Positions 1 through 64,000 of a stretch of 64,000 nucleotides of DNA are shown here, in pieces. This DNA comes from Clostridium pasteurianum DSM 525 = ATCC 6013 (GTDB lineage: Bacteria > Bacillota > Clostridia > Clostridiales > Clostridiaceae): the NCBI RefSeq assembly GCF_000807255.1, contig NZ_CP009268.1, positions 3,068,384 through 3,132,383 on the forward strand, written 5' to 3'. A program made the translations under genes and the position numbers. The notes below the pieces were generated by a model. The model saw only the letters and a program-made list of their open reading frames with translations, did no database searches and had not been told where the DNA came from. Every line of letters starts with the position of its first letter. Within the stretch, counting starts at the first letter, position 1.

Positions 1-252
1 GTTTAGATATCTATGATACTTAGGAAGTCTTTTTATTACTGCCATAGATATATTTTTTTTCTTTTCCAACTGTTGCACCCCTTACCTCTGAAATATATAC
101 TTATTATATTCTACCACATATCAGTAATTTTACACTTGTTTTTTGATAAAAATTACACAATACTTATATAAAAATTAAAATATACTGTAATTTTTTAAAT
201 TAAAATAGTAAAATAATAGTTATACACTTAATATTAGGCTGGTGATTAAATT
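1..252. other. Gene-free leader before ABC-F gene
   Basis: Very AT-rich DNA without a supportable reading frame. The last bases before the first gene carry a weak ribosome site (GGCTGGTGATTAAATT) and presumably its promoter. I see no riboswitch or attenuator I can support. Confidence 0.5.
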
Positions 253-2166
253 ATGATAGTTTTAAGTACAAAAAATATAACTAAAGGCTATGGAATAGAT
301 ATAATTTTAGAAGATGTAAACTTTACTATAAATGAAGGTGAAAAAGTAGGTCTTATAGGGGCAAATGGCGCTGGAAAATCTACTTTATTTAAAATCTTAA
401 CAAATCAACTAGATCAAGACAGCGGCGAACTATTCATAGATAAAAATAAAAGAGTAGGATATCTTTCTCAGCATCTGTCTTTAGATGAATCAAATACAGT
501 ATATGATGAACTTCTATCTGTATTTAAAGAATTATTGGATATTGAAAAAAAATTAAATAACCTGGAATCAAAGATGAATGAACCTTATGATATTGAAAAT
601 GAAGAATATCATAACAAAATAATAAAGGATTATACCACTTTAACAGAACTTTATGACACTAAAGGAGGTTATACCTATAAAGGCGAAATAAATAGAGTTT
701 TAAATGGACTTGGATTTTCCTCAGAAAATTATGATAAAATTATAAATCTTTTAAGTGGTGGTCAAAAAACAAGAGTAGCTCTTTGTAAACTTCTACTCAC
801 AAAACCAGATATTCTTCTCTTGGATGAGCCAACTAATCATTTGGATTTAGATGCCATTGAATGGCTCGAACAGTATCTTATAGCTTATAAGGGTACTGTA
901 ATTTTAATATCTCATGACAGATATTTTTTAGATGCTATAACTGAAAAAACCTTGGAAATGATATCTGGCCACGTGAATGTATATTCCGGAAATTATACCC
1001 AAGCATTAGATTTAAAAAAGAAAAATTATGAAGTTCAATTAAAAGCTTATAAATTACAACAGGCTGAAATAAAAAGGCAAGAAGAAATAATTGAAAAATA
1101 TAGATCTTTTAATAGAGAAAAAAGTATAAAAGCAGCTGAAAGCAGGCAAAAATCTTTAGATAAAATTGAAAGAATAAAAGCCCCCGATAAAGATGGAAGA
1201 GCATCAAGAATTAATTTTGAAACTTTAATCAAAAGTGGTAATGATGTACTTCACATCGAAAATTTATCAAAAAGTTTCGGTGAAAAACAGCTATTTAAAT
1301 CTTTAAATCTGGATATAAAACGTGGAGAAAAAACAGCTCTTATAGGTGAAAATGGAAGAGGTAAAACTACTCTTTTTAACATATTGATGGATAATATTAA
1401 AAGCGATACCGGTATAAAGGTTTTAGGTAAAAATGTATTCATAGGATATTATGATCAGGAACAGTCTGATTTGAACGATGAAAAAACTATTCTAGATGAA
1501 GTATGGGATGATTTTCCCAATATGACTACCACAGAACTTAGAAATGCCTTAGCTGCTTTTTTATTTACTGGTGATGACGTTTTTAAGAAAATACATAATC
1601 TTAGTGGTGGAGAAAAATGTAGAATTAATCTTTTAAAATTGATGTTGTCTAAAAGTAATTTTCTTCTTCTAGATGAGCCTACAAACCACCTTGATATAGT
1701 ATCCCGTGAAGCTCTAGAAGAAGCTCTTTTAGGTTATGACGGTACTATCCTTGTAATTTCTCATGATAGATATTTTTTAAATAAGGTTGTTTCTAAAATC
1801 TACGAACTTGAAATAAATGGAGTAAAAGAGTACTTAGGTAATTACACTTATTATATAGAAAAGAAGAGAAATCCTACTAGATTTGAAGAGGAGAAAACAG
1901 TTTTTGGTAAAACAAAAACTCAAATAAATCTGGAGAAAAAGAAAAAAAGAGAAGAAGAAAAATCTAAAAAAGAAGAAAAACTTAAGCTAAAAAATATTGA
2001 AGAAGAAATAACTGATGTTGAAAGTAAAATATCACTACTTGAAAATAAATTATGTACCGAAGAAGTTTATTCAAATCCTGAAAAAAGTGAAAAAATAAAT
2101 AAAGAACTTTTGGATACTAAAAATAAATTAGAAGATTTATACAACCAGTGGGAAAATTACCTGTAA
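253..2166 (+). CDS. ABC-F family ATPase (duplicated ABC domains)
   Basis: Soluble ATPase with two ABC cassettes in one chain and no membrane segments, the hallmark of ABC-F proteins, which act on the ribosome (translation factors or antibiotic protection) rather than in transport. Walker A GANGAGKST lies at residues 36-44 and the first signature LSGGQKTRVAL near 170, followed by LLLDEPTNHLD. The second cassette begins near residue 335 with GENGRGKTT, signature LSGGEKCRINLL and another LDEPTNHLD. Between them is the charged helical linker, and after the second cassette a long Lys/Glu-rich coiled-coil tail. At 637 residues it is full length and resembles YdiF/Uup-type members. Resistance versus housekeeping role cannot be decided from sequence. 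It is monocistronic, ending in a strong hairpin. Confidence 0.9.
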   Translation: MIVLSTKNITKGYGIDIILEDVNFTINEGEKVGLIGANGAGKSTLFKILTNQLDQDSGELFIDKNKRVGYLSQHLSLDESNTVYDELLSVFKELLDIEKKLNNLESKMNEPYDIENEEYHNKIIKDYTTLTELYDTKGGYTYKGEINRVLNGLGFSSENYDKIINLLSGGQKTRVALCKLLLTKPDILLLDEPTNHLDLDAIEWLEQYLIAYKGTVILISHDRYFLDAITEKTLEMISGHVNVYSGNYTQALDLKKKNYEVQLKAYKLQQAEIKRQEEIIEKYRSFNREKSIKAAESRQKSLDKIERIKAPDKDGRASRINFETLIKSGNDVLHIENLSKSFGEKQLFKSLNLDIKRGEKTALIGENGRGKTTLFNILMDNIKSDTGIKVLGKNVFIGYYDQEQSDLNDEKTILDEVWDDFPNMTTTELRNALAAFLFTGDDVFKKIHNLSGGEKCRINLLKLMLSKSNFLLLDEPTNHLDIVSREALEEALLGYDGTILVISHDRYFLNKVVSKIYELEINGVKEYLGNYTYYIEKKRNPTRFEEEKTVFGKTKTQINLEKKKKREEEKSKKEEKLKLKNIEEEITDVESKISLLENKLCTEEVYSNPEKSEKINKELLDTKNKLEDLYNQWENYL

Positions 2167-2179
2167 TTTTCCCACTGGT
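2144..2179. terminator. Convergent terminator hairpin
   Basis: Perfect 17-bp inverted repeat (2144-2160 and 2163-2179) with a 2-base loop. It overlaps the ABC-F stop codon and sits just before the end of the opposing lytT-like gene, so it can serve both. Confidence 0.8.
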
Positions 2180-2190
2180 ATAATGCATCA

Positions 2191-2961
2191 TTAAAAACCA
2201 AAATATTCTTTAAGTTTTTTTACATTATTTCTACTTATAGGTATTTCTGATTTCTTCTCATCATCCATAACAAGTTTATAAGTACCATTAAACCAAGAAT
2301 AGAATTCCTTTACATTATCCATATTTACAAGATAGCTTCTATGGCATCTGAAAAAACTTGTTTTCTCTTGTAATTGATATAGATTTGACATAACAATATA
2401 TTTCTCCTTTCTGGTTTTTACATAAGTTCTATCCTCCTCTATATAACAATAATATATATCCGATGCATCTACTAAAATTGTCTTTCCATTACTTTCACAG
2501 GGTATTTTTTTCAATATCTTTTTATCTTTATCTATTTTATCTATTAGCTTATTGAGCATATAGGGTATTTTTTCACTTTCCATATTTTTTTTGCTTCTCT
2601 TATCTATAAGCCTATCTATAGTAATTTTTATTCTCTCTTCATCAAAAGGTTTAAGCACATAATCCAAAGCATAGAGTTTGAAAGCCTTTAATGCATACTT
2701 TTCATAGGCAGTAACAAATATTATATCTATAGAGTCATTAAAATTTTTTATTATATCCGCTACTTCTGTTCCAGTTCTTCCTGGTATATTTATATCTAAA
2801 AAAACTGCATCTGGTCCTTCATTTTTTACAATTTCCACAGCACTTTTACCATCATGTACAATTCTATTCACAAGTATATTATCATTCTTTGATATTATAT
2901 AATTAAGTTCCTCCGCAGCTGGTATTTCATCCTCTACAATAATACATTTTATTTTATCCAT
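2191..2961 (-). CDS. LytTR-family response regulator
   Basis: Response regulator of the LytR/AlgR type, 256 residues. The N-terminal receiver domain (about 3-120) has the acidic pair E10/D11, phosphoacceptor D56 in VFLDINIPG, and a conserved Lys in YVLKPFDEERI. The C-terminal LytTR DNA-binding domain (about 150-250) contains FFRCHRSYLVN and the terminal PISRNN..LKE block. Its start overlaps the 3' end of the upstream kinase gene by 8 nt, indicating translational coupling. By analogy with E. coli BtsR/YpdB, which control CstA-family transporters, it probably activates the divergent cstA-like gene. Confidence 0.9.
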   Translation of the reverse strand: MDKIKCIIVEDEIPAAEELNYIISKNDNILVNRIVHDGKSAVEIVKNEGPDAVFLDINIPGRTGTEVADIIKNFNDSIDIIFVTAYEKYALKAFKLYALDYVLKPFDEERIKITIDRLIDKRSKKNMESEKIPYMLNKLIDKIDKDKKILKKIPCESNGKTILVDASDIYYCYIEEDRTYVKTRKEKYIVMSNLYQLQEKTSFFRCHRSYLVNMDNVKEFYSWFNGTYKLVMDDEKKSEIPISRNNVKKLKEYFGF

Positions 2962-4639
2962 TCACTACTTCCTCCTCTTTAATGGGTATGATAAAATTAA
3001 TTTTTGTTCCACTATTCAAATGAGTTTCTATACTTAATGCAGATTCTTGTCCATACAATAATTTTAATCTTTCATTAACGTTTTTAAGACCTATACCAGG
3101 CCAATTTATGAGAACTTCCCTTAGTCTTTCTTCATCCATTCCAATACCTGTATCTTCTATAGAAAAATTTATTTCACTACCTTCCAGAGAAACTCTTAAA
3201 TATATACTTCCTCCTTCCATTTTAGGTAATATTCCATGTTTTACTGCATTCTCCACAATTGGCTGTAATATAAACGAAGGTACTTTAGCATCCATAATTT
3301 TGTCTGGTATATCAATAAATAGTTTTAATCTATCTCCAAATCTTGCCTTTTCAATAGAAAAATAAGATTGAATAAAATCCACTTCTTCTTTTAGATGAAC
3401 AAAATCTTCTTGCCGCTTCAATGTCTTTCTAAAATAATTAGATAGATTTAATATAAGGTCTCTAGCTTTTAATGGATTAGTTCTGCAAAAAGATGAAATG
3501 GTATTCAAAGCATTGAATAAAAAATGTGGCTCTATTTGAGCACGAAGAATTCTAAATTTTGCTGTTGATGCTTCCTCCGCTAGCTTGTTCAATTTATATA
3601 ATTCTATTTGATTTGACAATAATTCACTTAGCTCTTCTGCAAACTCTGTAAAATAGACAGTAATATTTTTTTTAGATTTCATTCCAAGCCCCAGTACTCC
3701 TTCAAAATCCGAATTATCTATTTTAAAAGGCGAACATATGAAAAACATATTGTCTATTTTTATAGTTTTGTAACTTGGAGATTTATAATAGCCTTTTAAT
3801 ATGTCTATTAAAAATTTTTTATTTATATCTTCACCTGAGCAAGTTAATATTCCCTCTTTATTACCTATAAATATTCCATCTATATTAGTAGTTTCGTATA
3901 TTATATTAGAAACTTTCTTTGCTGTATCAGTATTAAGACCTTTTCTCATATACTTTAAAGTTTTTCTTGCTATATTCAAAGCCTTTTGTGCCTCTATAGC
4001 AGCAATTCTATTGCAGTCCTCCTTAGCACTTTTTATTGTACTTATAAAGATAATAGTTCCCATAGAATTTATTAATATCATAGGTACGGCTATAGCTTTA
4101 ACTAAATTCACAGCGCTATAAAAAGGATATGATAATATTAAAATTATAAGCATTTGAAAAGCTTCTGCAATTACTGCTGCTATGCAGGCATATCTTATGT
4201 TAAAATTTTTATTTTTTACTTTATTACCTATAATTCCGGCTATAATCCCCTCCACTACAGTAGATATTCCACAGGCAAAAGCAGTAAATCCTCCTAAGAA
4301 ATATCTATGAGTACCTGAAATAATCCCCACCATCATTCCAATAAAAGGTCCATAAATATATCCCGATACTATGGAGGCTATAGGTCTTGTATTTGCTATA
4401 GCATCATAAATTCCTAAATTTCCTTTGGATATATTAATTTCATGTTTTGCATAGGGACCTATATCTATTCCCGTATAATTACCTATAACACCTAATAAAG
4501 CAAAAAATAGAATTACAAAAATCTTATTTCTCCTTCTTGAATTTTTTTCTATTAATTTTTTTAAAAGATTGGATTGATTGTACATATAAGCAAACAGTAC
4601 AATAAGAGACATATTTTCCAGTAATTTAATATATATCAA
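2954..4639 (-). CDS. LytS-type sensor histidine kinase (5TM-LYT)
   Basis: Membrane histidine kinase of the LytS/BtsS group. Residues 1 to about 190 form several hydrophobic segments of the 5TM-5TMR_LYT sensor, with the conserved NYTGIDIGP and RPIASIVSGYIYGP stretches. A GAF-like region follows (about 220-340), then the His_kinase block with EPHFLFNALNTISSF (phospho-acceptor His) and a HATPase region with NAVKHGI and DTGIGM. I chose a TTG start at 4639 because AGGAG lies 8 nt upstream and the resulting MIYIKLLENMSLIVL matches the usual LytS N-terminus; an ATG at 4669 would add ten residues but lacks a good ribosome site. It is co-transcribed with the overlapping regulator. Confidence 0.88.
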   Translation of the reverse strand: MIYIKLLENMSLIVLFAYMYNQSNLLKKLIEKNSRRRNKIFVILFFALLGVIGNYTGIDIGPYAKHEINISKGNLGIYDAIANTRPIASIVSGYIYGPFIGMMVGIISGTHRYFLGGFTAFACGISTVVEGIIAGIIGNKVKNKNFNIRYACIAAVIAEAFQMLIILILSYPFYSAVNLVKAIAVPMILINSMGTIIFISTIKSAKEDCNRIAAIEAQKALNIARKTLKYMRKGLNTDTAKKVSNIIYETTNIDGIFIGNKEGILTCSGEDINKKFLIDILKGYYKSPSYKTIKIDNMFFICSPFKIDNSDFEGVLGLGMKSKKNITVYFTEFAEELSELLSNQIELYKLNKLAEEASTAKFRILRAQIEPHFLFNALNTISSFCRTNPLKARDLILNLSNYFRKTLKRQEDFVHLKEEVDFIQSYFSIEKARFGDRLKLFIDIPDKIMDAKVPSFILQPIVENAVKHGILPKMEGGSIYLRVSLEGSEINFSIEDTGIGMDEERLREVLINWPGIGLKNVNERLKLLYGQESALSIETHLNSGTKINFIIPIKEEEVVNG

Positions 4640-4762
4640 AACCACCACTCCTAATATCACAGTGCTCATGTAAATTATACCAATTAATATAATAATTTAA
4701 TTATATACCTAATTTAATTTATTGTTAACATAAAATTAAATACCAATTGGGCTTTAATTTTA

Positions 4763-4792
4763 ACCGTTTACTGTTCTTTTTTAACACTTTAG
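4763..4792 (+). promoter_or_regulatory. Candidate LytTR tandem binding site
   Basis: Two related 9-mers, ACCGTTTAC at 4763 and ACACTTTAG at 4784, lie in the same orientation 21 bp apart, two helical turns as expected for LytTR direct repeats. They sit about 40-65 bp upstream of the putative cstA -10 box, a position suited to an activator. The match to the LytTR consensus is partial. Confidence 0.4.
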
Positions 4793-4810
4793 TCTATTTA
4801 AGTGTTAAAA
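4779..4810. promoter_or_regulatory. 11-bp inverted repeat in cstA promoter region
   Basis: TTTTAACACTT (4779-4789) and AAGTGTTAAAA (4800-4810) are perfect reverse complements separated by 10 bp. It could be an operator or a short terminator for upstream transcription. It overlaps the proposed LytTR repeat, so the two readings compete. Confidence 0.45.
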
Positions 4811-4828
4811 TCTATGCTCCTAAAGTAT

Positions 4829-4850
4829 TATAATATTGTAAACGATTTTA
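4829..4850 (+). promoter_or_regulatory. cstA -10 box and cre-like site
   Basis: TATAAT at 4829-4834 has no good -35 box 17 bp upstream, consistent with activator dependence. TGTAAACGATTTTA at 4837-4850 directly downstream resembles a CcpA cre site, in a roadblock position. Confidence 0.45.
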
Positions 4851-4881
4851 ATATGAATTTATTAAAGAAAGGGGTATTCAT

Positions 4882-6708
4882 ATGAATTCTATAGTTTTAG
4901 TAATCATAGGTGCATTAATATTAGTCCTAGGTTACAGATTTTATGGCTGCTGGATAGCAGCAAAAGTCCTTGTACTAGACAAAAACAGAGAAGTGCCAGC
5001 TAAAAAATTTGAAGATGGACATGACTATCTGCCTACTAACAAATGGGTTCTTCTAGGTCAGCATTTTGCGGCAATTGCTGGTGCGGGACCACTTATAGGA
5101 CCAGTTCTTGCAGCTCAATTCGGTTATCTTCCAGGTACACTTTGGATTTTAATTGGTGGTGTCCTCGCTGGAGCTGTACATGATTTAGTTATCTTATTTG
5201 CATCAGTAAGACAAGATGGGCAGACAATTGCTGAAATTGCAAGAAAAAATCTAGGTACCAGAATGGGTTTTATTACATCTATTTCAGTTATTTTTATATT
5301 AATAATAACCATGGCTGGACTTGGACTTCCAATAGTAAATTCTCTTGCCAACAGTCCTTGGGGAACTTTTACAGTTGGTTTTACCATTCCAGCTTCAATA
5401 TTTATAGGTATTTATCTTAAATTCATACGTCCTGGTAAAATAGGTGAAGCTACTATAATAGGTATGGCACTTATATTAATAGGAGTTATTCTTGGACCAA
5501 CTATTCAAACTTCAATCATCGCTCCATTTTTTACTTTCAATGTAAAACAGATATCACTTATTCTCGCTATATATGGTTTTTGCGGAGCTGTTCTTCCAGT
5601 ATGGCTGTTACTACTGCCAAGAGGTTACCTAAGTACTTATATGAAGGTTGGCGTTATATTAATACTTGTGCTTGGTATTATACTGGTCAGACCAATCATA
5701 CAAATGCCTGCATTTACGCCTTTTGTTAATGGCGGCGGTCCCATAGTTCCCGGGAAAGTATTTCCTTTCATATTTATAACCATAGCCTGCGGTGCCCTCT
5801 CTGGATTCCATTGTCTTATAAGTACAGGTACTTCACCAAAACTTATTGCAAATGAAAAAGACATATTGCCTGTAGGATATGGTTCAATGGTCATAGAATC
5901 CTTTGTAGCTTTAATTGCACTTATTGCTGCTACTTGTCTTCCAACAGCTGATTATTTCGCTATAAACTCTGCACCTGCCCTATTCGCAAAACTTAATATG
6001 ATTCCAAAAGAATTACCTATGCTATCACAACTGGTAGGAGAAAATCTGGCAGGAAGGCCTGGTGGTTCCGTATCTCTTGCAGTAGGTATGTCCTATGTAT
6101 TTTATAAAATTCCAGGTTTAAAAGCTTTAATGTCTTACTGGTATCATTTCTGCATAATGTTTGAAGCTTTATTCATTCTTACAACTATAGATTCAGGTAC
6201 CAGAATAGGAAGATATCTATTTCAGGATTTATTCGGTAAATTTTACAAACCTTTTAAAAAACAAGATTCTTGGTTCAATACTATATTATTCAGTTTCATT
6301 ATGACTTTCTGCTGGGGATATTTATTATATACAGGAAATATATCAACCATTTGGCCTTTATTTGGTGTAGCAAATCAAAGTCTGGCTGCTATAACCTTTG
6401 CTATAGGTACCTCGGTATTAATAAAAATGAAAAAGAAAAAATATATACTTATAACAATAATACCTATGATATTTATAAGTGTAGCTACTTTGACGGCATC
6501 CTTTGAAAATATAATTGGCAATTACATTCCAAACCACAAAACTACCCTTACAGTATTATCTATAATTCTCATAGTTATACTGGCAGTCATATTATATGAA
6601 AGCATAAAGAGCTGGATTTCTGATTTAAAATCTCATAAATATGATTCTCCAAAAAAGACTACTGTAAAAGAAAATGTTAATATAGGAATAGATACTTCTA
6701 CTAAATAA
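4882..6708 (+). CDS. cstA: CstA/BtsT-family transporter
   Basis: Polytopic inner-membrane protein of 608 residues with about 16 hydrophobic segments, the size and layout of the CstA (carbon starvation) family. Recognisable family stretches include GQHFAAIAGAGPLIGPVLAAQFG near residue 55-80 and FHCLISTGTSPK near 315. CstA and BtsT (YjiY) of E. coli import pyruvate with protons and, for BtsT, are controlled by a LytS/LytT-type pair. The divergent LytST pair here repeats that arrangement, so pyruvate is the best substrate guess; peptides are the older alternative. AAAGGGG precedes the ATG at a suitable distance. A strong bidirectional terminator follows. Confidence 0.88.
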   Translation: MNSIVLVIIGALILVLGYRFYGCWIAAKVLVLDKNREVPAKKFEDGHDYLPTNKWVLLGQHFAAIAGAGPLIGPVLAAQFGYLPGTLWILIGGVLAGAVHDLVILFASVRQDGQTIAEIARKNLGTRMGFITSISVIFILIITMAGLGLPIVNSLANSPWGTFTVGFTIPASIFIGIYLKFIRPGKIGEATIIGMALILIGVILGPTIQTSIIAPFFTFNVKQISLILAIYGFCGAVLPVWLLLLPRGYLSTYMKVGVILILVLGIILVRPIIQMPAFTPFVNGGGPIVPGKVFPFIFITIACGALSGFHCLISTGTSPKLIANEKDILPVGYGSMVIESFVALIALIAATCLPTADYFAINSAPALFAKLNMIPKELPMLSQLVGENLAGRPGGSVSLAVGMSYVFYKIPGLKALMSYWYHFCIMFEALFILTTIDSGTRIGRYLFQDLFGKFYKPFKKQDSWFNTILFSFIMTFCWGYLLYTGNISTIWPLFGVANQSLAAITFAIGTSVLIKMKKKKYILITIIPMIFISVATLTASFENIIGNYIPNHKTTLTVLSIILIVILAVILYESIKSWISDLKSHKYDSPKKTTVKENVNIGIDTSTK

Positions 6709-6782
6709 TATTTATTTTATAATATAGTCTCATAATTAAAAATTTTTAAATATATATACTATTTGCCATCTATAAATAAGAA

Positions 6783-6827
6783 TAAAAATGAGAACTAACG
6801 GAAAATTTTCTGTTAGTTCTCATTTTT
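6783..6827. terminator. Bidirectional terminator
   Basis: Long inverted repeat: AAAAATGAGAACTAAC pairs with GTTAGTTCTCATTTTT. A-run on one side and T-run on the other let it stop both cstA (+) and ssb (-). Confidence 0.85.
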
Positions 6828-6829
6828 AT

Positions 6830-7165
6830 TTAACTTGCACTTTCCTTTTTAGAATCTAAAAATAGTACTTCTTCTCCTATTACTTCTGTTACATATTTTC
6901 TATTTCCATCTTTTGTTTCATAACTTCTTATCTGGAGTCTTCCGCTAATACTAAGAAGTCTTCCCTTTTTCATATAATTGCATACAAGTTCTGCGGTCTT
7001 ACCCCAAACCACTACTGGAACAAAGTCAGCTTCTCTCTCCCCTTTTGCATTTATAAAGTTTCTGTTTACTGCCACTGTAAAATTGCATACTTCTCTTCCA
7101 TTTGATTCGATATGTTTTAATTCAGGATCCCTTACCAATCTTCCTACCAATAAAACTTTATTCAT
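6830..7165 (-). CDS. ssb: Single-stranded DNA-binding protein
   Basis: OB-fold SSB starting MNKVLLVGRLVRDPELK, with the family stretches NFTVAVNR and FVPVVVWGKTAE. At 111 residues it stops shortly after the OB fold and lacks the long flexible tail and acidic DDDIPF tip that recruit partners in canonical SSB. It is therefore likely a secondary SSB of the short clostridial type, not the replication SSB next to rpsF/rpsR. It is monocistronic; no phage or competence genes adjoin it. Confidence 0.88.
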   Translation of the reverse strand: MNKVLLVGRLVRDPELKHIESNGREVCNFTVAVNRNFINAKGEREADFVPVVVWGKTAELVCNYMKKGRLLSISGRLQIRSYETKDGNRKYVTEVIGEEVLFLDSKKESAS

Positions 7166-7311
7166 ACTCTTCCTCCATAATATTTAAATTAATATCTACA
7201 TTATGGACATATTTTAAATTCGTATACAAAATTTCTCAATCATTTTCTATTTTAATTAAATTATTATTTAATTATCCTAATTGTTAAACATAAAAAATCT
7301 ATTGAACACAA

Positions 7312-8163
7312 CTAAAATGTATTTTTAAAGCCTTTTCCATGCACTTCAGCAGCATCGAGTATTGACATAAATGCATGAGGATCTATTTCATTTACTATAT
7401 GTTTCAATTTTGGCACCTGTGATAGAGAAACTATACAATATATTACCTTAATTTGTTTCTTTGTATAGTAACCTTCTGCATAAAAAATGGTAGAAGACCT
7501 GTTAAGATCACTTTTAATTTTCTCATTTATTTCTTCATCCTTCTCTGTTATTATAAACATCAGTTTTCTTCTATCAAAGCCTTTGATAGCCTTGTCTACT
7601 GTATAGGAAACTATATACATAGACATTAGCGTATATAATCCTTTTTCCAATCCAAAAAATACAGAACCAACACATATTATTAATAGATTTATAATAAAAT
7701 TTATTTTTCCCACATCATAATCATATCTTTTTCTCATGATTACAGAAATTATATCTGATCCTGCCAAAGAACCGTGGTTTCCAAATATTATTCCCATGGC
7801 TATTCCCTGGAGAACTCCTCCATAGATACCAGATAGTAAAATATCATTTAAGTGAAAATAACCAGAAATATTCCTAGTTAATATCAAGAAAGTAGATTGA
7901 GCTAAAGTTCCCAATATAGTTAATATGGTAAATTCCCTGTCTATTTCTTTTATACTCAATATAAACAAAGGTATGTTAAGCAATATTATAAAGTATCCTG
8001 CTGGAATACCGCTGAGATATTGTATGATAAGAGAAATACCACCAATACCTCCACTTAAAAGTTTAAAGGGTATAAAAAACATATTTACTGCTATGGCAGA
8101 AATAAAACTACCTAGTAGTATTAAAAATATACTTTTAATTGTCACAAACTGGTTCTTTGTCAA
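7312..8163 (-). CDS. YitT-family membrane protein
   Basis: Integral membrane protein with five or six N-terminal hydrophobic segments (YitT_membrane, about 10-190) and a soluble DUF2179 domain at the C-terminus (about 210-275), including EGYYTKKQIKVIYCIVS and the terminal ISILDAAEVHGKGF-like block. The family has no firmly established substrate. I prefer the TTG start at 8163 because GGGAGG lies 8 nt upstream and the N-terminus then matches relatives. An ATG at 8193 overlapping the tsaD stop by four bases (ATGA) is the alternative. It is in an operon with tsaD and the NERD gene. Confidence 0.82.
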   Translation of the reverse strand: MTKNQFVTIKSIFLILLGSFISAIAVNMFFIPFKLLSGGIGGISLIIQYLSGIPAGYFIILLNIPLFILSIKEIDREFTILTILGTLAQSTFLILTRNISGYFHLNDILLSGIYGGVLQGIAMGIIFGNHGSLAGSDIISVIMRKRYDYDVGKINFIINLLIICVGSVFFGLEKGLYTLMSMYIVSYTVDKAIKGFDRRKLMFIITEKDEEINEKIKSDLNRSSTIFYAEGYYTKKQIKVIYCIVSLSQVPKLKHIVNEIDPHAFMSILDAAEVHGKGFKNTF

Positions 8164-8189
8164 AAATCCTTCCTCCCATATACTATTTA

Positions 8190-9212
8190 TCATCTCTCAC
8201 CAAGTTTCAAATTTGGTACCGCATTAAAATCTAAAGGTGCAGTAACTCCTTTAATATATTCAAAATAGGCTGCACTGCCTATCATAGCCGCATTATCAGT
8301 ACAAAGCACTGGTTCTGGAAACAATATATTAATATTTTTTCTTTTTCCTTCTTCTATCATAACTTTTCTAAGAGCAGAATTTGATGCTACTCCTCCTGCG
8401 ATAGCTATCCTGTTCACCTTTTTTATTTCACAGGCTTTCATAGCATTATCTACCAAAAAATCTACCACTGCCTTTTGAAAGGAGGCTGCTACATCGGCTT
8501 TATTTATTTTTTCCTTCTTCATTTCCATCTTATTAAGATAATTAAGCACTGCTGATTTAACTCCACTGAAGGAGAAATCCAAAGATTTTTCATGAAAATT
8601 TGCTCTAGGAAACTTAATTGCATTCTCATTTCCCTCTTTAGAAAGTTTATCTATTTTAGGGCCTCCAGGATATCCAAGTCCTATGGCTCTTGCCACCTTG
8701 TCATAGGCCTCTCCTGCAGCATCATCCCTTGTTTGTCCCATAACCTCAAAATCACCATAATTTTTCATGTAAACTATAAAAGTATGACCACCGGACACTA
8801 CAAGACACACAAAAGGGGGCTCTAAATTTTCATACTGAATAAAATTTGCGCTTATATGACCCTCTATGTGATTAACTCCTACAAGTGGCTTACCTAAAGA
8901 ATAGGCTAATCCCTTTGCATATTGTACTCCAACCAGCAATGCTCCTACTAATCCCGGTCCATAAGTAACCCCTATGGCATCAATATCCTCAAAAGAAATT
9001 TCTGCTTTTTTTAAGGCCTCTTCCACTACTGCACTTATTACTTCAATATGTTTTCGTGAAGCTACTTCTGGTACAACTCCACCAAATTTAGTATGTATAT
9101 CTATCTGTGAAGATATTATATTTGACAATACCTTTCTTCCATTTACTACTACTGCTGCAGAAGTTTCATCACAACTGCTCTCAATAGCAAGTATTTTTAT
9201 ATATTTATCCAT
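8190..9212 (-). CDS. tsaD: tRNA N6-threonylcarbamoyladenosine synthase TsaD
   Basis: Transfers the threonylcarbamoyl group from TC-AMP to A37 of ANN-decoding tRNAs, working with TsaB and TsaE. At 340 residues it is full length. The ASKHA fold is clear: [14 protein letters not shown] at the N-terminus, the metal-binding histidines in [11 protein letters not shown], the glycine-rich [10 protein letters not shown], and [14 protein letters not shown] with CTDNAAMIG near the C-terminus. The partner genes tsaB/tsaE are not in the window. The start has AAGGTGG upstream, which overlaps the end of the NERD gene. Confidence 0.95.
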
Positions 9213-9213
9213 A

Positions 9214-9927
9214 CTACCACCTTCCTTTATCTATGAATTTTCCTATTCCTTTTAGTTTATCAGAAGTTATTAAAACTTCTCTTTTACTCTCTATAAATTG
9301 AATTAAATTCTCAGATTTAAGTACAGTAGTTGAACCTCCCTGTACTTTCAAATTTATATATTTATTATTATTAAAAACAACGATAGAATAAATTGGCATA
9401 ACCTTAAAATCTGAATGTCTAAAAAAATTCTTAATGGCGTTCACATGTCCTCTAGACTGTCTGCAGGGATTATAAAATCTCTTTTCGTATTTAGTCCCTC
9501 CTTTTCCTATCTTTATCTGAATCCATTCGCTATCTTCTTCTCCCCCAATGATTGTTCCAGTCATATTTTTTGTTTCAATGCAAAATATCCCATAAGTGGA
9601 TAACACCAAATGATCTATTTGTGCCCCTTTTTCTTTCCCACCTATTATAATGTCATTGTATACTATATATTTATTGCTTAAATTGCATAATAATTTTGAT
9701 ACTGCCTTTTCTCCTTGAATACCATACTTATATATTTTGCTTCTATTGTGAAAATGAATAATACCTATAAAAGCTACAACAAAAATTATTAAAGATATAT
9801 AGATATTCTTATAATAAACATAAGCATACACAGAAGCTATACATGTCAAAAAGGCAACAATTTGAAAAATTAAATTTTTAATCCACTTAATGTTTAATGA
9901 AGTTTCTTTACTTTTTATAATTGCCAT
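9214..9927 (-). CDS. NERD-domain membrane protein
   Basis: Protein of 237 residues with two hydrophobic segments near the N-terminus (about 15-55) followed by a NERD (nuclease-related) domain at about 72-185. Nuclease-fold landmarks are [31 protein letters not shown] and the later [13 protein letters not shown]. The D-x(n)-ExK arrangement (IDH...IETK) is kept, so catalysis is possible. Cellular role is unknown for this family. It is immediately upstream of tsaD (1 nt between stop and ATG), so the two are probably co-transcribed. Confidence 0.82.
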
Positions 9928-10254
9928 ATTTTTCTCCTATTATATAATTATAAATGGGATTTATTTATATTAATTTTCTAATAACAAACCAAATAAGATT
10001 ATAACGCAAATTCAAATAAAATGCACCGTTAAGCATAAAAATATAATAGATTATTGATAATTTTACTATTAATCTAAAATCCACATAAATTTCGAACATA
10101 TATTCTTATCATTATTTAAATATGCTATAATAATTTTGTACAATTATTAAATTATAAAAATTATTATATTCTTTGTTTAAAGTAATTTTATTGGATAATT
10201 ATATAATCTTGTATTTATTAATCTTTGTATAAACTATATCTAGGGGAGTAATTA
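9928..10254. other. Divergent intergenic region
   Basis: 327 bp between the NERD gene (-) and the RusA-like gene (+). It is AT-rich and should hold two divergent promoters. I see no structured RNA or repeat in it. Confidence 0.5.
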
Positions 10255-10881
10255 ATGAACAATTGTCATGCAAAAGTAATAGTAAATGGGTCTCCCATTT
10301 CAAAATCAAATTTTAAATTATTTAATGTACAGGGAAGGGCTATTTTACCTTTTAATTCTGGAAGATATCACGACAGATATGCCCTTTATGAAGAACAAAT
10401 AGCCTATGCAGCAAGACTACAAAATCCAAATGTTACATTGTCAGAAGCTCTAATTGCAGTTTTGAAGGTCTATTATAAAAGTAAAAAAAGGCATCCTGAC
10501 ACAAACAACATAACAAAAAGTATATTTGACGGTATAGAAAAAAGCGGTCTTATAATAAATGATGCTCAAATAAGAAGACTTATAATTGAAGAATTTTATG
10601 ATGCCGAAAATCCAAGATTTGAATTGGAATTATTCGGAGAAAGTAACTACTGCATAGATTATGATGTAGTAAAAAAGGATATTCCAGATGAGCCTATTAT
10701 CTATTCTCCTCCACCCAATAAAAAAAGAAGTTTTGGAACTTCCAATATGAATAATAAAAAAGCATCTTCTGGAAAAACTATATGTGCCTTATGTAATAAA
10801 GAAATAAATCCCTGTAATTGTATTTCTGCAAATAATGGCAAAATGCTTATATGTAAATCCTGCTTTAAAAAATTATTTTAA
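10255..10881 (+). CDS. RusA-like endonuclease with C-terminal zinc ribbon
   Basis: 208 residues. The first 130 or so match the RusA Holliday-junction resolvase fold: KSKKRHPDTNNITKSIFDG followed by GLIINDAQIRRL corresponds to the RusA PDxDN...DDxQI core. Two positions differ from the E. coli pattern: the second acidic residue of PDxDN is Asn, and DD reads ND, although the first Asp and the last Asp are kept. A Ser/Pro/Asn-rich linker (about 140-180) leads to a C-terminal CALC...CNC...CKSC cluster that looks like a zinc ribbon, which classical RusA lacks. It is 13 nt upstream of a MutS-like gene and probably in an operon with it. No phage genes surround it, although RusA is often prophage-borne. 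Confidence 0.75.
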   Translation: MNNCHAKVIVNGSPISKSNFKLFNVQGRAILPFNSGRYHDRYALYEEQIAYAARLQNPNVTLSEALIAVLKVYYKSKKRHPDTNNITKSIFDGIEKSGLIINDAQIRRLIIEEFYDAENPRFELELFGESNYCIDYDVVKKDIPDEPIIYSPPPNKKRSFGTSNMNNKKASSGKTICALCNKEINPCNCISANNGKMLICKSCFKKLF

Positions 10882-10894
10882 AAGGAGTAAATTT

Positions 10895-12700
10895 ATGAAT
10901 AATAAAGAAATATTTATGAGCCGCATTAAGTCTTTTGAAACTGAAGAAATAAAGTGCCGTAAAAATTATAATATTATTGGCAGTCTAAGACTATTGGCTT
11001 TTATAGTTACTTTGGTATACATATATCTTCTTATAAAAAACGTAAGTATATATTCTTTTATAGGAACTATTGTCTCACTAATAATCTTTGTATTTTTAAT
11101 AAAATCTCACAGTAATATATCTTCCAAATTGAATAAAATAAAAAATCTCATATCTATTAATAAAAAATATGTAGATAGAATAGATGGAAATTGGGCAAAA
11201 TTTCAGGACTTAGGTGAGAATGCATTATATCTAAATCATCCTTATGCATCAGATTTAGATATATTTGGAAAGAGTTCTTTATTCCAATTAATTAATACCA
11301 CTAATACTTTTTTAGGCAGAAAAAAATTAATCAATCTTCTTAATAAAACTGAAAATAGGGATTCAGCCAATATAATTAAACGCCAAAATGCCGTTAAAGA
11401 GCTATCAGATAAAATTGAATTCTGTCAAGAACTTGAATCAGAAAATAATTCTAATAAAAAAAATATGAAAGAGCCTTCTTCACTTTTAAACTATGCAGAA
11501 AATACAGATAGTTTGTTTAAAAATTCATATATTAAACCTTTAGTAAATTTTATGCCTATTTTTTCTATATTGTTTTGTACTGTAACTTTTATATTTAATA
11601 TAAAGCCATTTTATTATGTAATAGCTGTTATTTTTATAATACATGCTATTATGAACTTTATCAGCTATACAAATATATCTTCCACTTTAGATTCTGTAGA
11701 AGGTTTTAATGATGATTTGCACTCTTATGCCAATGCTCTTAAACTTATAGAAAATGAAAACTTTAACGATAAGTACCTAAACAAATTAAAAGACAATCTA
11801 TTTTTTAAAGACAAATCCTCCTCAAAGATTATGGGAGAGTTGACTACAATTATTAATAACATAAACCTAAAACATAATTTCTTAATTTACTTTGTTCTAA
11901 ATTTATTAGTTTTTTGGGATTTTAGATGTCTATTTGCTCTTGAAAACTGGAAAGTTAAATATGGTAAACTTATATCTAAATATCTAGATACTTTAGCTGA
12001 TTTTGAAGCTATTTCTAGTTTATCAGTACTCACTCATCTAGATACAGAATACAGCTTTCCAAACTTTACAAGAGAAAATTTGGTAGTAAAAACTGAAGAT
12101 TTAGGTCATCCTTTAATTAACAGTGAATCTCGTGTCAATAACAGCGTATCCATGAAGGATAACATATTTATTGTTACAGGTTCAAATATGTCAGGTAAAA
12201 CCACTTTTTTGAGAACTATAGGAATTAACCTTGTTTTAGCCTATGCTGGAGCCCCTATTTGCGGGAAATCTATGGAATGTTCCCTTATGGATATCTTTAC
12301 TTCCATGAGGATAAATGACAATTTAATGGAAGGCTCTTCTACTTTCTATGTAGAGCTTATGCGTATCAAAAAAATAATTGATAACCTTCCAAAAAAGAAA
12401 TCTATGATTTTTCTTATAGATGAAATATTTAGAGGTACCAATTCCAAAGATAGAATCATTGGAGCAAGAAGTGTGCTGAAAAGCCTTGATAAACCCTGGG
12501 TATGCGGCTTAATATCCACCCATGATTTTGAACTATGTGACCTTGAATATAATAATGAAACCAAAATTAAGAATTATCATTTTTCAGAAAGTTACAGTGA
12601 AAATAAAATACATTTTGATTACAAGCTTAGAGAAGGACGCTGTAATAGCACTAATGCAAAGTATCTTATGAAAATGGTAGGTATTGATATATATGAATAG
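10895..12700 (+). CDS. Membrane-anchored MutS-family ATPase
   Basis: 601 residues from an ATG with AAAGGAG 7 nt upstream; an in-frame start 60 nt earlier overlaps the preceding gene and has no ribosome site. Hydrophobic segments occur near residues 22-70 and 215-262, so it is membrane bound. The C-terminal third is a MutS ATPase: Walker A TGSNMSGKTTFL, then SMRINDNLMEGSSTFYVEL, the Walker B-like FLIDEIFRGTNS and ISTHDFEL. It lacks the mismatch-recognition N-terminal domain (no F-x-E) and the Smr nuclease of MutS2. Such TM-MutS proteins are common in Firmicutes but their job is unknown. Confidence 0.82.
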   Translation: MNNKEIFMSRIKSFETEEIKCRKNYNIIGSLRLLAFIVTLVYIYLLIKNVSIYSFIGTIVSLIIFVFLIKSHSNISSKLNKIKNLISINKKYVDRIDGNWAKFQDLGENALYLNHPYASDLDIFGKSSLFQLINTTNTFLGRKKLINLLNKTENRDSANIIKRQNAVKELSDKIEFCQELESENNSNKKNMKEPSSLLNYAENTDSLFKNSYIKPLVNFMPIFSILFCTVTFIFNIKPFYYVIAVIFIIHAIMNFISYTNISSTLDSVEGFNDDLHSYANALKLIENENFNDKYLNKLKDNLFFKDKSSSKIMGELTTIINNINLKHNFLIYFVLNLLVFWDFRCLFALENWKVKYGKLISKYLDTLADFEAISSLSVLTHLDTEYSFPNFTRENLVVKTEDLGHPLINSESRVNNSVSMKDNIFIVTGSNMSGKTTFLRTIGINLVLAYAGAPICGKSMECSLMDIFTSMRINDNLMEGSSTFYVELMRIKKIIDNLPKKKSMIFLIDEIFRGTNSKDRIIGARSVLKSLDKPWVCGLISTHDFELCDLEYNNETKIKNYHFSESYSENKIHFDYKLREGRCNSTNAKYLMKMVGIDIYE

Positions 12701-12720
12701 TAAATAAAATCAATATACAT

Positions 12721-12774
12721 AAATAACTTTAAAGGAGATGTTTTCCGAAATGCACCATCTCCTTTAAGTTATTT
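12721..12774. terminator. Bidirectional terminator
   Basis: AAATAACTTTAAAGGAGATG pairs (with one bulge) with CATCTCCTTTAAGTTATTT. It separates the MutS-like gene (+) from the convergent srl operon (-). Confidence 0.8.
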
Positions 12775-12775
12775 A

Positions 12776-13138
12776 TTATGCCAATATCTGAATTTCACTT
12801 CCCAGTGAAACTTCTTTTATTTCTTTATCTTCTAAATATAAGGTTCCTTCCAATGCTGCCTTTGTGCTACCATCAAATTTAAGGCATATATGACCAAGAT
12901 CTCTTAAATTTTTATTTACTACATCACCTACAGCAGTTATTTTATAATCTATTCCATCTATTTTTAAAGTATATCCTTCTTTAATGTCTTCTTTCAAATC
13001 ATTTATACTATGCATTACACAATAATCTGCCAACTCATCTGGAGCATTATCCTTAAACAATATTATCATTTTTTCAGGATAAAATCCTTCTACTAATGGT
13101 CCAATACTTGTTACTTTAGTATTATATACTAAACTCAT
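12776..13138 (-). CDS. srlB: PTS glucitol/sorbitol-specific EIIA
   Basis: 120-residue cytoplasmic phosphocarrier that passes phosphate from HPr to the sorbitol EIIB. The family signature runs from TSIGPLVEGFYPEKMIILF at the N-terminus to the AVGDVVNKNLRDLGHICLKF stretch; full length for GutA/SrlB. The His in CVMHSIND is a candidate phosphorylation site. It is the last gene of the operon, 115 bp after srlE. Confidence 0.92.
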   Translation of the reverse strand: MSLVYNTKVTSIGPLVEGFYPEKMIILFKDNAPDELADYCVMHSINDLKEDIKEGYTLKIDGIDYKITAVGDVVNKNLRDLGHICLKFDGSTKAALEGTLYLEDKEIKEVSLGSEIQILA

Positions 13139-13253
13139 TTTACATACCCCCCATATTATAAAACTAATAATTTCATTGTAAACATTTACCTATCGATCAT
13201 TATAAATCTTTTTATTATTTAATTTCATGTAATTATGATTCTAATTTTAAAAA

Positions 13254-14264
13254 TTATTTTACATATAATCCAAAACTTGCAAGCCATGCTATCAATACCG
13301 TTGTGGGACCAGTTAAAAATCTGGAATATAGCACTGAAGGAACTCCTACCTCTACAGTTTCTGCTTCTGCTTCTGCAAGTCCAAGTCCAACAGGTACAAA
13401 ATCACAACCTGCTTGTGAATTAATTGCAAATAATGCTGGCAAAGCCAATTGTGGCGGTATATTTCCCTTACCTATTTCAACACCAACTAAAGTTCCTATA
13501 ACTTGAGCTATAACTGCTCCAGGTCCTAAAAATGGAGATAGAAATGGGAATGAACATACAAGTGACATTATTACAAGTCCAGGCACTGTTCCTGCTAGAG
13601 GTGACAAAAATTTAGCAAATACATCTCCTATTCCCGATTTTACTATTATACCTATAAGCATACATACAAATGCCATAAATGGAAGGATAGTTTTTATTAC
13701 AGTATCTATAGTTTCACGCCCAGCTTGATTTAATACTCCAACTAAAGAACCTACAGCCATTCCTATTCTACCCATCAAACCATTGCCGGATTGTTGTGAA
13801 ATCTTTTTATTTGTATCATATTTACTTTTTTTATCTTCCTTAGTTTCTTCTTGTACTATTTTACTTTGTGATACAGCCGTTTCAGTATCTCCTTCGTATA
13901 TCTCTATAGTTTCAGGTTTTACTGAAGAAACATATATATCCGCTTTAATATGCTGTGCTAAAGGTCCACTTGGACCTGATGGCATTATATTTAATGTAGG
14001 TATTCTCTTTTGAGGATATATCCCACATCTTAAAGTACCTCCACAATCAATTACAACACAAGCAATTTCATCATCTGACACCTTTGTTTTAAATCCATCT
14101 ACTAATTCACATTCCAATAATTCTGCTGCTTTAGTCGCTACTTCCGGTGTATGACCTCCTGTAATGTAAACTACTTTATTCTTCTTATCCGTTGGTGTTA
14201 TAATTAGAGGTCCCCCAAATCCACCGGATCCAGCTTTTACTATTATTGATTTATATTCACTCAT
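13254..14264 (-). CDS. srlE: PTS glucitol/sorbitol-specific EIIB-IIC2
   Basis: 336 residues. The cytoplasmic IIB part (about 1-120) contains the phosphorylated cysteine region [15 protein letters not shown] and [11 protein letters not shown]; the membrane part (about 165-336) has hydrophobic helices and the family stretch [19 protein letters not shown]. With SrlA it forms the membrane channel that imports D-sorbitol as sorbitol-6-phosphate. The linker is Lys/Glu-rich. The gene is 23 bp downstream of srlA with a good ribosome site. Confidence 0.93.
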
Positions 14265-14287
14265 TTCCTATTTCCTCCTCTGTAAAT

Positions 14288-14833
14288 CTAAAATGATAGA
14301 GTATCTTTTAATTTTACTTTTTGCTGTCTTTCAACAATTGATGTTGTAAAATCTGTTATCCATCCTCTAAAAAAATTCGTAATTACACCAACTAGAAAAT
14401 ATCTTAATGCCAAATCTGTTGTTGGTAATCCTAATTTAGTTATACCTGCTGCTATACCTAAGAATACAAACAATTCACTTGGATCTACATGTGGAAATAA
14501 TCCATTCATTGTATGGCAGGAAAAAGAAGCTGCTGCATAATAACTTGGTTTGTATCTCTCTGGCAAAAATTTCCCTAGTGATAAAGTCATTGGATTACAA
14601 AAGAAGAATGTACCTATCACTGGTAATATAAGATATCTGGTAATAGGATTTTTTGCTGATGCCCTGGCTAATTTTTCAATTCTTTTTTCACCAACAAATC
14701 TAATAATTGCGTTCATTGCAACGAGAAGCATAATTAGTGTTGGAACAATTCCAGTAACCATTCCAACAAAGTTTTTTCCCCCTTCTTGAAATAATCCTAT
14801 AAATCCTTGGGCTAAGTTTGTTAAAATTTCCAT
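14288..14833 (-). CDS. srlA: PTS glucitol/sorbitol-specific EIIC
   Basis: 181-residue integral membrane subunit. Family signatures [31 protein letters not shown]-like and [26 protein letters not shown] (quoted in parts) are diagnostic, with [12 protein letters not shown] marking the substrate path. Full length for the split GutA (EIIC) type. It lies between gutM and srlE in one operon. Confidence 0.93.
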
Positions 14834-14877
14834 AATACTTCGACCTCCTATTTAATCCTTATAGATAAATATTTAAA

Positions 14878-15255
14878 TTAGTTCTCTCCCTCTAAAAGAT
14901 AATTTTTATAACTTTCTATTCCATTATCTACAGCCTTAATAGTCCATTTATCCATCCCTTTTAAATTACTAATATCAATTTTAAGTAGATTCATATTCTC
15001 AATAATTTTTAAAGATCTCATTCTAGCAAATACAGATATCCCTTGCATTTTTTTGGCTTTTATGATATTAGAATTTTCATCTATAGCCATTAACACAATA
15101 ACACCGGCTCTTACTTTTCCTTTATTTTTACCAATAACTACTTTTCCTAACTTTCGCATCTCTTTAAAATATCTATTAAAATATTTTATTTGGTAAATTC
15201 CAAGAATCATTTGTCCTATCCATGCTGCCACTACTGCTACAAATATTAACCACAT
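14878..15255 (-). CDS. gutM: Glucitol operon activator GutM
   Basis: 125 residues with an N-terminal hydrophobic segment (VAVVAAWIGQMILGIYQ) followed by FNRYFKEMRKLGKVVIGKNKGK, typical of GutM/SrlM. In E. coli SrlM activates the sorbitol operon alongside the repressor SrlR. No SrlR is present in this window. The gene is the first of the gutM-srlAEB block and has its own candidate promoter upstream, separate from srlD. Confidence 0.85.
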   Translation of the reverse strand: MWLIFVAVVAAWIGQMILGIYQIKYFNRYFKEMRKLGKVVIGKNKGKVRAGVIVLMAIDENSNIIKAKKMQGISVFARMRSLKIIENMNLLKIDISNLKGMDKWTIKAVDNGIESYKNYLLEGEN

Positions 15256-15364
15256 TTTCTATCACCTCATCTTTATATTTTAGCAATTTTAGCATTTTAA
15301 AATACTTATATACCTGTTATACCTCTGTAATTTACTTTAATACGAATGGTATTTGTCTATTCTT

Positions 15365-15387
15365 TTTAAACGTTTACTTTTATTATA
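15365..15387 (-). promoter_or_regulatory. Candidate gutM promoter -10 with cre site
   Basis: On the minus strand TATAAT (15387-15382) is followed within 4 bp by AGTAAACGTTTAAA (15378-15365), a near-palindromic CcpA cre-like site. Catabolite repression of gutM-srlAEB is the natural reading. Confidence 0.55.
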
Positions 15388-15504
15388 ATGATAAAAAACA
15401 TAAATTGCACTTATGTTCATATTTTACTCAATTGTTATATTGTAATTATATAGCTCATTGTAAAACTTTTCAATACAAATTTAAATTTTTTATCATTTTT
15501 CTTA

Positions 15505-16326
15505 TTAGCCTCTAGTTTTACCCCCTGCTATATTATAGGTTACTCCATGAATATAACTTGCTCTGTCAGAAGCAAGATAGCAAACTAAATCTGCAACTTC
15601 GCTTAATTTTCCTGATCTTCCAAGTGGTGTTGTGGATGTTTTACTATATCCAGCTCTCAAATCATCTACTGTAATACTGCGTGTATAAGCTAGTGCTGTT
15701 TCATACTCTATCGTTCTAAGGCCTGTAGCTTCAAGTATACCAGGTGCTACGCCTACAACTCTTATCCCTTTTTTGCCCAATTCTTTTGCCCAAGATCTAG
15801 TAAAAGAATTTACAGCATTTTTAGTTGCTGCATAAATACTTTGACCTTCTGATCCTTCAAGTCCGCTTTCCGAGGACATATTTATTATCACCCCTGAACC
15901 CTCCTTAAGCATATCTCTAACCACTGCTTGAGTACAGAAAAATACACCTTTTTGATTGACATTTACAATTTTATCAAAGACAGATTCACTTAATTCATAT
16001 TTTCCCTGAGGTTCTTTATCGTCTACTAATAATCTTGGAATATTAATTCCTGCATTATTTACTAAAATATCAATTTTACCAAAGTGTTCTTTTGATTTAG
16101 AAACCATTTCATTGACACTTTCAAAGCTTGCTACATCTGTTTTTACATATAGTGCTTTTCCACTATTTTCTTTTATCTCGAATTCTGGTACCTTTGAACT
16201 CATATCTGCTACTACTACATTTGCACTATTATTTAAAAATTCTTCAACAACTGCCTTACCTATTCCTGATGCTCCTCCTGTAACAATCACTGTTTTATTT
16301 TCTAATTCAAGCCATGTTTTTGACAT
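15505..16326 (-). CDS. srlD: Sorbitol-6-phosphate 2-dehydrogenase (SDR)
   Basis: Oxidises sorbitol-6-phosphate to fructose-6-phosphate with NAD. 273 residues from MSKTWLEL; the GGGGG-containing ribosome site is about 9 nt upstream, and a start 21 nt earlier is less likely. The SDR features are the TGGASGIGKAV cofactor loop, NNAG, catalytic Ser in NMSSESG, and YAATK. It is about 84% identical by hand count to the SDR at 44550-45371, with the last 120 residues almost the same. It opens the sorbitol cluster; a gap of about 250 bp with a second promoter separates it from gutM. Confidence 0.9.
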   Translation of the reverse strand: MSKTWLELENKTVIVTGGASGIGKAVVEEFLNNSANVVVADMSSKVPEFEIKENSGKALYVKTDVASFESVNEMVSKSKEHFGKIDILVNNAGINIPRLLVDDKEPQGKYELSESVFDKIVNVNQKGVFFCTQAVVRDMLKEGSGVIINMSSESGLEGSEGQSIYAATKNAVNSFTRSWAKELGKKGIRVVGVAPGILEATGLRTIEYETALAYTRSITVDDLRAGYSKTSTTPLGRSGKLSEVADLVCYLASDRASYIHGVTYNIAGGKTRG

Positions 16327-16379
16327 AATTATACATCCCCCTAACAATTTAATTTATAAAGATCAGCAAATTTATTTAT

Positions 16380-16389
16380 CACATTTGTG
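16380..16389. promoter_or_regulatory. CACAAATGTG operator-like palindrome (srlD)
   Basis: Minus-strand context ATATATGCACAAATGTGATA, about 55 bp upstream of srlD. The same 18-bp block TTATATATGCACAAATGT recurs in nearly the same form upstream of pgi, and the core recurs upstream of the SorC-family regulator. Confidence 0.5.
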
Positions 16390-16556
16390 CATATATAAGT
16401 CATTTGTTTATCTTTAGTGCTATTATAACTCCATATGTATACATTTTCAATAGCATTTTTATAATTTTTTATTTTTTTGCAAAATTTAATATCATTAAAA
16501 TTAATATAACAAAATTGTCTTTTATATATTTTTTAACTATCACCAAAAAATATAAT

Positions 16557-16604
16557 AAAAAATGCATCTGCACATGTTTTATAACATATACAAACGCATT
16601 TTTT
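16557..16604 (-). terminator. pgi terminator
   Basis: AAAAAATGC ... GCATTTTTT inverted repeat with a partly paired interior (ATGTT/ACAT), lying about 125 bp beyond the pgi stop. The remainder of 16327-16727 is AT-rich with no gene. Confidence 0.65.
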
Positions 16605-16727
16605 ATTTTACGAAATAAAAATTTAATTAGGATACTATTATCACACAATTTTAATATAAAATTATAATATAAATTGCAATTAAAATTATATATTTAATAA
16701 CTGATCTCTATTTAAAGCAAATATAAT

Positions 16728-18083
16728 TTATTTATTTAATCTTTCTTCTAATTTTTCCCTCATAGATTCATATCCAGGTTTTCCAAGAAGTGCAAACATA
16801 TTTTTCTTATAAGCTTCTACCCCTGGCTGATCAAATGGGTTTATCCCTGATAAATATCCACTCATACCACAAGCCTTTTCGAAGAAATATACAAGATATC
16901 CAAAATAATATGCAGTCAACTCTGGAACATTAATTACTATATTAGGCACACCACCATCATTATGTGCTAAAACAGTACCTTCAAAGGCTTTTTTGTTCAC
17001 ATAATCCATTGTCTCTCCAGCTAGAAAATTTAATCCATCTACATTATCAGTACTTTCATTAATTGCAATATTTTTTCTGGGATTTTCAACATTGATTACA
17101 GTTTCATATATATTTCTAAGTCCATCTTGAATATATTGTCCCATGGAATGTAAATCTGTTGAAAAATCAACTGCTGCTGGGAATATTCCCTTTCCATCTT
17201 TTCCTTCACTTTCACCATATAACTGTTTCCACCATTCACCAAAGTAATGCAGACATGGTTCATAGTTAACCAATATCTCTGTAGTTTTGCCTTTTCTATA
17301 TAAAGCATTTCTTGTTACTGAATATCTATAAGCATCATTTTTCTCTAATTCTGGTATACTATATGCTTCCCTTGCAGTAGCTGCCCCCTTCATCATTTCT
17401 TCTATATCTATACCTGCAGCAGCAATAGGAAGTAAGCCCACCGGTGTTAAAACAGTAAATCTTCCTCCAACATCATCCGGAATTACAAAAGTTTCATATC
17501 CTTCTGTATCTGCCAAAAATTTTAAAGCGCCTCTTGCCCTATCGGTAGTGGCATATATTCTTTCTTTAGCACCTTCTTTTCCATACTTTTTTTCCAAATA
17601 ATCTTTAAAAATTCTAAAAGCTATAGCTGGTTCAGTAGTAGTACCAGATTTTGATATGACATTAACAGAAACATCTTTTCCCTCAATAGTTTCCAGTAAG
17701 TCTACCATATATGTGGAGCTTATATTATTTCCCACAAAATATATATTAGGAGCTTTCCTCTTATCCTTTGAAACACTATTATAAAAAGTATGTAACAGCA
17801 TTTCTATAGCAGCTCTAGCCCCTAAATATGATCCTCCAATTCCTATTACTATAAGTACATCTGAATCATTTCTTATTTTTTCTGCTGATTTTTTTATTCT
17901 TTGAAATTCTTTCTTGTCATAATTAACAGGAAGATCGATCCACCCCAAAAAATCATTTCCTTGGGCTGTTTTACTGTGGAGCATTTTATGTGCTTCTGTT
18001 ACAATTGGCTGTAAATACTGAATTTCATGTTCCTTTAAAAAAGAAGAAACATTTGTTAAATTTAAAGATAATGTCTTATTCAT
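16728..18083 (-). CDS. pgi: Glucose-6-phosphate isomerase
   Basis: Interconverts fructose-6-phosphate and glucose-6-phosphate. 451 residues, the short form typical of Firmicutes. Diagnostic stretches: [44 protein letters not shown], and [13 protein letters not shown] near the C-terminus. Placement between the sorbitol and mannitol operons, both of which deliver fructose-6-phosphate, and a promoter palindrome shared with srlD suggest co-regulation with hexitol use. Confidence 0.96.
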
Positions 18084-18153
18084 ATTACATCCCCCTTTTA
18101 TTTTGATTGGTAGTGATTAATTTTTAGCTCATCCTTAAAAAATTTTATATTTT

Positions 18154-18163
18154 CACATTTGTG
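18154..18163. promoter_or_regulatory. CACAAATGTG operator-like palindrome (pgi)
   Basis: Minus-strand ATATATGCACAAATGTGAAA about 70 bp upstream of pgi; matches the srlD site over the whole 5' flank. Confidence 0.5.
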
Positions 18164-18252
18164 CATATATAAAATTTTGTGATACATTCGTTTTCATTAT
18201 ACCTTACCTTATTTTCTATTTCAATAATATTTATATGATTAGATAAATAAAT

Positions 18253-18330
18253 AAACTGTCAATAAAAAATCATTTCATTTTTCATTGGCAGTTCATTATT
18301 TCTATTATCTATAGATTAATAGAAATAAAA
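18253..18330 (-). terminator. Tandem terminators after mtlD
   Basis: Two hairpins in series on the minus strand: TTATTTCTATTA/TAATAGAAATAA nearest the stop, then AACTGCCAATGAAAAA paired with TTTTTTATTGACAGTT, the second followed by T-rich sequence. Confidence 0.7.
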
Positions 18331-18341
18331 ATTTACTTATA

Positions 18342-19496
18342 CTATAACGCTACTAATTCTTTATACTTATCCTCTATTTTATTTACTAAAAGATCCTCCT
18401 CTTTTAATCCGGTTACATCACAAATTGTATTATCAATTCCCTTTTCAGATATACTCTCCTGTATCTCTTTAGCTTTCTCATCTTTATTGTAATTGAATAA
18501 AAATCCTGCTGCTATTCCATACAAAATGTTATCATATTTCATATTCAGGTTATAACAAAGCTTAAGTGGTGTTATAAGTCTATCCTTTGAAGATAATTTT
18601 CTTACAGGGTCACGACCTACACGATACAATTCATCTTGAAGATAAAAGTTTTCAAATCTCTTTATTAACTTTTCAGAATATCTGTTTAAATCTTCTATAT
18701 TCAAATTGTGTTTCTTGCTCAATGCCTGTATAGCCTCTTTGTGGAATCCTATGGCAATATTTCTTATAAATTTATCTTTTATAGCTTCGTGTATATATTT
18801 ATATCCTCTTAGATATCCTATATAGGCAGTAGCTGCATGAGCTCCATTTAACAAAAATAATTTTCTTTCCAGATAAGGCTCTAGATTTTCTACATAATCT
18901 GCCCCTTTAATATTTTTATTAATTTTAACACTATTTTTTTCAATATCCCATTCATAGAAATCTTCTACAGCCACATCTATAGGCAATTCTTTCTTTATTT
19001 TTACATTTGGAACAATTCTGTCTACTGCGCTATTAGGAAATCCAACATATTTTTCTACATAGTTCTTAAAATCCTCACTAACTCCATCTAATATTGATTC
19101 CTTTAAAATATTAGTGGCAAATAGTGCATTTTCACATGCAATTATATCTAATGGCTTATTTTTTCCTTGTTTAAACCTTTTCACTAAAAGGTTGCTTAAT
19201 AATTTGCCTGTACTCTTTAGATTATTGGCACCAATAGAAGTAGTAATCAAATCAGTTTCCAAAATGATTTGTTCCAACTTTTCACTATCATTTAAACTTA
19301 CAGCCTTAACATTATCAATTTCTTCTTCACTCTTAGAATCACTTAAAGTTATAACCTTATATTTTCTGTATTTATTTATGTTGTCTACTAGAAAATCTGA
19401 TATATCAACAAAAGTAATATCATAATCTGACTTTGATAGTAAGTACCCAATAAATCCTCTTCCTATATTACCTGCTCCAAAATGAACTGCTTTCAT
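18342..19496 (-). CDS. mtlD: Mannitol-1-phosphate 5-dehydrogenase
   Basis: Oxidises mannitol-1-phosphate to fructose-6-phosphate with NAD. 383 residues starting [17 protein letters not shown], the Rossmann nucleotide loop; the upstream GAGGGGG lies in the mtlF tail. Family residues include [27 protein letters not shown] and the [16 protein letters not shown] catalytic region. The ATG follows the mtlF stop with 1 nt between, so the genes are coupled. Last gene of the mtl operon. Confidence 0.94.
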
Positions 19497-19497
19497 A

Positions 19498-19938
19498 TTA
19501 CATTTCCCCCTCATTTATAATTGATATAATTTCTTCTGCTGTCTTTGCATTTCTAAGCTTTTCAACATTTTCTTCATACTGAATTGTTAAGGCTATTTTA
19601 GATAATATCTCCATGTGCTCATCACCTTTTCCAGCTATGCCTATTACTACATAGGCAATATTACCAGAACCAAAGTCAACTCCTTTAGGATACTGTGCAA
19701 TTACTATACCTGAATCCAATATTTGTTTTTTGTATTCATTCATACCATGAGGTATAGCCACACCATTTCCCATATAAGTAGTTACTTCTTCCTCTCTAGC
19801 TTTCATACCCTCAATATAATTTTCCTTTACATAACCATTTTCCACCAAAAGTTTTCCTACTCTTTCTATAGCCTCATTCTTTGATTCTGAATTTACATTT
19901 AATTGAATATTTTCTACTCCTAAAACTGTTTTTATCAT
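19498..19938 (-). CDS. mtlF: PTS mannitol-specific EIIA
   Basis: 146-residue phosphocarrier; the phosphorylated His lies in [13 protein letters not shown], and [15 protein letters not shown] and [18 protein letters not shown] are typical of the mannitol/Ntr EIIA fold. It phosphorylates the IIB domain(s) of MtlA. The ATG overlaps the mtlR stop as ATGA, so translation is coupled. Confidence 0.93.
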
Positions 19939-21986
19939 TTTAACTCCCCCTCATCATTTCCTATATTTATTAATTGTTTTCTGATGTCTATTAAATTACT
20001 GGATTTTAAATTTTCTATAAATTCTTTATTTTCAATCAATGCAATACTTATCCTGCCTAAAAATTGAAGTATATAATTGCTTTCTTCATTTCTTGCAATC
20101 ATTACAAGAAAAGTATTTACACTTTCTTTAGAAAAACCTATACCTTGGCTGATAATTGGTTCTTTCACATGATAAACTCCTACAAAAGGAACTGTTAGCT
20201 CTTGAATTCTAGTATGCAGCAGAGCTACATTTGTTCCCTGTACCACTATATTTCCTTTCTCTTCTCTTTTTAAAATAGCATTTCTTAACACTTCTTTATC
20301 TTTTATTAAACCTAAATTTTTGATATCATCTACCACAAAATCTACTAAATTTTCAATAGTATTTGCCTTTGTAGTCTCTACCTGTAAATTTTTAATTATT
20401 GTATTTGCTGTCTCATATTCATTATCTGTTACTGTACTTAATTGCATATCAATAAGTTCATCATTGTTAGTTTCATTAGTGACTTTTAAATTTAAAATAA
20501 ATTCATTAATTTTTTCTATATCTTCTTTTATCATAAAAGGTGATACTACAATTACTTTTTTTATCTCAGGTGCTAATTTAATTGGTACAGTAAATAAAAT
20601 CAAATCATATTCTCTGTCTTCTATATATTTATCTATGTGATGCAGAGCTTTTATAGATATATTACCAATATCAGGGAATATAAACTTTATCTTACTTTCC
20701 AATATCCTCGCAGATCCAATACCTGACGGACATACAATTAATACATTGAGTTTTTTTAATAAACTCTGTTTTCTTTGCAATGCAACATCTATATGCAAGG
20801 TTATATATCCAACCTCTTCCTTTGGAATTTTAAGATTATATCTTGAAAATACTAACCGGGAAACATTATTTACAACATTAAAGAGTTCAGAATAATGCTG
20901 CTCTATCTCATTGGTAAGGGGATTTATTACTTTTAATCCTAAATTTAACGCATTAAAAGTTCGTCTGAAATGCTGTGACAAGTCTTTTATAAGTTGTTTG
21001 TCATTTTCTATAGATACATTTATTTTTGAGGAGATTCCTTGAATAATTTCTTTTGATATTACTTCATAATCTATATAAGAAGAACCATCATCCTTATTAA
21101 ACAAAGATTTATAATCTGTTAAATTAAACCACATATAAATTAATTCATCTTCAATTAAATTTACATTATTTTCTTTTAGTATCTTGTTAAAATTTTGAAT
21201 TTTTTTATAGTCTCTTAACATCATTGTGTCTTTCTTTAATTTGTCCGGTAGATGTATTTCGTCTTTATTTTCTTCTTTCTTTATAGCCAATAGCATTTGA
21301 ATAAATAATTTTAAATATTTTATATCATTTAAATCAAATTGTGATAGATCTACACTTGCTAAAATTTTTCGTCCTAAATCAGTTATATTTTCCCCAAAAA
21401 TCATATTAAACAAAAGTTTTATATTTTGGTCAAATTTTTGTTCATACAGAAAAGCAAGCAATTCCTCATAGGGCCTGTATTTAAAAATCAAATCAATTAA
21501 TGCATTTCTTTTGTTCCATTCAGATCCTTCAATAATAATACCTATATTTCTGTTTCTAATAAGGCATAATTTTTTAGATACGGCCCACTTTGCAATACCA
21601 TCTAAATCAAGACTTATACTTCCAAGCACTACATTAAACTTATTACTGTAATAGGATGCCTTTACTGGTTCTTTATTAACTAACAGTTCGCAGGCAATTA
21701 TTATCTGTCTCTGTTCTCTATTAATAAGCCATTGTAGTGGAACTGAGCTGAGCGATTCTTTAAGCTCTTGAATTTTTTCTTTATTTCCTGATACAATTAA
21801 AGATGAATTATTGTCATAATATATACTTAAATGATATTTTCTAAGAAACTTATTGATAGAACTAATTTCTCTAAGAATAGTTCTTTCACTTATCTCCAAT
21901 TGTTTATGAAGATCATCTAAACTAATTGTTTCCTCATTTAATATTTTATTTAGTGTAAATTGTTGTCTAGTGGTAATGCCTTCCAT
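19935..21986 (-). CDS. mtlR: PRD-type transcriptional activator MtlR
   Basis: 683-residue BglG/MtlR-family DNA-binding activator of the mannitol operon. Order: N-terminal HTH (about 1-70, TTRQQFTLNKIL and ISERTILREI), two PTS regulation domains (about 180-400), a gat-type EIIB-like domain beginning LNVLIVCPSGIGSARIL, and a C-terminal EIIA domain with GTNVALLHTRI and VGVYHVKEPI. In Bacillus MtlR these modules read PTS phosphorylation. Start chosen at MEGITTRQQ with AGGTG 8 nt upstream. It sits between mtlA and mtlF in the operon, a Bacillales/Clostridium-like order. Confidence 0.92.
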   Translation of the reverse strand: MEGITTRQQFTLNKILNEETISLDDLHKQLEISERTILREISSINKFLRKYHLSIYYDNNSSLIVSGNKEKIQELKESLSSVPLQWLINREQRQIIIACELLVNKEPVKASYYSNKFNVVLGSISLDLDGIAKWAVSKKLCLIRNRNIGIIIEGSEWNKRNALIDLIFKYRPYEELLAFLYEQKFDQNIKLLFNMIFGENITDLGRKILASVDLSQFDLNDIKYLKLFIQMLLAIKKEENKDEIHLPDKLKKDTMMLRDYKKIQNFNKILKENNVNLIEDELIYMWFNLTDYKSLFNKDDGSSYIDYEVISKEIIQGISSKINVSIENDKQLIKDLSQHFRRTFNALNLGLKVINPLTNEIEQHYSELFNVVNNVSRLVFSRYNLKIPKEEVGYITLHIDVALQRKQSLLKKLNVLIVCPSGIGSARILESKIKFIFPDIGNISIKALHHIDKYIEDREYDLILFTVPIKLAPEIKKVIVVSPFMIKEDIEKINEFILNLKVTNETNNDELIDMQLSTVTDNEYETANTIIKNLQVETTKANTIENLVDFVVDDIKNLGLIKDKEVLRNAILKREEKGNIVVQGTNVALLHTRIQELTVPFVGVYHVKEPIISQGIGFSKESVNTFLVMIARNEESNYILQFLGRISIALIENKEFIENLKSSNLIDIRKQLINIGNDEGELK

Positions 21987-22013
21987 ATAAATCACCTGTT
22001 TTTAATTTTTTAA

Positions 22014-22130
22014 CCTGACTAACTTGGCGTACTTCAAGTGGGAGTTAAACGCCAAATAAGCCATGCATTTGCAGTTCTAAAATTCAGATGGTGTAAAAGA
22101 ATCCCCACCTGAATTAAGAACTTGCTTCAA
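22014..22130 (-). repeat. Structured repeat element, copy A (mtlA 3' end)
   Basis: Begins TTGAAGCAAGTTCTTAATTC inside mtlA and ends GTTAGTCAGG. It supplies the last 17 codons of mtlA plus the stop. It folds into hairpin 1 (AATTCAG...CTGAATT) and a second stem TTGGCGT/ACGCCAA. The first ~75 bp are identical but for one base to copy B after gatB. I suspect, from memory of such ends, the right end of an IS200/IS605-type element, but have no proof. Confidence 0.7.
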
Positions 22131-23891
22131 TTCATTAATAAATTCATCGTATTTGGAACGATCCAAGAAATTTTTGATTGTAATTATTCTGGAAGATTCA
22201 GCAGATTTTTTTGCTCTCTCCAATAGATTTTCCTGTGTAAAAACCACGTCAGCTCCTGCAGGTATACTGTCTACAGATGAATGTTTAACATCTATATTAG
22301 TAATACCAGCATCCTTTAAAGCTTTTCTCAGTATAGATTCTCCCATGGCTGAAGAACCCATTCCAGCATCACAGGCAAATACAATTAATTTTACCTCTGT
22401 ACTAACAGCTGCTGCAATATTTTCACTAGTTAGCTGTGAAGGATTTTCACCTTTATCTGAAAGTTTTAGCTCATTAATAAATTCATCATATTTTGAGCGG
22501 TCTAAAAAATTTTTAATAGTAATTATTCTGGAAGATTCAGCAGATTTTTTTGCTCTCTCCAATAGATTTTCCTGTGTAAAAACTACGTCAGCTCCTGCAG
22601 GTATACTGTCTACAGATGAATGTTTAACATCTATATCAGTAATACCAGCATCCTTTAAAGCTTTTCTTAGTATAGATTCTCCCATAGCTGAAGAACCCAT
22701 TCCAGCATCACAGGCAAATACAATTAATCTTATATCTGCACTAATTGCTGCTACGTTGCCATCATTAGTTGAAGGTATAGTACTCTGACCTTTACTTGAA
22801 AGTTTCATTTCCTTCATCTTAGCTTGAGCTTCATCAAAATCACTGCCTTCTTCCTTTTGTTTACTTCTTTTAAGTATTACAGAAGATACTAGGAAAGAAA
22901 CCACTGCACCTACCGCAACCCCTGCCACAACTGAAAGCTGACCTCCTTTTGGTGATAAAGCCAGTAATGCAAATATACTTCCTGGCGATGGTGTTGCAAC
23001 TAATCCTGCATGTAATAATACAAATATTAAATCAGCTGACATACCTCCTGCTATTACAGCTAACAGTAGAGCTGGCTTCATTAGTACATATGGGAAATAT
23101 ATTTCATGTATCCCACCTAAAAAGTGAATTATTGCTGCTCCCGGTGCAGATTGTTTAGCAGCCCCCTTACTATATAGACAATAAGCTAATAGTACACCAA
23201 GTCCTGGACCTGGTTCAGGTTCAAGAAGGAAAAATATTGACTTTCCTGCCGCACTTACCTCTTGTATTCCTAGAGGTGAGAAAACTCCATGGTTAATTGC
23301 ATTGTTTAAAAATAATATTTTAGCTGGTTCCACTATAATGGCTATTAGTGGAAGTAATCCATGCTGGGTAATTATTTTTGCTCCCATGCCAAGTCCTATG
23401 GATACTCCTGCCACCAATGGCTCTATAAACTGAAAAGCTGCTAGTGATAGAAGTCCACCTAAAATGCCTGCTGAGAAATTATTAACTAACATCTCAAATC
23501 CTGTTGGTACTTTTCCTTCTACAAGTTTATCAAATTTCTTTATTACAAAACCTCCAAGAGGTCCCATAATCATAGCTCCTAAAAACATTGGTATACTAGC
23601 TCCAATTATAATTCCCGCTGTAGCTATTGCGCCCACTACACCGCCTCTAGTATCATATACAAGCTTTCCACCTTGATATCCAATTAGTAGCGGTAACATA
23701 TATTTCACCATAGGATCTACAAGTTTTGCTAAAGCTTCATTTGGAAACCATCCCGTTGGTATGAATAAAGCCGTAATTAATCCCCAGGCAATAAATGCTC
23801 CTATATTTGGTAAAACCATACCACTTAGAAATGCACCAAATTTTTGAACACTTCCCTTTATTGATGAACTTTCTTTTGCCAATTCTGCCAT
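22077..23891 (-). CDS. mtlA: PTS mannitol-specific EIICB with two IIB domains
   Basis: Membrane permease that imports D-mannitol as mannitol-1-phosphate. 604 residues, against about 470-480 for a normal EIICB. The IIC domain (about 1-345) includes [44 protein letters not shown] and [15 protein letters not shown]. Two IIB domains follow (about 387-483 and 500-596), each with the phosphocysteine loop [15 protein letters not shown]; they differ at one residue (D/N) over about 90. The final 17 residues are encoded by an unrelated repeat element. The IIA function is on the separate mtlF. First gene of the operon; AGGAGG precedes the ATG. Confidence 0.94.
22131..22770 (-). repeat. Tandem duplication of the mtlA IIB segment
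   Basis: Bases about 22131-22431 and 22470-22770 are near-identical at a constant offset of 339 bp (113 codons). Most differences are silent and cluster at the ends, so the duplication is fairly recent or kept alike by gene conversion. Confidence 0.9.
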
Positions 23892-23964
23892 CGTTTATAC
23901 CTCCTAAATCTAAAATTTTTTCTTTATCTGTAATTTCTCTCCTTGATATTATAATACCTCCTGC

Positions 23965-23978
23965 TGTAGTCGTTTTCA
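23965..23978 (-). promoter_or_regulatory. cre-like site upstream of mtlA
   Basis: Minus strand TGAAAACGACTACA, about 75 bp before the mtlA ATG, resembles a CcpA site in its left half only. Its distance fits an operator downstream of the promoter. Confidence 0.35.
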
Positions 23979-24040
23979 ATTCAAATAACTTCAATTTTGT
24001 TATAGGTTTTCAATGACAATATTGAAATTGATATTATAGT

Positions 24041-24125
24041 ATAGATCATTCATAATTAAATATTAATAATCATCAATAACCTGATATAAAAAATTTAAAT
24101 TTATATTTCAAGTTGCATATCTATA
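24041..24125. repeat. Palindromic repeat element, copy 1
   Basis: 85 bp starting ATAGATCATTCATAATTAAA and ending AAGTTGCATATCTAT. Its right half matches copies at 63305 and 63818 almost base for base. The rest of the 344-bp gap 23892-24235 holds the mtlA leader. Confidence 0.7.
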
Positions 24126-24235
24126 GTAAAGTAATACTTATATACAATTTTTATATAAAAATAAGAGAAAGCAAATTATTGTATCTGCTTTCCATAACTT
24201 TTTAATATATTATCAATATATTCTCTTATTTATTC

Positions 24236-24819
24236 CTAAACCAAATGCATTATCAATGGAATTGTAACAAGGCTCAGTAAAGTAGTCATAAAAATTGCCT
24301 GGGCTGCTGTTTGTGTATCTCTATGATATTGTAAAATAATTGTCGTCCACTTAATTTCCCTACTGATTGTGCACCTGTAAGCAACTTTACGCCAAGATAA
24401 AAAATCAAAAAGTTAGATACAACATTTGCAATGGCCATCAAAAACAAGCCGCTATTTCCATAAATGGACTCAGCAAGCGGGAAACCCATAAATCCATTAT
24501 TTGAAAACATGCATACAAAAATCCAGACTCCTCTTTGTAATAATGGAATTCTGCATACTTTTATCACTGCAAAACCAATTGACATACATAGCAGGTGGAA
24601 TATAATCACAATGACAAATATCCATATACTATCAGAGAGCAGATTTTTTTCGAAAGGTCGTATCATAGAACAAAATACCGTAGCAGGTAAAGTTACTTTT
24701 ACTAAAAAATTAGATAAGTCTGGCGCACAATGATTATGTATAATTTCTTTTTTCCCCAGGAAGTACCCAAGAAAAATCAGTACAAATAAAATAACTACAT
24801 TTTTAAGAACAATATACAC
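24236..24819 (-). pseudogene. Decayed auxin-efflux-carrier family permease
   Basis: The first 165 residues read as an AEC-family membrane permease (N-terminal helices, FSNNGFMGFPLAESIYG). The frame then ends after 177 residues instead of the usual 300 or more. Shifted frame immediately downstream encodes AAQAIFMTTLLSLVTIPL followed by IMHLV and a stop, which looks like the normal AEC C-terminus. An internal deletion of roughly 110-130 residues plus a frameshift therefore joined the two ends. It is probably inactive. Confidence 0.75.
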
Positions 24820-24911
24820 TTGTATATTCCTTCTTTCATTAAAGTTTATAAATTAAAAATCCAAGTTCTTACTCATTAAACAGTATATCCTTTACCTCTA
24901 ATAATTTGCTT

Positions 24912-26393
24912 TTATAGAATATTATAAGTATTCTTAGATTTCCATGTCTGTTGCCAACCATAGGATTGAAGTTTACAATACTTTTTAAATTCAGACACTA
25001 CAGCTTGTGCATTTTCTTCTGATGTTGCATTAAATATAGTTATACTAGTTATATTTAATCCCCTAATGTATTCTAAATTTTCAAGTTTTGATGCATCTAC
25101 CCCGATTGTTCTTAGATTTATGCAATTTTTTATAATTTTCATATCTCTAATTGGATAAATTAGTTCCTTTAATTTCTCCATTTCTTTAAAATTCCCTATA
25201 TTATATTCATCCACCGCTTTTCTATCAGTTTCAAAAGCAGTTAACTTTTTTAAATTTTTTAGAAATCTCAAATTAGGAATATTTATTTTTTTCAGTTCTA
25301 ATTTCGTTAATTTATTAAGCTCTGAAATGTAAGATAAGTCACCAGTTTTCATATCTTCTAAACTTAATTCTTTTAGCTGTTTCAAATATCCTATAGAATT
25401 TATATTAGATACATCTATTTTACGTAACCTTAGAGTTTTTAAAGTTTTTATCTGCTTCAATATATGTATATCACTTAATTTAAGTTTTACTAAGGTTAAT
25501 TCCTTTAACTCCTCAATATTAGTTATATACTCTAAATCAGAATCTTTAAAGGACTTACTTCCAATTACAAGCTTTTTCAAAGAGGATATATCTTTAAGAG
25601 GCTCAAAACTTCTTACCTCATCAGCATGTATAATCAATTCCTTTAAATTAATCATATTCTTTAGAATATCTAGTGATATTTCTCCAAATTTTTTAGCTAT
25701 ATCATTGTCCATAAATATCATCGTCTTTTGGGACAATATTTCAGTAGAAATGCTTTGATCTACAATGTCATTTTTAAAATATTCAGCCCAAAAGCCACTA
25801 ATAGGTACAGTACTTTTTTCTGCTGTTTTTCCTGTCAAAGTCATTATATCATCAAATAGATGTCCATTTTTCCATTGTATTACTTTTATACTTTCATCTT
25901 GGAAAGTATTCAATTTTCCCTCTTTCAAACTATTCTCAATAAATTCAAAAAACATTGACAAACTTTCAGAAATCACATAAGAAATATCTAAATTTCGGTC
26001 TATAGTGATGATTTGCCCGTAGTTGCCTTTGACCCCTGGTTCTAAATCCATTACTAAAAAAGATCCTCCACAATCTTCTGCAAAAGGTATCCAACCCTTT
26101 TTAAAATTACCTTCCTCAATTAAGCCAACTTTATCTGATGTAATATCATAGGCTGATTCTTGTAGTGAACTCCATTCCCTAATAACTGAATCTATGTCCA
26201 TCCATCTAAAACCTGCCATTAATCCAAAAATTTTTTTACCTTCCCCATTATGTGACAAGTAAAGCTTTCTAAAATCCTCTGGAATCTTTTTACCGCTAAT
26301 ACTTTCTAATTTATCTATTTTTGCATTATCAGCAGCTGGATCTAGTAATTCTTCAATATCTGGTATATATGTACTTAGTTCATTAATCATCAT
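24912..26393 (-). CDS. SUKH (SMI1/KNR4)-leucine-rich-repeat protein
   Basis: 493-residue soluble protein. The N-terminal ~160 residues form a SMI1/KNR4 (SUKH) domain: KKIPEDFRKLYLSHNGEG, then WIPFAEDCGGSFLVMDLEPG. A linker leads to leucine-rich repeats (about 235-445) of 21-23 residues such as LKELTLVKLKLSDIHILK. SUKH domains are best known as immunity proteins against polymorphic toxins, and as ligand-binding domains elsewhere. No toxin gene adjoins it. Two adjacent ATG codons with GAGAGAGGG upstream make the start uncertain by one to two codons. Confidence 0.8.
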   Translation of the reverse strand: MMINELSTYIPDIEELLDPAADNAKIDKLESISGKKIPEDFRKLYLSHNGEGKKIFGLMAGFRWMDIDSVIREWSSLQESAYDITSDKVGLIEEGNFKKGWIPFAEDCGGSFLVMDLEPGVKGNYGQIITIDRNLDISYVISESLSMFFEFIENSLKEGKLNTFQDESIKVIQWKNGHLFDDIMTLTGKTAEKSTVPISGFWAEYFKNDIVDQSISTEILSQKTMIFMDNDIAKKFGEISLDILKNMINLKELIIHADEVRSFEPLKDISSLKKLVIGSKSFKDSDLEYITNIEELKELTLVKLKLSDIHILKQIKTLKTLRLRKIDVSNINSIGYLKQLKELSLEDMKTGDLSYISELNKLTKLELKKINIPNLRFLKNLKKLTAFETDRKAVDEYNIGNFKEMEKLKELIYPIRDMKIIKNCINLRTIGVDASKLENLEYIRGLNITSITIFNATSEENAQAVVSEFKKYCKLQSYGWQQTWKSKNTYNIL

Positions 26394-26547
26394 ACACCCT
26401 CTCTCAATTTACCCTAGTTCTTTTATTTCTTTAAAATTTTTATAAAAAAGCTAAATAATCCTATAGAATTTTCTCCTGTAAATATATAAATTTAAATTAA
26501 TTTTATTAATACCTTACTTTATAAATAAGCTTAATTACCTTGATAAT

Positions 26548-27165
26548 TTAATCAAAAACATCTAAATCTAATAAATTAAATATAGTTTCTATAAGAAGCT
26601 TTTTCATAACATCATAATTTATTTTCTCACGTTTATTTAACACTATTGAATCAGAGTACTGGTCTATCATGTGATATATCATATCTACTTTTTCCTGCGG
26701 ATGAGAAATGGAAAAACCAAGTGATGGTAAGGCTCCAGCAATTGAAGATAAAAACTGATTATTAAAATTATTCATATATTCTGCCACATCCGGATCAGAA
26801 TGGCGCATAGCATGAAATTCTTCATGCGCCACCCTAGATATTTCGTGAAGCTGAACATCCTTGTCAATAATGTCAGACAAAAAAGCTTCTAATTCTTTTC
26901 TATCTTTGGATAAATGTAATTGTTTTATCATATCATCGTCAAACTTTGGAATGACCTGATCCATAACTGCTAAAAAGATTGCTTTCTTATCTTTAAAATA
27001 ATGATAGACTATTCCAGTGGAAACACCAGCTTCTTTTGCGATTTCATTGGTATTGGTATGATGGAATCCCTTTTCACAAAATAGCTTAAAAGCTACCTGC
27101 ACAATTTTCTTTTTCTTTTCTATGGCACGTGTCTGACGTGGTTCTCTAGTTTCTGATTTAGCCAT
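26548..27165 (-). CDS. TetR-family transcriptional regulator
   Basis: 205 residues from an ATG with GGGAGG 6 nt upstream; an earlier in-frame ATG adds 18 residues without a good site. The HTH lies at about 15-60: [27 protein letters not shown] (parts) and [17 protein letters not shown]. The C-terminal ligand domain is unassigned. It is transcribed divergently from gatCAB; three palindromes of ATATGATA/TATCATAT type fill the shared promoter region, pointing to autoregulation and control of the gat promoter. Confidence 0.88.
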
Positions 27166-27236
27166 AGTATCCTCCCTTTTATAATTTATAGATGAATGTT
27201 TTTTTATTGTTTTTCTCATTCTATTTGTGCAAATTC

Positions 27237-27265
27237 ATTATAAATTAGAATTTTAATTTGGTCAA
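27237..27265 (-). promoter_or_regulatory. tetR promoter
   Basis: Minus strand TTGACC (27265-27260), 17-bp spacer, TATAAT (27242-27237). Confidence 0.65.
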
Positions 27266-27268
27266 CAA

Positions 27269-27290
27269 AATATGATAAAAACATCATATT
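27269..27290. promoter_or_regulatory. TetR operator candidate O2
   Basis: AATATGAT-N6-ATCATATT, perfect 8-bp arms, lying between the -35 boxes of the two divergent promoters. Confidence 0.6.
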
Positions 27291-27294
27291 CTTA

Positions 27295-27323
27295 TTGACA
27301 TATATATATCATTATGATAACAT
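27295..27323 (+). promoter_or_regulatory. gatCAB promoter with operator O3 in spacer
   Basis: TTGACA (27295-27300), 17-bp spacer, TAACAT (27318-27323). TATCAT-T-ATGATA (27307-27319) overlaps the spacer and -10 box. Confidence 0.6.
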
Positions 27324-27330
27324 TCAAATA

Positions 27331-27354
27331 AAATATGATACATATATCATATTT
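27331..27354. promoter_or_regulatory. TetR operator candidate O1
   Basis: AAATATGATA-CATA-TATCATATTT, perfect 10-bp arms, covering roughly +1 to +25 of the gat transcript. Confidence 0.6.
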
Positions 27355-27447
27355 TTAAACTGTAACTAAAAACCTATATATAAAGATTAATCAAAAATAC
27401 AGTATATTAGTTAATTAATAATAATTTAAAAGAAAGAGATGAATAGT

Positions 27448-27735
27448 ATGTCCGTTTCAAAAAAAGATGTTGAATATGTTTCAGAACTATCAAGATTAAG
27501 TTTTTCTGAAGAAGAAAAAGAAAACCTAATTGGAGATTTAAATAGTGTACTTGGGTATGTGGAAAAATTAAATGAATTAGACACAGATGATGTGGAAATC
27601 ATAGTAAATCCATATTATATTGAAAATAAATTTAGGGAAGATGAGATAGAACCTTCTATGGAGCTTAGTTCATTGTTAAGTAACGCACCAGATAAATTAG
27701 AAGAATATGTAGTTGTTCCTAAAATAATAGAATAG
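27448..27735 (+). CDS. gatC: Asp-tRNA(Asn)/Glu-tRNA(Gln) amidotransferase subunit C
   Basis: Small scaffold subunit (95 residues) that wraps GatA and GatB in the tRNA-dependent amidotransferase. The start [19 protein letters not shown] and [10 protein letters not shown] match the family. I chose 27448 because GAAAGAG lies 9 nt upstream; an ATG at 27439 has the site too close. First gene of the gatCAB operon, 26 bp before gatA. Confidence 0.92.
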
Positions 27736-27761
27736 TAGTTTTAAATTAGGGAGGTTTTTTA

Positions 27762-29219
27762 ATGAAATTGCATAAGCTTAAAGCTCATGAGCTAAAAAGC
27801 ATGATAAAAAACAAAGAAATTAAAGTAGAGGAAGTCTCAAAGGAATTTTTAAATAGAATACATAAAACTGACGAAAAAATAGGTGCATATCTATACAAAG
27901 CAGAAGAGGAAGCTATAAATTGTGCAAAAACTCTAGATGAAAAAATAGCAAAAGGAGAAATATTAGAAGGTTTAGGTGGAGTTCCTGTTGCTATTAAAGA
28001 TAATATAAGTGTAAAAGGAATGCAAAACACTTGTGCTTCAAAAATTTTACAAGGTTACACATCACCTTATGATGCTACTGTAATTAAAAAAATTAGAGGG
28101 AACAACGGAATCATACTTGGTAAACTGAACATGGATGAGTTTGCTATGGGTTCATCTAATGAAAACAGTGCCTTTAAGAAAGTTGTAAATCCATGGAATA
28201 AAGACTATGTTCCTGGTGGTTCCTCTGGTGCCTCAGCAGCTGCTGTTGCTGCTTTTGAAACTCCCCTTTCTCTTGGAACAGAAACAGGAGGGTCTGTTAG
28301 ACAGCCAGCTTCTTTTTGCTCTGTTGTAGGACTTAAACCTACTTATGGAAGAATATCAAGATATGGGGTTGTGGCATTTGGGTCAACGCTAGATCAAGTT
28401 GGAACAATAGGAAGAGATGTAGAAGATTGTGCACTTTTAACTCAAAATATTGCAGGTATAGACAATAAAGATTTCACAACAGTAAATATCCCGGTTCAAG
28501 ATTATACAAAGAGTCTTACAAAGGATTTAAAGGGTAGAAAGATTGGTATACCAGTAGAATATTTTGGTGAAGGCTTAGATGACGGGGTAAGAAAAACAAT
28601 TGATGAAGCAATTAAAGTATTACGAGATAGTGGTGCTGAAGTTAAAGAATGTTCACTTCCTCTATCTGAATATGCTCTTGCTACATACTATATAATATCC
28701 TCTGCAGAGGCATCTTCAAACCTTGCTAGATTTGATGGTATAAAATTTGGTCACAGATCTAAAGAAGCTAAAGATGCAATAGATATATACTTTAAATCTA
28801 GAAGTGAAGGTTTTGGAAGAGAAGTAAAAAGAAGAATAATGCTTGGAACTTATGTGCTTTCAGCCGGTTATTATGATGCTTACTATAAAAAGGCTCTAAA
28901 GGCTAGAAATTTAATTAAACAAGATTTTGATAGAGTACTGAAAGAGTTTGATGCTGTGGTTTGTCCTACATCACCAACTACTGCTTTTAAATTTGGAGAA
29001 AAAACTAAAGATGTTCTTTCTATGTACTTATCAGATATTTATACTGTACCTGTAAATATTGCAGGTAACCCAGCAATATCTGTACCCTGTGGCTTTGTAA
29101 ATAATCTTCCTGTTGGACTTCAGTTTATAGGAAACTATTTTAGAGAAGATACATTATTTAATTTAGCATACAGCTATGAAGCTTCAACAGAATGGCATAA
29201 ACAGAGTTCTTTGTTTTAG
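27762..29219 (+). CDS. gatA: Asp-tRNA(Asn)/Glu-tRNA(Gln) amidotransferase subunit A
   Basis: Amidase subunit that releases ammonia from glutamine. 485 residues, full length. The Ser-cisSer-Lys triad is intact: Lys in VAIKDNIS, cis-Ser in [10 protein letters not shown], nucleophilic Ser in [12 protein letters not shown], plus [10 protein letters not shown]. Ribosome site GGGAGG upstream. A hairpin overlaps its stop codon, before gatB. Confidence 0.95.
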
Positions 29220-29340
29220 ATGGAGTTTTTTTCTCCATCTGAAACTTATAAATCCTTATCCAGGGACGTATCAGCCGTTATCTCCCACTTCCACAGAGTG
29301 CGATGGGAGTATATTACGGATGGTAGTCATCGGATAAAAA
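29218..29340 (+). repeat. Structured element, diverged copy C (gatA-gatB gap)
   Basis: Hairpin AGATGGAG-T7-CTCCATCT overlaps the gatA stop, followed by a nested fold: outer TTATCC/GGATAA (29256-29261, 29332-29337), CCGT/ACGG, and CTCCCA/TGGGAG (29282-29287, 29304-29309). Shared words with copies A and B are CCATCTGAA, CTCCCACTT and (T)TAGTCA. Likely an RNA that affects gatB expression, or a relic of the same mobile element. Confidence 0.5.
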
Positions 29341-29374
29341 AAGTGCTGCAATTGAGTAAGGGAGGATAACTACA

Positions 29375-30805
29375 ATGGAATACGAAGTTGTTATAGGTTT
29401 AGAGGTTCATACAGAACTTTCAACAGAAACTAAAATATATTGTGGATGTACAACAGAATTTGGAGGACAACCAAATACTCACGTTTGCCCTGTGTGTATG
29501 GGACTTCCAGGTTCACTGCCACATTTAAATAAAGAGGTTGTGGAATATGCTATAAAGGCAGGCCTTGCTTTAAACTGTTCTATTACTAAGTATGGAAGAA
29601 TGGATAGAAAAAGTATTTTTTACCCAGACTGTCCTAAAAATTATCAGATAACACAGGATGAACTTCCTATTTGTAGAGATGGATTTATAGAAATAGAATT
29701 AGAAGATGGAAGTACAAAGAAAATAGAAATAGAAAGAATACATATTGAAGAAGATGCTGCTAAACTACTGCATACTACAGTCGGAACTTTAGTAGATTTT
29801 AATAGATCAGGTGTTCCTCTTACAGAAATAGTTTCAAAACCAGACCTTAGAAGTCCAAAGGAAGCAGTTCAATACCTTGAAAGATTAAAGAGTATTCTGA
29901 CCTGTATAGGTGTTTCTGACTGTAAAATGGAAGAAGGATCTTTAAGATGTGATGCTAACGTTTCTGTTATGAAAAAGGGTTCTGATATTTTTGGTGTAAG
30001 AACAGAAATTAAAAATATGAATTCTTTTAAAGCATTAGAAAAAGCCATAAGCTACGAAGTAGATAGACATATAAAAACTATTGAAGCAGGAGAACCATTA
30101 ACTCAGGAAACAAGAAGATGGGATGATACAAATAATATTACCGTAGTAATGAGAAGTAAAGAATATGCTAATGATTATAGATATTTCCCAGAAGGAGATC
30201 TTGTAACTCTAAATATAGATGATGAATGGATTGAAGAAATAAGAAAAACTATACCAGAACTTCCATATGAAAAGGAACAAAGATTTATACAACAATTCAA
30301 AATTCCTAAGTATGATGCAGGAGTATTAACTCTTACAATGTCAATGGCAGATTTCTTTGAAAAAGTAGCAGAAATTAGCGGCGATGCTAAGTCTACATCA
30401 AATTGGCTAATGGGAGATATTTCAAAAATAATGAAAGAAAATGATATTTGGATTGAAGATTTAAAATTTACCCCTGAACAATTGGCAGAGCTTATAACTC
30501 TTATTAATGCTGGTACAATTTCAAATGCTATTGCTAAAAAAGTCATAGTAGATATGTTTAACACAGGTAAGTCACCTAAAACAATTGTAGAGGAAAAAGG
30601 GTTAATACAAAATAGTGATACAGATGCTATATTAGAGGTGGTTAAGAAAGTATTAGATAGTAATGCTAAATCTATTGAAGATTATAAAAAGGGTAAAAAT
30701 AAAGTACTTGGTTTCCTTGTAGGTATAGTAATGAAAGAGACAAAAGGAAAAGCTAATCCTCAAATTGTAAATAAACTAATGAATGAAGAAATAAAAAAAT
30801 ATTGA
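29375..30805 (+). CDS. gatB: Asp-tRNA(Asn)/Glu-tRNA(Gln) amidotransferase subunit B
   Basis: Kinase/tRNA-binding subunit, 476 residues, full length. Family landmarks: VIGLEVHTELSTETKIYCGC, VCPVCMGLPGSLP, DRKSIFYPDCPKNYQI, ADVSV-like CDANVSVMKKG and EIKNMNSFKA, with the C-terminal YqeY-like tail. It has its own GGGAGG site after a 155-bp structured gap. Its TGA stop is formed by the first bases of repeat copy B. Confidence 0.95.
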   Translation: MEYEVVIGLEVHTELSTETKIYCGCTTEFGGQPNTHVCPVCMGLPGSLPHLNKEVVEYAIKAGLALNCSITKYGRMDRKSIFYPDCPKNYQITQDELPICRDGFIEIELEDGSTKKIEIERIHIEEDAAKLLHTTVGTLVDFNRSGVPLTEIVSKPDLRSPKEAVQYLERLKSILTCIGVSDCKMEEGSLRCDANVSVMKKGSDIFGVRTEIKNMNSFKALEKAISYEVDRHIKTIEAGEPLTQETRRWDDTNNITVVMRSKEYANDYRYFPEGDLVTLNIDDEWIEEIRKTIPELPYEKEQRFIQQFKIPKYDAGVLTLTMSMADFFEKVAEISGDAKSTSNWLMGDISKIMKENDIWIEDLKFTPEQLAELITLINAGTISNAIAKKVIVDMFNTGKSPKTIVEEKGLIQNSDTDAILEVVKKVLDSNAKSIEDYKKGKNKVLGFLVGIVMKETKGKANPQIVNKLMNEEIKKY

Positions 30806-30930
30806 AGCAAGTTCTTAATTCAGGTGGGGATTCTTTTACCCCATCTGAATTTTAGAACTGCAAATGCATGGCTTACTTGAAGTGGAACTCCCATTTTAAG
30901 AAGTAGGAGACTTACGCCAAGTTAGTCAGG
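30802..30930 (+). repeat. Structured repeat element, copy B (gatB 3' end)
   Basis: Starts TTGAAGCAAG across the gatB stop and ends GTTAGTCAGG. Hairpin 1 has 13-bp arms with one G-T (AATTCAGGTGGGG and CCCCATCTGAATT), better paired than in copy A. A second hairpin is CTCCCATTT..AAGTAGGAG. The middle differs from copy A. Confidence 0.7.
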
Positions 30931-30956
30931 TAAAAGTTTTTTTTGGCTGTTGAATT

Positions 30957-30975
30957 AGCGATTTTTTAAATCGCT
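30957..30975. terminator. Hairpin between gatB and the Asp-box gene
   Basis: AGCGATTT-TTT-AAATCGCT, perfect 8-bp arms, between convergent genes. Confidence 0.45.
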
Positions 30976-30991
30976 ATCAGCATCTGCCCAT

Positions 30992-32383
30992 TTACTTTTT
31001 TTCTGATTCTTTTACATACTTCCAGGTTATTCCATTATCCTTTGATTGGTACAAACCTTTGGAACCTCCATTATAATCTCCATCAGATCCTTGTCCCACT
31101 AAGACATTTAGAATTCCATCTTCCTCATAAGGCATTCTAGGTAAATCAAAGGGATTATATGTTTTGCCGCTACTTAATGTTATTTTTACCTCTGGGAAAT
31201 TCACCTTTGTATAGGATACTCCTCCATCTTCTGTACAATATAACTCTCCATTCCTGCCGCCGTTATGGGATAAGCAAATAAATCCAAGTTTATTATTAAG
31301 GAAAGTTATTCCTGCCGAAACTCCAGTCATTCCTGAAAATGGATCTTTATTTATAGTATTCCATGTGCCTCCAGCATCAGTAGTCCCCTCTAAAGAATAA
31401 GATCTGCTTCCCGCCGCAGCTGCCGTTATTTTTAAACGATATCCAACTAACTTTGATAAGTAAAATTTATCTTGGTCGTTATTTGATTCATCAGAAATCT
31501 TTTTATTTTCTCTTAGAGTATCCGATGTTTTAATATTGCCTAAACCATCTGTTAAGTTATATCTAACAGGAGTGTATCTACTCTCTTTACCTGGTACATA
31601 TACAGACACAGTATATCCTACTACTTCAGAATACGTATTAACAGCTGAATTTATATTTCCCTTTGAATCAATATAAATAACACCATTTGTATTATATCCA
31701 AAGCTTCGTTTACCATAATAAAGTATACCAAACTGATTTTCAGGCCAGTTTGTCACTATTTTCTTAAGGGGTATTACCTTCATTGTTTTAATTAACGGTT
31801 CTAAAAGTTTATTATTACTATAATCTGCATTCACATAACCATTTAAATATATAGTTATATTCTCTGACTTATTGCTGTCATAAGTAATTAAATAGCTTTC
31901 TAACTTACCTCTAGTATTTTTTCCATAGATATATGTATCAAAGGATGTAATTTTACCATAAGAATCAAACTTAAGACTAAAGCTAGTTGCAACATATAGA
32001 TTTTTAGGTATATCCACTTTTTTATTAATATCTTTAAAAATCCCTTCTATACCATTTTTGTATATATTATCATCTTTAAACTTTACAGTTCTTTTACTTT
32101 TTAAATCTCTTAGAAACCATGATAGCTTTCCATTATAATTTATTGTATTATGATATATTTTAAATCCATAATAACATGTTATTAAAAGTAAAATTATTGT
32201 AACTGTACAAATCCATATAATTTTACAACGTGAATATACCTTATATGAATCTACACTATATTGTGCTGAAGCTGATGGTTTTTTAACAATCCTAATTATT
32301 AGAATTATAACCCATACTAGAAAAAACAACATACAACCAGATAATACGGTTATATTATTATTAACTCTTCCAAACATACACAA
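30992..32383 (-). CDS. Membrane protein with Asp-box (BNR/sialidase-like) repeats
   Basis: About 463 residues. Two hydrophobic segments (about 12-32 and 53-73) precede a mostly extracellular domain. The C-terminal 150 residues contain Asp-box-like repeats: EGTTDAGGTWNTI, CTEDGGVSYTKV and QSKDNGITWKYV, typical of beta-propellers. The catalytic residues of sialidases are not recognisable, so a binding or structural role is likelier. The frame opens at a TTG without a ribosome site; a 1-nt shift upstream appears to have cut off the true start (see next entry). Function unknown. Confidence 0.6.
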   Translation of the reverse strand: MCMFGRVNNNITVLSGCMLFFLVWVIILIIRIVKKPSASAQYSVDSYKVYSRCKIIWICTVTIILLLITCYYGFKIYHNTINYNGKLSWFLRDLKSKRTVKFKDDNIYKNGIEGIFKDINKKVDIPKNLYVATSFSLKFDSYGKITSFDTYIYGKNTRGKLESYLITYDSNKSENITIYLNGYVNADYSNNKLLEPLIKTMKVIPLKKIVTNWPENQFGILYYGKRSFGYNTNGVIYIDSKGNINSAVNTYSEVVGYTVSVYVPGKESRYTPVRYNLTDGLGNIKTSDTLRENKKISDESNNDQDKFYLSKLVGYRLKITAAAAGSRSYSLEGTTDAGGTWNTINKDPFSGMTGVSAGITFLNNKLGFICLSHNGGRNGELYCTEDGGVSYTKVNFPEVKITLSSGKTYNPFDLPRMPYEEDGILNVLVGQGSDGDYNGGSKGLYQSKDNGITWKYVKESEKK

Positions 32384-32487
32384 TTTATATAACTCATAAA
32401 ATAAAATCCAATATGCTAATATAAATATCGAGCAGGTTATTATTGATAAGATTAATCCTTTTTTGTAACTTGTTTGTATTTTTTCAT
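32384..32487 (-). other. Frameshifted N-terminal extension of the Asp-box gene
   Basis: Reading the gene frame upstream gives an uninterrupted hydrophobic stretch (GLILSIITCSIFILAYWILF) preceded by QTSYKK. A good start, GGGG then ATG at 32487-32485, lies one frame away across a run of six A. One extra A would give MKKIQTSYKK in frame and a three-helix protein. Beyond it, 32488-32679 holds nothing I recognise. Confidence 0.6.
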
Positions 32488-32679
32488 TTTTTCCCCTTTA
32501 CCTAATCTTATTTTTTATTATAAGATTCCATTACAGAGTATATTACAACTGACAATCACTTGGCTTTTTTAACACATTTTTCATCATATTCTAATGCTTC
32601 AGTGAACCCTATTCCCCTGTAAAACTCCTGTGATTCAATTGGTCTGTGAAATATATTGTTTTTTATGAGGCATATAAAT

Positions 32680-32727
32680 AAACCAGACAAGAAACATGAG
32701 ATTTTTCTCTCATTTCTGCCTGGTTTT
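32680..32727 (-). terminator. glmS terminator
   Basis: Minus strand AAACCAGGCAGAAATGAGA pairs with TCTCATGTTTCTTGTCTGG (small bulges), then a T-rich tail. Confidence 0.8.
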
Positions 32728-32776
32728 ATTGAATGACATTATTATCTATTAATCGTTGTTTAATATATGACTAACC

Positions 32777-34606
32777 CTATTCCACCGTAACTGACTTGGC
32801 AAGATTTCTAGGTTTATCAATATCGCACCCTTTAGCTGCTGCAATATAATATGCCAATAATTGTAATGATATAACTGTGATTACAGGTAATAAAATACTA
32901 TTTACTTTTGGAACGTATAGTGCTGAATCCACAGTTTTCTCTATGCTTTCATTGCCTTCGACTGTTAATCCAAGAACCTTGGCTCCTCTTGTAGTTATCT
33001 CTTTAACATTGCTTAACATCTTCTCATATAAATCATTTTGAGTAGCCAGTGCAATTACTATAGTTCCTTCTTCTATAAGAGCTATTGTTCCATGTTTTAA
33101 TTCTCCGCCAGCATAGGCTTCTGAGTGTATATAGGAAATTTCCTTTACCTTTAATGCACCCTCCATTGCCACTGCATAATCTATTCCTCTTCCCAAAAAG
33201 AACATATCTTTTTGCATATAAGTGCTTTCAGCAAACTTTTGCAGTACTTCTTTTTGTTTTAGTACTTCTTCTGCCTTTTCAGGTAGAGTTAACATACTAT
33301 TTTTTATATCTTCAATTTCTTCACTAGTCATGGTATTTTTATTTTCTGCCAGGAATAATCCTAGTATATACATCGTTATAAGCTGAGTAGTATAAGCCTT
33401 TGTAGATGCCACAGCAATTTCAGGTCCTGCCCAAGTGTATAAAACATCATCAGCTTCTCTGGCTACAGAACTTCCTACTACATTTGTAATAGCTAATACT
33501 CTTACGCCTTTAGCTTTAGCTTCTCTTAATGCAGCTAAAGTATCTGCTGTTTCTCCTGATTGGCTCATTACAATCAGCAATGTCTTATCAGACAAAATTG
33601 GATTTCTATATCTGAATTCAGATGCAATATCTACCTCTACAGGTATTCTTGCCATTTTTTCTATTACATATTTTCCTATAATACCTGCATGATATGCAGT
33701 TCCACAAGCTACTATATATATTTTTTCTATATTTTGTATCTGTCCTTTTGTTAATGCAATATTGTCTATACTTATTGATTTACCTGGTACAATTCTTGAT
33801 GCCATTGTATCTTTTATTGCTTTTGGCTGTTCATGAATTTCTTTTATCATGAAATGCTCAAATCCACCTTTTTCAGCAGCATCCGCATTCCATGTTACAT
33901 GATGAATATCTTTCTTTAATTCTTTGCCTGCTTTAGAATAGAATTTGATTTCATCCTTTGTCATTTCAACAAATTCTTTATCATTTAAATATACTATATC
34001 TCTTGTATGATTTAGAATTGCAGGAACATCAGAAGCAATGAAATATTCACCTTTACCAATACCTACTATAAGAGGACTGTCTTTTCTTACAGCAACTACC
34101 TTTCCGGGTTCTTCAACTGACATAATTCCCAGTGCATAACTTCCTTCAATTTTAGAAGTGGCTTCCATAACTGCTTCTAAAAGATTACCTTTGTAGTAGT
34201 AATCAATTAAATTAGGAATTACTTCTGTATCAGTTTCTGAATAAAATTCATATCCTTTTGAAGTAAGAAATTCTTTAATCTCTAGATAATTTTCAATTAT
34301 ACCATTGTGCACTACACTAATTGTCTTTTTCTGATTAGTATGTGGATGACAATTTGTATCTGATGGTTCTCCATGAGTAGCCCATCTTGTATGACCTATT
34401 CCCACACTGCCTTGTAAGGGGTTTTGTTTCAATTTTTCTTCAAGCCCAGATAGTCTCCCCTTACTTTTAGACAGATTCATTTCACCTTTGTCGTTAATAA
34501 TTGCTACTCCTGCTGAATCATATCCTCTATACTCCAATTTTCTTAAACCGTTTACCAAAATAGATTCTGCATTCTTTTCTCCTACATAACCAACTATTCC
34601 ACACAT
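32777..34606 (-). CDS. glmS: Glutamine-fructose-6-phosphate aminotransferase
   Basis: Makes glucosamine-6-phosphate from fructose-6-phosphate and glutamine, the entry to cell-wall amino sugars. 609 residues from MCGIVGYVG, so that Met removal exposes the catalytic Cys1; GAGGAAGG lies about 9 nt upstream and a start 21 nt earlier is wrong for this enzyme. The glutaminase domain (1-235) has GIGHTRWATHG and the SIS isomerase half has VACGTAYHAG, SQSGETADT and the terminal DIDKPRNLAKSVTVE. Controlled by the upstream ribozyme. Confidence 0.96.
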   Translation of the reverse strand: MCGIVGYVGEKNAESILVNGLRKLEYRGYDSAGVAIINDKGEMNLSKSKGRLSGLEEKLKQNPLQGSVGIGHTRWATHGEPSDTNCHPHTNQKKTISVVHNGIIENYLEIKEFLTSKGYEFYSETDTEVIPNLIDYYYKGNLLEAVMEATSKIEGSYALGIMSVEEPGKVVAVRKDSPLIVGIGKGEYFIASDVPAILNHTRDIVYLNDKEFVEMTKDEIKFYSKAGKELKKDIHHVTWNADAAEKGGFEHFMIKEIHEQPKAIKDTMASRIVPGKSISIDNIALTKGQIQNIEKIYIVACGTAYHAGIIGKYVIEKMARIPVEVDIASEFRYRNPILSDKTLLIVMSQSGETADTLAALREAKAKGVRVLAITNVVGSSVAREADDVLYTWAGPEIAVASTKAYTTQLITMYILGLFLAENKNTMTSEEIEDIKNSMLTLPEKAEEVLKQKEVLQKFAESTYMQKDMFFLGRGIDYAVAMEGALKVKEISYIHSEAYAGGELKHGTIALIEEGTIVIALATQNDLYEKMLSNVKEITTRGAKVLGLTVEGNESIEKTVDSALYVPKVNSILLPVITVISLQLLAYYIAAAKGCDIDKPRNLAKSVTVE

Positions 34607-34639
34607 AAAACTATACCTTCCTCTCAATTTTTAGAAGGC

Positions 34640-34812
34640 TTTCAGGCACCTTATTGCTTTGTCCCAAAAATCACTTTCTGGATTTGTCAATATTTCCGGT
34701 AGTGCCCTACCGCAAGGTATCCGCCGAAATTTCGATACTCCTTGTCCTCGTCAACTTGAGAAATTAGCAAACAGCTTATTTTTTTCCATCATTCTCAAGT
34801 TCTGGCGCTTAA
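34640..34812 (-). ncRNA. glmS ribozyme-riboswitch
   Basis: The 5' untranslated region carries the conserved core: AGCGCCAGAACT at the cleavage site, AGTTGACGAGGA, GGAGTATCGAA, TTCGGCGGATACC and the P4 region. Cleavage should fall between A34809 and G34808. Glucosamine-6-phosphate activates self-cleavage and mRNA decay, closing a feedback loop on GlmS. The 3' boundary is approximate. Confidence 0.95.
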
Positions 34813-34841
34813 TTTACAATTTAAAAGCCTTACACTAATAT

Positions 34842-34869
34842 ATTATACATAAAACCAAATCTTGTGCAA
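34842..34869 (-). promoter_or_regulatory. glmS promoter
   Basis: Minus strand TTGCAC (34869-34864), 16-bp spacer, TATAAT (34847-34842). Predicted start about 25 nt before the ribozyme cleavage site. Confidence 0.65.
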
Positions 34870-35054
34870 CTAAGATTCAATTTTATTAACAATATATTAT
34901 TATAATAAAAGTTCAAAATATATTCCATCACATTGACAACTACTATATAAAATATATTAACTATAACAATACTATATCTTATAAATTATAAAAACATTTA
35001 ATATTACACTTAATTTATTTCTTTTAATGTATGATAAATTTTAAATGAAATAAT

Positions 35055-35090
35055 AGATTGGAGGAGTATTAAATAATACTCCTCCAATCT
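35055..35090 (-). terminator. adhE terminator hairpin
   Basis: Perfect 16-bp arms (AGATTGGAGGAGTATT / AATACTCCTCCAATCT) with a 4-base loop, 25 bp after the adhE stop. The rest of 34870-35054 is AT-rich without a feature. Confidence 0.85.
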
Positions 35091-35114
35091 AAAACAAAAA
35101 TTCGACTTGTATAT

Positions 35115-37721
35115 CTATTTTTCTTCAACACTTATCGGCTCTTTATCAAAAGCATTGATAAACATCTGCTTAATCTCACTTATTAATGGATATCTTGGGT
35201 TAGCTCCTGTACACTGATCATCAAAGGCAAGTTCACACATTTTATCAAGAGTTGCATAAAATTTCTTTTCTGAAACTCCTGCTTCTCTAATTGTCATTGG
35301 CAGATTTATTTTCTCTTTTAATTCATGTATTGCCTTAATTAAAAGTTCTACCTTCTCATCATCAGTGCTTCCTCCTAATCCTAAATAATCTGCAATTTTT
35401 CCATATCTCCATTTTGCATTTGGATATTTATATTGAGGATAAGCTGCCTGTTTTACTGGATTATCTACCGCATTAAATCTTATAACTTCTTCAATTAACA
35501 GTGCATTGGCAGTTCCATGGGCTATGTGATGCTCTGCTCCCAGTTTATGTGCCATGGAGTGGCATACCCCAAGGAAGGCATTGGCAAAAGCCATTCCTGC
35601 CATAGTAGATGCATGAGCCATTTTTTCTCTTGCCTTTTCATTGGTAGTACCTTCTGAATAAGCTAAAGGCAAATATTTAAATATAAGTCTTATAGCTTCC
35701 AAGGCTAATCCATTGGTGTATTCTGATGCTAAAACTGAAGTATAAGCCTCTATTCCATGTATTAGTGCATCTATACCGGAAGCTGCAGTAAGACCTTTTG
35801 GCATATTCATCATAAGTTCTGCATCTACTATAGCCATATCTGGAGTAAGTTCATAATCTGCCAACGGATATTTAACTCCTGTTTTTTCATCTGTTATTAC
35901 TGCAAAAGGGGTAACTTCTGATCCTGTTCCAGCAGAAGTTGCCACAGCTATCATCATAGCCTTTTCTCCAAGTTTTGGGAAATTATATATTCTCTTTCTT
36001 ATATCCATAAATCTCATGGCAAGGTCTTCAAATCTTACTTCAGGATGCTCATACATTACCCACATTATTTTAGCTGCATCCATAGCAGATCCTCCTCCAA
36101 GAGATATTATAGTGTCTGGTTTAAAATCCATCATCTCTTCTGTGCCTTTTCTAGCTGTGAAAAGAGTTGGATCTGGTTCTACTTCTGTAAACACTTTAAA
36201 TTCAACACCTATTTCTTCAAGTACTTTGGTAATGGAATCTACATATCCAAGATCATGAAGTACCTTGTCTGTAACTATAAATGCTCTTTTTTTATTTAAA
36301 TCTTTTAACTCTCTCAGTGCAAATTGCAGAGATCCAAATTTGAAGTAAATTTTTTCTGGTACTCTGAACCAAAGCATATTTTCTCTCCTTTCAGCTACAC
36401 GTTTTATATTTAGCAGATGTTTAGGTCCAACATTTTCTGATACAGAATTTCCTCCCCAGGAACCGCATCCTAATGTAAAGGACGGAGCTATTTTAAAGTT
36501 ATATAAGTCTCCACTTGCACCCTGGGCTGTAGGTATATTTATAAATGTTCTAACAGTTTTCATAGCACTGCTGAATTTATCTATCTTATCTTTTGCCTTT
36601 ATTACATTGGCATATATTCCTGAAGTATGACCAAGACCTCCTAAATTAACAAGAGTTACAGCCTTTTCAAGTGCATCGTCGAAATCCTTGGCTCTGTACA
36701 TAGCTAATACTGTAGATAGCTTTTCATGAGCAAAAGGTTCTTCTTCTGTTAAAGATGTTACTTCTCCTATGAGAATTCTTGCAGTTTCAGGGATCTTAAT
36801 TCCTGACATTTCAGCTATTTTGTATGCTGACTGTCCTACTATTTTTGAATTTATACTTCCATTTATAAAAATTGTATTTCTTACTTTATCTATTTCATCT
36901 GGTTTAATTATATAGGCTCCTCTTTCTGCAAATTCTTTTTTAACTTCATCATATATGGAATCCAAAACGATTACAGACTGCTCAGAGGCACAGATAACAC
37001 CATTATCAAAAGTCTTTGAAAGTATTATTGAACTTACAGCCATCTTTATATGAGCGCTTTCATCAATTATAACAGGAGTATTTCCAGGGCCCACACCTAT
37101 AGCCGGCTTACCTGAAGAATAAGCTGATTTAACCATAGAAGGTCCTCCGGTAGCCAAGGTTATATCTGCCTTCTGCATTAATATTTGAGTAAGCTCAATA
37201 GATGGTTCATCTATCCATCCTATTATACCTTTTGGTGCACCGGCTTTTATTGCTGCCTCTGATATTATTTTAGCTGCCTCTATAGTTGAATTCTTTGCTC
37301 TTGGATGTGGTGATAACATTATGGCATTTCTAGTTTTTAGTGATATCAATGTCTTAAATATTGCTGTTGAGGTTGGATTAGTGGTAGGTATAACTGCCGC
37401 TACAATACCTATAGGTTCTGCAATTTTAGTTATTCCATAGGATTCATCTTCCTCTATAACACCACAGGTTTTTTCATCTTTATACTGATTATATATATAT
37501 TCAGCTGCAAAATGATTTTTTATAACTTTATCTTCTACAAGTCCCATACCTGTTTCTTCCACTGTCATTTTTGCCAGTGGTATTCTTGCATCCAATGCCG
37601 CCATAGCTGCCTGTCTGAAAATTTCATCCACCTGTTTTTGCGTAAAAGTTGAAAATTTTCTCTGGGCCTCTCTCATTTCCTCTAATCTTACATTTAATTC
37701 ATCAATACTACTAACTTTCAT
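35115..37721 (-). CDS. adhE: Bifunctional acetaldehyde-CoA/alcohol dehydrogenase
   Basis: 868 residues, full length. The N-terminal CoA-acylating aldehyde dehydrogenase half (about 1-440) has PTTNPTSTAIFKTL, the catalytic Cys in GVICASEQSVIV and GPGNTPVII. The C-terminal iron alcohol dehydrogenase half (about 455-868) has ISLGGGSAMDAAK, ATSAGTGSEVTPFAVI and the metal-binding HSMAHKLGAEHHIAHG. It reduces acetyl-CoA to ethanol while regenerating two NAD, in cytoplasmic spirosomes. Only a single copy is here, not the tandem pair seen in some acetogens. Its neighbours are sugar regulators, fitting a role in disposing of reductant from sorbitol and mannitol. Confidence 0.97.
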   Translation of the reverse strand: MKVSSIDELNVRLEEMREAQRKFSTFTQKQVDEIFRQAAMAALDARIPLAKMTVEETGMGLVEDKVIKNHFAAEYIYNQYKDEKTCGVIEEDESYGITKIAEPIGIVAAVIPTTNPTSTAIFKTLISLKTRNAIMLSPHPRAKNSTIEAAKIISEAAIKAGAPKGIIGWIDEPSIELTQILMQKADITLATGGPSMVKSAYSSGKPAIGVGPGNTPVIIDESAHIKMAVSSIILSKTFDNGVICASEQSVIVLDSIYDEVKKEFAERGAYIIKPDEIDKVRNTIFINGSINSKIVGQSAYKIAEMSGIKIPETARILIGEVTSLTEEEPFAHEKLSTVLAMYRAKDFDDALEKAVTLVNLGGLGHTSGIYANVIKAKDKIDKFSSAMKTVRTFINIPTAQGASGDLYNFKIAPSFTLGCGSWGGNSVSENVGPKHLLNIKRVAERRENMLWFRVPEKIYFKFGSLQFALRELKDLNKKRAFIVTDKVLHDLGYVDSITKVLEEIGVEFKVFTEVEPDPTLFTARKGTEEMMDFKPDTIISLGGGSAMDAAKIMWVMYEHPEVRFEDLAMRFMDIRKRIYNFPKLGEKAMMIAVATSAGTGSEVTPFAVITDEKTGVKYPLADYELTPDMAIVDAELMMNMPKGLTAASGIDALIHGIEAYTSVLASEYTNGLALEAIRLIFKYLPLAYSEGTTNEKAREKMAHASTMAGMAFANAFLGVCHSMAHKLGAEHHIAHGTANALLIEEVIRFNAVDNPVKQAAYPQYKYPNAKWRYGKIADYLGLGGSTDDEKVELLIKAIHELKEKINLPMTIREAGVSEKKFYATLDKMCELAFDDQCTGANPRYPLISEIKQMFINAFDKEPISVEEK

Positions 37722-37842
37722 AAGTTACACCTCTTTCTTATTTTTAGATTGCTGTAATATTAATTGTATGTATTTTTTCAACATCAATTAAATTATTTTA
37801 TATTATAGCACCAGTGACTATAAATATATTATGCATTATTGT

Positions 37843-37860
37843 TTGTTAATTGTCAAACAA
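37843..37860. promoter_or_regulatory. Rex-like operator upstream of adhE
   Basis: TTGTTAATTGTCAAACAA, about 125 bp before adhE, matches the Rex consensus TTGTTAA-N4-TTAACAA in one arm fully and the other at 5 of 7 bases. Rex sensing of NADH/NAD commonly controls clostridial adhE. Confidence 0.5.
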
Positions 37861-37902
37861 TTTTTATACCAAAATATAGCTATTTATTTTATATTTAATA
37901 AT

Positions 37903-37916
37903 TTAAAACGATTTTA
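37903..37916. promoter_or_regulatory. cre-like site upstream of adhE
   Basis: TTAAAACGATTTTA resembles the candidate cre at cstA (GTAAACGATTTTA). Confidence 0.3.
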
Positions 37917-37961
37917 GTGCTATATTTTCATTATATGTAGTTAAATTTTTAACAATATTAT

Positions 37962-37987
37962 TTGTTATATAATTATATTTATAACAA
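37962..37987. promoter_or_regulatory. Inverted repeat in adhE upstream region
   Basis: TTGTTATA-N10-TATAACAA, perfect 8-bp arms. Could be a second redox-regulator site. The remainder of 37722-38090 is AT-rich with no gene. Confidence 0.4.
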
Positions 37988-38090
37988 TTTAAATAATTTG
38001 TTAATAGTATGACATTAAAATTTAGATTTTTTAGATCAAACTGTTCAGAGTATTCATGATTATCAGCATTTAATTATGTTTTAATAATCA

Positions 38091-38140
38091 TAAGAACATA
38101 TCTTCCATTTTATATCCATAAATCAAAAGATATGTTCTTA
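38091..38140 (-). terminator. Terminator after SorC-family regulator
   Basis: TAAGAACATATCTT (38091-38104) and AAGATATGTTCTTA (38127-38140), perfect 14-bp arms. Confidence 0.75.
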
Positions 38141-38157
38141 TTTATAAAACATTGTTT

Positions 38158-39132
38158 TTATAAACTTTTACTCTTTTTAATCTGGCTGTCCAATTCTAAA
38201 AGTAATTTAGCAGTCTCATCTGTAGTAATTAATACATTAATAAATTTTGCTTTTAGAGCGCTTAGTATTGCTGGAACCTTCTCATGGGATTCTGCCACCC
38301 CAACAGAATATTTCAATGTCGTTAATTTATCTAACTCTATAGCAACAGTTCTGTCATTGAGCTCACTATCAACTATATTTCCATTTACATCATAAAATCT
38401 TGAGCATATCTCTCCTATGGCATTATCGTTATTTATATTTATAGTATTATTTCTATATTCACTATTCCATAGTACATTAGAAGACTTATTTAAAGCTCCT
38501 ATTCCAACAAAAGCTATGTTTATTATCTCCCAAAGTCGAGATATATTTTGATAATTTATATCCTTTACTATTGCATCTTTTATAGTTTTATCTGAAGTTA
38601 TAGCTGGTGCATAGAGATAATGAGCTTTTGCTTTAAACTCATTTGCAACCTTAGATACTATTGTGCTCACATGATTTTCACTGTCGCTGTCACTAAACCC
38701 ACCAACTAAAGGGATAATATTAGCTGATATAGGCTTGCAATTTGTAAGTTCTCTTGCCATAGAGGCTAAAGTCGTTCCCCAAGCAAATCCTATAGCATCT
38801 CCATCTTTGCTTATTCTTTTTAAGTACTCTGCTGCTGCATATCCAAGTGCCTGAGCTTTAACAGTGTTCGTTTGTTTTGGTTCTGATGGAACTATACAGG
38901 CCTCTTTCAATTCAAAAGTCTTTTCTATATCTTTTTCTAATTCAAAACATTGGTTATAATCACTTTTTATAGTAATACTTACTATGCCATCCTCTCTAGC
39001 TTTTTTCAAAAGCCTGCTTATAGTAGTCCTATAAATGCCTAATTTTTTAGATATTTCACTCTGTGTCATATTATCTATATAATACAATTGTGATATTTTT
39101 ACTAACATTCTTGTTTCATCCCATTTTGACAT
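38158..39132 (-). CDS. SorC/DeoR-family sugar-phosphate-sensing regulator
   Basis: 325 residues from MSKWDETRMLVKIS; GTGGTGAG precedes this ATG, while a longer frame upstream lacks a site. N-terminal HTH at about 15-50 (MTQSEISKKLGIYRTTISRLL), then the SorC sugar-binding domain (about 60-320) with GFAWGTTLASMA, NIIPLVGGF, FVGIGALN and GEICSRFYDVNG. The family regulates sorbose, sorbitol and similar operons with a sugar phosphate as effector. A CACAAATGTG palindrome upstream, also at srlD and pgi, is its likely operator. Confidence 0.88.
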   Translation of the reverse strand: MSKWDETRMLVKISQLYYIDNMTQSEISKKLGIYRTTISRLLKKAREDGIVSITIKSDYNQCFELEKDIEKTFELKEACIVPSEPKQTNTVKAQALGYAAAEYLKRISKDGDAIGFAWGTTLASMARELTNCKPISANIIPLVGGFSDSDSENHVSTIVSKVANEFKAKAHYLYAPAITSDKTIKDAIVKDINYQNISRLWEIINIAFVGIGALNKSSNVLWNSEYRNNTININNDNAIGEICSRFYDVNGNIVDSELNDRTVAIELDKLTTLKYSVGVAESHEKVPAILSALKAKFINVLITTDETAKLLLELDSQIKKSKSL

Positions 39133-39246
39133 ATATCTCACCACTTTCTTAAATAAAATATTCAATTCATCATGTTTTATATTCCCTATCTGACATCTAA
39201 TAGGTATATAAAAAATATTAGCTGCTTTTATTATAATATACTTTTG

Positions 39247-39256
39247 CACATTTGTG
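39247..39256. promoter_or_regulatory. CACAAATGTG operator-like palindrome (sorC-type gene)
   Basis: Minus-strand context TATCCACAAATGTGCAAAAG, about 115 bp upstream of the SorC-family start. Core identical to the srlD and pgi sites. Confidence 0.5.
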
Positions 39257-39371
39257 GATACATTTCAATTTTGTTGTATAATATCGCTGCTTTTTAATAA
39301 CTAAATGTATCTATATTAAAAGGGATAAAAATTTATAAGACTTGAAAATCATCCATATTAATTATCAAAAT

Positions 39372-40223
39372 TTAAATTTTATCATCTGCCATAGACCCTT
39401 CATGTTCACTGAGACGATTATAAGCATCTCCTTTTTCTGAAACCAACAGTAAAAATAATATTTCCACTACAACCATGGCTGATATTCTTGTGAAACTAAA
39501 TTCATCAAAAAATAACTTTTCTCTAGTGGCCGTATTTATTTTATATTTACACTTATTAGCTAAAGGAGAATTTTCATGATTTGTTATACAAATTGTTTTA
39601 GCTTGTTTCTCATTTGCCACTTCAACTAGAGTTATAAGTCTCTTAGATGACCCGGAATTTGATACAGCTATAACTACATCTTCTGCAGTTAGTGTATATG
39701 CAAAAGCAAGTTGATTTTCCCAGATAGTATTTGCCACAGTAGGTATTCCTATCTGACTAAATTTATATGCTCCATCCAAAATTACAGGTATAGTATTCCC
39801 TAATGCCGCAAATTGGACGATTCTAGCCTTACTTATTATGTCTAATATTTCTCTCATATTGTTTTCATCCATCATGGATATAGTTTGCCTTAACTCTTCA
39901 ATTTTATTTGCCAGTATATTCTGAAGTGATTGACCTATATTCTTTGTACTCAAGTCATTTGATACCTTCTTCTCTTCTGAAGTTACCATCTCTTTTGCAA
40001 TCTCCATTTTCAAATGATGAAACCCCTTGAAATTGCATTTTTTACAAAACCTTATTATTGTGGCTTCACTTACACCACTTTCAGATGACAACTCTGAAAC
40101 TGTCATATCTATAACTTTTTGTTGATTTTCTATAACATAATCTGCAATTTTCTTTTCTGCTTCGTATAGATTTTCATATACCATAAAAATTTTATCTAAT
40201 ACATTTCCTTCTTTATTGAACAA
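39372..40223 (-). CDS. RpiR/MurR-family transcriptional regulator
   Basis: 283 residues from a TTG start with AAAGGAG 10 nt upstream. The N-terminal HTH_6 domain (about 8-80) has YENLYEAEKKIADYVI and SGVSEATIIRFCKKCNFKGF; the SIS domain (about 125-265) has QFAALGNTIPV and VVIAVSNSGSSKRLI, which would bind a sugar phosphate. It stands between the sorbose operon and the SorC-family gene, separated from sorE by a terminator. GAAAT-N3-ATTTC palindromes at the sorD promoter fit RpiR operators. Confidence 0.88.
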   Translation of the reverse strand: MFNKEGNVLDKIFMVYENLYEAEKKIADYVIENQQKVIDMTVSELSSESGVSEATIIRFCKKCNFKGFHHLKMEIAKEMVTSEEKKVSNDLSTKNIGQSLQNILANKIEELRQTISMMDENNMREILDIISKARIVQFAALGNTIPVILDGAYKFSQIGIPTVANTIWENQLAFAYTLTAEDVVIAVSNSGSSKRLITLVEVANEKQAKTICITNHENSPLANKCKYKINTATREKLFFDEFSFTRISAMVVVEILFLLLVSEKGDAYNRLSEHEGSMADDKI

Positions 40224-40267
40224 TTTCTTATTGCTCCTTTACTTAATTTATTCCTATGCTTAATTTA

Positions 40268-40295
40268 ATAATAAACAAAGTATTTTTTTCGTCAA
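40268..40295 (-). promoter_or_regulatory. rpiR-type gene promoter
   Basis: Minus strand TTGACG followed 16-17 bp later by TATTAT/ATTATT. The -35 region (ATTGACGAAA) matches that of sorD, suggesting the same regulator. Confidence 0.45.
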
Positions 40296-40354
40296 TACCA
40301 TAAGATAAAACATTTTTCTATATTAATAAATTCCTTAATAATTTGTTTAATAAA

Positions 40355-40386
40355 AAAGCAGACCAAAATTAGTTTTAGTCTGCTTT
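40355..40386 (-). terminator. Sorbose operon terminator
   Basis: AAAGCAGACTAAAACT / AGTTTT-type hairpin (AAAGCAGAC pairs with GTCTGCTTT) then T-rich minus-strand tail, after sorE. Confidence 0.8.
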
Positions 40387-40426
40387 CTTATTAAATTATA
40401 TAAATTTATTAATGGATAATATTTTT

Positions 40427-41689
40427 TTATATTTCTGGAGCATATTTTATTAAATATTCCTCAGCTTCTGCATTCCATAATCCACCATGATTATCTACTA
40501 TTTTGTTCAATTCTTTTATAAAATTATCATTATTTATATTCTTCATATTTTCTATTTCTGTTAATTCTAATGATTTATGAGTATATACTACCTTTTTACC
40601 ACCAGGTATGTTTGGAAGATTTAATGTAGTTTTTGCCACATCATTCAGTCCAAGGATATGTGTAGCAATCTTTGCTACATTTACATCTCCATTTTCAATC
40701 AATCTAAGTGCTTGTTTCATATCCTTTGTATTTCCTCCGCTAGTACCTACCACATGTGTTGAATTATAATGAACATCATAGAAATTAAATTCAGCTGAAA
40801 ATTTATTATCTACTGGACCAGCAAAGAAATTCAAGCAACCATCATAAGCTAATAATCCCGAAGCAGATTTTGCTAAAGATTTTACAGGTGCAAAAACAAA
40901 TACATCATCGTAACCATAATTATTTTTTGTAAGTCCTCTTAAATATTCTACATCATTTTCTATATCACTAGTATTAACATATTTTAGGTTTATACCCTGT
41001 TTTTTTGCTTCTTCCACTGTGTATAACTTACTTGCTAAGTCTATTTTCTCCCGGACAATTCCTGTAATAACAAGATTCTTAGGTTTTTTAGGACCATGTA
41101 TAGCAAGGTCTATAGCTAAAAATCCCATGGGTCCAGTGGCTCCTAGTAATATCATGTTCCCACCTTCACGAATCCCCATCTTGTGCTCATAATCTTCTCC
41201 TGCTGCCATATGAAAATTAGCATTAAAAGCACCAATAACACAAGATAATGGTTCAACTAAAGAGCCTTCAAAATATGATTTTCCATTATACTCAAGTAAA
41301 CAGTCATTTTCCATTACTACGTTTGGAATGAGAATTTTAGTAGCATCTCCCCCTACATATTTATATGAATATCCAGGTGCCAGTCCTCCTTCTACTCCAA
41401 GATTGGGTTGTATTACAAATTTATCGTCCTCTTTATATTTGTGAGCCCACTTTTGTCCTACTTTTAAAATTTTTCCACAAAATTCATGCCCTATAATTAT
41501 TGGATTTTCACTTACATCATTAGGTACTTTTTTATGATCTTTACCTAGTTCTGCTTCTTTATAGCTTGACATACATAAACTATCACTAATTACTTCTGCT
41601 ATAATTTCGTCCTCTTTAATTTCTGGCAATTCAAATTCTTCTAGTTTTAAATTTTCTTTTCCATATAACCTAACTGCCTTAGTTTTCAT
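40427..41689 (-). CDS. sorE: L-sorbose-1-phosphate reductase
   Basis: 420-residue zinc-type (MDR) dehydrogenase. The N-terminal catalytic domain has SDSLCMSSYKEA and PIIIGHEFCGKI; the Rossmann domain has MILLGATGPMGFLAIDLA. In the Klebsiella sorbose operon SorE reduces L-sorbose-1-phosphate to sorbitol-6-phosphate, which SorD then oxidises. Last gene of the sor operon, about 200 bp after sorM; a palindromic repeat fills most of that gap. Confidence 0.88.
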   Translation of the reverse strand: MKTKAVRLYGKENLKLEEFELPEIKEDEIIAEVISDSLCMSSYKEAELGKDHKKVPNDVSENPIIIGHEFCGKILKVGQKWAHKYKEDDKFVIQPNLGVEGGLAPGYSYKYVGGDATKILIPNVVMENDCLLEYNGKSYFEGSLVEPLSCVIGAFNANFHMAAGEDYEHKMGIREGGNMILLGATGPMGFLAIDLAIHGPKKPKNLVITGIVREKIDLASKLYTVEEAKKQGINLKYVNTSDIENDVEYLRGLTKNNYGYDDVFVFAPVKSLAKSASGLLAYDGCLNFFAGPVDNKFSAEFNFYDVHYNSTHVVGTSGGNTKDMKQALRLIENGDVNVAKIATHILGLNDVAKTTLNLPNIPGGKKVVYTHKSLELTEIENMKNINNDNFIKELNKIVDNHGGLWNAEAEEYLIKYAPEI

Positions 41690-41781
41690 TTATAAATCCA
41701 CTCCTTTAATTATTCATTTATATTTTTTAATGAATTTAGTCGCATCTAGTTTTTTTAATGATATATAATCTATTCATTATT

Positions 41782-41880
41782 ATAGATATCCAATTTCTTA
41801 ATTAAATCTTTCTAACTACAAATGTCTTTTAAAACTTGTATTTTTAAAGCATAAATCTATATTTTAAATTGGATATCTGT
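41782..41880. repeat. Palindromic repeat element, copy 4
   Basis: 99 bp bounded by ATAGATATCCAATTT and AAATTGGATATCTGT, 15-bp terminal inverted repeats with one mismatch. The left 25 bp match copy 2 at 24 positions; the interior has diverged. It lies inside the sor operon between sorM and sorE. Confidence 0.7.
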
Positions 41881-41885
41881 AAAAA

Positions 41886-42725
41886 TTAACTTAATATGCC
41901 TAACCAATAACCAACTATCCCTACAGCGAACAATATAAATATTAATGCTATTGGACTGATTTTCTTTTTAAGTAACTTACATATTACTAATGTAAGTATT
42001 AGTGCAAGAAGGCCAGGTAATAATTGGTCCAAAATAGTTTGTACAGTTGTTATTACTTGCTTACCATCTGATCCTGTAGTCTTTGATACCACTAACGGTA
42101 CATTGATTTTAGTCCATTTTGAAACCAATGCACCCATAACAAATAATCCAAGAATTGAAGCACCTTCTGTCATTTTTTGTAATGTATTTCCAGCCAAGTC
42201 CTTTACTACATCCAATCCTTTTCTGTAGCCATATTCAAGTCCAAACCATAATAGTGCCAGTCTAACAGCGTTAAAGCCAATAAAAAATATAAGTGGACCT
42301 AATATACTTCCCGATAAAGCCATAGATGCTCCAAGTGCTGCCATAATAGGACGTAAAGTTCCCCACATTATAGGATCTCCTACTCCTGCTAAAGGACCCA
42401 TTAATCCAACTTTTAAACTATTTATTGATGATTCTTCTATGTCTGCTCCATTAGCCTTAGTTTCTTCCATTGCAGCAGTTATCCCTAAAATTGGTCCTAC
42501 AAGTCCTGGTGTAACATTGAAAAATACTAAATGTGACTTTAAAGCCTTTATTCTTTCTTCCTTAGTAGAATATAGCCTTTTTATGGCAGGAACCATATCA
42601 AAACAAAAACCTAGTCCATGAATTCTTTCATAATTAAATGATGCTTGCTGTAAATTACTACGTATAAACATATTTACGCGATCCATTTTTGTAAGTTTTT
42701 TTTCATTATTATTCTCATTATCCAT
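41886..42725 (-). CDS. sorM: PTS mannose/sorbose-family EIID
   Basis: 279-residue membrane subunit of the mannose-class permease. Landmarks: LQQASFNYERIHGLGFCFDM, the FFNVTPGLVGPILG-like region and SLKVGLMGPLAGVGDPIMWG. Works with EIIC to import L-sorbose. 29 bp downstream of sorA. Confidence 0.92.
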   Translation of the reverse strand: MDNENNNEKKLTKMDRVNMFIRSNLQQASFNYERIHGLGFCFDMVPAIKRLYSTKEERIKALKSHLVFFNVTPGLVGPILGITAAMEETKANGADIEESSINSLKVGLMGPLAGVGDPIMWGTLRPIMAALGASMALSGSILGPLIFFIGFNAVRLALLWFGLEYGYRKGLDVVKDLAGNTLQKMTEGASILGLFVMGALVSKWTKINVPLVVSKTTGSDGKQVITTVQTILDQLLPGLLALILTLVICKLLKKKISPIALIFILFAVGIVGYWLGILS

Positions 42726-42754
42726 ATTGATTTACCCCCATTCTTATTTATATT

Positions 42755-43588
42755 TTAATCATCCAATTCATCGTCTAATTCATCATCCATTGAAATTTTT
42801 GTTCCTCCAGCCGATTCAACGGCATTTGCATTTCCACTAAATTTAGGAACAGAAAATTTAGGATTCAGCTGAATATATATAATTGCTGCTATTGCTCCTA
42901 TAACTCCAAAAGAGACTAAATTGAAGGTAGTAAATCCTGCTACTACAAATCCAAGATAAAAAAATGGCATTAGGTGCTTTGAGCCCATCATGTTTAAAAC
43001 CATAGCATATCCAACGGCTACTATAAATCCACTAGCTACCTGCAATCCACCTGTAACTACAGGAGGTATCATTCCTAAAAGATTACTTACACCTTCTGGA
43101 CTTACAAAAAGTGAAACTATTAATGCTGGAATTGCTACACGTAACGCCTGAATTATTAATGCAGAAACATGGCATATATCTATTCCCCTAAAATTACCTT
43201 CTGCTGCATATTTATCAGCTGCATGCTGAAAAGCAACGGTAATAGTTCTTGCAAATACTGTCAAAACTTGTCCGGCAGCTGCAACTGGAAGTGCCACAGC
43301 TATTCCTGCGGAAATTGATTGATTTCCTACTATTACTAGTATTGCAGAAATTATACTTGCCAAGGCTGAATCAGGTGACTGTGCCGCTCCTACATTCATC
43401 CATCCAAGGGCTATAAGTTCTAGCGTTCCGCCTAATATAATTCCAGTTTTAACATCTCCTAATACTAATCCTATTAACGTACACGCAATAATAGGACGAT
43501 GGGTTTGGAATGAATCTAAAACACTTCCCATTCCCACAATACAGGATACAATAAATATTAATATAACTTGAACTGCACCTATTTCCAT
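42755..43588 (-). CDS. sorA: PTS mannose/sorbose-family EIIC
   Basis: 277-residue integral membrane channel subunit with about seven hydrophobic segments; SFQTHRPIIACTLIGLVLGD and GGTLELIALGWMNVGAAQSPD (parts) are diagnostic. The acidic C-terminus (DDELDDELDD) is unusual and may be cytoplasmic. Confidence 0.92.
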   Translation of the reverse strand: MEIGAVQVILIFIVSCIVGMGSVLDSFQTHRPIIACTLIGLVLGDVKTGIILGGTLELIALGWMNVGAAQSPDSALASIISAILVIVGNQSISAGIAVALPVAAAGQVLTVFARTITVAFQHAADKYAAEGNFRGIDICHVSALIIQALRVAIPALIVSLFVSPEGVSNLLGMIPPVVTGGLQVASGFIVAVGYAMVLNMMGSKHLMPFFYLGFVVAGFTTFNLVSFGVIGAIAAIIYIQLNPKFSVPKFSGNANAVESAGGTKISMDDELDDELDD

Positions 43589-43617
43589 AATAAGCCCCCC
43601 TATTTTTATTGTGAATT

Positions 43618-44091
43618 TTATAATTTATCCATAATATTAACTTTAGAATCTGTAGCTACTGTTCTAATTTCCAGCTCAATTCCCAAGTCATTTAATTTTT
43701 TAAAAGCTTCTCTATCTGAGTCATCCACTGAAACAGCCTTAGTTATTTGTTTTTTACCTTCTTTAAATGCCATTCCTCCAATGTTTACACTTTTAATATC
43801 TACCCCGCCTTCGACCATTTTTAAAATATCTTTAGGGCATGTAAACAAATAGAACACTTGATCATTTTCATATTTAGGATTCTTATAAACACGAATAGCC
43901 TTATCAATTCCAAGAACATTTACCTTAATTCCTGGTGGTGCTACCTGAAGTAATAAAGATTTTCTAACCGTATCATTTGCTACTTGGTCACTGCAGATAA
44001 TTATTCTCTCTGCCTTTGCTTCCTTTGCCCATACTGTAGCCACTTGTCCATGAATCAATCTATCATCTATCCTAACTAAATTAATTTTCAT
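43618..44091 (-). CDS. sorB: PTS mannose/sorbose-family EIIB
   Basis: 157-residue phosphocarrier starting MKINLVRIDDRLIHGQVATV; the His in LIHGQ is the phosphorylation site. GAGGAG 6 nt upstream decides the start. The upstream sorF stop is 1 nt away. Confidence 0.93.
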   Translation of the reverse strand: MKINLVRIDDRLIHGQVATVWAKEAKAERIIICSDQVANDTVRKSLLLQVAPPGIKVNVLGIDKAIRVYKNPKYENDQVFYLFTCPKDILKMVEGGVDIKSVNIGGMAFKEGKKQITKAVSVDDSDREAFKKLNDLGIELEIRTVATDSKVNIMDKL

Positions 44092-44092
44092 A

Positions 44093-44518
44093 TTATAACT
44101 CCTCCTCACTTATGGCTTCTTGTAATTGTTTACAAGAACGAATATATGAATTTGAACTATCATTTATAGAACTTATAATATCCTTAATTTTAATATCCTC
44201 ATTGTCTCTAATAGATAAAATCTCCAATACCATTGGTAAACTTGCCCCCGTTAAAATATCAATATTTTTATTTATAATTGCAATTTCAAAAGCTGCATTA
44301 TATGGGCTTCCTCCAAATAAATCTACTATAATTAATATCTCTTTTGAGTCTCTGAATTTTTCCATTTTTTCTCTATACTTTTTCTTTAAATTTTCCGTAT
44401 TTTCCCCTGGTGCAAATAATATCGTTTCTACATTTTCCTGTTTACCAAAAATCATTTCAGCTGAATTTATTAATTCTTCTGCTAATCTCCCATGAGCAGC
44501 TATAATAATAGGTATCAT
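44093..44518 (-). CDS. sorF: PTS mannose/sorbose-family EIIA
   Basis: 141-residue phosphocarrier; the phosphorylated His is in IIAAHGRLAEELIN, with LIIVDLFGGSPYNAAF and LTGASLPMVLEIL. Start at MIPIIIAAHG with GGAGG 8 nt upstream. Separate from EIIB, as in sorbose systems. Confidence 0.92.
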   Translation of the reverse strand: MIPIIIAAHGRLAEELINSAEMIFGKQENVETILFAPGENTENLKKKYREKMEKFRDSKEILIIVDLFGGSPYNAAFEIAIINKNIDILTGASLPMVLEILSIRDNEDIKIKDIISSINDSSNSYIRSCKQLQEAISEEEL

Positions 44519-44549
44519 TTCACATTCCTCCAATATAAAATAATTAATT

Positions 44550-45371
44550 TTAACCTCTAGTTTTTCCCCCTGCTATATTATAAGTTACTCCATGAATATA
44601 ACTAGCTCTATCAGAAGCAACATAGCATACTAAATCTGCAACCTCAGTTAATTTTCCTGACCTTCCAAGTGGCGTTGTAGATGTTTTACTATATCCTTCT
44701 CTTAAATTTTCTACGGTAATACCACGAGTGTATGCCAGAGCTGTTTCATATTCTATTGTTCTTAGACCAGTTGCTTCAAGAATTCCTGGTGCTATACCAA
44801 CCACCCTTATTCCTTTTTTTCCCAATTCCTTCGCCCAAGACCTTGTAAAGGAATTCACAGCATTTTTAGTTGCTGCATAGATGCTCTGTCCTTCCGATCC
44901 TTCAAGTCCGCTTTCTGAAGACATATTTATTATTACCCCGCTTCCTTTTTTCACTAGCTCTCTTGCTACTGCTTGTGCACAAAAGAATGCACCTTTCTGA
45001 TTAACGTTTACAATTTTATCAAAAATGTACTCATCCAATTCGTATTTTCCCTTTGGATCATTATCGTCAACTAATAATCTTGGTATATTAATTCCTGCAT
45101 TGTTTACTAAAATATCAATTCCTCCGAAGCTTTCTTTTGCCTTAGCAACCATTTCACTAACACTATTAAAATCTGTTACATCTGTTTTTATATACAATAC
45201 TTTCCCACTATTTTCCCCTATCTCAAAATTAGGTACATTAGAACTCATGTCTCCTACTACTACATTAACTCCATTATCCAAAAACTCCTGAACCACTGCT
45301 TTTCCTATTCCAGATGCTCCCCCTGTAACAATAGCTGTTTTACCTTCTAATCCTAACCATGAATTATTCAT
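44550..45371 (-). CDS. sorD: Sorbitol-6-phosphate 2-dehydrogenase (SDR), sorbose operon
   Basis: 273-residue SDR, paralogue of srlD (about 44 differences by hand count, only about 7 of them in the last 125 residues). TGGASGIGKAV, NNAGINIP, SSESG and YAATK are intact. It oxidises the sorbitol-6-phosphate made by SorE to fructose-6-phosphate. First gene of sorD-F-B-A-M-E. AGGGAG precedes the ATG. Confidence 0.92.
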   Translation of the reverse strand: MNNSWLGLEGKTAIVTGGASGIGKAVVQEFLDNGVNVVVGDMSSNVPNFEIGENSGKVLYIKTDVTDFNSVSEMVAKAKESFGGIDILVNNAGINIPRLLVDDNDPKGKYELDEYIFDKIVNVNQKGAFFCAQAVARELVKKGSGVIINMSSESGLEGSEGQSIYAATKNAVNSFTRSWAKELGKKGIRVVGIAPGILEATGLRTIEYETALAYTRGITVENLREGYSKTSTTPLGRSGKLTEVADLVCYVASDRASYIHGVTYNIAGGKTRG

Positions 45372-45449
45372 AATTACATCTCCCTCTTATTTATATTGAA
45401 AATTATACTTTACAATGCAAAATATAATTTTTGCATTGTACATTTTAAA

Positions 45450-45565
45450 GAAATTTTATTTCTTATCATGGTTATATCATATTACAAAAATTTTATTTCG
45501 TCAATATACTTTTATAAAAAAATAAATTTTATTTCTTTAAATATTTATATATAAAATTTTATTTT
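45450..45565. promoter_or_regulatory. Four GAAATTTTATTTC-type boxes at sorD
   Basis: Boxes centred near 45456, 45493, 45529 and 45557 share AAATTTTATTT(C/T). The first, GAAATTTTATTTC (45450-45462), is a palindrome with 5-bp arms. They bracket the sorD promoter. RpiR family operators often take a TGAAATNNNATTTCA-like form. Confidence 0.5.
45476..45504 (-). promoter_or_regulatory. sorD promoter
   Basis: Minus strand TTGACG (45504-45499), 17-bp spacer, TATGAT (45481-45476). The second RpiR-like box overlaps the spacer. The remaining part of the 408-bp gap, 45566-45779, has only a weak hairpin. Confidence 0.65.
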
Positions 45566-45779
45566 CCGAACTGTAAATATAGAACTTATTTATCATAAAA
45601 AAATAAAAAAGGATAATGCAAGTATTAATAACTACTCACACTATCCCTATTTATAATATCTTTTTGTAAACAATGATTATTTTATATGACAAATTTTCCA
45701 ATCATCATTAATATTTTATTATATAAAATTTTCTTTTTAGATATAAAACTTATGATATCTATATTTAAAAACTAAATTC

Positions 45780-46061
45780 CTACAATATCTCCACATTTAT
45801 ATCTTCCAATACAGCCTCCGTATTGCCCTCAATAAAATTTATTACATGTTGAATCATTTCATCCGCATGCTTTCTCTCACTACTGACACAGGCAATACCT
45901 AAACTTATAGTTTGGTGATAATCTTGATTATCTACTTCTGCTATAGATACATTAAATTTATTTTTCACTTTTCCAATTATACTTTTTACTATCATTCTCT
46001 TCTCCTTTAAAGAATGTACCCAATTAGCTCCAAGTTTTACTGTTGCAGTACCAATAATCAT
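45780..46061 (-). CDS. DUF503 family protein (YlxP-like)
   Basis: 93-residue small protein starting MIIGTATVKL; the family stretch HSLKEKRMIVKSIIGKVKNKF and the YHQTISLGIACVSSE region are clear. GGAGG 8 nt upstream decides the start over one five codons earlier. YlxP members usually sit beside infB/rbfA; here it is solitary. Biochemical role unknown. Confidence 0.88.
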   Translation of the reverse strand: MIIGTATVKLGANWVHSLKEKRMIVKSIIGKVKNKFNVSIAEVDNQDYHQTISLGIACVSSERKHADEMIQHVINFIEGNTEAVLEDINVEIL

Positions 46062-46185
46062 AAATATCTCCTCCAATTTGTAGCAAGCTATTATTTATCT
46101 AAAACTTTTACTACTATCTTCACTTATGAAAAATAAAAATTATAGTAACTAGTTTTAAATGTAAAATTATACTCCATAATAATTT

Positions 46186-46851
46186 TTATTTCAAAAATAA
46201 GCCTTCTAACTGCTCCAATTTTAGATCCTTAAAAGAATCTATTATAAAATCTGCTGCTGATAAATCCTGATTTCCTGAATTGATATTTCTATATCCAATA
46301 CATTTCATTCCAGCTTTTTTAGCGGCTATAGAACCATTGTGTGAATCTTCAATTACCAAGCAATCTTCAGGATTTATTTTAAGTTTTTCAGCAGCGTATA
46401 AAAATATGTCTGGACTAGGTTTACTTCTCTCAACAAAATCTCCACTTACCAATAGGTCAAAACACTCATCTATACCTATGACTTCTACAATTCTTTCTAT
46501 GACATTTATAGGCGATGATGATGCAACGGCCAATTCCAATTTATGATTATGTATATTTTTTACCAGTTCATCAACTCCAATTATTGGTTTTATTATTGTA
46601 TCTTTAGCTGTTATATATTCAAAATATTTTTGTCTGTTCATATGAACTAATTCTTCAACAGATAGACTTAAATTATATTTATTTTTTATATCATTCCATT
46701 TATAATTAGTAGTAGATCCAATGTACTGTGAATGACCAACAGTTACTGGATCTAAACCTAAACCTTCCAGTATTTTTTCATGTATTTTCAAGTGATCAGG
46801 TTCACTGTCAATTAAAACTCCATCCATATCAAAAATTACTAATTTTAACAT
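46186..46851 (-). CDS. HAD-superfamily hydrolase (beta-phosphoglucomutase-like)
   Basis: 221 residues. Motif I VIFDMDGVLIDSEPDH, motif II VASSSPI, the Lys in RSKPSPDIFLYAAEKL and motif IV EDSHNGSIAAKKAGM are intact, with a helical cap between. Substrate probably a sugar phosphate, either phosphatase or mutase. GGGGGAG precedes the ATG. Downstream 46867-47119 holds no gene. Confidence 0.85.
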   Translation of the reverse strand: MLKLVIFDMDGVLIDSEPDHLKIHEKILEGLGLDPVTVGHSQYIGSTTNYKWNDIKNKYNLSLSVEELVHMNRQKYFEYITAKDTIIKPIIGVDELVKNIHNHKLELAVASSSPINVIERIVEVIGIDECFDLLVSGDFVERSKPSPDIFLYAAEKLKINPEDCLVIEDSHNGSIAAKKAGMKCIGYRNINSGNQDLSAADFIIDSFKDLKLEQLEGLFLK

Positions 46852-47119
46852 AAGTATCTCCCCCAAAAATTAAATTATTTACTACATATTTTACTGTATC
46901 AACTGAAATCACACAAATAATTTTTTTAAATAAATGATTTCTGATAGACTTTTAACCTTTACACAGGCTAATTTTAATTGATTTTTTATTCATCCAAGCA
47001 AACTCAAATTTTATTTATCATATTTTAATCAGCATATAAATCTTAGTAAACCTATACAGCAAAATTATTGTATCATAATTATTAATATATTCGTTAATGT
47101 TTTTTATAGAAATTAATAA

Positions 47120-47140
47120 AAGAGGGCCATAAGCCCTCTT
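47120..47140 (-). terminator. Terminator of the small-protein cluster
   Basis: AAGAGGGC / GCCCTCTT hairpin followed by T-rich minus-strand sequence, directly after the 47146 gene. Confidence 0.75.
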
Positions 47141-47145
47141 ATTTT

Positions 47146-47370
47146 TTAGTAACCTTTGCAAGGATTTGCACAAGATAGATAGAATAAAGCAATTATAAAT
47201 AATATGCCTTTATCTATTTTTTTGCCAGATCCTTTTTTGGAGAATTGAAGTATTATCAATATTAATAATACTAACAATGGTAAACTACAAGCACAGCCGC
47301 TTACTCCTCCTATTGGTGCTGATGGAACTACCACCTGCACATGATCTTCATGTTTTTTACATTTACTCAT
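47146..47370 (-). CDS. Small membrane protein, family 1 (CANPC tail)
   Basis: 74 residues. A hydrophobic segment (LPLLVLLILIILQFSKKG) and a second one, GILFIIALFYLSCANPC, separated by a short lysine-rich loop with KID(K)G. Same plan as the genes at 47754 and 49555, with the words LILIILQF, KKG and ILFII conserved. AAAGGGGGG ribosome site. Not recognised; loosely recalls small sporulation membrane proteins (YjcZ-like) but I cannot assign it. Confidence 0.75.
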   Translation of the reverse strand: MSKCKKHEDHVQVVVPSAPIGGVSGCACSLPLLVLLILIILQFSKKGSGKKIDKGILFIIALFYLSCANPCKGY

Positions 47371-47432
47371 GATTATACCCCCCTTTTTTTTGGGCTATGG
47401 TTAATGTAACACCCTTTTCCATCTTTTGTTTG

Positions 47433-47448
47433 CTAATATATATTATTC
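47433..47448 (-). promoter_or_regulatory. Shared upstream motif, site 1
   Basis: GAATAATATATATTAG on the minus strand, 63 bp before the 47146 gene. Four genes in the cluster carry GAATARTATATAKTAG-like boxes; possibly a promoter for a sporulation sigma factor. Confidence 0.4.
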
Positions 47449-47468
47449 ATTATTTTTAAAATAGTGTA

Positions 47469-47702
47469 CTATTTTTTATTCTTTGATAGTGAATTTATAA
47501 GGTTAATTATAAAAGCAAGCTGTCTAAAGTCTACATTTTTTAATGCATTTTGTATTTCATTCATATCAACATTTTTTAGTGCCTGTTGTACTTCTCTCAT
47601 ATCTACATTTTTAATCATATCCTGAACTTCATTAGCATCTAAATTTGAATTTGCCTGCTTAGAACTTTTCTCGCTATGGTGATCTGACTTCCTGCTAGAC
47701 AT
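47469..47702 (-). CDS. Small 12-residue-repeat protein, family 2
   Basis: 77 residues, hydrophilic. After a Ser/Lys/His-rich head come three tandem 12-residue units: IKNVDMREVQQA, LKNVDMNEIQNA, LKNVDFRQLAFI. Genes at 48172 and 49153 carry the same module. AGAGGTG ribosome site. Likely helical repeats mediating protein contacts; function unknown. Confidence 0.75.
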   Translation of the reverse strand: MSSRKSDHHSEKSSKQANSNLDANEVQDMIKNVDMREVQQALKNVDMNEIQNALKNVDFRQLAFIINLINSLSKNKK

Positions 47703-47722
47703 TATATCACCTCTTTATTTAA

Positions 47723-47744
47723 AGGATGAGCATAAGCTCATCCT
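47723..47744 (-). terminator. Hairpin between small genes
   Basis: AGGATGAGC-ATAA-GCTCATCCT, perfect 9-bp arms, after the 47754 gene. Confidence 0.65.
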
Positions 47745-47753
47745 ATTAAGCAA

Positions 47754-48050
47754 TTAGTAACCTCTTTTACAAGGATTTGCACAGGACAAATAGAATAAAG
47801 CAATTATAAATAATATGCCATTATCTATTAATTTTCCATGTCCTGAAGAATATGAACTTGAGCTTGAGCTTGAGCAAGAACTTGTTCTTTTACCTTTCTT
47901 ACTGAATTGAAGTATTATTAAAATTAATATTATCAAAGTAGGTAAACTGCAAGCACAACCTTTGCTCCCAAATAAACCTCCTGGGAAACCTACATTTCCA
48001 TATCCTGCATTTGGATAGTATCCACAATTATCTTCATATCTTCTACTCAT
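47754..48050 (-). CDS. Small membrane protein, family 1 (CANPC tail)
   Basis: 98 residues, closest relative of the 47146 product: GCACSLPTLIILILIILQFSKKG, then a Ser-rich run and GILFIIALFYLSCANPC. The Gly/Tyr-rich head (NCGYYPNAGYGNVGFPGG) recalls spore-coat or exosporium small proteins. AGAGGAGGG ribosome site. Confidence 0.75.
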   Translation of the reverse strand: MSRRYEDNCGYYPNAGYGNVGFPGGLFGSKGCACSLPTLIILILIILQFSKKGKRTSSCSSSSSSSYSSGHGKLIDNGILFIIALFYLSCANPCKRGY

Positions 48051-48106
48051 TAATAACCCTCCTCTGGCTAATAATGCATCGTATCATATTTTCCATCTTT
48101 TGTTTT

Positions 48107-48122
48107 CTAATATATACTATTC
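48107..48122 (-). promoter_or_regulatory. Shared upstream motif, site 2
   Basis: GAATAGTATATATTAG, 57 bp before the 47754 gene. Flanks also match site 1 (TTTTAAAA..AATG before it and ACAAAAGATGGAAAA after). Confidence 0.45.
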
Positions 48123-48171
48123 ATTATTTTAAAAAGTGTGATATCATAAATTATATTTTAATTTATGTTTT

Positions 48172-48558
48172 CTATTTAGTTTTCGTCTTGTTTGAGCCAT
48201 ATATCTCCATTACAACCTTTAATAATTCTGCCTTATCAGAGTTTACCAGTGTATTTATAGACCTTATTATTTCCTCTCTACTTGTACTTTTTTGCTTCCT
48301 AGGTTCATCGATACTTTCATCACTAGTAACATTATCATTATTATAGTTTTCTTCAGTATTTATATTTTCAACAACATTTGTCTGTCTTTCTGTATTATTC
48401 ATTTTCCCTAATAATGATGAAACCTGGTTAATATCTATATTACTTAGAAGCTGAGCTATATTGCCAAAATTAAAAGAACCAGTATTACTGTTATTGACAG
48501 CATTGTTATTGCTATCCTTTGATCTCACACGCTTATGATGACTTCTATGCCTTGACAT
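48172..48558 (-). CDS. 12-residue-repeat protein, family 2
   Basis: 128 residues: a basic His/Arg/Lys head, an Asn-rich stretch, then one repeat unit (LSNIDINQVSSL, LGKM), a Glu/Asn-rich linker and a C-terminal helix EEIIRSINTLVNSDKAELLKVVMEIYG (parts). The C-terminal block resembles the end of the 49153 product (NAIKPMVSAERGDLIDIILQIY). GAGGAGGG ribosome site. Confidence 0.72.
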   Translation of the reverse strand: MSRHRSHHKRVRSKDSNNNAVNNSNTGSFNFGNIAQLLSNIDINQVSSLLGKMNNTERQTNVVENINTEENYNNDNVTSDESIDEPRKQKSTSREEIIRSINTLVNSDKAELLKVVMEIYGSNKTKTK

Positions 48559-48600
48559 ACAATTCCCTCCTCAGATATATATTTTTATAAAGATTTATTT

Positions 48601-48960
48601 TTAATCTGTACTGGTTTCCCTAAATTTCTCTTCTTTTTCTTTGCAAAAGAAAATTACTGCAACTATTACTACAATAAATAAGGCATTACCTCCCAGCATT
48701 TTTCCAAATCCTTTATTCTTGCCAAAATTAAAAAATTGATTACTATTAAAAGCTTCCGATGTTACATGTTTTTTCTTATTATGTGCCGAAGCATATTTAC
48801 CTTTTGAGGACTTTTGTGCAAAATTTGATTGATTTTGGAAATTAAAATTGCCAAATTTTTTGCCTTTACCAAAACCAAATATAACAATTAAAACCAATGC
48901 CCATACTATTAGCTTATTAGATCCACCACCTGAATTGCCAAGCAGATCTCCTATTCCCAT
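48601..48960 (-). CDS. Small membrane protein, family 3
   Basis: 119 residues from MGIGDLLG with GGAGG upstream. Two hydrophobic segments (NKLIVWALVLIVIFGFG and ALFIVVIVAVIFFC) flank a basic, Asn/Phe-rich middle (KKFGNFNFQNQSNF). Shares the (N)NKLI..L..VI opening with the 49916 product. Confidence 0.7.
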   Translation of the reverse strand: MGIGDLLGNSGGGSNKLIVWALVLIVIFGFGKGKKFGNFNFQNQSNFAQKSSKGKYASAHNKKKHVTSEAFNSNQFFNFGKNKGFGKMLGGNALFIVVIVAVIFFCKEKEEKFRETSTD

Positions 48961-48992
48961 AAAACTTCCTCCTTTCATATCTTTAAAAGGTT

Positions 48993-49008
48993 CTATAATA
49001 TATTATTC
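48993..49008 (-). promoter_or_regulatory. Shared upstream motif, site 3
   Basis: GAATAATATATTATAG, 33 bp before the 48601 gene. Confidence 0.35.
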
Positions 49009-49055
49009 TAAACTTATAAATTTGCTCTTATGCTCGTCACAAAATCCAAAAAAAA

Positions 49056-49088
49056 TTAGTACCGAGAATAAATTCAATTCAGTACTAA
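49056..49088 (-). terminator. Terminator after the 49153 gene
   Basis: TTAGTAC / GTACTAA stem with a run of eight T on the minus strand. Confidence 0.6.
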
Positions 49089-49152
49089 CAAAATAATCTT
49101 CCTATTATCAAAATCATTTTAAATTTTGCGTATTAATTTTCACATAAATATA

Positions 49153-49509
49153 CTATTTTAATATTCTACTTATAGTGTAAATTTGCAATATTATATCTAT
49201 AAGATCGCCTCTTTCAGCACTTACCATAGGTTTTATTGCATTTAAAACTTCATATTCTCTCCCTCTTCCATAAAAAGGAGAAGCTTCATATTCTGGTGAA
49301 GCATCACCTCTTCCACCGCCACCTGAAAAGGATCCTAACAGTGAAGATATTTGATTCATATCTATAGATCCTAATAGATTCATTATTTGACTTATATCAA
49401 CATTTTTTAATATCCCTGATAAATTCTCAAAGTCTATATTTCCAAATCCTTCATTTTTCCCATCTATAACTTCTTCCCCCTCTATAGGTTCATCTTCATT
49501 AATTGACAT
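49153..49509 (-). CDS. 12-residue-repeat protein, family 2
   Basis: 118 residues from MSINEDEPIEGEE with AGAGGTG upstream. Acidic head, then LKNVDISQIMNL, LGSIDMNQISSL, LGSF, a Gly-rich spacer, and a helical C-terminus. A start 36 nt earlier lacks a site. Confidence 0.72.
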   Translation of the reverse strand: MSINEDEPIEGEEVIDGKNEGFGNIDFENLSGILKNVDISQIMNLLGSIDMNQISSLLGSFSGGGGRGDASPEYEASPFYGRGREYEVLNAIKPMVSAERGDLIDIILQIYTISRILK

Positions 49510-49554
49510 ACTATCACCTCTTAAATGTAGATGAGTATAATTCACTCCAATAAA

Positions 49555-49743
49555 TTAATAAAAACTATTTCTCATACGGGATTTATAACAGCATAAAAAT
49601 AATAATGTAATTATAAATAGTATATCATTATCTATTAACTGCTTACTTTCCCCAGAACTTGACTTTTCTCCTTTTTTCCCAAATTGGAGAATTATTAATA
49701 TCAGTATTGTAAGTGTATTTAAATTACAACAGTTTTCAAACAT
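49555..49743 (-). CDS. Small membrane protein, family 1
   Basis: 62 residues: LTILILIILQFGKKG, a Ser/Lys loop, LIDNDILFIITLLFLCC and a basic tail. It is the most diverged family 1 copy and lacks the CANPC tail. GGAGGAG ribosome site. Adjacent to the 49153 gene in the same direction. Confidence 0.7.
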   Translation of the reverse strand: MFENCCNLNTLTILILIILQFGKKGEKSSSGESKQLIDNDILFIITLLFLCCYKSRMRNSFY

Positions 49744-49822
49744 TATATTACCTCTCCTCCAGGATATACAGTCAAATATCAGTCATCTAAAATAACAATT
49801 TCTATAGAATATAATAAACAGT

Positions 49823-49851
49823 CCTTATGATAGTAACTTACTACCATAAGG
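49823..49851. terminator. Hairpin after the 49916 gene
   Basis: CCTTATG-A-TAGTA...TACTA-C-CATAAGG imperfect stem. Confidence 0.5.
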
Positions 49852-49915
49852 CTTTATTTAATTACTATGATATGAACAAATCAGCAATTGCCATCTATTT
49901 TTACAAATTCCTTAA

Positions 49916-50242
49916 TTAGTAATCACAATATGAATAGTCTTCATCTGTACCTCTGACAGCTGATGGATCTGTATTAACTTTAATTATATTTGTATTTCCA
50001 CCTTTATTACCAATACCAAGTACCAAAGCAAGAATTACCAATATTGGAATTAATGAAGTACCGGCAACTCCAGATCCAGGGCGTCTTCTCCTTCTTCTGC
50101 AACAATTATCTACTGGATAATAAGAGCACCCTTGATTACCTCCTCCGCAGAAGCAAAACAAAACAAATATTAATATTATAATTATAAGTTTGTTATTTTT
50201 TTTCCCTGCGCCTAAGAAATCACTACTACATTTAGAACTCAT
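49916..50242 (-). CDS. Small membrane protein, family 3
   Basis: 108 residues: NNKLIIIILIFVLFCFCGGG, a cysteine- and arginine-rich patch (NCCRRRRRRPGSG), a second hydrophobic segment LIPILVILALVLGIG, and an acidic tail. AGGAGG ribosome site. First gene of the cluster; the six-Arg run would lie between the membrane segments. Confidence 0.7.
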   Translation of the reverse strand: MSSKCSSDFLGAGKKNNKLIIIILIFVLFCFCGGGNQGCSYYPVDNCCRRRRRRPGSGVAGTSLIPILVILALVLGIGNKGGNTNIIKVNTDPSAVRGTDEDYSYCDY

Positions 50243-50290
50243 AAAATCACATCCTCCTATATATAATTTTTTTATCTTTTGTTCTTTTGC

Positions 50291-50306
50291 CTACTATATA
50301 TTATTC
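50291..50306 (-). promoter_or_regulatory. Shared upstream motif, site 4
   Basis: GAATAATATATAGTAG, 49 bp before the 49916 gene. Confidence 0.4.
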
Positions 50307-50489
50307 CTGCTATTATTAATTGACACATATAACTTGTACTTTAAAAATAATTATTAATACTTAAGAAGGATTTTTTAGTTATTATGCAGAAATAATTATC
50401 AATAGAATATTACCTTATACTAAATACTAAGTTAATTGTATAAAAATCTATAGCTGTTATTTTACTTTACTAATTAGCTTATTATATAG

Positions 50490-51281
50490 ATGGATAAACA
50501 TTTTATTTATGTACAAGGAGTGATTTTTTATTTGGTTTACTTTATAAAATTCTTATATTCAACCTTCATTCTTCCCCCTGGAATCTTTGTATTATTACTC
50601 ATAATATTCAGCTTTAAATTATTTAGATACAAAGTTAATTTAGGCAAAAAACTATTAATTTTATCTATTGCTTTCTATATATGTACTATTCCCATAGCAG
50701 GTAATTCTGCAATAAGATTATTGGAGAATAGATATAAAGTACCTGCGAATCCCAGTGGGGATGTAATTATAATGCTTGGAGGCGGTTCTACTTTGGATAC
50801 CCCTAATCTGGGTTTTAACGGACATCTGTCTGGATTTGCAGCAAATAGACTTTTAACAAGTATTCAACTATACAAGAAGTTAAATATTCCCATAATAGTT
50901 TCTGGTGGTAAAGTATATAAATCTACTGGTACAGAATCAGAAATATCCAAAAACATATTAATGAGCATGGGAGTGCCTGAAAATAAAATAATAGTGGAAA
51001 ACAAAAGTATAAATACTGAACAAAATGTTAAATTCACCAAAGAAATTCTCAATAGCAATAATTATAAAAAGCCTATATTGGTAACTTCAGCTTTTCATAT
51101 GCAAAGAGCAGCTATGCAGTTTAAAAAATCTAATGTTGTAGTATTGCCTTTTCCAACGGACTATCAAACTAATATCAATGAGGATCTGGAACTAAACGAT
51201 TTTATACCTTCCAGTGATTCTATGGTAAAATTAAGTTTGTCTGTAAAAGAATTTATAGGGATATTAGCTTCTTACTTCTGA
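50490..51281 (+). CDS. YdcF/DUF218 membrane protein
   Basis: 263 residues at most. Two N-terminal hydrophobic segments are followed by the DUF218 (ElyC/SanA/YdcF) domain: VIIMLGGGSTLD, LYKKLNIPIIVSGG, and ILVTSAFHMQRAAM. Such proteins act in envelope carbohydrate metabolism in some bacteria. A TTG at 50532 with AAGGAG upstream is a better start than the ATG at 50490, which has no site; I keep the longer limit and flag this. Confidence 0.82.
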   Translation: MDKHFIYVQGVIFYLVYFIKFLYSTFILPPGIFVLLLIIFSFKLFRYKVNLGKKLLILSIAFYICTIPIAGNSAIRLLENRYKVPANPSGDVIIMLGGGSTLDTPNLGFNGHLSGFAANRLLTSIQLYKKLNIPIIVSGGKVYKSTGTESEISKNILMSMGVPENKIIVENKSINTEQNVKFTKEILNSNNYKKPILVTSAFHMQRAAMQFKKSNVVVLPFPTDYQTNINEDLELNDFIPSSDSMVKLSLSVKEFIGILASYF

Positions 51282-51309
51282 ATTTAAAAAGAATACAAGG
51301 AGGTATTGT

Positions 51310-51597
51310 ATGGCTTCTTATGTAGTAATTACAAGTATCAATAAAAATTCAAAGGATTTCGGAAATTTTATGGATGTGATTGAAAACTGTTCCAGCTTTT
51401 CTTGGCATTTTCCTCATTCCTCTGTCTGGTTTATAAAATCCGATTTTTCTACTGAAGATATAACTGATATGATTTATGACTCCTTTGACACTGATGATGA
51501 AAGCTTTGTTATAGCAGAACTTAAAAATAATAAACAAGGATGGCTTACCGATGACCAATGGAATATTTTAAACAATAATATATTTTCGGATATGTAA
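51310..51597 (+). CDS. Orphan Cas2/SinR-like small protein
   Basis: 95 residues. The layout YVVITSINKNSKDFGNFMD, SSVWFIKSDFSTEDI, DSFDTDDESFVIAELK and GWLTDDQW resembles SinR-family / Cas2-VapD-fold proteins (short beta-alpha-beta ferredoxin-like). No cas1, repeat array or toxin partner is near. GGAGG precedes the ATG; 28 bp after the YdcF gene, so probably co-transcribed. Confidence 0.6.
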   Translation: MASYVVITSINKNSKDFGNFMDVIENCSSFSWHFPHSSVWFIKSDFSTEDITDMIYDSFDTDDESFVIAELKNNKQGWLTDDQWNILNNNIFSDM

Positions 51598-51600
51598 TTA

Positions 51601-51645
51601 AAAGTTTGTCTCACAATTCATAAATATCATTGTGAAACAAACTTT
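51601..51645 (+). terminator. Terminator
   Basis: AAAGTTTGT-C-TCACAAT pairs with ATTGTGA-A-ACAAACTTT. Confidence 0.8.
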
Positions 51646-51755
51646 CAAATATAAATACATCTTATTCAATTTTATTGTACTATCTCCAGCAGAAACTAGT
51701 GATAAGATAAGAATTTATTATCTTGTTTTTTCTTTAACTATAAGCTTAACTTATT

Positions 51756-52502
51756 TTATCTCGATATTATATTTCCTTCTGTTCCTATAATAACTTCTCT
51801 ATAAGGTACAATTGTCTGTGAATTCAACATAGCTGTTTTTACAGCATTGACAATTCCTCCACAGCAAGGTACTTCCATTCTTACAACTGTTATACTTTTA
51901 ATGTCATTCATTTTCAAAATTTCTGCCAATTTTTCCTCATAATATTTAACATCATCTAATTTAGGACATCCTATAACTGTAATATGATCCTTTATAAAAT
52001 CCTTATGAAAATCAGCATAGGCATAGGCTGTACAATCTGCTGCTACTAGAAGATCAGCTTCCTTTAAATATGGTGCTCTTGTATTTATAAGTTTTAACTG
52101 TACGGGCCACTGTCTTAGTTCTGAAACATTAACAGCACTCTCCGCAGCAATATTTTCTTTGATTTTTACATTTGTAGCTGCAGAGGCCTTTCTAACTATG
52201 GCTTTTGCTACAGTTCCAGGACATCCACAAGGTATAGATTGTACCTCATTTTTCTTTTCAGCCTTTTCCTTCTTTAACTTTTGCACTGCCTCTTCACTGT
52301 AATCAACAGCTTCTCTTTCTATTATTTCAATAGCTCCTTCTGGACAGCCTGGTAAGCAATCTCCTAAGCCATCACAGTATTCGTCACTTATAAGCTTTGC
52401 CTTTCCATTAATAATTTGTATAGCTCCCTCATGACAGGCTTTTACACATATTCCGCATCCATTGCATTTTTCCTCATGTATTTTAACTATTTTTCTTTCC
52501 AT
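51756..52502 (-). CDS. 4Fe-4S dicluster ferredoxin-like protein
   Basis: 248 residues. The N-terminal ferredoxin domain has CNGCGICVKACHEGA and CDGLGDCLPGCPEGA. A further Cys-rich part follows (IPCGCPG, a DCTAYAYADF stretch, IGCPKLDD and VPCCGG), the latter possibly binding another cofactor. It is typical of Fe-S proteins in anaerobes often found near hybrid-cluster-protein regulons. The divergent Crp/Fnr gene is likely its regulator. GGAGG precedes the ATG. Confidence 0.82.
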   Translation of the reverse strand: MERKIVKIHEEKCNGCGICVKACHEGAIQIINGKAKLISDEYCDGLGDCLPGCPEGAIEIIEREAVDYSEEAVQKLKKEKAEKKNEVQSIPCGCPGTVAKAIVRKASAATNVKIKENIAAESAVNVSELRQWPVQLKLINTRAPYLKEADLLVAADCTAYAYADFHKDFIKDHITVIGCPKLDDVKYYEEKLAEILKMNDIKSITVVRMEVPCCGGIVNAVKTAMLNSQTIVPYREVIIGTEGNIISR

Positions 52503-52725
52503 TTTATATAACCTCCGAATTTTTATTATTTATAATTAAGAAAAAAGCACAAAACACTTTTTTCAGTTGAAATTTTATCTACTACCAGCACTTTCCATAT
52601 TTGATATTTGTTCTTTGGATTTTATACTTTTTAGTTTGTTTTATCTTTTGCCACTAATACGAATTTAACAAATTAATTAACTTGTGCTTATGAGTATATT
52701 ATAGTAGCATATTACTATAAAGTCT

Positions 52726-52739
52726 GTAACTTAAGTTAC
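52726..52739. promoter_or_regulatory. HcpR-like operator
   Basis: GTAACTTAAGTTAC, a perfect 14-bp palindrome in the divergent region. It matches, as I recall, the GTAAC-N4-GTTAC form proposed for clostridial HcpR. It lies about 40 bp before the Crp/Fnr gene. Confidence 0.55.
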
Positions 52740-52776
52740 TAAATAAAATAAAATTTATTGATTGGATTGATTTATA

Positions 52777-53457
52777 ATGGATAACTTAACTGATGTCCTG
52801 AGAAACTGTGTTATATTCAAAAATTTTCATGGAGAGTCTATTAAAGTACTTTTAGATAAAATAGACTATAAAGTATATTCCTATTCAAAGGATGAGACTA
52901 TAGCTATGGAGGGTGACAGCTGTTCCAGTATTGGTATAGTTCTTAACGGCTCTATAGAAATCAAGAAATTTTTTGCCTCTGGTAAAACTATTGCCATTGC
53001 AAAATTTTTAAGCGGAGATATTTTTGGTGAGGTTATAATATTTTCAGATATGAATAAATACCCTTCCACAATTATAGCTTCTGGTAACTGCAAAATATTA
53101 TTTATATCAAAAAAAGATATTGTAACTCTTTGTAAAATGGATAACTTGATCTTAAATAATTTCATGGGTCTATTATCTAACAAAATATTAATGCTTAACA
53201 AAAAACTAAAAAATCTATCCTATGAAACATTAAGACAGAAGATTACCAGCTTACTGCTTGAAAACTATTATATAGACAAAAAAAATATATTTCAAATTTC
53301 TTCTTCAAGAAAACAAATGGCAGAAGAATTGGGTATTCCACGTCCATCTCTTTCCAGAGAACTTGTAAATATGAAAAAAGATGGACTTATAGATTTTCAT
53401 AAGAATACCTTTAAAATTTTAAATTTAGAAGCTATGGAGGATATACTGATGAATTAA
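52777..53457 (+). CDS. Crp/Fnr-family regulator (HcpR-like)
   Basis: 226 residues: cyclic-nucleotide-binding-like sensor domain (about 20-140, SIGIVLNGSIEIKKF and GDIFGEVIIF) and a Crp-type HTH (about 160-215, SSRKQMAEELGIPRPSLSREL). It lacks the Fnr cysteine cluster. The palindrome just upstream and the divergent Fe-S gene suggest HcpR, a nitrosative-stress or redox regulator; specificity is inferred only from that site. Confidence 0.82.
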   Translation: MDNLTDVLRNCVIFKNFHGESIKVLLDKIDYKVYSYSKDETIAMEGDSCSSIGIVLNGSIEIKKFFASGKTIAIAKFLSGDIFGEVIIFSDMNKYPSTIIASGNCKILFISKKDIVTLCKMDNLILNNFMGLLSNKILMLNKKLKNLSYETLRQKITSLLLENYYIDKKNIFQISSSRKQMAEELGIPRPSLSRELVNMKKDGLIDFHKNTFKILNLEAMEDILMN

Positions 53458-53893
53458 TCATATTTTGTGATAAAATTTTCTAACAATAAATTTCAATTAT
53501 ATTTTTCTCTTCAATGTATTAGTTTTACTTATACTATATATTCTTATTTATAATAAATCACTTCTTATTAGCTATTCACTTACATTATATTTGAATTTAA
53601 AATCAATAAATTGCTATTTCTCCAATTAGTATATATAATCTATATAGTAACTATTCCCATTAAAAAATATTATACAAATTTTATAATATTTTTTAATACT
53701 AATAAGTCTTAATTTATAGAAATTTGTAATTTATTTAATTGATAATTAGCCATTATTTTTAGTTTTAATATAATATTACCTTGTCTAGTTATCGAATAAA
53801 TGGTAATACTAAATTTACACATAAAAATGTATGAATCTATTTGTAAATAAAGAAAAAATAGAACTATTCTCATCCTTATAAGGAGGTGAAATC
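53458..53893. other. Gene-free region before cardiolipin synthase
   Basis: 436 bp, strongly AT-rich. It should hold the terminator of the regulator and the cls promoter. I see no supportable gene or conserved RNA. Confidence 0.5.
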
Positions 53894-55360
53894 TTGATTT
53901 TTTCAATATTACTTTATCTAGTAATATGTATATATTTAGCTAATATTTTTTGTGTTATAGCAACACTTTATATAGAGAGAAAACAATCCATGATTGCCGC
54001 CGTATGGATACTTATAATAAATTTTTTACCTTTAATAGGTTTTATAGTATATTTAATCTTTGGGAGAAATATACATTTAAACAATAAAATCACTAGAATA
54101 AAAAAGGACTTTGAAGCTCTTTACAATAAGTATTTAATAAGAGAAAAATATCTAATAAACAGTGAAAATGTAGTTTTTACAGATAAAAATACAATTAAAT
54201 ATATTGATATTATAAAGTTAAATATTAATGCAAATAAAAGTATCTATTCACAAGATAATGATATCTCTATATTTACTGATGGTGCAGATAAATATAAATC
54301 CCTTATAGAAGACCTTAAAAATGCTAAGGATACTATAAATATTCTATATTTCATAATAAGAAATGATAAAATAGGAGAAAAAATAGTTGATCTTCTTACT
54401 GAAAGGGCTAAAGCCGGTGTTGATGTTCGTATTCTCTATGACCAGGTAGGAAGTATTCTTACACCTTTTAATATGTTTAAGAAATTAATAAATGCTGGAG
54501 GAAAGGTATGTAAATTTTTTCCTATAACTCTTGGTCATCATATAAGTTTAAACTATAGAAATCATAGAAAGATAGTTGTAATTGATGGGAAAATAGGTTA
54601 TGTAGGCGGAATGAATATAGGTGATGAATACATGAACTGCGGCAGACGTAAGCTTCCCTGGAGAGATACTCATTTAAGAGTTACTGGTAGTTCAGTTTAC
54701 TTTCTACAGGAAATATTTTTAACAGATTGGTACTATGCTTCCAATGAAAGGGAAACTCATGAAAAATCCTTTATAAAGCGCCTATTTCCACCAATGGTTA
54801 GTAATGATAATGGATCTATAGGAGTACAAGTAGTTTCCAGCGGACCAGATTCAAACAAAGAACAGATAAAGAGAAGTTTTATAAAAATGATATCATCTGC
54901 TAAAAAGAGAATATATATTCAAACTCCCTATTTTATTCCCGATGGACCATTTTTAGAAGCATTGCAAACCGCAGCCATGTGTAATATTGATGTGAGAATC
55001 ATGATTCCTGAAATGCCAGATAAAAAATTTGTATACAATGCCACTACTTCTTATATAAATGACCTATTAGATTATGGCATAAAAGTTTATTTATATTCTG
55101 GTTTTCTCCATGCTAAAATGATACTTATAGATGAGGATGTCTGTTCATTAGGTACTGCAAATATAGATATAAGAAGTTTTGCCTTGGATTTTGAAGTAAA
55201 TCTTTTTGTTTATAATAGACCTTTTTTATTAAAATGTATAGATATATTTGAAGATGACATGAAAATTTCTAAACTTGTGACTAAAAAGCAGTATGATTCC
55301 CGGAGTATCTTCACAAGAATTTCACAAGCAATAAGCAGACTTTTTTCACCGCTATTATAA
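53894..55360 (+). CDS. cls: Cardiolipin synthase
   Basis: 488 residues from a TTG with AAGGAGG 8 nt upstream. Two N-terminal membrane helices (PLDc_N), then two phospholipase-D domains with HKD motifs: HRKIVVIDGKIGYVGG near 230 and HAKMILIDEDVCSLGTANID near 405. Condenses two phosphatidylglycerols into cardiolipin. Monocistronic. Confidence 0.94.
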   Translation: MIFSILLYLVICIYLANIFCVIATLYIERKQSMIAAVWILIINFLPLIGFIVYLIFGRNIHLNNKITRIKKDFEALYNKYLIREKYLINSENVVFTDKNTIKYIDIIKLNINANKSIYSQDNDISIFTDGADKYKSLIEDLKNAKDTINILYFIIRNDKIGEKIVDLLTERAKAGVDVRILYDQVGSILTPFNMFKKLINAGGKVCKFFPITLGHHISLNYRNHRKIVVIDGKIGYVGGMNIGDEYMNCGRRKLPWRDTHLRVTGSSVYFLQEIFLTDWYYASNERETHEKSFIKRLFPPMVSNDNGSIGVQVVSSGPDSNKEQIKRSFIKMISSAKKRIYIQTPYFIPDGPFLEALQTAAMCNIDVRIMIPEMPDKKFVYNATTSYINDLLDYGIKVYLYSGFLHAKMILIDEDVCSLGTANIDIRSFALDFEVNLFVYNRPFLLKCIDIFEDDMKISKLVTKKQYDSRSIFTRISQAISRLFSPLL

Positions 55361-55423
55361 AATAACACTCTTAAACCTTTTTCCTCTAGAAAAATAAATA
55401 TTGCACATACTATATAAAAATAA

Positions 55424-55446
55424 ACCAGCCATTATTCTTGGCTGGT
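55424..55446. terminator. Convergent terminator
   Basis: ACCAGCCA-N7-TGGCTGGT between cls (+) and the cohesin gene (-). Confidence 0.75.
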
Positions 55447-55478
55447 ATTCTCTATAATTTTATTTAAAAATTAATTTT

Positions 55479-56534
55479 TTATTTTCTATTTAGCTTATAA
55501 AAAATATCCTTTAACTTTTCTCTATTTAAAAAGGCAACTGCAGCAACTATAATAATTACTGCTATCACTACTATCAGTAAAATATTATTTAAACCAGAAT
55601 TAGACTTAATATTTGATGTCTTCTTTCCAGCATTTCCTTCTTGAGAACCATTCTCTGTAGTATCTGTTGTACTATTTAAAGATGAATTCTTATTTGTGCT
55701 ATTTCCATTTTGCTCTTGAGAAGCTGTATTTCCATCTGCAGCCGGATCTCCACTACTACTAGATGCTACAGTCACCTGATCATTACTGATACTGCCCCCA
55801 TTATTACTTATACTTCCACTGTTACCACCATTAGAATCACTTTTGTTATTACTAATATTACCGTTATTACTGCTGCTACCTGAATTTGTGTTGGCGTTAC
55901 TGCTATTATAGTTTCCAGACTGATTTACATTTTCACCGGAATGTCCATTATTACCATTTTCATTATTATTATTTCCTTGGTTCGTATTACTATTATTACT
56001 GCTATTACTACCACTATCTGAATTACTCGGTGCCTTAGCAACATTAAAAACCGATTGTGTTTGAGTATTGTAATTAATTTCAACAGATTGAGTATTTACA
56101 GACTTTATATTGTCCATATTAAGTGTTACAGGTCCCTCTTTAGTTGCTTTAAAATTTGCATATCCAACAGTAACACTACTCTTATTATCAGGAGATGGAT
56201 TCTTATTAATTACAGGATAGGTTACTACACCTTTTTTCTTATCTACTGTACTTCCACCAAATACTGCATACCCATTTGAAAATGTGAAATCATTTTCTTC
56301 CATTGAAAGCATGCTTGGATCATAGTGAAAGGTAAACTGTACCCCAAACAAATCTACAGCATTATGTGCCTGTACAGTAACTCTTACTGTATCTCCTACA
56401 TTATAGCTTGACTTATCAGTGGAAAGAACGATCTTTGTACTGCCCTGAGCATATACTTTGGATGTTAAAAATGTAGACATACCAACTATTATTAATATAA
56501 AGGTTATTATTAGATATCCTATTTTTTTTATCAT
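55479..56534 (-). CDS. Membrane-anchored cohesin-domain protein
   Basis: 351 residues from MIKKIGYL; GGAGG 6 nt upstream decides the start. Signal peptide or anchor at 1-28 ending VYAQG. One cohesin-like domain (about 33-165): TDKSSYNVGDTVRVTV, AVDLFGVQFTFHYDP and FKATKEGPVTLNM. A Ser/Asn/Gly-rich linker of about 130 residues follows, then a hydrophobic helix (ILLIVVIAVIIIVAAVAF) and a basic tail (KLKDIFYKLNRK). No LPXTG. It would display a cohesin at the cell surface, downstream of and probably co-transcribed with the dockerin-bearing gene. Confidence 0.82.
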   Translation of the reverse strand: MIKKIGYLIITFILIIVGMSTFLTSKVYAQGSTKIVLSTDKSSYNVGDTVRVTVQAHNAVDLFGVQFTFHYDPSMLSMEENDFTFSNGYAVFGGSTVDKKKGVVTYPVINKNPSPDNKSSVTVGYANFKATKEGPVTLNMDNIKSVNTQSVEINYNTQTQSVFNVAKAPSNSDSGSNSSNNSNTNQGNNNNENGNNGHSGENVNQSGNYNSSNANTNSGSSSNNGNISNNKSDSNGGNSGSISNNGGSISNDQVTVASSSSGDPAADGNTASQEQNGNSTNKNSSLNSTTDTTENGSQEGNAGKKTSNIKSNSGLNNILLIVVIAVIIIVAAVAFLNREKLKDIFYKLNRK

Positions 56535-56572
56535 TTTATCCTCCTTATGCAAATCATTACCAAATAGATGAT

Positions 56573-56599
56573 ATACCAGCCATTAATTTTGACTGGTAT
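56573..56599 (-). terminator. Hairpin between the dockerin and cohesin genes
   Basis: ATACCAG...CTGGTAT, close in sequence to the convergent terminator at 55424. May attenuate transcription into the cohesin gene. Confidence 0.5.
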
Positions 56600-56629
56600 A
56601 CCTATTAAAATTATATTTTTTATTTAATC

Positions 56630-59600
56630 TTATAATCCAAGAACTTTCTTAGCTACATAGGAAATATCCACTATGTCTATAATTCCATCCTTGTTCATAT
56701 CAAGTGACTCATTATATCCTGGATCTTTTGAGGTAATTCCAAAGGCTTTTGCTACAAGTACAAGATCATTTATGGCAAATCCTCCTCCAGTTACATCAGC
56801 ATTGGCTACAACAACTTCGCCTGATGCATCTTCTGCAGTTGTAAATAGAGCTCCATTACCATCAGATACTTTTGCTCCTTTTGCTATTATAAAGGATGTT
56901 TTTGCATCTTTGTTTTTAGCTTTAAGCTTAATATCTACCACATTTACATCTCCTGTTATACCCTGAGATGCTCCTGTTAAGCTGGTTACTATTCTCACCT
57001 TACCATTATCATCCTTATAATCTATATAGGCCTTACTACTGTCTGCCGCAAAATCTTTGTCTACAGTTACACTTTCTAGTTGAAATAGATTTGTATCATA
57101 GCTGAATATGCTGTCAAGACCATATAAATTTTTGGCTCCCTTAGCATTTAATTTAACCTGAACCTCTTCTCCTACTCCAACTAGTGTCTTATCTGTAATT
57201 ATCCCAAGATTTACAGAATCCATATTTAATTCATTTACGGTTATTGTCACTGCATTTGACTGAACTATTACACCATCCAAAGTAACTATTGCTGTTATAT
57301 CAGCACTTCCTATCTTATTAGCTGTTACTAATCCTTTATTATTCACAGATACTATAGATGGATTACTGCTTGTATACTGCACTGTTGCTTTTGATAGATC
57401 TGCATTGCTGCCGTCATTAAGCTTACCTATAATATCAAGCTGTGATGTCCTTGTCCTATTTAATGTTGTATTCTTCACAGCTATAGTTACCTCTTGTAAC
57501 TTTGCCAATTTTTCTGAACCTGTTACATAGTTCACTTCTGATCTTGAAACTCCTCCAAAAACATCTGTTGCTTCTGTATACCATCCAGTAGAAGTTTGAG
57601 GAACATTGTTCCACTGAGTTGTTACCTCACTACCGCTTTTTACATTTTTAACTTCACCAATTTCATTATTTGTGTACAAGTTGACCTTCATATAATCTGT
57701 AGATACTTCCTTTTCTTTAGGGCTTATCTCTAAATCCTCAAAAGGTACTTCAAATTCTTCATTAGTTACAGGAAAATCGGAAACATTGGCATCATAGTCG
57801 TCCAATGATGGAGAATAAGTACGGAATATTATTTTCTTATCCTCCAAATCAAAATGCAAAAGTCTAAGATATCCCAATCCGCCTTCAGTAAGTCCTTGAT
57901 AATCAAACAATATTTGATGAACCTTACGATCCGGAACTCCATCACCATTGTCGTCATATTGAGTTACCACTTGATTTGCACTATGATAATGTCCTGAAAA
58001 TACCATACAAACATTAGGATTTGGTTTTACAATTTCATTTTGAATTCTCTGAGGAATCGGTCCAAGGCCTCCAGTTACTTCTAGATATTCATGAAAATTA
58101 AGTATAGCTTTACGATTAGGATATTGCTTAAGTACACTATTTACCCAGGCAATTTCATCATCTCCAGGAGCCCAGCTCATATAAATCATTATGAAATCTA
58201 TTCCACCTGCAGATATTAAATCATAATGACCTCTATTATTTTGGTAACCGCCCCCATACCAAGGATTATTCTTATATCTGTCTTCACCAAAATATTTACT
58301 GTATTCAGTAAAGTCATTGTTTTTCTGTCCTACATCATGATTCCCAGCTAAAACTCCATAAGGAAATCCTGCCTTATCAAGCATTTTATAGGCATTATCA
58401 GCGTTTTGCCATTGATTTCCTACAGTAGAATCATCAACTATATCACCAGTATGGAATAAATACTTAATATTCATCCTGTCCTTATTAGCAAGCAGCCAAT
58501 TGTGTATATCCAATTGATATTGATACCAGGTTGCATTGTAATACTGAGTATCTGTTTCCCAGGCAAGAGTAAAGTCATAATTAGATCTAGGAGTGTCATT
58601 TACATTGCCTGTAGGTATATTTGGATTTGTCTGTGTATTTTTGTCTATGACAGTTTGTGTACCAACAGTCATGTATTCCTGTATAAGCACTTTCATAGTA
58701 CCCTTAGAAACTCTGTCTTTTACATTCACATCTGCATTTAATTCAAATTCATTATTATCTGTTACTAAACGAGATGCAACTGGTTTCCAGGTATTATCAG
58801 TGTAATTCCATACATACATAGCCAGCTTGCTGCCCGCATTAGAAGATCCCTTCCAAGATACATTTGCTATAGCATCCTTCCCAGCATCCTCTGGAACTTT
58901 TACCTCAAACATGTGATATGGAAACTTGTCTGTGGATTTATTTATAAGCTTCTGTCCATCATCATTTTTCAATAAATCAAGAGCACTGCCTGTAACTATA
59001 CTTCCATCAACTGGATGATAGTCTACAGTACCAGATTTCACAGTTATATCCTTATCAGCTGCAGTATACTTGTAGCCTTTTTTGAATTTTACTGTCATAT
59101 CATCTTGAGTTGGATCAGAGACCTTTGCTTTTAAAATAGTATTATTACCACCAAGTTTAGTTCCATCTGCAGGTGAAAGTAATTCAGGTTTATCCGGATT
59201 TTCTACAGGTGTTGTAAAATTAACAGTTTTCTTAGAAATATTTCCTACATTATCTTCTGCCTCTAACTTCAATATATGATTACCGTTTTTAAGAGTAACT
59301 GACGAAGTATTATAAGGCAGTGTTATTTTTTCTCCATCCAAAGTTGCATTAAGTGATTTAAGTCCTGAAGTAGCATCCACAGCTGATGCTTCAATATTAA
59401 AATTTCCTTTATACTGCTTTTCTGTCATATTAGTTGTAATTTCAGCAGCAGTATTATCAACTTTAACATTGGCAGCTTTACTATTACTGCCATCCACTGC
59501 TGAAATGGAATAATTTCCATCTGGAATTTTTGTTGTATCCCATTGATATTCCACAGCTTTATATGCATCATCCGGTATATTAAAATTGCACTCTAATATT

Positions 59601-61909
59601 TCCAATTTTCCTGCACTATCTCCCATATTAATAAGCTTGTTTGGGTCTTCGTAACCTGAACACCTAAATTCACGTCCATCTGGAAGTATTAGCCTAACAT
59701 TTTTAACTTGAAAATCATCATTATTTTCTCCATCATAATGTTCAAGCGGACTAGATTTTGTACCTGCGTTTATATTTATTGTAAATTGCTTTCCCTGCTG
59801 AAAATATGAATTACTAACAGGTATACTCATTGTCTTCCAATTGGAATAGGTTCCATCATCAAATATACTGAGTATATCATTTCCTATTGTTACACCATTT
59901 TTAAACCATGTGTCTGTTTGAGTAACATCAAAGGCAAAAACGGGCTCCTTCTCTAGTCCAGGTTTAGATAGTGAAGTTACATCTTGTCCATTTATTATTA
60001 ATTTTGCTGAAGATGGATACGTGTCTTCACTGGCCCTTATAGGTACAGTACCTTTAACAATAAAAGTATTATCCACATTTAAACGGAGAGATTCTGTTAC
60101 TGCATTTTTAAGTGTTAAATGTCTTGCACTAGTTCTTGTGGTATTTACTCCATCTGATGCTTCAAAATAGTAGTCAAAATACTTTTTTCCAATTACATCT
60201 GTTGAACTTAAAATTTTATGGAATTTTCCATCACTGCTAACTGTAAGATTATACTTTGTATAGTCACTGTCCACATTACTTTTTAAATAAAGTATTGCAG
60301 TCTTAACACTTGTATTATCGGACATATCAACGTTAAAATCAAAATCCACAGCAGGGTCAATTATTGCAGCTGAATTATCTTTAATAGAAGGCAGCTCACT
60401 ATCTTCTGTCACATGAAGTCTATTAGTTGGCACTTGTGATGGAATCACAGTTCCTGGAGTAGCACTGACTTTTCTGGTCATAACCAAATCAGAAGGATCC
60501 TTCGAATTATAGCTATACTGTATTCCCTGATCAGGGTCTGTATCATCAGCACCCTTCATATTGTAAAGTGCTTTATCTAAATCTAATCCTGTATTAGTAT
60601 CTATTTTAATCCCACGTGCTCCTGAATTTGCCATACCCGCTGAATATATTCGTACGATATCTTTGTTATCAACTAAGGAAGTATTGAAGTACTTATTAAA
60701 ATCCTCTACAGTCAATGAGTTGTTATTTCCATTTATAATCCACAGAACTAGTGGTTTACCAACCGGTATTACTACATCCTCAGGAGTACTTGGCCACAAA
60801 GCGTTGGTACCATTATCAGGATAATTATACACAATTTTGTAATCCTTTAAATTGATATCCTTATCACTATTATTATAAATTTCTATGAACTCATAAGCAT
60901 CTGACCCATTTATATTGGTTTTAGAATCTGGTAATAATTCTGTTATAAGCAGTGGAGGCTGCTTTTGATCCTCTCCTGTTCCCTGATTAATTGATATAGT
61001 ATATTGATCTGTTTTCCTTGTATTAGTTCCATCCGAAGCTTCAATATAATATGTAATAGTTTTTGCTGTAAGTTCTGATGATGGAATTATGCCGCTAAAA
61101 TTATCTTTTCCATCACCAGACATGTCAGCACTCTTGAAATCAGTATCTTTTTCATTTTTATAATAAAGCTTAGCTGCTGCCACTTTTGTATCATCTGCTA
61201 TAGATGCATTAATTGTAACATCTTTTGTTACATCACTTACATCTCCAATTTTTGTATGATTTATTATAGGTGCAGTTACGTCCTTATGAATAGTTACCCC
61301 TTCTTCAGAACTAAGTGCTAGAGGTGAAGGTACACCTACAATTTTTTCTGATGCTGCATTAGAACTTCCACTGTACTTATAATGTGCACTTTTAGTATCA
61401 TTGCTTGCATCTTCTTTTACATATGCAGCTGAACTTATTTCTGTACCATCATCTTTTTGTACATGTATAGTACGCGGACTTGTATTAGCCATTCCACCTC
61501 CACAAGGCATCTTAATTATATATTTATCATCAACTGTGGAAGGAATATTAAACGTACTTTTAAAATCATCTGTAGTAAGACTTGAATTTGAGCCATTGTC
61601 TACCCAAACTATAAAAGCTGTTTTCGCTGGGATCTGCACATCCGCATTAATATCCCAGGTAAGACTAGGAGTTGAGTTTTGATAATCATAGATAAGCTTA
61701 TAGTCTTTGGCATTGATAGCACTCTCTGAATTGTTATACAATTCTATGAACTCATAAGCATCGGCACTGTTTACATTTTTAGTATTTGGCATTAATTCCG
61801 TAATAAGCAGTGAAGATTCACGGTCTGCTGCTAGAGCTTTTATTGGGAAATTTATAGAATTAAAAGTTAAAGCTGCCGTTAAAAATAGTGCAATTTTTTG
61901 TTTAAGCAT
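56630..61909 (-). CDS. Secreted multidomain phosphoesterase with cohesin and dockerin
   Basis: 1759 residues. Signal peptide 1-28 (ends IKALAADRE). Domains in order: lamin-tail domain 1 (about 32-165, LLITELMPN and YEFIELYNNS), Ig-like segment, lamin-tail domain 2 (about 318-455, LLITELLPD), further Ig-like segments including an IDNTAAEITTNMTEKQYKG-type region, a calcineurin-like phosphoesterase (about 1105-1320: HTGDIVDDS, AGNHDVG, NFHEY, GHYHSAN), a Big_2-like Ig domain (about 1470-1555), a cohesin-like domain (about 1565-1700) and a C-terminal dockerin-like segment (about 1715-1759) with INDLVLVAKAFG and DMNKDGIIDIVDISYVAKKVLGL. Only the second dockerin calcium loop is canonical. AAGGAGG precedes the ATG. 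Substrate unknown; nucleotides or phosphodiesters are plausible. Confidence 0.85.
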   Translation of the reverse strand: MLKQKIALFLTAALTFNSINFPIKALAADRESSLLITELMPNTKNVNSADAYEFIELYNNSESAINAKDYKLIYDYQNSTPSLTWDINADVQIPAKTAFIVWVDNGSNSSLTTDDFKSTFNIPSTVDDKYIIKMPCGGGMANTSPRTIHVQKDDGTEISSAAYVKEDASNDTKSAHYKYSGSSNAASEKIVGVPSPLALSSEEGVTIHKDVTAPIINHTKIGDVSDVTKDVTINASIADDTKVAAAKLYYKNEKDTDFKSADMSGDGKDNFSGIIPSSELTAKTITYYIEASDGTNTRKTDQYTISINQGTGEDQKQPPLLITELLPDSKTNINGSDAYEFIEIYNNSDKDINLKDYKIVYNYPDNGTNALWPSTPEDVVIPVGKPLVLWIINGNNNSLTVEDFNKYFNTSLVDNKDIVRIYSAGMANSGARGIKIDTNTGLDLDKALYNMKGADDTDPDQGIQYSYNSKDPSDLVMTRKVSATPGTVIPSQVPTNRLHVTEDSELPSIKDNSAAIIDPAVDFDFNVDMSDNTSVKTAILYLKSNVDSDYTKYNLTVSSDGKFHKILSSTDVIGKKYFDYYFEASDGVNTTRTSARHLTLKNAVTESLRLNVDNTFIVKGTVPIRASEDTYPSSAKLIINGQDVTSLSKPGLEKEPVFAFDVTQTDTWFKNGVTIGNDILSIFDDGTYSNWKTMSIPVSNSYFQQGKQFTININAGTKSSPLEHYDGENNDDFQVKNVRLILPDGREFRCSGYEDPNKLINMGDSAGKLEILECNFNIPDDAYKAVEYQWDTTKIPDGNYSISAVDGSNSKAANVKVDNTAAEITTNMTEKQYKGNFNIEASAVDATSGLKSLNATLDGEKITLPYNTSSVTLKNGNHILKLEAEDNVGNISKKTVNFTTPVENPDKPELLSPADGTKLGGNNTILKAKVSDPTQDDMTVKFKKGYKYTAADKDITVKSGTVDYHPVDGSIVTGSALDLLKNDDGQKLINKSTDKFPYHMFEVKVPEDAGKDAIANVSWKGSSNAGSKLAMYVWNYTDNTWKPVASRLVTDNNEFELNADVNVKDRVSKGTMKVLIQEYMTVGTQTVIDKNTQTNPNIPTGNVNDTPRSNYDFTLAWETDTQYYNATWYQYQLDIHNWLLANKDRMNIKYLFHTGDIVDDSTVGNQWQNADNAYKMLDKAGFPYGVLAGNHDVGQKNNDFTEYSKYFGEDRYKNNPWYGGGYQNNRGHYDLISAGGIDFIMIYMSWAPGDDEIAWVNSVLKQYPNRKAILNFHEYLEVTGGLGPIPQRIQNEIVKPNPNVCMVFSGHYHSANQVVTQYDDNGDGVPDRKVHQILFDYQGLTEGGLGYLRLLHFDLEDKKIIFRTYSPSLDDYDANVSDFPVTNEEFEVPFEDLEISPKEKEVSTDYMKVNLYTNNEIGEVKNVKSGSEVTTQWNNVPQTSTGWYTEATDVFGGVSRSEVNYVTGSEKLAKLQEVTIAVKNTTLNRTRTSQLDIIGKLNDGSNADLSKATVQYTSSNPSIVSVNNKGLVTANKIGSADITAIVTLDGVIVQSNAVTITVNELNMDSVNLGIITDKTLVGVGEEVQVKLNAKGAKNLYGLDSIFSYDTNLFQLESVTVDKDFAADSSKAYIDYKDDNGKVRIVTSLTGASQGITGDVNVVDIKLKAKNKDAKTSFIIAKGAKVSDGNGALFTTAEDASGEVVVANADVTGGGFAINDLVLVAKAFGITSKDPGYNESLDMNKDGIIDIVDISYVAKKVLGL

Positions 61910-61999
61910 TTTTGTCCTCCTTTTTTAATTCTTATTTTTTTGTTAACATTAGAAATTTTACTTACTTAATGTTAGAGAACTATTATGCTTTTGTTAAAA

Positions 62000-63217
62000 T
62001 TACTTAATCGTCTTAACTTTAGATTTAACAAACACTCCTCTCATAATAGAATTAGAGCCGTATTTAGATCTTATACTATCCAAAGTCCTATCCAATTTTT
62101 CATTTTTCATTTTACCTTCACTGTCAAATAAAGATGTTTGATATAATTCATTAGGAGATAAGTGAGATACGGATACTCCCAGCAGCCTTATCTTATCTCC
62201 TCTCCATACCTTGTCAAAAATTTCATAAGCTGCTTTTGTAATGTCTTTTGTAGAATCTGTAGCATTATAAAGTTGTTTTTGTTTGGAATAGCTTATAAAA
62301 TCACTATTCTTTATTACTACAGTTACTACTTTACAGATACTTTTGGAACTCCTAAGTCTCATAGAAACAGTTTCACATAATGCTAACAAGATCTTATGAG
62401 CAGAAACTCTATCCTCTATATCCGCTGAAAGAGTAGTAGAATTTCCTATACTTTTAGCTTTTATGAAAGAATTGTCCTTAACCTCTGAATTTTCAATACC
62501 TCTTGCGTAATTCCAGATCAAAGCACCATAATTTTTAAATTCATTTTTCAAAAGCTTCAAATCACAATTAGCAAGTTCTCCTATGGTTTTTATATGTAAT
62601 TTATGAAGCCTAGGTACCGCTGCTCTTCCTACCATAAATAAATTTTCTACAGGAAGCGGCCACATCTTCTTCTGGATTTCATCTGGATAAAGTGTATGTA
62701 TTCTATCCGGCTTTTCAAAATCAGAAGCCATCTTAGCCAAAAGTTTGTTGCTAGATATACCTATATTGACAGTAAATCCAAGCTCTTTTTTTATACTTTC
62801 TTTTATGCTAAGGGCAAAATTTTCAGGGTCTTCATAAGCTTTTTTTATACCGGTAAGATCCATAAAACATTCATCTATAGAAAACTTTTCTATCATTGGA
62901 GTATATGTTTTTAATATGTCCATCATAGCATTACTGTACTTTCTATATAAATGGTGTTCAGGAGGAATTACTTTCAACTGAGGACATTTCTTCTTTGCTG
63001 AAAATATAGATTCTCCTGTTTTTATATTATATTTTTTTGCTGAAATGGACTTTGCCAGCACTACACCATGTCGACTTTTTGAATCTCCTCCAATAACAGC
63101 AGGTATTTCTCTAAAATCTACAGCTTCACCCTGTTGAAGATTATAAACTGAACTCCAGGATAAAAAAGCAGAATTTACATCAATATGAAATATGATTCTA
63201 TTTTTCCTATTCCCCAT
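62000..63217 (-). CDS. dinB: Y-family DNA polymerase (DinB/Pol IV-like)
   Basis: Translesion polymerase, 405 residues from MGNRKNRII. Palm residues are IDVNSAFLSWSSV and SIDECFMDLTG; the little-finger domain includes TTLSADIEDRVSA. The AAAGGAG site is 14 nt upstream of this ATG, a long spacing; a TTG nine codons earlier would place the site inside the gene. The NSAFLSW form is a Firmicutes subtype distinct from E. coli DinB (DCFFA). No RecA or LexA sites noted nearby. Confidence 0.9.
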   Translation of the reverse strand: MGNRKNRIIFHIDVNSAFLSWSSVYNLQQGEAVDFREIPAVIGGDSKSRHGVVLAKSISAKKYNIKTGESIFSAKKKCPQLKVIPPEHHLYRKYSNAMMDILKTYTPMIEKFSIDECFMDLTGIKKAYEDPENFALSIKESIKKELGFTVNIGISSNKLLAKMASDFEKPDRIHTLYPDEIQKKMWPLPVENLFMVGRAAVPRLHKLHIKTIGELANCDLKLLKNEFKNYGALIWNYARGIENSEVKDNSFIKAKSIGNSTTLSADIEDRVSAHKILLALCETVSMRLRSSKSICKVVTVVIKNSDFISYSKQKQLYNATDSTKDITKAAYEIFDKVWRGDKIRLLGVSVSHLSPNELYQTSLFDSEGKMKNEKLDRTLDSIRSKYGSNSIMRGVFVKSKVKTIK

Positions 63218-63304
63218 AATTAAAATTACTTCTCCTTTACACAAAATTCAGTTTCATGAATTATTTATTAGCTAAAATCCGCATATTAACATTTAAAACA
63301 ATTT

Positions 63305-63402
63305 ATAGATATCCAATTTCATAATTAAATATTAATCAGTATAAATAATCTGAATATCCTGATCTAAAAAATTAAAATTTATATTTCAAGTTGAATATCT
63401 AT
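63305..63402. repeat. Palindromic repeat element, copy 2
   Basis: 98 bp with ends ATAGATATCCAA and TTGAATATCTAT (12-bp inverted repeat, one mismatch). Confidence 0.75.
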
Positions 63403-64000
63403 ATTTTTCTTCTTTTATATAAATAATTACTATATTTTATATTATTAACTATATTATATACGAACATACGTTTTAAATAAAGAATTTTAAGAATAAAATC
63501 TGCTAAAAATTCTTACAATATATTTGAACTTTAAATTTATATATAATCTATTAATCCATTGATAATAATGGGTTTTCTATTTTGAAAAATTCTAGAGATA
63601 AATTTAATAAGAACAACACTTATAATAGTTAATTGCTTATATGCAGCACAGCTTAAATATAATTACAAATAAAATATACATTCAATGCTAGAAAAACTTA
63701 GAAAAAAAGCATTACATATTATAAAAACTATCAATAATAATGAAATTCATTATTAATATCACATACCATAAATATCTACAAATTACTATAATATAAATAG
63801 AGATAAATAATTATACTATAGATTATCCAAATTCATAATCAAATGCTGATAACCATAGATAATCTGAGTAGCTTGATATAAAAAAATTTAAATTTATATT
63901 TCAAGTTGAGTATCTATATATTAATAAATTATAAATTTAAAGAATTAACAAATGAAGCAGTATGCACATAAATTTAATTTTACAAATAGATTAATTGTAA
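63403..64000. other. Gene-free window end
   Basis: About 600 bp of AT-rich DNA with no supportable gene. It holds repeat copy 3 and a weak hairpin near 63553-63580 (CCATT/AATGG then T-rich). It may continue into an intergenic stretch beyond the window. Confidence 0.5.
63818..63917. repeat. Palindromic repeat element, copy 3
   Basis: 100 bp, ATAGATTATCCAAATTCATA to TTGAGTATCTAT. Same orientation as copy 2, 513 bp apart, with an almost identical right half (TTTAAATTTATATTTCAAGT). Confidence 0.75.

Follow-up and report, generated by a model that had tools for sequence, protein, structure and literature searches.

A three-gene module of small proteins, apparently multiplied in Clostridium pasteurianum and possibly devoted to the spore envelope

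The eight small genes at 47146..50242 of the window (the whole stretch of DNA that was analysed, 64,000 nucleotides of the Clostridium pasteurianum DSM 525 chromosome) look, from sequence comparison, like a multiplied and moved copy of a three-gene set which many related clostridia have at one chromosomal site. The interpretation which we favour, with moderate confidence, is that the set constitutes a late mother-cell module of the Clostridiales, expressed from sigma-K-type promoters, whose three products help to build the outer envelope of the spore.

An earlier note on this DNA had described eight minus-strand genes of 62-128 codons, each with a ribosome site, in three paralogous families in the order 3-1-2-3-2-1-2-1. 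The list of open reading frames agrees with this description (74, 77, 98, 128, 119, 118, 62 and 108 codons, from low to high coordinate), a Shine-Dalgarno-like sequence is read upstream of all eight, and the family order along transcription is the one given. The genes split into four units, [3-1-2][3-2][1-2][1], with one promoter-like motif heading each; the features are, in the order of transcription:

50292..50322, minus strand: promoter-like motif of unit 1, CA-N14-GAATAATATATAGTA, with TGTGT before it
49916..50242, minus strand: family 3 copy a, first gene of unit 1; 108 aa, 7 Cys
49555..49743, minus strand: family 1 copy a; 62 aa, 4 Cys, two short hydrophobic segments
49153..49509, minus strand: family 2 copy a; 118 aa, no Cys, helical repeat of 12 residues and C-terminal helical part
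48994..49024, minus strand: promoter-like motif of unit 2, one mismatch
48601..48960, minus strand: family 3 copy b, first gene of unit 2; 119 aa
48172..48558, minus strand: family 2 copy b; 128 aa
48108..48138, minus strand: promoter-like motif of unit 3, exact
47754..48050, minus strand: family 1 copy b, first gene of unit 3; 98 aa, 6 Cys
47723..47744, minus strand: hairpin in the gap that separates family 1 copy b from family 2 copy c
47469..47702, minus strand: family 2 copy c; 77 aa, has the repeat and lacks the C-terminal part
47434..47464, minus strand: promoter-like motif of unit 4, one mismatch
47146..47370, minus strand: family 1 copy c, unit 4; 74 aa, 5 Cys
47118..47140, minus strand: GC-rich hairpin followed by a T run, 3' of the last gene, read by eye; probable terminator

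The repeated duplication that had been proposed is upheld in a refined form: it is the three-gene module that seems to have multiplied, losing some genes and leaving the four promoter-led units. A GC-rich hairpin in the gap between families 1 and 2 is common over genera: 24 of 31 such gaps have one of no fewer than 8 bp, 5 or more of them G-C. It is absent from the window's other such gap, 49510-49554.

Paralogy within families 1 and 2 is clear from the window itself. The local alignments of the three family 1 pairs score 17.5-33.4 s.d. above shuffled sequences and those of the three family 2 pairs 4.8, 10.5 and 14.1 s.d., and for none of these six pairs did any of 300 shuffles score as high. 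Of the two motifs ascribed to family 1, LILIILQF.KKG occurs in all three copies, while ILFIIALFYLSCANPC is confined to the two downstream copies, the first copy reading ILFIITLLFLCCYKS in its place. Family 1 rows average 10.1% Cys, and the hydrophobic helices, 16 and 14 residues long in a low-confidence AlphaFold2 model, are short for membrane spans. Cys is absent from 34 of the 37 family 2 rows. The 12-residue repeat described for family 2 is real and clearest in 47469-47702; in the AlphaFold2 model of copy a, short helices at 27-35, 39-47 and 51-58 give one helix per 12 residues, the models being of low confidence (mean pLDDT 56) and no fold search being based on them. Over 5-6 genomes, the trees require a single change for each of family 1 copies a and c and family 2 copies a, b and c, and two for family 1 copy b; since so few changes are needed, the paralogous copies of both families are probably old. 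Tree support is weak for family 1 copy c (77/77) and family 2 copy b (76/28), and family 2 copy a clusters with the family 2 proteins of other genera that have a single copy.

Family 3, whose rows average 4.7% Cys, is recognised by a less direct route. Copy a has two hydrophobic segments, an RRRRRR middle and NTNII near its end. The direct pair reaches 3.4 s.d. (2 of 300 shuffles as high), no better than some cross-family pairs: 5.0 s.d. for family 1 b against family 3 b, a score that none of 300 shuffles reached, 4.2 s.d. for family 1 c against family 3 a, and 3.8 s.d. for family 2 a against family 3 b. The window alone therefore fails to show the family. With hhalign, the comparison of the two genus-level family 3 profiles gives 22.6% over 17 columns, yet each matches the single-copy family 3 of other genera at nearly full length, with values of 99.1% (a) and 98.9% (b), with profiles of 6-7 sequences each and hydrophobic segments that inflate scores. 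The paralogy claimed for family 3 is thus borne out only through relatives in other genera. A merger of families 1 and 3 was considered and rejected, the profile comparison giving 74.8% over 16 columns only.

The same eight-gene order is found in all five genomes of the window's genus, and in many other genera a 3-1-2 set, with one to several family 1 genes, adjoins lonB-lonA-engB (the lon, engB, bactofilin-like and perR-like names used here were read from sequence, with no family search). The suggestion that membrane-like and soluble partners are kept together is supported by this recurrence in other genera of the order. No such genes lie within 1.5 kb after engB in the five genus genomes or in G184. 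Profile matches occur in 150 of 225 genomes of the order, a union that includes weak matches near E 0.001, the alignment searches having had no control genomes, and all three families occur in 40; the family 3 and family 2 profiles match 36 to 39 of the 56 genera of the order. An iterated family 3 profile that drifted into family 1 was excluded from these genome counts, and its labels are used in some of the neighbourhood and motif tables. In a stricter class-wide sample the matches are confined to the window's taxonomic family. Among 40 engB loci from the 75 genomes missed by all three profiles, a rule of Cys content and hydrophobic segments found the set at 17, and it was also seen by eye at two more (G007 and G016). 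In G126, G129, G134, G188 and G192, no such set could be seen downstream of engB on its own strand. The first two we take to be C. kluyveri and C. ljungdahlii, and as the former is a spore former, the set would be dispensable for spores in some species.

The proposed link to sporulation comes from the promoter region. The motif GTGTCA-N13-15-GAATANTATRTANTA precedes 24 of 39 family 3 genes, many of which served to derive it, and 2 of 401 control genes, both of them family 3 genes missed by label. A cleaner test is offered by the loci fetched later, where the motif is present at 13 of 17 with the rule-found set versus 1 of 23 others; that single locus has the first gene of the set. In nine of the 39 family 3 genes the -10 part of the motif carries at least two mismatches, and five of these nine have mACm-CATANNNTA without mismatch, three at a spacing of 16 and two at 15, as found in at most 1 of 200 shuffles each and in 4 of 401 control genes. 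These five are the only perfect matches among the 39 to the sigma-K-type promoter mACm-N16-CATANNNTA (15-17 allowed), a consensus quoted with N16 in PMC5749712. Their -35 reads AACA, AACC or CACC, of sigma-K type, and in C. difficile the -35 has been described as AC for sigma K and ATA for sigma E (PMC3789822). One of the five, L044, belongs to the window's genus and has its site equally far from the gene; the best sigma-K match in the window has two mismatches.

The commonest form, GTGTCA..GAATA, which most of the other family 3 genes have, those of the window included, shows mostly 2-3 mismatches to the sigma-K consensus, no better than many shuffles, and because of this departure another factor may be at work. 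The motif does not define a broad coat regulon. At up to one mismatch, the window's own genome holds 18 matches (4 in the cluster) against 8 for a reversed control, and 11 other genomes hold 113 against 71, some 20 of the former in the clusters. Many of the loci inspected (18 in the own genome, 10 in other genomes and 15 more, L127 excepted) are intragenic or before unrelated genes. The exceptions are a tandem pair of DUF7852 genes in the window's own genome and two genes of G191 (L134 and L135).

Late timing in sporulation is inferred from the sigma-K-type promoters; the part played by sigma K itself, and the localisation, cross-linking and mutual binding of the three families, are proposals. 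In the proposed mechanism, families 1 and 3, small Cys-rich proteins with two short hydrophobic segments (family 3 being also Arg/His-rich), would be inserted in the membrane that surrounds the forespore, or become part of the insoluble coat or exosporium, where their cysteines would cross-link them. Family 2, soluble and for the most part lacking Cys, starts with a basic stretch and has the helical repeat of 12 residues as well as the C-terminal helical part; it may be the cytosolic partner that gathers them. The window's genus lacks the set at the engB site and carries it elsewhere as the four units. The earlier note had named the forespore, spore coat or cell membrane; the sporulation link is retained by inference from the promoters, and a product of the mother-cell side, in coat or exosporium, is a better fit than a forespore protein.

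Other roles must be weighed against this one. The set could belong to another stage or compartment of sporulation, either early in the mother cell under sigma E or in engulfment or germination at the outer forespore membrane, without forming a structural layer. The two hydrophobic segments would suit such membrane proteins, but the -35 of the canonical promoters is of sigma-K type and richness in Cys rather points to the coat and exosporium, as with CsxA and CsxB (PMC4942563), so that we consider this alternative unlikely. Slightly less likely still is a vegetative envelope or stress module, read by an unknown factor at GTGTCA-N15-GAATA and perhaps tied to the bactofilin-like or perR-like neighbours. 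The neighbourhood of engB, module, bactofilin-like and perR-like genes does recur in many genera, and the commonest promoter form does differ from the sigma-K consensus; against this, the window's genus keeps the same motifs though its set sits outside that neighbourhood, and five relatives have a mismatch-free sigma-K site in much the same position. Small secreted or membrane-active peptides, such as bacteriocins or toxin-antitoxin peptides, are very improbable, although the genes are tandem, small, hydrophobic and Cys-containing and one copy matches a YxzE-like putative bacteriocin at 15.0 bits, far under the cut-off of 40: no exporter or immunity gene was recognised by eye beside the set, which is conserved at one site over many genera and retains a soluble partner.

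Within the late spore-envelope reading, a more specific picture is offered tentatively. The 3-1-2 module might be a dedicated and so far unrecognised layer or anchor of the clostridial spore, a hydrophobic sheet linked through Cys and held by a scaffold of soluble repeat protein. It would go back to the ancestor of the order, with many genera keeping it at one site and the window's genus multiplying it and dividing the labour among the copies. Many Bacillus coat proteins are missing from clostridia (PMC3533761). The three genes, with their strict promoter motif, are candidates for building the envelope there, and in single-module species the whole set is removable at one locus. One such species may be C. 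beijerinckii NCIMB 8052, for which an RNA-seq time course of sporulation has been published (PMC3395874).

The set, widespread in the order, is not covered by Pfam or NCBIfam: none of 28 proteins (8 from the window and 20 from relatives) scores above a curated cut-off. The best sub-threshold match of family 2 is FliG_C (PF01706), which resembles it in being a short-helix repeat, with 21.4 bits (E 3.2e-4) in L071 and 15.6 bits in the window's copy c; membership was rejected, the gathering score being 23.3 bits, and at the thresholds used the match was absent in the other eight family 2 proteins scanned. YlbD_coat (PF14071) was rejected likewise, three family 2 proteins reaching 13.9, 10.8 and 15.5 bits over the helical part, far under the cut-off of 27. 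When the PDB was searched by sequence, for copy b of family 2 alone, a fibrinogen chain came up at E 0.19 and was taken as chance, and Rfam found in the window only a glmS ribozyme, outside the cluster. Of the C. acetobutylicum gene numbers taken to lie near engB, the literature searched names only CAC2634, a fur-family regulator. The view that no described system is recognised thus agrees with Pfam, NCBIfam and the literature searched, which covers few subscription journals.

The nearest likeness is to CsxA, CsxB and CsxC of C. sporogenes, Cys-rich proteins of the exosporium (PMC4942563, PMC7333573). Like them, the present set is clostridial and Cys-rich, in families 1 (10.1%) and 3 (4.7%) and not in family 2, and would belong to the outer layer of the spore. 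The Csx proteins are larger, with 151-299 residues and 10-25 Cys, and the likeness is one of composition. An uncharacterised 8.4 kDa protein with 12 Cys (UniProt G9EWH5) has been reported in washed C. sporogenes exosporium (PMC4942563); family-1-like genes in eight genomes of genus g23, which may not be that of C. sporogenes, encode proteins of 6.7-9.9 kDa with 9-18 Cys, none exactly 8.4 kDa with 12 Cys, and kinship of that protein to family 1 is a lead only. The appendage genes of C. taeniosporum (PMC5749712) are similar in being clustered, related spore-surface genes with several putative sigma-K promoters, whereas their products, as described there, are set apart by their repeats, by DUF11 and collagen-like parts and by lengths that reach 564 residues.

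The eight open reading frames of the cluster are all real, each comprising 62-128 codons, and all lie on the minus strand. Their division into three interleaved families, as proposed in the earlier note, is clear in the window for families 1 and 2 (F1 and F2) but cannot be demonstrated there for family 3 (F3), since pairwise comparison of the window proteins scored the F3 pair no better than certain cross-family pairs. In profile-profile comparison, the profiles of the first and second copies (F3a and F3b) failed to match each other, yet each matches the single-copy F3 of other genera, which makes the family credible. F3a and F3b look as if they had diverged from a single ancestor.

Features located in the window
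47146-50242, minus strand: cluster of eight small genes
47371-47402: conserved leader of an F1 gene
34640-34820, minus strand: glmS ribozyme (110.7 bits), ahead of an open reading frame read as glmS
22077-23891: PTS-like protein with a C-terminal tandem of two domains, nearly identical by eye

The presumed ancestral form of the system lies beside engB. In many genera, a set in the order F3-F1-F2, in which F1 may be present once or several times, adjoins lonB-lonA-engB, its common further neighbours being a bactofilin-like gene on the opposite strand and a perR-like gene (all these gene names are read from sequence); in some, such as the kin of Caloramator, the set lies on the strand opposite to engB. 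In five of five examined genomes of the window's genus the eight-gene order is identical, and no such genes occur in the 1.5 kb after engB, either in these five or in G184, a genome of another genus. In the window's own genome, a single contig of 4,352,101 bases, engB lies at 2.856 Mb, some 260 kb from the cluster. G184 carries a kindred set, 3-2-3-2-1-2, running to the contig end, and a further F1 on another contig.

By its promoter-like motifs, the cluster reads as one complete module plus three partial copies. The motif CA-N14-GAATANTATRTANTA, one mismatch being allowed, precedes F3a, F3b, F1b and F1c (copies being lettered in transcription order), and thus divides the order 3-1-2-3-2-1-2-1 into [3-1-2][3-2][1-2][1]. 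We infer that these four units arose by module duplication with losses. In trees of the genus genomes and G184, copies a, b and c of F2 and copies a and c of F1 each form one group, with weak support for F2 b (76/28) and F1 c (77/77), while F1 b needs two changes. F2 copy a groups with the single-copy relatives (support 97/96), as would be predicted were [3-1-2] the original unit. In one locus of the genus (L044, G149:C44, 1105-1281), F1 copy a may be broken or start later, because the aligned stretch holds one stop codon. Four genomes have solitary or short F1 copies at a distance from the main cluster (L051, G089; L059, G115; L066, G117; L069, G116), the matches in L066 and L069 spanning several stops.

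An F1 profile from the three window copies matched 35 of 206 genomes of the window's taxonomic family (E 0.01). Holders include C. acidisoli, C. akagii, C. oryzae, Caloramator quimbayensis, Hathewaya massiliensis, C. rhizosphaerae and C. caldaquaticum. Wider profiles (E 0.001) matched 53 (F1), 103 (F2) and 108 (F3) of 225 genomes of the order, with at least one family in 150, F2 and F3 in 63 and all three in 40. Across the class, 391 sampled genomes searched at the stricter E 1e-5 gave matches to F1 in five and to F2 in six, every match being in the window's own family; most of the 19 sampled genomes of that family were themselves missed at this threshold, so that absence beyond the order is unproved. 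The profiles underestimate the occurrence of the set: engB was located in 73 of 75 genomes without any profile match, and 17 of 40 such loci examined carry the set by a rule that combines Cys content, hydrophobic segments and a soluble frame with a basic start, with two more (G007, G016) recognised by eye. At four more loci (G120, G153, G155 and G202) the fetched stretch ends inside a Cys-rich first gene. G171 (1.516 Mb) retains one F3-like and one F2-like gene after engB. G126, G129, G134, G188 and G192 showed no set on the engB strand in the ~3 kb examined.

Upstream of F3, the full motif GTGTCA-N13-15-GAATANTAT[AG]TANTA occurs in 24 of 39 genes, versus 2 of 401 controls taken from these loci, both of which are unlabelled F3 genes; if one mismatch is allowed, the -10 part gives 30/39 versus 5/401. 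The later engB loci provide a better test, as the motif was derived on many of the 39 loci, and here it precedes 13 of the 17 sets found by rule and occurs at one of the other 23 loci. Nine of the 39 F3 genes have at least two mismatches in the -10 part, and five of these (L038, L044, L167, L168, L170) carry instead a mismatch-free mACm-N15/16-CATANNNTA, found in 4/401 controls. At the position concerned in L044, the other four genomes of the genus have GTGTCA, and we conclude that the two forms replace one another. The window's genome contains a tandem pair of nearly identical Pfam DUF7852 (PF25250) genes of 263 aa (L099, L100; ~3.174 and 3.175 Mb), each with a promoter-like site of the same shape (GTACA..GAATATNATGTAAT); they may belong to the same regulon. 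In G191, genes of 100 and 299 aa (L134, L135) lie downstream of the motif.

Of 31 gaps between F1 and F2, 24 (one of two in the window) hold a GC hairpin, in many cases GGAGGGCU-loop-AGCCCUCC, which may determine how much of each product is made relative to the other. The conserved leader ~ACCATNGCCCA..GGGGGG, shared with relatives such as L056, L060, L062 and L076, stands ahead of the last or only F1 gene in several genera, and might pair with the ribosome site in a small hairpin.

F1 proteins (43 entries) have a median of 86 residues and 10.1% Cys, and F3 (26 entries) 4.7% Cys, while F2 is Cys-free in 34/37; by the analyst's own threshold, two hydrophobic segments occur in 33/43, 25/26 and 0/37, respectively. 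In AlphaFold2 models (mean pLDDT 56 each), F1b has two helices, 16 and 14 residues long, and F2a shows a helical repeat of 12 residues together with a pair of helices at the C-terminus. Among family matches below the cut-off, the highest is that of one F2 protein to FliG_C (21.4 bits; cut-off 23.3).

From the promoter sequences, we conclude that the factor reading them is probably sigma K, with sigma E less likely. Against this, the GTGTCA form itself departs from the sigma-K consensus, and hits to the motif away from the clusters exceed those to its reversed control only modestly (14 versus 8 in the window's genome, ~93 versus 71 in eleven others). Action at another stage of sporulation is unlikely, and a vegetative role slightly more so. 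A set for building the spore envelope, which we favour as the probable function, fits the putative late timing in the mother cell, the Cys-rich hydrophobic proteins and their soluble partner. In the C. sporogenes exosporium table (PMC4942563), an uncharacterised protein of 8.4 kDa with 12 Cys is listed, and the F1-like genes of one genus (g23) fall into its size class, a likeness in size.
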